This document shows positions 1 to 22,922 of a DNA stretch of 22,922 nt, in pieces; position 1 is the first letter of the stretch, and each line of letters starts with the position of its first letter. The notes below the pieces were generated by a model, which saw only the letters and a list, made by a program, of their open reading frames with translations, made no database searches and was not told the origin of the DNA. The stretch lies in IMG/VR virus record IMGVR_UViG_3300044640_002126, positions 1 to 22,922 of that record, one strand, 5' to 3'. Source of the DNA: a virus. A program made the position numbers and the translations under genes.

Positions 1-746
1 GAAATATTCTTATTAAATTCTTCACCAATTTCTTGTTTGTCGCTTAACAATTTATCCTTAACACGCAATAGTTTATCTTTTGCGTTTAAGTCAGATTCTT
101 TAAGTTTTTCGTCAATCAAATCAATACACTCTCTAACAGTTGCCGCATACACTTCTTTTTTCTTAACATCGTCAGAATCGATAAGTGCTTTTAAAACAGA
201 TTTCTCTGTTTCATCTAAGTTAGAATACTTTTCATTGTACTTATCAACCATTATAGTTGTAAGCATACTGTTAGGTAATTCTATTGTTTCGTTAACGGAT
301 TTTTCTTTGTTTGAGTTAATGTACTCAACAATGTTCTTTATATCATTTGTGATAGAATCAACATTTTTTGCTGTTCTTTTCGTAAAGATAAGTTTAGATA
401 AAGATTCATGCAACCCAACTAATTTAGAGTCATAACCTTCTTCCAATTTAGCTGATAAATCTTTTGATAACGCTAATAATTTTTTGTTTTCTTTTATAAT
501 TTCTGAAGCACTAAATTTCTCTAAAAGTTTAATGTTTTCAGAAACAAAAATGTTAGCCGATAAAGAGTCTTTTTCAACCTTGTTTTCAATGTTATTATAA
601 ACCAAAAATTGAGTTTTTAAAATCTCACTTTCTTTTATAGTTTTAATATATTTTTTAAACAAGTCTTTGTGTTTATCATTTTTTGAAACAACTCCCTCAA
701 CCAATATCCCATTAAATGCGTTTTTTATTTTTCCAAAATTCTGCAT
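1..746 (-). CDS. Lysine-rich helical phage protein downstream of portal (partial, C-terminus cut by window edge)
   Basis: An open frame starts at ATG 744-746 and runs without a stop to base 1, giving 248 residues; the C-terminus lies outside the window. The protein begins MQNFGKIKNAFNGILVEGV. It is rich in Lys, Glu, Leu and Ser, with long predicted helices and no signal peptide or membrane segment. It directly follows the portal gene, where T4 carries its prohead core and protease genes, so a head-assembly role is plausible, but no catalytic motif is visible. An ATATTTATAA motif lies 14 nt upstream of the ATG, so it may have its own late promoter in addition to read-through from the portal gene. 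The start is supported by this motif and an A-rich leader. Function is unknown; that it is a real gene is near certain. Confidence 0.85.
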   Translation of the reverse strand, partial: MQNFGKIKNAFNGILVEGVVSKNDKHKDLFKKYIKTIKESEILKTQFLVYNNIENKVEKDSLSANIFVSENIKLLEKFSASEIIKENKKLLALSKDLSAKLEEGYDSKLVGLHESLSKLIFTKRTAKNVDSITNDIKNIVEYINSNKEKSVNETIELPNSMLTTIMVDKYNEKYSNLDETEKSVLKALIDSDDVKKKEVYAATVRECIDLIDEKLKESDLNAKDKLLRVKDKLLSDKQEIGEEFNKNI

Positions 747-760
747 GTGTTTTATTTTAA

Positions 761-770
761 TTATAAATAT
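761..770 (-). promoter_or_regulatory. Putative late promoter motif (ATATTTATAA) before the 1-746 gene
   Basis: The coding strand reads ATATTTATAATT, 14 nt before the ATG. It is one of nine such motifs in this window placed shortly before gene starts and read in the gene's direction. Confidence 0.6.
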
Positions 771-790
771 TGTAATTTAACCAAAAAGCA

Positions 791-2839
791 TTATTCATCT
801 AACATTTTATTGATATCATCAATCATCCCGTTCATGTCCTCATTAATTTTTAAATTCTTATCATAAATCTTAACCTTTTCGTCTTTATTTTTATCATCTG
901 GTTTTATCGATTCAATCAAAGTATTAACAAATCTATTTTGATATTTTTTGGTTCTTTTATTTAGCTTTTCAGATAAAATATCTTTTCTTTCAGTTAATAA
1001 TTTATCTATCTTTTTAAGCGACTCAGCAACGGGTTCAGCACCAGCTTCAGTTGCGGCTTCTACACCACCTTCTTCAGCTCCAGCTTCAGTTGCAGCTGCG
1101 GATTCCTCACCTTCAGCACCACCTTCTTCACCGAAATCTAAATCTTCACCGCCTAGGCCGCCACCCCCGAAGCCACCGCCCCCGAAGCCACCACCGCCAC
1201 CGCCACCTTCGGCACCGCCTTCATCACCACCTTCAGCACCGCCTTCACCACCGCCACCGTTTAGGGCAGCTTGGAAGTCACCGTAGATTCTATCAACCAC
1301 GTCAAACATACCAGTGTGTTTGATAACATTAGCAGTATTAGCCAACTCAGCAGCCGCTGCTTTTTCCATACGTTGTTCAAGTAAATCTTGTTTGATTTCA
1401 TCGTCAGACCAACCCATGATATCTCTATGCGCACGAGTCCATGACATAGCGGCAAATCCATTTCCAGTATCTGAAACAGCATCTTTAAGAAGTGTAACTT
1501 TAAGTTGTAAATGTTCAATTTTAAGCATTTCAGCTTGAGTTGATGGATTGTTAAGTGTAAGTGTAAAATTATCTAAATCTTCTTCAAAACCTAAAATGTA
1601 TAAATGTATAATAGCTATTTTATTTAGCTCTTGAAGCATTGATTGTTGAATTCTATTTATCGTTCTAGAAAAACGAATATCTTGAAGTGCCAAGTTTTTA
1701 CCATCACCAGTTGCTTCCTCAAAACCTAAGAATGGTTTAGGAACACGCAAAGCTGTAAATAGATTTGCTCTCAAATACTCAATATCAGCAATTTGGTCTA
1801 AGTTAGATGCACCAGGCAACGTATCAATTGGATTTGGGGCATCTTCAGTACGAACTGGAATAAAGAAATCTTGGTCATTAGCCAATTGATTATATCTTAA
1901 ATCAATTTGTCCAGTACCTGGGTCGACAATAGGCATTCTTTTAAATCTATCAGCAATAGTGTTTACGTATGCTTCAACATCAGCATCATCAATGTTACCG
2001 ACATATATTTTGTAAACTCTACGTTCTGGTGCTCTTGTTACACGATATACCAACATTGAATCTTCAGACAATATAAGTTGTTTCCAAATACGTCTAGCTT
2101 TTTCCAAAATAGAAGTACCGTAAGGTAAACGTCTATCGTCACCCAACAGACGGAAATGTGCGATTTGCCATGAATTAAACTCTACGTCACGACCTCTCCA
2201 AAAGAATTTAACCTTATCACCAGTTGAAACCTCTTGATTAGGTAACTCTTTACCACTAATCATATCAAATAAACCGCTTTCTCTGCGTTCCATTTCATAG
2301 TTAGGCATTTGTTTACCACCTAAGATACCATCAGTATCGTTGATGTTAAGATATACAAAGTTATCACCATATTTACATGTATTTCTAGTCCACATAGGTA
2401 AAGTTGTGTGTATATCTAATCTATTGTAAAACAAATCTTCTAATATTGTTTTAACACGTTTACTATCAGAATAAATGTTTAATAATTTACCACGCTCGTT
2501 AACCGTTGTTGATTCTTCCATCATTACATCTAACGCAGCTGCAATAGTTGGATAAAACTCCATAGACTCAAAATCAGAATATGAACCAATACGTGTTGTT
2601 TCATAGTTAATCGATTGTTGGAACAACCCACTTTCGACTTTTTTCCAAGTCTGACCTAAATATTTATTTTGCTGCGCTTGTAACTTAGCCGCTTCATATT
2701 CGGCCTTGTTGTCGGTTTTAAGTAGCTCACCACCACCTATATTGTATCTTTGTGTTGATACTTGTCTTTTTGGCTTTATTCCATCTGGGCTAACTACTTG
2801 CCCAAGTCTTTGAAATATAGTTAAGTTTTTTTCTGCCAT
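791..2839 (-). CDS. Portal (head-tail connector vertex) protein, T4 gp20 family, with long Gly/Ala/Glu-rich C-terminal extension
   Basis: This should form the dodecameric portal ring at one capsid vertex, through which DNA enters and to which TerL docks. About the first 520 of 682 residues look like a T4-type portal: MWTRNTCKYGDNFVYLNI in the wing region, then EDSMLVYRVTRAPERRVYKI, a segment around DTLPGASNLDQIADIEYL, and RANLFTALRVPKPFLG in the stem/crown region. T4 gp20 is 524 aa. This one adds about 160 residues: a low-complexity Gly/Glu/Ala tract (about residues 526-604) and a charged, coiled-coil-like tail of about 78 residues. It lies two genes downstream of terL, with only an 81-aa gene between. 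The leader (AACTAAAAAATT) is A-rich with no Shine-Dalgarno sequence. No clear promoter motif is present, so it is probably co-transcribed with terL. The portal call is strong; the role of the extension is unknown. Confidence 0.93.
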   Translation of the reverse strand: MAEKNLTIFQRLGQVVSPDGIKPKRQVSTQRYNIGGGELLKTDNKAEYEAAKLQAQQNKYLGQTWKKVESGLFQQSINYETTRIGSYSDFESMEFYPTIAAALDVMMEESTTVNERGKLLNIYSDSKRVKTILEDLFYNRLDIHTTLPMWTRNTCKYGDNFVYLNINDTDGILGGKQMPNYEMERRESGLFDMISGKELPNQEVSTGDKVKFFWRGRDVEFNSWQIAHFRLLGDDRRLPYGTSILEKARRIWKQLILSEDSMLVYRVTRAPERRVYKIYVGNIDDADVEAYVNTIADRFKRMPIVDPGTGQIDLRYNQLANDQDFFIPVRTEDAPNPIDTLPGASNLDQIADIEYLRANLFTALRVPKPFLGFEEATGDGKNLALQDIRFSRTINRIQQSMLQELNKIAIIHLYILGFEEDLDNFTLTLNNPSTQAEMLKIEHLQLKVTLLKDAVSDTGNGFAAMSWTRAHRDIMGWSDDEIKQDLLEQRMEKAAAAELANTANVIKHTGMFDVVDRIYGDFQAALNGGGGEGGAEGGDEGGAEGGGGGGGFGGGGFGGGGLGGEDLDFGEEGGAEGEESAAATEAGAEEGGVEAATEAGAEPVAESLKKIDKLLTERKDILSEKLNKRTKKYQNRFVNTLIESIKPDDKNKDEKVKIYDKNLKINEDMNGMIDDINKMLDE
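1027..1263 (-). repeat. Low-complexity GGN/GCN tract encoding the Gly/Ala/Glu-rich portal segment
   Basis: The tract encodes runs of Gly broken by Glu, Ala and Phe (GGGFGGGGFGGGGLGG) and then alternating Ala/Glu/Gly/Thr. It is a local GC-rich island in AT-rich DNA and stays in frame throughout, as expected for a flexible linker kept by selection. Short direct repeats such as CCCGAAGCCACC occur in it on the plus strand. Confidence 0.85.
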
Positions 2840-2885
2840 AATTTTTTAGTTATAATATAATGAATTTTTTGGTAAATTAAATAGT

Positions 2886-3131
2886 TTATTCAACGTAATC
2901 ACACTCAACGTATGCGTCATGTCTTTGCTCAGAATTAACAACTGTTAAATCATAGACGTAAGTAGTAATCCAATCTTGACCTTGCGAACCAGCGGTTGCG
3001 TTACAAAAGAAAGGTTTAACTGTTTGTCTATTTTGTGCTGCTTTATTACTAAAATTATTAGGTTGTGGCGACCATTTATAAATTTGGTTACCATAACTTT
3101 TCTGAATAAATATTTTTTTACCTAATCCCAT
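2886..3131 (-). CDS. Small conserved-context protein between terL and portal (81 aa), unknown
   Basis: This 81-residue protein begins MGLGKKIFIQKSYGNQ and ends in an acidic VECDYVE. Its mix of aromatic, polar and beta-prone residues (DWITTYVYDLTVVN) suggests a compact beta fold. There is no signal peptide, membrane helix or recognisable motif. It starts 12 nt after the terL stop and its stop lies 46 nt before the portal start, so all three are almost certainly on one transcript. Position suggests a head or connector accessory protein, but this is context only. The frame is intact and the spacing tight, so it is probably a real gene. Confidence 0.75.
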   Translation of the reverse strand: MGLGKKIFIQKSYGNQIYKWSPQPNNFSNKAAQNRQTVKPFFCNATAGSQGQDWITTYVYDLTVVNSEQRHDAYVECDYVE

Positions 3132-3143
3132 TTTTAATTGTTT

Positions 3144-4904
3144 TTATCTCACTTTACCAAATAACCAAGCGTATTCACCTCTAGGGTCTTGTACATTTCT
3201 GTAAGCAGCGTGGTTAGGGTTTATTTTTTTCTCTACTTGTTTTGTTTGTGGGTTAATCGTTGAAGTGACTGGTTGAGTCGTTGACGAGTTAGTCCAACTA
3301 GACAAAATGGCTTTTGTTTGTTTTTCTAATTTTTCCAGATTCTTAAATGAGTGTTCCAAAACCCACAAAGCCATACCCAAAGACATAAGTAAGTCATCGT
3401 GATACCCTTCCATGTGGTCTGGTCTACCATTTTTATAAATAAACGTTTTCATCTCAGAAATCAACCTAGATGAACGAATCTTAACACCATTGGTTCTAAT
3501 GTTATACTCCAAATTAGAAATCATTGGTAATCTAACGTTTGTTGCGTGAAAACCTGGTATCTTATTACCTTTATCATAAGATGATAATTCTCTTTGTCTA
3601 GCAGATAAAATTTTACCGTTTGTAGAATCGTAATGTAAACGCTTATACTCAAATTCTAATAATTTTAACACTGTTGATACTCCCATACCACCAGTTACAT
3701 CGACAACTGTATAAGCTTTGTATAGATTACCATACTCTTCAACTATTTGGGCTAGTAAATCTGGTTGTATCTTACCTTGATACTCCATAACTTGCTCCAT
3801 AGTTGTAAAATCTATGATTACTATTGTTGAAGAATCCTCTCCATCACCCCTAGATACATCGACACCCATTATGTACTGATGTCCTTCTTGTGGTTCTTCC
3901 CAAATCCATGTTTCTTGTTCTAAACCACTAGTATATTTAGGTTCTTTTACGTTATGTTTCTCGTGGTACTCAATAAATTCTTCATTTATTACGTTACCCC
4001 CAGAACCGATAAAAGATACGTCCAACTCTTGCGCAATCATTTTGGCATCGTTGTTCATACCCCTACACATTTCATCATACCATGATGATGTAGGTTTCCA
4101 ACCTTCAGCTATACGAGCATTATAAGAAGCAAATGTAAATTCATATTCTCTTTCAGAATCATCACCTTTAATCCAAGATAGGTCTTTGTTATACCTCAAA
4201 TCTTCATACCATTTCATTTCAATGATATTAAAATTGTTCTTTTTATTTCTGGCTTGGTCGTATGTTTTGTAATACAAAGAATCCATACCATTAGGTGTTG
4301 AAATAAGTGTTGCTCTACCACCAGTACCTAACGCTGTTAATGCTGCACCGAATACTTCAGCTCCGTTATCAATATAAGCAGCCTCATCCATAATAAGGAA
4401 TGTAGGTGTAAAACCCCTCAAAGCATCTTTTGATGTTGCAACCGCTTTTACACGACTACCGTTTGGTAATTTAATCTCTTTTTTAGAATCCGTTAAGAAA
4501 ATAGTTTTAGATTCATTTTTAGGGTTACCATAATATTCGTGACCCCAAACCCATCTAGGTAATTGAGATAGAAAATCTTTAATTTTAGCCAAGAACTCGA
4601 AAGCTAACTCTTGCTTGTTGGCGATAATCAGAATCGCTTCTGGGTTATCCTTATCAGCAAAGCCAACCTTTATTGACATATAAGCGGCTGTAGTTGTTGA
4701 TACACCAGCTTGTCTAGGTTTAGTTACAATATTAAATCTATGCTTTTCATACGCACTAATAATCTCTTTCTGCCTTGGAAATAATTTGAAAGGCACGAAA
4801 CCCTCTTGGGTTTTGTCAAACGTCTCCAAATATGTTTCAATAGCATACGTTGGGTTCGTAAGACATCTTGCGTACTCTTTAAATATCTCTTGTGTTGTTA
4901 GCAT
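3144..4904 (-). CDS. Terminase large subunit (ATPase + nuclease DNA-packaging motor), T4 gp17-like
   Basis: TerL pumps DNA into the prohead through the portal and cuts the concatemer. The 586-aa protein has an N-terminal ASCE ATPase: Walker A-like PRQAGVST at about residues 63-70, Walker B TFLIMDEAAY at 168-177 and the coupling motif STPNG at 202-206. The C-terminal RNase H-like nuclease shows MGVDVSRGDGEDSST (D349), TVVDVTGGMG (D402) and YHDDLLMSLGMALWV (D503/D504), a complete acidic triad. The Walker A is unusual: where T4 gp17 has SRQLGKTT, here Val replaces the Lys next to Ser-Thr and a Lys sits just upstream (TKPRQAGVST). The length is close to T4 gp17 (610 aa). A late-type motif ATATTTATAA lies 12 nt before the ATG and a terminator from the upstream gene precedes it, so terL appears to head its own unit with the 81-aa and portal genes. 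Confidence 0.96.
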   Translation of the reverse strand: MLTTQEIFKEYARCLTNPTYAIETYLETFDKTQEGFVPFKLFPRQKEIISAYEKHRFNIVTKPRQAGVSTTTAAYMSIKVGFADKDNPEAILIIANKQELAFEFLAKIKDFLSQLPRWVWGHEYYGNPKNESKTIFLTDSKKEIKLPNGSRVKAVATSKDALRGFTPTFLIMDEAAYIDNGAEVFGAALTALGTGGRATLISTPNGMDSLYYKTYDQARNKKNNFNIIEMKWYEDLRYNKDLSWIKGDDSEREYEFTFASYNARIAEGWKPTSSWYDEMCRGMNNDAKMIAQELDVSFIGSGGNVINEEFIEYHEKHNVKEPKYTSGLEQETWIWEEPQEGHQYIMGVDVSRGDGEDSSTIVIIDFTTMEQVMEYQGKIQPDLLAQIVEEYGNLYKAYTVVDVTGGMGVSTVLKLLEFEYKRLHYDSTNGKILSARQRELSSYDKGNKIPGFHATNVRLPMISNLEYNIRTNGVKIRSSRLISEMKTFIYKNGRPDHMEGYHDDLLMSLGMALWVLEHSFKNLEKLEKQTKAILSSWTNSSTTQPVTSTINPQTKQVEKKINPNHAAYRNVQDPRGEYAWLFGKVR

Positions 4905-4916
4905 ATTCTTTTTTTA

Positions 4917-4926
4917 TTATAAATAT
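4917..4926 (-). promoter_or_regulatory. Putative late promoter motif (ATATTTATAA) before terL
   Basis: The coding strand reads CATATTTATAATAAAA, 12 nt before the terL ATG and directly downstream of the hairpin at 4962-4984. A new start is expected here because the preceding unit ends at that hairpin. Confidence 0.65.
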
Positions 4927-4961
4927 GCCGAAATCAAGTAAAATGGTTTATTTTAAATGAC

Positions 4962-4984
4962 AAAGGCCCCTAAAAGGAGCCTTT
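4962..4984 (-). terminator. Rho-independent-type terminator after the 437-aa gene
   Basis: On the minus strand AAAGGCTCC, loop TTTTA, GGGGCCTTT forms a 9-bp stem with one G-U pair. The following T content is modest (GTCATTTAAAA). It lies just after the stop at 5007 and before the terL promoter motif. Confidence 0.7.
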
Positions 4985-5006
4985 ACCAATATTTATGTGT
5001 TAATTT

Positions 5007-6320
5007 TTAAAATAATTCATCAAAATCAAACCCATCTTCACCATCGGAATCACCATCGGAATCATCTGACGTTGAACCACGCATAAGCTCATCAAAATCA
5101 AACCCTTCACCATCGGAATCACCATCGGAAACCTCTTCATTATAATTGCTTATTTCATTCATGGCCTCATTGAATTCTTCCTCTTTCAACGCACCGTTTA
5201 CTTCATTAACAATGTCTTTTATGATTTTTTTACCTTCTTTAGTATTAGCCATTACCTCTCTCATTTTAAGGTTGAACTCATCAACTGGCAACGCAGCTAA
5301 TTCACTATAGACATGATGTTTTAAATGGAAATCATCTGGTTCAATTGCGTTTGTAAATCTACCCCAAAGTCCAGGACCCAATCTCATATCCCATGGTTCA
5401 GCTGCTAAATAATCCGCTTGATTAACAACATACTCACCAGTTTTTCTGTCTTTTGGTAATCCGTGTGCTGATAACAATTCCATAACACCTTTTATTAGTT
5501 CATGGATAAGAACTGGGAACACCATAGCTTGTGCGTGTATAACAGCTTTTGGTCTTGATGGGGTTGGGAATTCAACCTTAACAACACCACCGCTTACACC
5601 GTTATCCATTTTAGGTATAACATAATACATATAATCAGCAGCTGCCATCATTTTAGAGTATTTGTTAGCTAAACGTGGTTCAATGTTTGTCAACTCATCG
5701 TCAACCATATGGAACATGTGGTTACATTTTTTAGCGGCACCTTGCGTCATAGCGTTAAGGAATCTTCTTTTAGCAACTTCTTTGCTAGCATTAATCATGG
5801 CTTCATGATTATCGAATTCCATTTCCAACGTTATTGGTTTAGGGTTTTTCTTTGTACCTACCATGTTTATTTTATCGGTCAATTCAGCACGAATTTCAAC
5901 AACATCTTCACCCATATTGTATTCTTCTCTAACCATTTTGATAGCTAGCTCAACTAATTTTTGTCTATTTTTAGTTTCTAAACCAATAGCTTCGTATACC
6001 ATTGGCATCATACCAGTTATTAGGCTGTTGTTGTCAATTGAATCGCAATCAAAAGCTCTTTTATAACGTTTTGCAACCTCATTAAATCTCTCACCCATAA
6101 TTGATTCTTCAAAACTGTGTTCTTGTGAATCTGGGAAGATAGGGTGTTTACTTAAAGAATGTTTCTTCTCTTTCAATTCAATTTCAAGTTGAGGGTGCAT
6201 CCTTTCAGTCAAGCCTTCTGGGTATAAAACACTTTCATTTAAAGGTTTAACACCAGAAACTTGTTTACCTAATTTAGATTTTCTCAATGCTTCTTCAGCT
6301 ATTTTTTTGTAATCACTCAT
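5007..6320 (-). CDS. Conserved T4-like phage protein of unknown function with duplicated acidic C-terminal peptide (437 aa)
   Basis: This soluble, mixed alpha/beta protein has no signal peptide or membrane helix. Distinctive stretches are MGERFNEVAKRYKRAFD (about residue 75), KNPKPITLEMEFDNHEAM, AAADYMYYVIPKMDNGV and VIHAQAMVFPVLIHELIKG. The pattern recalls conserved unknown proteins of marine T4-like phages, from memory only. The last ~45 residues are Asp/Gly/Ser-rich and contain the peptide GFDFDEL twice, the second copy ending the protein as GFDFDELF. The start codon overlaps the upstream stop as TAATG, so translation is probably coupled. A terminator follows. Its place between other virion-type genes and terL suggests a head/neck or packaging role, unproven. 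HELIKG lacks the second His of a zincin, so I do not call a protease. Confidence 0.8.
   Translation of the reverse strand: MSDYKKIAEEALRKSKLGKQVSGVKPLNESVLYPEGLTERMHPQLEIELKEKKHSLSKHPIFPDSQEHSFEESIMGERFNEVAKRYKRAFDCDSIDNNSLITGMMPMVYEAIGLETKNRQKLVELAIKMVREEYNMGEDVVEIRAELTDKINMVGTKKNPKPITLEMEFDNHEAMINASKEVAKRRFLNAMTQGAAKKCNHMFHMVDDELTNIEPRLANKYSKMMAAADYMYYVIPKMDNGVSGGVVKVEFPTPSRPKAVIHAQAMVFPVLIHELIKGVMELLSAHGLPKDRKTGEYVVNQADYLAAEPWDMRLGPGLWGRFTNAIEPDDFHLKHHVYSELAALPVDEFNLKMREVMANTKEGKKIIKDIVNEVNGALKEEEFNEAMNEISNYNEEVSDGDSDGEGFDFDELMRGSTSDDSDGDSDGEDGFDFDELF
5017..5130. repeat. Direct repeat (45 and 42 nt copies) encoding the doubled acidic C-terminal peptide
   Basis: Copy 1 spans 5017-5061 and copy 2 spans 5089-5130. 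Both begin TCATCAAAATCAAACCC and end CACCATCGGAA on the plus strand; copy 1 has three extra bases. Within each, ACCATCGGAATC-type units repeat again. The repeat encodes two copies of SDGDSDGE followed by GFDFDEL. Confidence 0.85.
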
Positions 6321-7396
6321 TATTTTATGTCTTTTACTTTTACTTTTTTTATTACTTTTCTACCACCAATACTCTCTAAAAGTTCTTTTTTAGTAATAAT
6401 TCTAGATTCAGTAGTTGGTTTTGCGCTATCACCAGTCAAAGGTGCTTCAGATGGGTCATCTTTAGCCAACTCTTTATATGAAGAAATAATTTGTGGTAAC
6501 TTCTCAATAGGTACATTTATCAATTGACCTATTTTAGCTAAAAAAACTGATTGCTCAACGGGTGTGTCTAATTTAGCAAAATACTTACCAAACATGTTGG
6601 TCATTTTATCAATCAATATTTTAACATCACCTTTAAGTTTAGATATATCAACATTTTCGTCAACTTCATCTTTATTTGCGTTGCTAAAACCTTCTTTAAA
6701 GTATTCACCAGCTCTAAATGATTTTAACTGTCTAACACCCATATAATCTTCCTCTGGACCTAATTTGATACCAGACCTCATCATTTCTTTATAGTTATTA
6801 AACTTACCTACGATTTCACCAGTGTTTATATTAACAAAAAAATGTTTATAACCTTCTAAATCTCTTAGGTTTAGATAGTTCATCAAATCCTCTTTATCAA
6901 AATATTCTCTTTCAGCAGCGGCATAGTCATATTCCTCGACTGGTTGTTTAGTTGATTTTTCTCTTTCAACAACTGGTTTAACAACATTTTCTTCAAAGTA
7001 TTCGACTGGGTGAATTAGGTTATTACCAGCATCGTCCATATCATCAAAACAATAAACTGCCATGACAACTTCTTTATTTGGGTTCAAACCCCTAACCATT
7101 TGATAGTTTTTACCGTCAATTGTAAATGGTTTTGAAATCTCACCAGTGTTGGTATCTTTTACGTTTGAAAGATATTTGATGGTAGCTTGGTCTTGTGGTT
7201 CAATAACTTCACCAGTTTCAAGTAAATCTGAAATTGACGTATCACTACTATTATCTTTTGTAAAATATACTTCAATGTCTGGGTTTTGTTTTTGAAGGTT
7301 AGCCAACGTACTAGTAGTCTGACGACTTTTCAAATCTTTTTGCGTTACACCAATTCTAAACTTTTCAGTTTCATCGATGCTATTTTTGTTTTTCAT
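6320..7396 (-). CDS. Unknown phage protein (358 aa) with Lys-rich C-terminus
   Basis: The frame is complete from ATG to TAA with no family I can name. The N-terminal ~115 residues carry a beta-rich patch (EISKPFTIDGKNYQMVRG, then KEVVMAVYCFDDMDD). The middle has HFFVNINTGEIVGKFNNYKE, and the C-terminal half is helical (residues ~250-320). The protein ends KKELLESIGGRKVIKKVKVK, a basic tail like that of the 343-aa protein at 9835-10866 (VKKKVLTIKKK). It overlaps the upstream 137-aa gene by 17 nt and shares TAATG with the downstream gene, so it sits in a translationally coupled chain. Structural or head-assembly roles are inferred from context only. Confidence 0.75.
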   Translation of the reverse strand: MKNKNSIDETEKFRIGVTQKDLKSRQTTSTLANLQKQNPDIEVYFTKDNSSDTSISDLLETGEVIEPQDQATIKYLSNVKDTNTGEISKPFTIDGKNYQMVRGLNPNKEVVMAVYCFDDMDDAGNNLIHPVEYFEENVVKPVVEREKSTKQPVEEYDYAAAEREYFDKEDLMNYLNLRDLEGYKHFFVNINTGEIVGKFNNYKEMMRSGIKLGPEEDYMGVRQLKSFRAGEYFKEGFSNANKDEVDENVDISKLKGDVKILIDKMTNMFGKYFAKLDTPVEQSVFLAKIGQLINVPIEKLPQIISSYKELAKDDPSEAPLTGDSAKPTTESRIITKKELLESIGGRKVIKKVKVKDIK

Positions 7397-7793
7397 AATT
7401 CTGTTTATTATATTCTAATATTAGGTCTTTTTCATATAATTTTGACTCAACAGATTCACCAGTTTCGCCAAACTTAAAACAAAGTCTTTTTTCTGGGTAA
7501 GAATCATAAGCATTTATATTCTCCCAAGCCAAAGCTATAACATCATCAACGGCATCCCAAACAGCAAAGGTGTCACTCTCTTGAATGACATCCAATTTTA
7601 ATTCAGATTCCAACCTACCAACTTTTTTAATGAAATGGTCATGAGGTGCCTCTGGTCTACCAGAAGCTGGGAACGTATCCCAATCATCACCATCTATGTT
7701 TTTTGTTGTGTCAGAGAATATAAATTCGTAAATAAAATTACCTTTATAGTCTTTGCCTACCTTATTAACATATATTAAAAAAAGTCCTTTCAT
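7380..7793 (-). CDS. Conserved phage protein of unknown function (137 aa)
   Basis: Begins MKGLFLIYVNKVGKDYKGN and contains DGDDWDTFPASGRPEAPHD and SDTFAVWDAVDDVIALAWEN. This is a compact acidic/aromatic protein with no membrane segment. The pattern resembles a short protein I remember from T4-like marine phages, of unknown role. Its start codon overlaps the preceding stop as TAATG and its 3' end overlaps the next gene by 17 nt, both pointing to coupled translation. No active-site motif is visible. Confidence 0.75.
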   Translation of the reverse strand: MKGLFLIYVNKVGKDYKGNFIYEFIFSDTTKNIDGDDWDTFPASGRPEAPHDHFIKKVGRLESELKLDVIQESDTFAVWDAVDDVIALAWENINAYDSYPEKRLCFKFGETGESVESKLYEKDLILEYNKQNYEKQK

Positions 7794-9877
7794 TAAGCTA
7801 TATATGCGTTTAATTCGTATTTATTACCCATTCCATAAACTTGTATGTTCAAAGTTTTTCTTTGCTCAACACCATCTTTATATAATGCTAAACTATATCT
7901 GTTTGTATCACCTTCTTTTGGTCTTTTAGGACCAGTTGCGATTGAATTGAACCATTCATCCTCGTTAACCGTATAACCTTTTGATTCAGCGTAAGCTAAA
8001 GCAGTTTGAACCGCTGAAGAAAATGTATTATGATAAACTTCATAAGAATCTTTTGCTTCAGTAACAGCTTTTGGGTCTGTTTCAATTTCTGGCATAGGTA
8101 AAAAAGGTTTGTTTTTTCTACCTGGTTGCACTGGTTGTGTCGGTTTAGTATCTGGTTGTACTGCTGGAGCTGGTTGTACTGCTGGAGCTGGTTGTACTGC
8201 TGGTGTGTTCATATCGTCTTGATTAAAAGTTTCTTGAATTTTAGTCTTAAAATAATTTTTTCCAAAGATACTCATTTTTTCGTTTGTAATCAAGTTTTCA
8301 CCAACAATTTTTGATACTGGTTTTTTTGACCACATTTTACACGACCAATACTTAGGCGTTGTTCTATCTTTAGCTTGTGCACATTTATGTCTAGCTCTAA
8401 AAGATTTTCTTCTTTTTGGGTTATCTCTTTTGATTTCCATATTAGGGTCACCAAAATTAACTTTTACAACTTTACCTTTTTTGTTTTTAACAAAAACTTT
8501 AAATTTCTTTACATCACCTTTAGTTGGCTTACCCAATTTAACCTTTTTACCTTTATACTCAGATTCATTTAAGTTAATCTCTTCAACTGAACCATATTCA
8601 TCCTCATAACCACCATCTGTGTCACCATCATAAGCGTCCAATGTGTTTGCTAAAAAATGATAAACTTCTTCCATATCATCAGCAGATGTTGCGATGTGGT
8701 CCAACGCCCAACCATGGCCATTATCTAGTATAGAATCAACTTGTTGCATATCCATTTCAGATAATTCTTTAGCAGCGTGTTGGATTGTTTTTAAACTAGC
8801 CCAAAACATGTAATTGCTTGACTCATGTTCAGTTTCGTCAACAGAAACCTTACCTTCTTTGTACTCACTATCAGCATTACCTTCTAAAGTAGCCTCAATA
8901 AAATGGTAAACCTCTTCAACATCGTCTTTAGTTGTAATTACGTGTTCCAAAGCCCATTGATGACCATCACAAATCAACGCATCAACTTCTTGTTGGTTCA
9001 TACCCAAAATTTCTGTAGCGTCATCTAAAATACCTTTAAGGTTTTGCCAAAACATATAATTGTTAGATTCGTTTTCACCTTCTTTGGTTAAACGATTCCA
9101 TTGTTTTTTATCTGGATAATCTTCATCACCTGGCTTTGCTGGTGCTTCACCTCTTTTTCTTTTAGCTTGAATGTTTGCCCATAAACCTTTTGATTCTTCA
9201 TCTAAAACATCGTTTGAACCTGGTTGGAACATATTGTTTTTCTTAGGGTCTATGAATAAATTATTCATTTCACCCTCATACGCAGAAAATTCTTGTAACT
9301 CTTTTTCAGCATCAGCTGTATCATCTGCCACGTCACCACTAGGCTCATCACCGATATTCCCATCATCGCCAGAATCATCGCTGGAATCGCCTTTATTGTC
9401 CATATCGCTATCTTCGTTATCTTGACCATCATCTCCAGAAGTGTTTACTTTTTTGATTATATCTTTCTTATCTTTTTCATCCATTTCAGCTGTATGTGTT
9501 GCTGATAATAATGAATTAATAGCAAATTTCTCCAATGAGAAATCTGGTTCACCTTGTTCTTCAGTATATTTTCTAAGTGATTGACCTAATTTTCCAGTAA
9601 GTTGCTCAATAAATTTTTTCGGGTCTGTTTCTTCATCAGCTTCAACACCAGCATCAAATGGTTCATCATCAAAAGGTTTATCATCTTTTGCTGGTTCTTC
9701 ACCACCATCTTCGGTATCCCCAAAATCACCAAAACCAGCGTCATCGGCTGGTTCGGAAATAGGTTCCGCTGGAGCTGGTGCTGGAGCCGCTGGGGCTGGC
9801 GCATCAATCTTCAGCTTATATTTTGTTTCTTCGGTTACTTCTTTTTTATCGTTAAGACTTTTTTTTTTACAGTCCCT
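7793..9877 (-). CDS. Large acidic multidomain virion-type protein; downstream part of a frame-interrupted gene
   Basis: The frame is open from just after a TGA at 9878-9880 to the TAA at 7793, but contains no ATG, and the only in-frame initiator I see is TTG at 9533-9535. Coding character begins well before that TTG (FIEQLTGKLGQSLRKY), so it probably continues the upstream EF-hand protein after a -1 shift at the A10 run (9859-9868, sense strand). Counting residues from the TTG: an Asp/Ser/Gly-rich acidic region (30-75); two copies of an ~65-aa domain (NYMFW, GH-WAL-H, DD-EEVYHF) at about 156-219 and 238-301; a basic/Cys motif PKRRKSFRARHKC...YWSCKMW (about 370-405); a Pro/Ala/Gln linker (444-461); and a C-terminal domain from SYEVYHNTFSSAVQTALAYA (about 497-580). 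The stop overlaps the next ATG. Probably a structural or scaffold-like virion protein; exact role unknown. Confidence 0.75.
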   Translation of the reverse strand, partial: RDCKKKSLNDKKEVTEETKYKLKIDAPAPAAPAPAPAEPISEPADDAGFGDFGDTEDGGEEPAKDDKPFDDEPFDAGVEADEETDPKKFIEQLTGKLGQSLRKYTEEQGEPDFSLEKFAINSLLSATHTAEMDEKDKKDIIKKVNTSGDDGQDNEDSDMDNKGDSSDDSGDDGNIGDEPSGDVADDTADAEKELQEFSAYEGEMNNLFIDPKKNNMFQPGSNDVLDEESKGLWANIQAKRKRGEAPAKPGDEDYPDKKQWNRLTKEGENESNNYMFWQNLKGILDDATEILGMNQQEVDALICDGHQWALEHVITTKDDVEEVYHFIEATLEGNADSEYKEGKVSVDETEHESSNYMFWASLKTIQHAAKELSEMDMQQVDSILDNGHGWALDHIATSADDMEEVYHFLANTLDAYDGDTDGGYEDEYGSVEEINLNESEYKGKKVKLGKPTKGDVKKFKVFVKNKKGKVVKVNFGDPNMEIKRDNPKRRKSFRARHKCAQAKDRTTPKYWSCKMWSKKPVSKIVGENLITNEKMSIFGKNYFKTKIQETFNQDDMNTPAVQPAPAVQPAPAVQPDTKPTQPVQPGRKNKPFLPMPEIETDPKAVTEAKDSYEVYHNTFSSAVQTALAYAESKGYTVNEDEWFNSIATGPKRPKEGDTNRYSLALYKDGVEQRKTLNIQVYGMGNKYELNAYIA
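8152..8205. repeat. Three tandem 18-nt repeats encoding a Pro/Ala/Val/Gln linker
   Basis: The unit CTGGTTGTACTGCTGGAG (plus strand) occurs perfectly at 8152-8169 and 8170-8187, with a third, slightly diverged copy at 8188-8205. It encodes repeated PAPAVQ in the acidic multidomain protein. Confidence 0.9.
8635..9070 (-). repeat. Internal tandem duplication of a ~65-aa domain within the acidic protein
   Basis: Copy A (about 8878-9070) and copy B (about 8635-8824) start 246 nt (82 codons) apart. Both share E-S-x-N-Y-M-F-W, L-K-x-I, V-D, G-H-x-W-A-L-x-H, D-D-x-E-E-V-Y-H-F and T-L at matching spacing, with much divergence elsewhere, so the duplication is old. Confidence 0.85.
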
Positions 9878-10866
9878 TCAGATAATGAAGTTATCATAGC
9901 ATCTAATCTTTTGATACTTTCTTCCATAGCTCTTAGTGAACGTAAATCACTAGATTCAATTTCACCGTCACCATCAACATCTAATCTATCTTGATTACCA
10001 TATAATTCATCATCAGCTTCTTCTAATTCAACACCTCTACCTTTAAGGATATCAGCTTTAGTTACTTCACCGTCACCAGTTAAATCTGGAAATTCTTCTG
10101 GTATGTTTATTTCTCTTGGTGGGTTAGGTAATTGATTAGGGTCTTCTTGATTCCCCATTGTGTAATCAACGTAATCGTCCTCATCTCTAGCCATCATGTT
10201 GTCAATAGCTTCCTCAAATTCATTCAACTCAACATCATCACCAAAAGATGTCATACCTTCTGTTTTTTCAAAAGTTTCTGGGTCTCTATCTTGTTTGTTT
10301 GCTGTTGCGTAGTAAATTTGTTTACCTCTTTCTTCACCATATTGGTCAATGAAATTTTGCATAGCTTTTTCATCATACTCATATACAGTTTCTTCTTTGT
10401 ACATTTCTTCGTTACCTTCTAAATTCCCCTCACCAGAGAATCCATTACCACCTTGGCTAGAAAAACCAGCCGCAAATGCGTTTTCATTTAAAAGATTATC
10501 ATCTTCCAAAACGTTTATATCATCGTTGTAGTTGTAAGCTTCAGCCAAACTGTTAAATCTTAAATTTAAGTGTTTTGTTGCTTTAGCATAAGAAGGATAA
10601 GCTTCTGATTTTTTATTTTGTAAACCACCAATGTATTTAAAATCTTCAGCAACGATGTTTGAAGTTTTGTTTGTTACTTTAATATAATATTCGTGGTTTT
10701 CTCTAACGATAGCATAAGCTTTACCGTCTGGACCCATTTTAGTAAGTTCAACAACGTAGTTATTCTTATTTTCGTTTATAGGTTTAATACCCATCAAATG
10801 AATCATACGCTCATTTATTTGGTTACCTTTTAGACCGATTGGGTTAATTTTGTTATATTTTTTCAT
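9835..10866 (-). CDS. EF-hand-containing phage protein (343 aa); upstream part of a frame-interrupted gene
   Basis: Begins MKKYNKINPIGLKGNQINER. The region YIKVTNKTSNIVAEDFKYIG is beta-rich, and the middle is acidic with Gln/Asn/Gly stretches. Two canonical 12-residue EF-hand loops are present: DLTGDGEVTKAD (residues 261-272) and DVDGDGEIESSD (296-307). Each has acidic residues at positions 1, 5 and 12 and Gly at 6, so paired Ca2+ binding is likely. As sequenced it ends ...VKKKVLTIKKK right after a run of ten A (sense). A -1 shift there would join it to the downstream acidic frame and give one protein of 1024 aa, which fits the lack of a start in that frame. It follows the small beta-rich gene by 28 nt. 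It is probably a virion structural or scaffold-associated protein; the specific role is unknown. Confidence 0.8.
   Translation of the reverse strand: MKKYNKINPIGLKGNQINERMIHLMGIKPINENKNNYVVELTKMGPDGKAYAIVRENHEYYIKVTNKTSNIVAEDFKYIGGLQNKKSEAYPSYAKATKHLNLRFNSLAEAYNYNDDINVLEDDNLLNENAFAAGFSSQGGNGFSGEGNLEGNEEMYKEETVYEYDEKAMQNFIDQYGEERGKQIYYATANKQDRDPETFEKTEGMTSFGDDVELNEFEEAIDNMMARDEDDYVDYTMGNQEDPNQLPNPPREINIPEEFPDLTGDGEVTKADILKGRGVELEEADDELYGNQDRLDVDGDGEIESSDLRSLRAMEESIKRLDAMITSLSEGTVKKKVLTIKKK
9859..9868 (-). other. A10 homopolymer at a frame break (possible -1 frameshift site or base undercall)
   Basis: The sense strand reads ACT GTA AAA AAA AAA GTC in the upstream frame and TGT AAA AAA AAA AGT CTT in the downstream frame. 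Slipping back one base on the A run moves from the EF-hand frame into the acidic frame. One extra A would do the same. Confidence 0.7.
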
Positions 10867-10894
10867 GTTCGTTTTTTTATTAAAATCTTATATT

Positions 10895-11140
10895 TTACCC
10901 AACATTTGGGCTTCCTAAATAAACATCTTTATTTTCACCTAGCAAGTAGCAACCAGTACCACCACTAACTGTTCTAACCCAAATAGGAATGTTAGAAGCC
11001 GAGGCAACATTAATAGTAACACCATTAATTACTATTGCACAACCAGAAGAACCACCATAAACCTCACTATACGTATGTGCTGTTAAGTTTGGGGTCTGCG
11101 CTGGGACTATAATACTATGAATATCATCAATTCTTGGCAT
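10895..11140 (-). CDS. Small beta-rich phage protein (81 aa), unknown, possible virion decoration or trimer protein
   Basis: Begins MPRIDDIHSIIVPAQTPN and is dominated by alternating small and hydrophobic residues (SSGCAIVINGVTINVASASN, then GGTGCYLLGENKDVYLG), typical of compact beta sandwiches among small phage structural proteins. There are two Cys and no signal peptide. It lies just downstream of the thyA terminator and has its own late-type motif (ATATTTATTA) 15 nt before the ATG, so it heads the leftward head-gene block. A capsid or neck accessory role is inferred from position and composition only. Confidence 0.75.
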   Translation of the reverse strand: MPRIDDIHSIIVPAQTPNLTAHTYSEVYGGSSGCAIVINGVTINVASASNIPIWVRTVSGGTGCYLLGENKDVYLGSPNVG

Positions 11141-11155
11141 ATTTTATTTCTTTTC

Positions 11156-11165
11156 TAATAAATAT
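11156..11165 (-). promoter_or_regulatory. Putative late promoter motif (ATATTTATTA) at the head of the structural block
   Basis: The coding strand reads TAATATTTATTAGAAAAG, 15 nt before the 81-aa gene. It immediately follows the thyA terminator, where a new promoter is required. Confidence 0.6.
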
Positions 11166-11179
11166 TACCAAAAACAAAA

Positions 11180-11200
11180 AAAGCACCGAATGGGTGCTTT
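11180..11200 (-). terminator. Rho-independent terminator of the thyA operon
   Basis: AAAGCACC pairs with GGTGCTTT across a 5-nt loop. On the minus strand it is followed by TTTTTTGTTTTT. A strong classic terminator, 10 nt after the thyA stop. Confidence 0.9.
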
Positions 11201-11210
11201 TATTTAGTTT

Positions 11211-12452
11211 TTAATTTGAAAGCGGTGCTTTTATCACTGGATGCGATTGATACCCTTCAATTTCAAAGTCTGAACTATCCAAATGTGTTATCAAACTTAA
11301 ATCTTCGCTTAATGCTTTATAGAACTCATCTGTTTTCATATGTTTTAGAGTCGGTAATGGATATGGTTCTCTTGTTCGGGTTGGGATATCTCTTGTTTTT
11401 AACTTAGATTCTAACCACTCATCGTTCTGAACTTTCATACCATCGGTGTATTCTTTTTCGTAGATTTCCTTTCTTTCTTCTAAACTCAACTCCCTACCAA
11501 TTTGTTCTTTTGCTTGTTCAATATGGTTTGAATACAAGTGAACATCACCCAAGTTTCCAATCAATTCATCTGGAACCATATTCACTGCCTTAGCAATGAT
11601 TTCTAATAACAATCCGTAAGATGCAATATTGAATGGCAAACCTAAGAATGTATCGACACTTCGTTGATTCCACATTAAAGAGATTGCTCTGGTTGGGATT
11701 CCAGTTAAATCATTACCTTCCATATTTACTGAATCATATCCATAGTTTTCAAAATATAATGTAGTTCTCTCTTCTAAACTCAGCTCTCTTGTATAAACTT
11801 GAAATCCATAATGACAAGGTGGTAAAGTCATTTGGCCCAATTCTCCAACATTCCAAGCATTAACCATCAAACGTCTTGAATCTGGATTTGTTTTAAGGTC
11901 ACGGATTAGATTTTGGATTTGGTCTACTCCATGAACATCATACTCTACTAACTCACCATATTCAACATGAGTAGGTCCACCAAAACTACCACCATAAGAA
12001 CGTTTTTGTTGGTACTTTTCTTTCCTACCACCCCAACTTCTCCACTGCTTACCATACACAGGACCTAATTCACCCCATTCAAAAGCAAACATTCTATTTG
12101 TTTTTATTTTGTTGATGAATCCTTCTTGCGATAAAGCATCTAACACACCATAGGTATCCATTTCCCAAGTAGTGTGATATTTCTTATATGCATCACCATC
12201 CCATATATGACAATTATTATCAACAAGGTATTTAATGTTTGTATCACCACGCAAAAACCATAACAATTCCGTTACAATTCCTTTGAAATACATTTTCTTT
12301 GTTGTGAGTAATGGAAACCCTTCTGACATCTTGTGTCTTATCTGGCGACCAAAGACAGAAATGGTACCCGTCCCAGTTCTATCACCTTTCTGAGTACCAT
12401 TTTCTAAAATGTCTTTTAATAAATCTGTATAAGTTTTATCTAGATTATTCAT
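11211..12452 (-). CDS. thyA: Thymidylate synthase (dUMP to dTMP), enlarged by internal insertions
   Basis: ThyA methylates dUMP to dTMP using methylene-tetrahydrofolate and so feeds phage DNA synthesis. All core motifs are present: GDRTGTGTISVFG (from residue 23), ELLWFLRGDTNIKYL, the catalytic loop LPPCHYGFQ with Cys213, dUMP-binding DSRRLMVNAWN, QRSVDTFLGLPFNIASYG and GDVHLYSNHIEQ. It has 413 aa versus about 264 in E. coli. Extra material includes residues ~145-174 and two segments at ~221-257 and ~320-360. The last two both start RELSLEER and end near IPTR, so they look like copies of one inserted element. The start overlaps the KTSC gene end by 8 nt. It is the last gene of a three-gene operon driven by the host-type promoter at 13192-13222. 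Function is near certain; whether the inserts change activity is unknown. Confidence 0.97.
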   Translation of the reverse strand: MNNLDKTYTDLLKDILENGTQKGDRTGTGTISVFGRQIRHKMSEGFPLLTTKKMYFKGIVTELLWFLRGDTNIKYLVDNNCHIWDGDAYKKYHTTWEMDTYGVLDALSQEGFINKIKTNRMFAFEWGELGPVYGKQWRSWGGRKEKYQQKRSYGGSFGGPTHVEYGELVEYDVHGVDQIQNLIRDLKTNPDSRRLMVNAWNVGELGQMTLPPCHYGFQVYTRELSLEERTTLYFENYGYDSVNMEGNDLTGIPTRAISLMWNQRSVDTFLGLPFNIASYGLLLEIIAKAVNMVPDELIGNLGDVHLYSNHIEQAKEQIGRELSLEERKEIYEKEYTDGMKVQNDEWLESKLKTRDIPTRTREPYPLPTLKHMKTDEFYKALSEDLSLITHLDSSDFEIEGYQSHPVIKAPLSN

Positions 12453-12912
12453 TTACTAATTCTGGTTGTTTTTTTGTAACTTCTTCAAATTGAGTGATTT
12501 TACCTTTTAAAGCCAATAACGAAGCTGATGTTACGTTTCCGTTTTTAAAATGGTTTGAAATAATATCAGTCATTGCTGACAACATTTCTTTGGTAGCGGC
12601 TTCTGGTGTTAAAGTTGGTTTTGAAGCGTCTGACAATTCTTTTACCTCTTTAAGGATTTCAGTTGTATCAACCTTATCCAATTTTGTTGTTGGGTATTTT
12701 TTAATGTGCGTATTCATCACAGACCCTTGACTATCAGCCAATTCAAAACGCATGTAATCTGTTTTTGACACACCAGCGTATTTGTATTGACCACCGTTAT
12801 TGAAGATAAGTGTAAGGTCACCAGACACGTTATCATAAACAGATGCGCAAATATTCGATGAAGAATAAATCGCTTTTGTTTTTTCGTTTTTTTCTACTTT
12901 TTTTAAAATCAT
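12445..12912 (-). CDS. KTSC-domain protein (155 aa)
   Basis: Residues ~20-75 match the KTSC pattern: YDNVSGDLTLIFNNGGQYKY, then GVSKTDYMRFELADSQGSV, then a final N-x-x-I-K-K-Y. KTSC domains are small beta-rich modules, often in phage or lysyl-tRNA-synthetase-associated contexts, and are of unclear function. The C-terminal half (TTEILKEVKELSDASKPTL and onward) is helical, with no recognised domain. Its 3' end overlaps thyA by 8 nt and it starts 21 nt after the preceding 80-aa gene, placing it in the middle of the thyA operon. Family call is moderate to good; the role here is unknown. Confidence 0.82.
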   Translation of the reverse strand: MILKKVEKNEKTKAIYSSSNICASVYDNVSGDLTLIFNNGGQYKYAGVSKTDYMRFELADSQGSVMNTHIKKYPTTKLDKVDTTEILKEVKELSDASKPTLTPEAATKEMLSAMTDIISNHFKNGNVTSASLLALKGKITQFEEVTKKQPELVNE

Positions 12913-12933
12913 AGTTAATTTATTTTTGTTTTG

Positions 12934-13176
12934 TTATTGTGCGTATGTTTTATATGCTGTTATCTCACCCATATGAAATATTCTACCAGTACTTGTTGTT
13001 AGTTTATTTAACTCATCTCTTTCATCTAAAATAACAACGATATAATCCCCAGTAATCATCAATCCACAATCCTCAAATTCAATCTTAGTTATTGAGCTTG
13101 AATTTCTTTTTGAATAATCATTGTTTTTAACCAGCAATTCAACTTTACCAAATTTTGGTGCCATGTTTGTACTCAT
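12934..13176 (-). CDS. Small unknown protein, first gene of the thyA operon (80 aa)
   Basis: Begins MSTNMAPKFGKVELLVKNND and contains IEFEDCGLMITGDYIVVILD, which looks like a small beta-barrel or beta-sheet fold. A second Met at residue 5 is an alternative start. A host-type promoter (TTG-N20-TATCTTTG) lies directly upstream, about 16 nt from the ATG. I recognise no family and see no catalytic motif. Operon position with KTSC and thyA suggests early or middle expression. Confidence 0.72.
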   Translation of the reverse strand: MSTNMAPKFGKVELLVKNNDYSKRNSSSITKIEFEDCGLMITGDYIVVILDERDELNKLTTSTGRIFHMGEITAYKTYAQ

Positions 13177-13191
13177 TCTTTACTTTTTATA

Positions 13192-13222
13192 CAAAGATAC
13201 TAATATTTATCTTAAAAATCAA
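13192..13222 (-). promoter_or_regulatory. Bacteroidetes-type sigma-A promoter for the thyA operon
   Basis: The minus strand reads TTG (13222-13220), a 20-nt spacer, then TATCTTTG (13199-13192). This fits the Bacteroidetes consensus TTG-N19-21-TAnnTTTG. Its TTG lies in the left arm of the palindrome at 13215-13233. Confidence 0.85.
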
Positions 13223-13233
13223 TAGTTGATTTT
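13215..13233. promoter_or_regulatory. Palindrome shared by two divergent promoters (candidate operator)
   Basis: AAAATCAA-TAG-TTGATTTT is a perfect 8-bp inverted repeat with a 3-nt centre. Each arm carries the -33 TTG of one of the two divergent promoters, so one protein bound here could block both. Confidence 0.65.
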
Positions 13234-13256
13234 ATAAAAAATTTTTAGTAATTTTG
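13226..13256 (+). promoter_or_regulatory. Bacteroidetes-type sigma-A promoter for clpC
   Basis: TTG (13226-13228), a 20-nt spacer, then TAATTTTG (13249-13256), 28 nt before the clpC ATG. It has exactly the same spacer length as the divergent promoter. Confidence 0.85.
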
Positions 13257-13284
13257 CTAAGATTTAAAAACAAAAATGTAGTGT

Positions 13285-15795
13285 ATGAACAGAGAGATTT
13301 ACCCAAAGGTCAAGATTATAATGAATCATTCAGTAAAAGAGGCAAAATCTTTCGATGATATCAAAGTTAGACCAGAACATGTTATTCTATCTATATTGTC
13401 AGACGATGACAATGAATGTACGAAAGTGTTGAAATCAATGAAAATTGAAACACAAGAACTATATGATAGAATATCAGATTATGTTAGGAAAAATGACCTA
13501 ACACCCAAAGCCTACAACACATCTGTTAACAAAAGAACTTTACCGCTTTCAGATGAAACAAAAGCCATAATAAAAGCTTTGGATAAAGAGTGTGAAAAAT
13601 TAAATGATAACATGATAGATACAACACACATCATGCTATCAACATTGATATCTAAACACCCAATATCTGAATTTTTATCTTCATTAGGAATAACATATAA
13701 TAGTTTTAAAAAAGCCATGTTAGGTGGCCAATCTGAAGATGTCAGAAATGGTGCACTTGATGATGACACCGAAGAAACTGAATCATTTAAAAAGAAACAA
13801 AAAGTGAGCGATAGTAAAAGCAAAACTCCAGTTTTAGATAATTTTTGTAGAGACGTATCTAAAGCGGTTGAAAAAGGGGAAATAGACCCAGTTGTCGGAA
13901 GACATTCAGAAATTAAACGTGTTTCTCAGATTTTATCTAGAAGAAAGAAAAACAACCCAATCTTAATCGGTGAACCAGGCGTTGGTAAAACATCAATCGT
14001 AGAAGGTTTGGCTCAAATGATAAAAGATGGTGCGGCACCTAGAACACTTATCGGTAAAAGATTATTTACACTAGATTTAGCGTCAATTGTCGCTGGTACC
14101 AAATATCGTGGTCAATTCGAGGAAAGAATGAAAGCGATATTGGAAGAATGTAAAGCAAACCCAGACGTTGTTCTTTTTATCGATGAGCTACACACAATTA
14201 TTGGTGCTGGTAACGCATCTGGTTCACTAGATGCTTCAAATATCTTTAAACCAGCGTTGGCTCGTGGAGAATTACAAGTAATTGGTGCAACAACCTTGGA
14301 TGAATATAGAGAAAACATCGAAAAAGATGGTGCTTTGACTAGACGTTTCCAACAAGTTTTGGTTGAAGAACCAACACTGGAAGAAACAAAAGTAATTCTT
14401 ACAAATATCAAAGAAAAATACGAAAAACACCACAAAGTTAAATACACAGACGAAGCAATCGAAGAATGTGTTAAATTATCTGCTAGATACATCATGGATA
14501 GGTCAATGCCAGATAAAGCTATTGATGTATTGGATGAAGCTGGTGCGACAACAAATGTTAATGTTGAAAAACCAGAAGAAATAAAAGAATTGGAAATCAA
14601 AAGAAACGAAATCAACGACAAGAAAAAAGATGTTGTTGTGAAACAAAAATACGAAGAAGCTGCCAAACTAAGAGATGAAGAAAAAAAGGTTGTTGAACAA
14701 TTAGAAAAAGCAATGACTGATTGGCAAGAAAAATTAGATAAAAAAGTAACTGAGGTTGGTGTTGAAATCATTTCTGAAGTTGTATCTATGATGACTGGTA
14801 TTCCGTTGACAAAGATATCAACTCAAGAAAGTAAAAGACTAATGAGCTTAGACAAAGAACTTATGGGTAAAGTTATCGGTCAAGACGATGCGGTTATCAA
14901 AGTTGTCAAATCAATTAAACGTAACCGTATTGGTATAAAAGACAAAAATAAACCAGTTGGTTCATTTATCTTTTTAGGTCCAACTGGTGTTGGTAAAACG
15001 TTGTTAGCTAAATTGTTAGCGGAACACGTATATGGTGACGCTGAAGCTTTGGTTAGAATGGATATGTCAGAATACATGGAAAAACATTCTGTATCTAGAC
15101 TTATTGGACCACCGCCTGGATATGTTGGTTATGACCAAGGTGGTCAATTAACTGAAAAGGTTCGTAGAAAACCGCATTGTGTTATTTTATTTGATGAGAT
15201 TGAAAAAGCACATGAAGACGTATTCAACTTATTACTTCAATTATTAGATGAAGGCCAATTAACCGATGGTTTAGGTCGTAAAGTTAACTTTAAAAATGCA
15301 CTTATTATTTTGACATCAAATATCGGTGTAAAAGAAGTTAGTTCATTCGGTAAAACAATGGGATTTGAAACAGCGGCTAGTATTGTTGGTGAAGAAAATA
15401 GAGCTCGTTCAATTATTGAAAAAGCTTTAAAGAAAAAATTCAAACCAGAATTCCTTAACCGTATCGATGAAGCTATTATTTTTAGAGGGTTAACAGAAGA
15501 AGATATCCATAAAATCATTTACTTAGAAATTGAAAGCTTAGAAAAACGTGTTATTGAAATGGGTTACAATCTAACTGTTACCAAAGACGCTATCGAATTT
15601 TTAGCTAGACAAGGGTACGATGAAGCTTACGGGGCCAGACCTTTGGCCAGAGCGATTCAACACTATGTTGAAGACCCAGTTGCTGATGAGATACTAAATG
15701 AAAACATATTAGAAGGTGAAACGATAGAAGTTTCGTATGATTCTAAAAAAGAAGAATTGGTGATTAAACCAATAAAACCTAAGAAAACTAAATAA
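13285..15795 (+). CDS. ClpC-like AAA+ protein unfoldase (Hsp100) with ClpP-docking-type loop
   Basis: The protein has two AAA+ modules in the Clp/Hsp100 arrangement (836 aa; ClpC is usually about 810-850). In order: Clp N-domain repeats (residues 1-145); a low-complexity linker (~150-180); AAA1 with Walker A GEPGVGKT (229-236), Walker B VLFIDE (296-301) and Arg fingers at ~353; a short coiled M-domain with a UVR-like stretch KQKYEEAAKLRDEEKKV (~453-469); AAA2 with GPTGVGKT (565-572), pore loop GYVGYDQGG, VILFDE (633-638); and an MGF tripeptide (692-694) in the position of the VGF/IGF loop that binds ClpP. The short M-domain and this loop favour ClpC over the disaggregase ClpB. No clpP is in this window, so it may use host ClpP. 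Rightward, with a host-type promoter and its own terminator. A phage-encoded ClpC of full length is unusual. Confidence 0.93.
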   Translation: MNREIYPKVKIIMNHSVKEAKSFDDIKVRPEHVILSILSDDDNECTKVLKSMKIETQELYDRISDYVRKNDLTPKAYNTSVNKRTLPLSDETKAIIKALDKECEKLNDNMIDTTHIMLSTLISKHPISEFLSSLGITYNSFKKAMLGGQSEDVRNGALDDDTEETESFKKKQKVSDSKSKTPVLDNFCRDVSKAVEKGEIDPVVGRHSEIKRVSQILSRRKKNNPILIGEPGVGKTSIVEGLAQMIKDGAAPRTLIGKRLFTLDLASIVAGTKYRGQFEERMKAILEECKANPDVVLFIDELHTIIGAGNASGSLDASNIFKPALARGELQVIGATTLDEYRENIEKDGALTRRFQQVLVEEPTLEETKVILTNIKEKYEKHHKVKYTDEAIEECVKLSARYIMDRSMPDKAIDVLDEAGATTNVNVEKPEEIKELEIKRNEINDKKKDVVVKQKYEEAAKLRDEEKKVVEQLEKAMTDWQEKLDKKVTEVGVEIISEVVSMMTGIPLTKISTQESKRLMSLDKELMGKVIGQDDAVIKVVKSIKRNRIGIKDKNKPVGSFIFLGPTGVGKTLLAKLLAEHVYGDAEALVRMDMSEYMEKHSVSRLIGPPPGYVGYDQGGQLTEKVRRKPHCVILFDEIEKAHEDVFNLLLQLLDEGQLTDGLGRKVNFKNALIILTSNIGVKEVSSFGKTMGFETAASIVGEENRARSIIEKALKKKFKPEFLNRIDEAIIFRGLTEEDIHKIIYLEIESLEKRVIEMGYNLTVTKDAIEFLARQGYDEAYGARPLARAIQHYVEDPVADEILNENILEGETIEVSYDSKKEELVIKPIKPKKTK

Positions 15796-15802
15796 AATAA
15801 AT

Positions 15803-15827
15803 AAAGCCACTTTTTGTGGCTTTTTTT
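15803..15827 (+). terminator. Rho-independent terminator after clpC
   Basis: AAAGCCAC, loop TTTTT, GTGGCTTT followed by more T residues to 15827. It runs directly into the ATATTTATAA motif of the next gene. Confidence 0.92.
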
Positions 15828-15837
15828 ATATTTATAA
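15828..15837 (+). promoter_or_regulatory. Late-type motif (ATATTTATAA) directly before the GNAT-zincin gene
   Basis: This is the only plus-strand copy of the motif with the same orientation relative to its gene. It ends 2 nt before the ATG, so transcription from it would give a leaderless or nearly leaderless message. Confidence 0.5.
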
Positions 15838-15839
15838 GT

Positions 15840-16574
15840 ATGATTGAGGAATTATTGACAAACAAATACGGTGAATGTTTAAAAGGGTTGGATATTTATG
15901 AGAATACAACAAGCCTTATTCTTTCACGTATTATTATTAATGATGAGTGTAGAGGACAAGGTGTTGGCACCAAAATTATGGAAGAATTGGTCAACTATGC
16001 TGATAGTAACAGTCAAATAATTGCTTTGACACCATCTAGTGATTTTGGCGGTAATAAAAATCGTTTAATTCAATTTTACAAAAGATTTGGGTTTAAGCAT
16101 AACAAAGGTATCCATAAAAGTTTTGAATTTCGTGATTCAATGATTAGGTACCCAAAATTAAATGAAAATATGAAACCAGTAATAAAACAATTATTAAGAG
16201 AACGACTACTAACACAAGATGATATGGATGTTAGAGATGTTGCTGATTTTGTTAATTTCGCTAAAGATTATTTAGAGATTGATGACGATGTTAAAGTAGA
16301 ACTAGCTTTTGAAAAAACACCAGACATCAGAACAACAGCATATTATAATAATGGTGATAAAAGAATGAAAATTTATGTTAAAAACAGAGCGATTATTGAT
16401 ATATGTCGTTCAATAGCGCACGAACTAGTTCACCATAAACAAAACATTGATGGCAGACTAAAAGATGCCGAAGACCCAGGTGCCGATGGTAGTGAGTTTG
16501 AAAACGAAGCCAACGCAGTTGCTGGTGTGATAATAAGAAAATGGGGTAGATTACACCCAGAAATATACGATTAA
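15840..16574 (+). CDS. GNAT acetyltransferase fused to a zincin-like metallopeptidase domain (244 aa)
   Basis: The N-terminal ~100 residues are GNAT-like: LILSRIIINDECRGQGVGTK carries the acetyl-CoA-binding R/Q-x-x-G-x-G/A signature (38-43), then ALTPSSDFGGNKNRLIQFYK and GF near 84. The C-terminal part (about 127-244) has the zinc-binding HExxH as AHELVHHKQ (H194, E195, H198), and a downstream FENEANAVAG can supply the third ligand (E221 or E223). The two activities would be acetyl transfer and peptide cleavage or Zn binding; substrates are unknown. I chose ATG 15840; a GTG at 15816 lies inside the clpC terminator and is unlikely. The stop is separated from the next ATG by one base, so it is translationally linked to the DUF5661-like gene. 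Domain calls are good; that both act on one pathway is inference. Confidence 0.87.
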   Translation: MIEELLTNKYGECLKGLDIYENTTSLILSRIIINDECRGQGVGTKIMEELVNYADSNSQIIALTPSSDFGGNKNRLIQFYKRFGFKHNKGIHKSFEFRDSMIRYPKLNENMKPVIKQLLRERLLTQDDMDVRDVADFVNFAKDYLEIDDDVKVELAFEKTPDIRTTAYYNNGDKRMKIYVKNRAIIDICRSIAHELVHHKQNIDGRLKDAEDPGADGSEFENEANAVAGVIIRKWGRLHPEIYD

Positions 16575-16575
16575 T

Positions 16576-16875
16576 ATGGAAAACAAATTAAAAGGTGGTA
16601 AAGCTGATAAACTTTCACCAAAAGACATAGCTAAAAAATTTGACGTATCTGTTAAAGATGTTAAGAATCAAATTGAAAAAGGTAAAAAAGTTGAGTCAGA
16701 ACATACTGACGATGAAGAAAAACAAAACGAAATAGCTTCAGACCATGTATCTGAATTTCCAGATTACTATGATAGAATAGAAAAAATGGAAAAACAAGCT
16801 GAAAAATATTGGAAAGACAAACTTAGTGAGTCTAAAGTATTCATAAAAAACACTCTTAGAGAAAATTTAAAATAA
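16576..16875 (+). CDS. DUF5661-like small helical protein (99 aa)
   Basis: The sequence LSPKDIAKKFDVSVKDVKNQ resembles a short helix-turn-helix-like segment. It is followed by VESEHTDDEEKQNEIASDHV and FPDYYDRIEKMEKQAEKYW. The pattern E-H-T-D-D ... I-A-x-D-H ... P-D-Y-Y-x-R matches the small family I know as DUF5661, function unknown. The His/Asp/Glu spacing could bind metal, which is speculation. It starts one base after the stop of the GNAT-zincin gene, so the two are co-translated, and it ends just before a bidirectional terminator. Confidence 0.8.
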   Translation: MENKLKGGKADKLSPKDIAKKFDVSVKDVKNQIEKGKKVESEHTDDEEKQNEIASDHVSEFPDYYDRIEKMEKQAEKYWKDKLSESKVFIKNTLRENLK

Positions 16876-16879
16876 AAAA

Positions 16880-16903
16880 AAACCCGTAATCACTTACGGG
16901 TTT
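16880..16903. terminator. Bidirectional terminator between convergent genes
   Basis: AAACCCGTAA, loop TCAC, TTACGGGTTT forms a perfect 10-bp stem with a T-rich tail on the plus side (ATTTTTT) and an A9 tract that becomes a T9 tail on the minus side. It lies between convergent stops at 16875 and 16912. Confidence 0.93.
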
Positions 16904-16911
16904 ATTTTTTA

Positions 16912-17646
16912 TTAATAGTCATCTTCGTCTTCATGCATATATTGTGCCACTTCTCTTTTAAGCTCGTCTAATTTTTTAGACACTTCACCACTAACCATAT
17001 CATATAAATCTTTACCGAATAAATTACTATCATACGATGTATCGGTTAATTCTACTGAAAAATTTATACCACCAGACGGTCCATCTGGGTCTTCCTCACA
17101 ATAACCTTCAAAATTAATAGTTAATGTGTAAAATTCTTCACCGTCAAAATTAACAGTTATTGGTAATTCAGCATTAAATTCAACACAATTTAGATGTCTA
17201 TAACGACTAGAAAAATTAGCTCTTCTAGAATCAATAACATTAAGTTGACCTAAATCCGCATTTTCTAAAGCCAGTGCAACTAATTGGTCAACAGAATATT
17301 TGTCTTCTAACAAACCAGTTTCATCTAATTCTTCATTAACACCTAACATAGGTGAAGTATACGCTTGACCAACACTGTCAAATTCGCCACCTTTTAATTT
17401 TTGCCCTATTGCTGAATAAATTGCTCTAACAGTTGATTCATCACCATATGCTGTTTTATATATAGCATCTTTAAGACCCATATAGTCCTCACCTTTTTGT
17501 TGTATTTGGCTAACAAAATAATCTGAAACCCCGTCAATATCAACTATTGGCCCGTTTTCTTTTAGAATACCTTTTGAAGTCAAATATCTTTGCTCTGCTA
17601 ATAAATTAGCTTTTTTAAGGTTTTTAATTTTATCAAATCTTCTCAT
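16912..17646 (-). CDS. Unknown phage protein with 'KKANLLAEQRYL' N-terminal motif (244 aa)
   Basis: Begins MRRFDKIKNLKKANLLAEQR, an N-terminal pattern I associate from memory with several unrelated proteins of T4-like marine phages. It could be a sorting or head-targeting tag, unproven. The middle is acidic. Residues ~150-205 are beta-rich (ITVNFDGEEFYTLTINFEGY, then GGINFSVELTDTS), and the C-terminus is helical and acidic (YMHEDEDDY). No catalytic motif is seen. A late-type motif lies 13 nt upstream and the gene ends at the bidirectional terminator, so it is a single-gene unit. Probably a virion-associated or internal protein, low certainty. Confidence 0.75.
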   Translation of the reverse strand: MRRFDKIKNLKKANLLAEQRYLTSKGILKENGPIVDIDGVSDYFVSQIQQKGEDYMGLKDAIYKTAYGDESTVRAIYSAIGQKLKGGEFDSVGQAYTSPMLGVNEELDETGLLEDKYSVDQLVALALENADLGQLNVIDSRRANFSSRYRHLNCVEFNAELPITVNFDGEEFYTLTINFEGYCEEDPDGPSGGINFSVELTDTSYDSNLFGKDLYDMVSGEVSKKLDELKREVAQYMHEDEDDY

Positions 17647-17659
17647 TTTTTTTATTTAA

Positions 17660-17669
17660 TTATAAATAT
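17660..17669 (-). promoter_or_regulatory. Putative late promoter motif (ATATTTATAA)
   Basis: The coding strand reads CATATTTATAATTAAAT, 13 nt before the ATG of the 244-aa protein. Confidence 0.6.
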
Positions 17670-17671
17670 GT

Positions 17672-18097
17672 TTATTTTCCAGAAACGTCCCCAATGTATT
17701 CATAGCTGAAACACAATCTTTTATTATCATAGACATGGTTCTTATACGTATTTTCATCAGTTACGTCTTTTCTTATTTTTTTATTTTTACTAGTTGGTTT
17801 CCATAACGGAGAATTTTCCCAGAAAAAACCTAATCTAGGGTGCGCTGTTCTAGAAAAATATCTATATCCTTGGTCTATATGATGTTGTGCAATTGCTGTT
17901 GAAAACCTCACACCAATCCCCATACCTTGAAAATCTGGTAGAACAACATTCCTATGACCTCTCCATGCATTTTTAAGTGTTCCACTAGGTAATGTAATCG
18001 AGGCGAAGAAAGAAACAACTTGGTCATCCCAAATTCCCACATAACACCTAGCCGCTTTATTAACGTTCCCATCTAGATAGTGATGGTCTTTAAACAT
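17672..18097 (-). CDS. GNAT acetyltransferase part of a frame-interrupted ABC-ATPase/GNAT protein (141 aa as an isolated ORF)
   Basis: The segment NVVLPDFQGMGIGVRFSTAI is a clear GNAT motif A (Q-G-x-G-I-G). It is preceded by ARCYVGIWDDQVVSFFASIT and followed by GYRYFSRTAHPRLGF. The isolated ORF starts at ATG 18095-18097, overlapping the ATPase gene by 25 nt. However, the same frame continues upstream as FFVRPEINIKIYRTTNDSWR, which reads as the natural N-terminus of this GNAT domain, back to the T9 run at 18152-18160. A -1 shift there would give one 363-aa ATPase-GNAT protein. Such ATPase-GNAT pairs recall proteins seen in other phages and mobile regions, with unknown substrate. Expressed from the motif at 18775-18784. 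Confidence 0.82.
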   Translation of the reverse strand: MFKDHHYLDGNVNKAARCYVGIWDDQVVSFFASITLPSGTLKNAWRGHRNVVLPDFQGMGIGVRFSTAIAQHHIDQGYRYFSRTAHPRLGFFWENSPLWKPTSKNKKIRKDVTDENTYKNHVYDNKRLCFSYEYIGDVSGK

Positions 18098-18762
18098 TCT
18101 CCAACTATCATTTGTTGTGCGATATATTTTGATATTGATTTCTGGTCGGACAAAAAAAAACCGTCCAGAAGCTCTCCCGTATCAGTGTTGATTACCCAAT
18201 CTGGCTCCAACCAATCAACGATGTCCATGTGACAAGTGGATATAACAATACTCTTTAGGTTATTATTTTTTACATACCTAGCCAAAGCCATAGAGGCTGC
18301 TTTAGCGACAGTTCTATCAACCACTGAGGTATATTCATCAATAACTGCATTTGATTTGATTTTACGAGCTAAATCAGCTCTAAACTTTTCACCGTTGGAT
18401 AATACATGATAAGGTTTATACCACGAAGGTATTGAATTGAACCCAACAGAACTTAATCTATTGATTCCGTCTTCTGGGTTATCAAAATGTGAAATTACTG
18501 ATTTGTTTGGATTCCATTCTGGTTGTTCTTCAACACCAAATTGTTTTAACAGTGTTGATTTACCAGAACCACTCGAACCAACAATTACACCTATCTTAAA
18601 ATCTTTCGGTAAATTATTTGGTAATTTCCACGGGTGGAATGTTGATGTTCCGTTAAAACGACAATCAAATGCTATCTCACTAGCTTCAATAAATTCATCT
18701 CGGTCAACGGTTGATGTTAAAGGGGTTTCTTCTCTTTGTAGTTTTTCTATAACTGAATTCAT
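18073..18762 (-). CDS. ABC-type ATPase domain protein (229 aa), upstream part of a frame-interrupted ATPase/GNAT gene
   Basis: Soluble ABC-class nucleotide-binding domain with Walker A GSSGSGKST (residues 62-70), signature-like LSNGEKFRADLAR (121-133), Walker B NAVIDEY (138-144) and an H-loop His178 in ISTCHMDI. There are no membrane helices and no transporter partner nearby, so it is probably not a transporter. ABC ATPases of this kind act as switches on nucleic acid or protein. After TGELLDGFF the frame runs about 25 residues that look non-native (LSDQKSISKYIAQQM) and stops, whereas the -1 frame continues into a GNAT domain. A late-type motif lies 12 nt before the ATG. Function of the combined protein is unknown; ATPase assignment is firm. 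Confidence 0.85.
   Translation of the reverse strand: MNSVIEKLQREETPLTSTVDRDEFIEASEIAFDCRFNGTSTFHPWKLPNNLPKDFKIGVIVGSSGSGKSTLLKQFGVEEQPEWNPNKSVISHFDNPEDGINRLSSVGFNSIPSWYKPYHVLSNGEKFRADLARKIKSNAVIDEYTSVVDRTVAKAASMALARYVKNNNLKSIVISTCHMDIVDWLEPDWVINTDTGELLDGFFLSDQKSISKYIAQQMIVGECLKTITI
18152..18160 (-). other. T9 homopolymer (sense) at a frame break inside the ATPase/GNAT gene
   Basis: Sense strand: GGT TTT TTT TTG TCC in the ATPase frame, versus TTT TTT TTT GTC CGA in the GNAT frame. A -1 slip or one additional T joins the domains. Short complementary arms flank the run (TTCTGG before, CCAGAA after). Confidence 0.7.
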
Positions 18763-18774
18763 AAAACATTTTAA

Positions 18775-18784
18775 TTATAAATAT
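18775..18784 (-). promoter_or_regulatory. Putative late promoter motif (ATATTTATAA) before the ATPase/GNAT unit
   Basis: The coding strand reads GATATTTATAATTAAAAT, 12 nt before the ATG, just after the terminator of the 72-aa gene. Confidence 0.62.
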
Positions 18785-18826
18785 CATGTTTATAATCAAA
18801 ATTCGTCAAGTATAAAAAATAAAATA

Positions 18827-18854
18827 GCTAGGGATGTTGTTTTACAACCCTAGC
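18827..18854 (-). terminator. Rho-independent terminator after the 72-aa gene
   Basis: GCTAGGG pairs with CCCTAGC, with an inner TTGT/ACAA helix and a 3-nt bulge. On the minus strand it is followed by TATTTTATTTTTTATA. Confidence 0.85.
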
Positions 18855-18878
18855 CATAAGTATTTTTAGCAAGTAAGA

Positions 18879-19097
18879 TTACTTCTTACCTTCAGTTAAT
18901 GTTTTGAACTTAGCTTCTAACGCAGCGATTTTGTTTTCCAATACAGCTGTTTTGCTGTTTTGTGTTTTAGCTTGCTCGTTAATCCACTCTTGTTTTTTTA
19001 CAGCAACTGCCTCATTTACGATGTTATCGATTAAATCAACAAGGTCAGATTCTTTAATTTTAACTGTTTTTTTTGCAACTGGTTTTACGTTTGACAT
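18879..19097 (-). CDS. Small coiled-coil protein (72 aa), unknown
   Basis: Lys-rich start (MSNVKPVAKKTVKI), then ESDLVDLIDNIVNEAV, then a regular C-terminal heptad helix (VLENKIAALEAKFKTLTEG). It probably forms a short oligomeric coiled coil. There is no signal peptide. It is a single-gene unit, with an ATATTTATA-type motif about 33 nt upstream and a strong terminator downstream, which suggests independent, perhaps abundant, expression. The function cannot be assigned; a small virion or internal head protein is possible. Confidence 0.75.
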   Translation of the reverse strand: MSNVKPVAKKTVKIKESDLVDLIDNIVNEAVAVKKQEWINEQAKTQNSKTAVLENKIAALEAKFKTLTEGKK

Positions 19098-19130
19098 ATT
19101 TTTAAGGATTAAATAAAATCTTATTTTCTT

Positions 19131-19140
19131 ATATAAATAT
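19131..19140 (-). promoter_or_regulatory. Late-type motif variant (ATATTTATAT) before the 72-aa gene
   Basis: The coding strand reads CTTATATATTTATATAAG, itself nearly palindromic, about 33 nt before the ATG. Confidence 0.5.
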
Positions 19141-19177
19141 ATAAGAATTCATAAAAAGAACATGTGTTCTAAAAAAA

Positions 19178-19333
19178 TTAACCTAAAACTCTACTAATTA
19201 CAAAAATTTCCAATAACACATTTATTGGTAATTTTTTAATTGATGAAAAAATTTCTTTAGCTTCATCCAAGCTATTCGCAAAAACGTAAGAAAATTTTTC
19301 ACCACCTCTAGTTTCTAATGCGTATTTATTCAT
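19178..19333 (-). CDS. Short unknown protein (51 aa)
   Basis: A complete small frame runs from ATG 19331-19333 to TAA 19178-19180. It begins MNKYALETRGGEKFSYVFAN, then continues with SLDEAKEIFSSIKKLPINVL and ends FVISRVLG. An amphipathic helix follows a short beta-like N-terminus. It fills the gap between the RNase H-like gene and the 72-aa gene, and a late-type motif within a hairpin lies just upstream (19337-19367). There is no recognised family. Coding is supported by length, codon content similar to its neighbours and the upstream motif. Confidence 0.6.
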   Translation of the reverse strand: MNKYALETRGGEKFSYVFANSLDEAKEIFSSIKKLPINVLLEIFVISRVLG

Positions 19334-19336
19334 GAT

Positions 19337-19367
19337 GGGCGTTTATTAATAAATATAATAAACACCC
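19337..19367 (-). promoter_or_regulatory. Hairpin whose loop holds a late-type motif, before the 51-aa gene
   Basis: On the minus strand GGGTGTTTATT, loop ATATTTATT, AATAAACGCCC forms an 11-bp stem with one G-T pair, 3 nt before the ATG. The motif ATATTTATTA (19347-19356) lies in the loop. There is no T tail, so a simple terminator is unlikely. Confidence 0.5.
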
Positions 19368-19387
19368 ACATAAAGTAAAAAGTTTCA

Positions 19388-19894
19388 TCAACATTTTTTA
19401 TCAGCAGCATTTGATGCTGCCCACGCATCTGGTTTAACCTTGAATTCGTAACCCATACCTAGAATGTAACCAACTGCTTGTTGTAAAGCTTTGTTAGATT
19501 CCCATTTAGGGTCTGGGTTTATGTCAGCGTGAATTTCCAATGGTATTTCATACAAATCTAACAATGGTGCTATCTCATAAGCAACCTCTACTGATTTACC
19601 AACTTCATAAACCATTCTTTCATTTACCAATTCTTTATTTGTTTGTTTAAAACCATGATAGTATGTTGCAGCCACAATCATACCACCACGACCAACAATC
19701 ACACCACCCAAATCTTGTGATGTTCTTATCAATATTACAGTAGCAAATTTATACGTACCTTTCTCAGCTTTTTGAGAATCGGTACCGATAGACACAGAAA
19801 GTATGTATCCTTTGGCTAATTCTTCATCAAATAATTTTTCCAAATAGTCAACTATTGGTTCTTCGATTACTTTTTCATTTCTTTTCCATTTCAT
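19388..19894 (-). CDS. RNase H-like protein of the YkuK (DUF458) family (168 aa)
   Basis: Strand-rich core ILSVSIGTDSQKAEKGTYKF begins with the family's G-T-D-S-Q signature, carrying the first candidate catalytic Asp (D38). It continues with FATVILIRTSQDLGGVIVG, and IHADINPDPKWESNKALQQA carries later acidic residues. It ends VKPDAWAASNAADKKC. The YkuK family has an RNase H fold; nuclease activity is predicted but I know of no firm substrate. It starts 52 nt after the LRR gene stop and downstream of its strong terminator. No promoter motif is evident in the short gap, so its transcription is unclear. Confidence 0.85.
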   Translation of the reverse strand: MKWKRNEKVIEEPIVDYLEKLFDEELAKGYILSVSIGTDSQKAEKGTYKFATVILIRTSQDLGGVIVGRGGMIVAATYYHGFKQTNKELVNERMVYEVGKSVEVAYEIAPLLDLYEIPLEIHADINPDPKWESNKALQQAVGYILGMGYEFKVKPDAWAASNAADKKC

Positions 19895-19920
19895 AATAAT
19901 AAAATTTTAACAAAATAAAA

Positions 19921-19938
19921 GGGGCCCAATTGGGCCCC
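19921..19938 (-). terminator. Strong GC-rich terminator after the LRR gene
   Basis: GGGGCCC-AATT-GGGCCCC is a perfect palindrome. On the minus strand it is followed by TTTTATTTT. An unusually GC-rich stem for this AT-rich genome. Confidence 0.92.
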
Positions 19939-19946
19939 CTTATCTC

Positions 19947-21362
19947 TTATATAAGAGTTGTTGGTAACAACTCTTTTAATTTTTGATAATTTTCACGCCC
20001 TATATCTTCTTCTTTAACTGCGATTCTATGCAACGACCCACCACGACTTTTATCCAAATACGAAATCTCAGTCGGGATATCTTTTATTGGATTTCCGATA
20101 ATGTTTAAAAACGTAAGATTTTTAAGGTTACCAATTTCTTTTGGTAATTCTTTTATCTTATTTTCCGTCAACACCAACATCTCCAAATTGGTAAGCTTAC
20201 CAATAGATGGATGTAACTCATGCATCTTGGCATTACAAATAATTAGCTGGTCCAAAGTCTTGAACTTGCTAATATCTGGTAATCTTGGTATCTCTCTCGA
20301 CATAAATCTTATTGTTGGTGTGTCACCGTCTATTAGTTCAAACAAACTTTCAGCAAAACCAAACGAAATTAAAAAATCTAAATACTTGTTATTCTCAATC
20401 CCTTTCTTAAATGTTTTGGCCATACCAATTAGCTCTTCATAAAAGAAATTGGTAATACCTTCACTCTCATTCAAAACACTTTCAAAAATACTAACATTTT
20501 GACTGTTTCTAGCATCCTTTAACTGGTTCGTTTCAAAGTGTATCTGATACAATTCTTTTGATTTTCCCTCAAAGAATTCATTAGGAATTATAATATAAAT
20601 ATCAGACTTATCACCGTTAGGTTTTTTATGACCTTCAGTATAGCTTTTAAACATACCATTTCCCTTTCTAGCAGTACACCAGTTAGCAAAATCTTCAAAC
20701 GCAACGTTAGCATCTGTTGATTTAGGAACAAACAAAGTGAATTTCCTATCTCTTACTGGTATTTCAGCTTGTCCAATATCTACAAATTTCTGAAGAGTCC
20801 TTTCCAAAGCACTAGGTTCCTTCTCAATAAAAGGGTCAACAGCGTCAAACAATTGAGCCAAAGATTTATATTGATTAATGTCAGTAGGGTCACTTACGTG
20901 TTTTAAAACATAACTACCCTTACATAATTCTTTGAACTTTTTCTTCCTCTTATTGTCCTCAAAAACAGTCAAATACTTGTTAGCTTGTGGTAAATCCTCA
21001 ACAACCAAACGTGTTGCCATTTCAACACCTAACTCATTTTTTTCTTTTAATAATCTAGTGAATAAATTTAACATCCATTGAATGTACATTTTGTTTTCGC
21101 TAGGGTCAGCACTTATCATATCCGAAAAGACACTAGAACAAATGCTAACTTTTTTTAACAAACGTTCTTTATCATTTATTTTTTCGGACAAAATAGCGAT
21201 AACATCATTGGTAAAGTTTGAAGTTATTAATTTTGGTTTATAACCATCGGCAACCAAAGACTCAAACTTAGCTTCAACAGCTTTTGTTTGAGGGTCACAT
21301 TCAAAAACATCGAACACCTCAGCCAAAAAGGTCAACCTATCTTTAACATTCAATTTTTCCAT
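19947..21362 (-). CDS. Leucine-rich-repeat phage protein with N-terminal 'WCTA...QIHFE' domain (471 aa)
   Basis: The N-terminal half is alpha-helical. Residues ~228-283 carry a distinctive segment (NWCTARKGNGMFKSY, then SDIYIIIPNEFF, then YQIHFETNQLKD). I remember a W-C-T/W-x-x-Y-x-I/F...Q-x-H-F-E-x-x-Q-x-D pattern from phage and bacterial proteins, function unknown. Residues ~360-438 contain at least three leucine-rich repeats: LDQLIICNAKMHELHPSIGK, LEMLVLTENKIKELPKEIGN, LTFLNIIGNPIKDIPTEIS. LRRs usually bind other proteins. No signal peptide. It has its own host-type promoter just upstream (TTG-N20-TATATTTG) and a strong terminator, so it is a single, probably early or middle, transcription unit. 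A host-interaction role is inference. Confidence 0.85.
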   Translation of the reverse strand: MEKLNVKDRLTFLAEVFDVFECDPQTKAVEAKFESLVADGYKPKLITSNFTNDVIAILSEKINDKERLLKKVSICSSVFSDMISADPSENKMYIQWMLNLFTRLLKEKNELGVEMATRLVVEDLPQANKYLTVFEDNKRKKKFKELCKGSYVLKHVSDPTDINQYKSLAQLFDAVDPFIEKEPSALERTLQKFVDIGQAEIPVRDRKFTLFVPKSTDANVAFEDFANWCTARKGNGMFKSYTEGHKKPNGDKSDIYIIIPNEFFEGKSKELYQIHFETNQLKDARNSQNVSIFESVLNESEGITNFFYEELIGMAKTFKKGIENNKYLDFLISFGFAESLFELIDGDTPTIRFMSREIPRLPDISKFKTLDQLIICNAKMHELHPSIGKLTNLEMLVLTENKIKELPKEIGNLKNLTFLNIIGNPIKDIPTEISYLDKSRGGSLHRIAVKEEDIGRENYQKLKELLPTTLI

Positions 21363-21377
21363 AATTTATTTTTGTTA

Positions 21378-21408
21378 CAAATATACAAAATTAAAATAAA
21401 TAAAGCAA
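21378..21408 (-). promoter_or_regulatory. Bacteroidetes-type sigma-A promoter for the LRR gene
   Basis: Minus strand: TTG (21408-21406), 20-nt spacer, TATATTTG (21385-21378), 15 nt before the ATG. It has the same geometry as the two promoters at 13192-13256. Confidence 0.82.
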
Positions 21409-21414
21409 TAGGAT

Positions 21415-21753
21415 TTATAAGAATCTTTTAAAAAAATCATCATCGATATATTCTTCGACTCTTTTTTTCAAAAACCAAACCAAACCACCTACCTCATCAT
21501 TCTCTCTATTAATAATATCCAATATAACTTCGCTTGGGTCTTCGCCATCGGTTAGACGATATTTTATTTCCTTTATAAAATCTTTTTTTGTGCTTCTTGT
21601 TAATTCAGAAACAATTAGATTATAAGTCTCCCATCTGTCCTCTTTTTCTTCGTCTAATGTGTTAATAACGTTTAAAATGTGTTTGTTGTAAACCTTGTCT
21701 AAGAAAGTTCTACCATTACCACCAGATTTCAATAAAAAATTTTTTGCTTCCAT
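21415..21753 (-). CDS. Small charged phage protein (112 aa), unknown
   Basis: Acidic/basic helical protein beginning MEAKNFLLKSGGNGRTFLDK and ending VEEYIDDDFFKRFL. The central pattern IKYRLTDGEDPSEVILDIIN and GGLVWFLKKRVEEY looks like a folded helical domain. There is no known motif. It has a late-type motif about 30 nt upstream and lies just before the LRR gene's promoter, with no clear terminator between. Role unknown. Confidence 0.72.
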   Translation of the reverse strand: MEAKNFLLKSGGNGRTFLDKVYNKHILNVINTLDEEKEDRWETYNLIVSELTRSTKKDFIKEIKYRLTDGEDPSEVILDIINRENDEVGGLVWFLKKRVEEYIDDDFFKRFL

Positions 21754-21783
21754 CGGTACAGTTTTTATGTATAAGTTATTTAC

Positions 21784-21793
21784 TTATAAATAT
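21784..21793 (-). promoter_or_regulatory. Putative late promoter motif (ATATTTATAA) before the 112-aa gene
   Basis: The coding strand reads GATATTTATAAGTAAAT, about 30 nt before the ATG and only 2 nt after the glycosyltransferase stop. Confidence 0.55.
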
Positions 21794-21795
21794 CT

Positions 21796-22845
21796 TCAAA
21801 CCACCAATTCTTCTAACTTTTTGATAACTTCTTCTACTTTTGTAACCGCTTGGTTATCATAGTTTACACAAGATAAATCACTGGAATTTATTCTTGTTAT
21901 TTTATTATTAAATTCATGCCAATTTGGTGTTACGTCACTTACCATAACCACATGTGTGCCTAACGACCAAGCTAACCATGATAATCCAGAACTAACACCC
22001 AAATGAAATTCAGCATGCTTTATATCCGCAGCTCTTTCAACCAAACTACCATCACCAGTCAAATCTATAACATTCTTCAAATCAGATTTTTCTTTTGATA
22101 TTACAGCAACATAAAAACCTTTGCTGTTCAAATAATCAACAACTGTTTGCCAACCATTTTCAGCTTTCCAATGTTTATTAGGTGCACTACCAAACTCAGA
22201 AAGTGTAACATATTTCTCTTTAATCCTTCTTTTATAACCCAAACATAAATTCGATAAATCTGGTACCACTTCTTTAAATGGCAACCCAAGTGTTTCGCTA
22301 GCAACCATTTGCAAAGGATTTTCATTTACTTTTATCTTAGAATAAATCAAATTTCCATCGTTAGATGCACCAATATAATATTGAGTATAAACGTTATCTA
22401 TTTGTGTATTAGGTTTTACAAACATAATCTTTGGGTAAGAGTCAATAAATAAATTATTGTGAAATGTTGAACAAATCACGTTGCAATTATGTTTTACTCT
22501 AAACTCTTCGACATAAGGAATCCATGCTATCGAATCACCAAGAGCATAAGCATCCATTTTGATAAAAACAGTTTTACCGTTAACATCAAATACATCCACA
22601 AATACCAAATTATTTTTTGAATCATAGACCTCTACAACCCAATCAGTGTACCATTGTCTAGCTGCCGATATAATCGTTTCATTATTTTTACAATAACCAC
22701 TTGATACCAAGCTTATTGTACCGTTCTTACTTTCTGAGAATTTAACGTGATAATTTTCGTCATTATCACCAATTACTGAAACTCTAGGTGCGTTACCAAC
22801 TTTGGGTAAAGTCGTAACGTAACTTACTTTTATTTTGTTTTCCAT
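21796..22845 (-). CDS. O-heptosyltransferase-like glycosyltransferase (TibC/AAH 'strand-loop-strand' family type)
   Basis: This would transfer a heptose or similar sugar from a nucleotide-sugar to protein Ser/Thr. The N-terminus is beta-rich (KIKVSYVTTLPKVGNAPRVS). The key match is FIKMDAYALGDSIAWIPYVE (residues ~93-112), where GDSIAW resembles the G-D-x-x-A/L-W loop of this family, followed by HNCNVICSTFHNNLF, KHWKAENGWQTVVDYLNSKG and FHLGVSSGLSWLAWSLGTHV, all typical of GT9-like heptosyltransferases of this class. Length (349 aa) is close to family size. Its start overlaps the upstream stop as TAATG. The acceptor could be a virion or host surface protein; unknown. Family call is fairly confident; sugar identity is not visible. 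Confidence 0.85.
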   Translation of the reverse strand: MENKIKVSYVTTLPKVGNAPRVSVIGDNDENYHVKFSESKNGTISLVSSGYCKNNETIISAARQWYTDWVVEVYDSKNNLVFVDVFDVNGKTVFIKMDAYALGDSIAWIPYVEEFRVKHNCNVICSTFHNNLFIDSYPKIMFVKPNTQIDNVYTQYYIGASNDGNLIYSKIKVNENPLQMVASETLGLPFKEVVPDLSNLCLGYKRRIKEKYVTLSEFGSAPNKHWKAENGWQTVVDYLNSKGFYVAVISKEKSDLKNVIDLTGDGSLVERAADIKHAEFHLGVSSGLSWLAWSLGTHVVMVSDVTPNWHEFNNKITRINSSDLSCVNYDNQAVTKVEEVIKKLEELVV

Positions 22846-22922
22846 TAAAAATTTCTTATTTTATTATATAACCTTTCCAGTTCTGGACTTCTTTCTTTGA
22901 CTGTTTCTAAAACTTCTATACA
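22845..22922 (-). CDS. C-terminal fragment of an upstream gene (25 aa visible)
   Basis: A minus-strand frame enters from the right edge and encodes CIEVLETVKERSPELERLYN followed by KIRNF and a TAA stop. The stop and the next ATG share one base (TAATG), the coupling style seen elsewhere in this window, which supports that it is a real gene. Too short to assign. Confidence 0.65.
   Translation of the reverse strand, partial: CIEVLETVKERSPELERLYNKIRNF

Follow-up and report, generated by a model that had tools for sequence, protein, structure and literature searches.

Two frames on the minus strand of the window, which is the whole stretch of 22,922 nucleotides analysed here, most likely represent one gene that is recoded into a single ABC ATPase-GNAT acyltransferase fusion; we put the probability of this reading at about 0.78. 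The record, 22,922 bases long, is from a T4-like myovirus and encodes a T4-type portal and terminase, a thymidylate synthase and a ClpB/ClpA-like ATPase. Re-reading of the window sequence confirmed the coordinates, the run of nine T's (T9), the -1 reading and the 363-aa product proposed in the initial annotation. The features are as follows.

18073..18762, minus strand: 0-frame ORF, an ABC-type ATPase of 229 aa, identified from the ORF, a profile and motif columns
18152..18160, minus strand: T9 slip run, of which bases 1-7 (18160-18154) form the in-phase heptamer T_TTT_TTT
17672..18160, minus strand: -1 frame of 162 aa, an FFF linker and a GNAT domain with the acetyl-CoA loop QGMGIG; stop at 17672-17674
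18073..18153, minus strand: dual-coded overlap; 0-frame tail of 26 aa whose stop lies under the conserved GNAT motif HHYL
18095..18097, minus strand: ATG of the GNAT frame, Met 22 counted from FFF; a start here would give a GNAT without its first strand
18138..18147, minus strand: 5' arm of a downstream stem, decayed in the window (6 of 10 pairs)
18099..18108, minus strand: 3' arm of the same decayed stem

The two frames and their relatives

In the 0-frame ORF, the ATPase occupies residues 1-203, and the last 26 residues are the overlap with the GNAT frame. The ATPase carries the motifs Walker A (GSSGSGKST), signature (LSNGEK), Walker B (AVIDEY) and H-loop (CH), and family alignments indicated that these columns are near-invariant; its PF00005 match in the profile search was just over the cut-off. 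The T run begins past codon 200, and the coding strand at the slip site reads GAC GGT TTT TTT TTG TCC. The frame one base back from T9 reads FFFVRPEINIKIYR and stays open until the stop at 17672-17674. Read in this way, the GNAT frame begins FFFVRPEINIKIYRTTNDSW and continues through a complete GNAT domain, which results in a predicted 363-aa protein with the ATPase-GNAT junction stretch GFFFVRPEINIK. A single PHROG, phrog_11143 (357 positions), covered both frames: its positions 35-194 matched the ATPase (E 3e-62), and its positions 200-352 matched the GNAT frame (E 2e-38), indicating that the two-frame arrangement goes beyond chance.

We collected loci by tblastn on named phages, by three single-protein scans of IMG/VR and by alignment-based scans of IMG/VR and GTDB, and obtained 328 loci in total. 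Clustering at 85% ATPase identity gave 197 clusters: 117 were in-frame single ORFs, 76 had a -1 break, and 3-5 had a +1 relation, the +1 cases inspected including runs that are off by one base (L194, L279). The initial annotation had claimed one protein across the break, and the collection supported it: single-ORF homologues form the majority, almost all breaks are -1, and the GNAT-frame residues from the slip site to ATG 18097 are conserved. The search for single-ORF homologues, with its 117 clusters, also indicated that the two domains are not always separate genes with starts near 18097. The comparison at the sequence level identified the predicted fusion as the functional form.

The -1 relation was kept at the identical codon in 52 relatives of the window. 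The heptamer T_TTT_TTT was kept in 49 of these 52 (one of them with T8), and the remaining three had A_AAT_TTT instead. In the 48 relatives that aligned without gaps, the slip codons were GGT TTT TTT (45/48) or GGA AAT TTT (3/48); among 99 conserved ATPase codons that are degenerate, none was fixed to a single codon in the same alignment. Two members of the window clade, L052 and L054, have T10, which places both domains in a single ORF; the ATPase part of L054 shares 72% identity with that of the window. These alignments demonstrated that the -1 break and its slip site are conserved. Because the break is kept across 52 relatives and recurs elsewhere, it is not a sequencing error and is most likely a programmed feature.

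Slip-site types and the reading of the T9 run

An in-phase X_XXY_YYZ heptamer was present in the linker of 69 of the 76 -1 clusters, versus 13.3 expected from their own ATPase body, and the density of linker heptamers was 0.070 in the -1 clusters versus 0.013 in in-frame fusions. The short sites were A_AAT_TTT, A7, T7 and T8, plus a non-canonical GGTTTTTC in Gram-positive phages. A stable downstream structure (z below -2) followed 15 of 18 short sites versus 6 of 53 A/T runs of nine or more (Fisher p 3.5e-8, an optimistic value since the clusters are related). Runs of seven or eight were all in the phase needed for ribosomal slippage (7/7), and runs of nine or more occurred in all three phases. 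These results demonstrated two types of site: a short heptamer with a stem, which is predicted to act by ribosomal -1 frameshifting, and a stemless A/T run of at least nine, which is predicted to act by RNA-polymerase slippage or as a very slippery ribosomal site. By these features, the window site is classified as the second type, a long run, with a decayed stem.

A perfect 10-bp stem located 6 nt past the heptamer is common to five members of the window clade (L058, L059, L103, L021 and L045), three with A_AAT_TTT, one with T8 and one with T9. Their stems contained seven double-changed cells, a number reached in none of 500 shuffles, and pairing was 20-40% when the position was slid; as the five members were selected for pairing, the exact count is biased toward the stem, and the key observation is that differing sequences pair at one place. 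In the other T9 members, including the window, the stem is reduced to a remnant, with a clade mean of 6.4 of 10 pairs versus 1.5-4.5 when slid. In the window itself, no stable downstream structure was found (z -0.2 to -0.5 versus shuffles); a stimulatory structure commonly accompanies programmed -1 ribosomal frameshifting but is not a strict requirement. The stem may have become dispensable when the run reached nine. A stem test anchored at the GNAT start gave no difference between -1 and in-frame clusters; that anchor removes the 5' arm in many stems, and it was replaced by an anchor at the slip site. The alignment of the Gram-positive stem consisted of five near-identical rows, too uniform for covariation to be informative.

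We propose that a one-base slip at the nine T's would give the full-length ATPase-GNAT protein by two routes, which may act together. In route 1, RNA-polymerase slippage would add a tenth U to some mRNAs. Bacterial polymerase is known to slip efficiently at nine A or T (PMC5009743; PMC1088944); this slippage may be suppressed in some AT-rich bacteria (PMC1088944). In route 2, ribosomes would step back one base on U_UUU_UUU. The T9 run of the window would then be read via polymerase slippage, ribosomal slippage or both. The ribosomal -1 shift named in the initial annotation stands as one of two possible mechanisms, and polymerase slippage appears at least as likely at this particular T9.

The slip could also be purely ribosomal, that is, classical programmed -1 frameshifting on U_UUU_UUU with the mRNA unchanged. 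This account is plausible, at somewhat less than even odds: T9 contains the in-phase heptamer, U_UU.U_UU.U is among the shift-prone heptamers for E. coli ribosomes (PMC4066793), and A_AAT_TTT and T8 occur at the same position in the clade with a covarying stem, consistent with ribosomal slippage. However, the stem that is typical of ribosomal sites has decayed in most T9 members, and nine T's is an efficient slip length for bacterial RNA polymerase (PMC5009743).

Whichever route applies, recoding into one protein was weighed against the production of two separate proteins, the ATPase and a GNAT started at ATG 18097 by coupled re-initiation. The final part of the ATPase ORF covers this ATG, whose Met is kept in 44 of 48 relatives. 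The GNAT-frame residues ahead of it (RPEI..IYR....W), however, are conserved and align with the in-frame fusions, and single-ORF fusions are the majority class. Codon-position entropy in the overlap (48 aligned relatives) follows the GNAT frame, with the second position lowest at 0.42; third-position entropy in this frame was 0.68 versus 1.21 in the remaining GNAT, and the quiet third positions include codons 4-20, upstream of ATG 18097. In addition, just 14 of the 38 other -1 clusters have any -1-frame ATG upstream of HYL. We consider two separate proteins very improbable; ATG 18097 appears not to be required for GNAT expression and may at most serve as a minor start.

Sequencing error, misassembly or gene decay is hardly credible: homopolymer runs are the usual sites of indel errors, and L052 and L054 (T10) and L194 and L279 (one base off) may look like such cases, but the -1 break is kept by 52 relatives, non-homopolymer A_AAT_TTT sites included, which refutes error at the clade level, the motifs are intact in both domains, and -1 exceeds +1 by 76 to 3-5.

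Products and predicted function

The recoded gene would make two products that share the ATPase, one with the acyltransferase and one without, in a presumed ratio; the unslipped remainder would terminate 26 codons on as an ATPase-only protein. Since ABC ATPases function as dimers, a mixed dimer with few acyltransferase units is likely. A stop under HHYL could likewise be used in 92 of the 104 in-frame fusions, suggesting that the short product may be a by-product; we rejected this stop as proof of selection for the short product, as it is not strong evidence when it is mostly present in in-frame fusions too.

The structure prediction of the fused form that had been proposed was run on the in-frame relative L054, which gave a single confident AlphaFold model (pLDDT 93.5, pTM 0.88). 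The GNAT domain of the window was modelled with a pLDDT of 83 and matched GNAT folds at Z ~13. PDB matches covered the ABC and GNAT domains separately, and the best full-length viral structure match was from Leptospira phage LE4 (TM 0.80).

Outside the window clade, a ParB-like gene immediately precedes the ATPase gene in 33 of the 38 -1 clusters and in 79 of the 116 in-frame clusters; the two genes frequently overlap, by up to 18 nt, and ParB_N was confirmed. In the window clade, no ParB-like neighbour was found in 40 clusters, and PF02195 was absent from 11 of 12 long records. Family members in siphophages are close to terminase genes. For a GNAT coupled with an ABC ATPase, e.g. in phage pT24, the activity predicted in the literature is an acyl modification, itself uncharacterised, on a DNA base (PMC7824862). 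Tenacibaculum phage pT24 belongs to the family of the window (39% identity), and the "undescribed machine" of the initial annotation does not hold: the ABC-GNAT fusion itself is already known as a predicted DNA-base acylator. Given this prediction and the ParB-like neighbour outside the window clade, we rate DNA acylation as the likeliest function of the fusion, at close to even odds. The ATPase would load or open DNA, the GNAT would acylate a base, and the acylated base would shield phage DNA from host nucleases.

The main rival on function, which we consider unlikely, is a protein substrate in place of DNA; candidate targets would be host RNA polymerase, a ribosomal protein or a defence component. 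The nearest solved GNAT folds are protein or small-molecule enzymes (RimI, Naa50 and GCN5), but the shared GNAT fold reveals no substrate. RNA polymerase is modified by some phage GNATs, e.g. Rac of phiKMV-like phages (PMC7824862); the family considered here, however, usually lies beside a ParB-like gene and, in siphophages, near terminase genes, and others have predicted DNA modification for it (PMC7824862). A host defence component had been suggested as the target. This suggestion found no support in our analysis, in which known defence systems gave weak P-loop-type matches alone, to PADLOC models such as mad3 and mad8, and DNA modification appears likelier than attack on host defence. Membership of the Mom family gained no support from sequence: hhalign against one Mu Mom sequence gave a probability of 0.7% (E 0.08), and no Mom structure was present among the listed fold matches.

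Several known systems resemble this gene. The ABC-GNAT proteins of phrog_11143, such as that of pT24 (PMC7824862), have the same two domains in the same order and aligned nearly full length; in the window, by contrast, the domains are in two frames joined by slippage, and the window clade is without the ParB-like neighbour. The dnaX gene also gives two ATPase-sharing products, via a ribosomal -1 frameshift in E. coli and via polymerase slippage on nine A's in Thermus thermophilus, with the same outcome by either mechanism (PMC5009743; PMC1088944). In dnaX, slippage yields the shorter product, whereas in ABC-GNAT it yields the longer one, and for ABC-GNAT both kinds of site are found inside one phage clade. 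The orfA and orfB of IS elements are two ORFs joined by a slippery heptamer, often with a downstream structure, or by a 9-nt run (PMC5009743; PMC4066793); their product is a transposase, whereas the window protein is an ATPase with an acyltransferase. Mom of phage Mu is likewise a phage enzyme of the GNAT superfamily, and it modifies DNA (PMC7824862). Mom, however, is without an ATPase domain, and sequence similarity to the window GNAT was not found. The RNA cytidine acetyltransferases TmcA and NAT10 couple an ATPase to a GNAT that acylates a nucleic-acid base; chains of the NAT10 type gave a weak profile match (E 0.02), but their ATPase is helicase-type, not ABC-type, and their substrate is RNA. 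COG2401 also describes an ABC ATPase fused to an acetyltransferase.

Spread and implications

The -1 class was found in phages of Streptococcus, Lactococcus, Oenococcus, Enterococcus and Thomasclavelia, in bacterial assemblies of Clostridia, Alistipes, Gilliamella, Cloacimonadota, Spirosoma and Dojkabacteria, and in about 20 Bathyarchaeota loci; these host labels are provisional because metagenome-assembled genomes may contain misplaced contigs. On the ATPase tree (FastTree, with many weak branches), the frame label changed at least 13 times, with four changes forced by well-supported branches, suggesting that the -1 break was repeatedly gained or lost.

What appears new, as far as the literature searched shows, is the repeated recoding of a predicted DNA modifier by two interchangeable means; the searches, most subscription papers being outside their reach, found no report of an ABC-GNAT frameshift. 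A wider proposal, to which we give a little under an even chance, is that all predicted ATP-driven DNA-base acyltransferases of this family, whether in phages or in archaeal genomes, would be under set-ratio recoding into ATPase-only and ATPase-acyltransferase subunits, with the mechanisms swapped freely. If this is true, ribosomal frameshifting aided by a stem, slippage of the polymerase on 9-nt runs and simple fusion would be the mechanisms swapped, and the family would be a natural experiment on replacement among recoding mechanisms. Because stemmed short sites and stemless 9-nt runs occur within one clade, the family may provide matched natural constructs for the two mechanisms. A further prediction of recoding is that the two subunits are made in a defined ratio; this would be a handle on how an ABC ATPase drives a GNAT on DNA. 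Few archaeal -1 frameshift genes are known (PMC8211752), and the Bathyarchaeota occurrences (A7 and A9 sites) would extend the list. In current annotations, the gene appears as two entries, an 'ABC transporter' and either a truncated 'GNAT' or a 'hypothetical protein' (P335, Javan141, MismyG, TR-TP2); a predicted DNA-modification enzyme is thus concealed in many phage records.

Several further observations were made on individual loci. Bathyarchaeota assemblies carry several -1 ABC-GNAT copies each, with A7 or A9 slip sites (L181-L188, L192-L199, L203, L205, L206, L209 and L215). The deposited sequence of the gene of Tenacibaculum phage pT24 has an in-frame TGA within the GNAT domain (L147:5571-5573) and its annotation consists of two 'ABC transporter ATP-binding' genes; the TGA is a real break or an error. 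In-frame fusions including L253, L255, L257, L261 and L272 have the junction CAA AAA AAA AAT AGA and retain the A run despite needing no shift; in other fusions, the junction has AGG GGG. L133:5001-6022 contains a tandem pair of GNAT copies, the second in a different frame. In the window, a second GNAT domain is encoded a few genes away on the other strand (15816-16574, plus strand), followed by a region with weak metallo-protease-like matches.

A 359-aa intein was found in frame within the Walker A P-loop of the ABC ATPase in L059:3738-5414, and also in L060; it starts with CLGLGTK, ends with VTHN and contains LLAGLLDTDGSY. The P-loop is a frequent intein position in ATP-binding proteins. Finally, L012:6065-7251 and L018:6047-7245 have an intact gene followed by an insert and then by an orphan duplicate of the GNAT gene's 3' part, an arrangement also present in L032, L036, L044, L048, L050 and L056. 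The insert of L012 and L018 contains an ORF of about 300 aa on the opposite strand; this ORF has repeated Cys-rich units and resembles a homing endonuclease.
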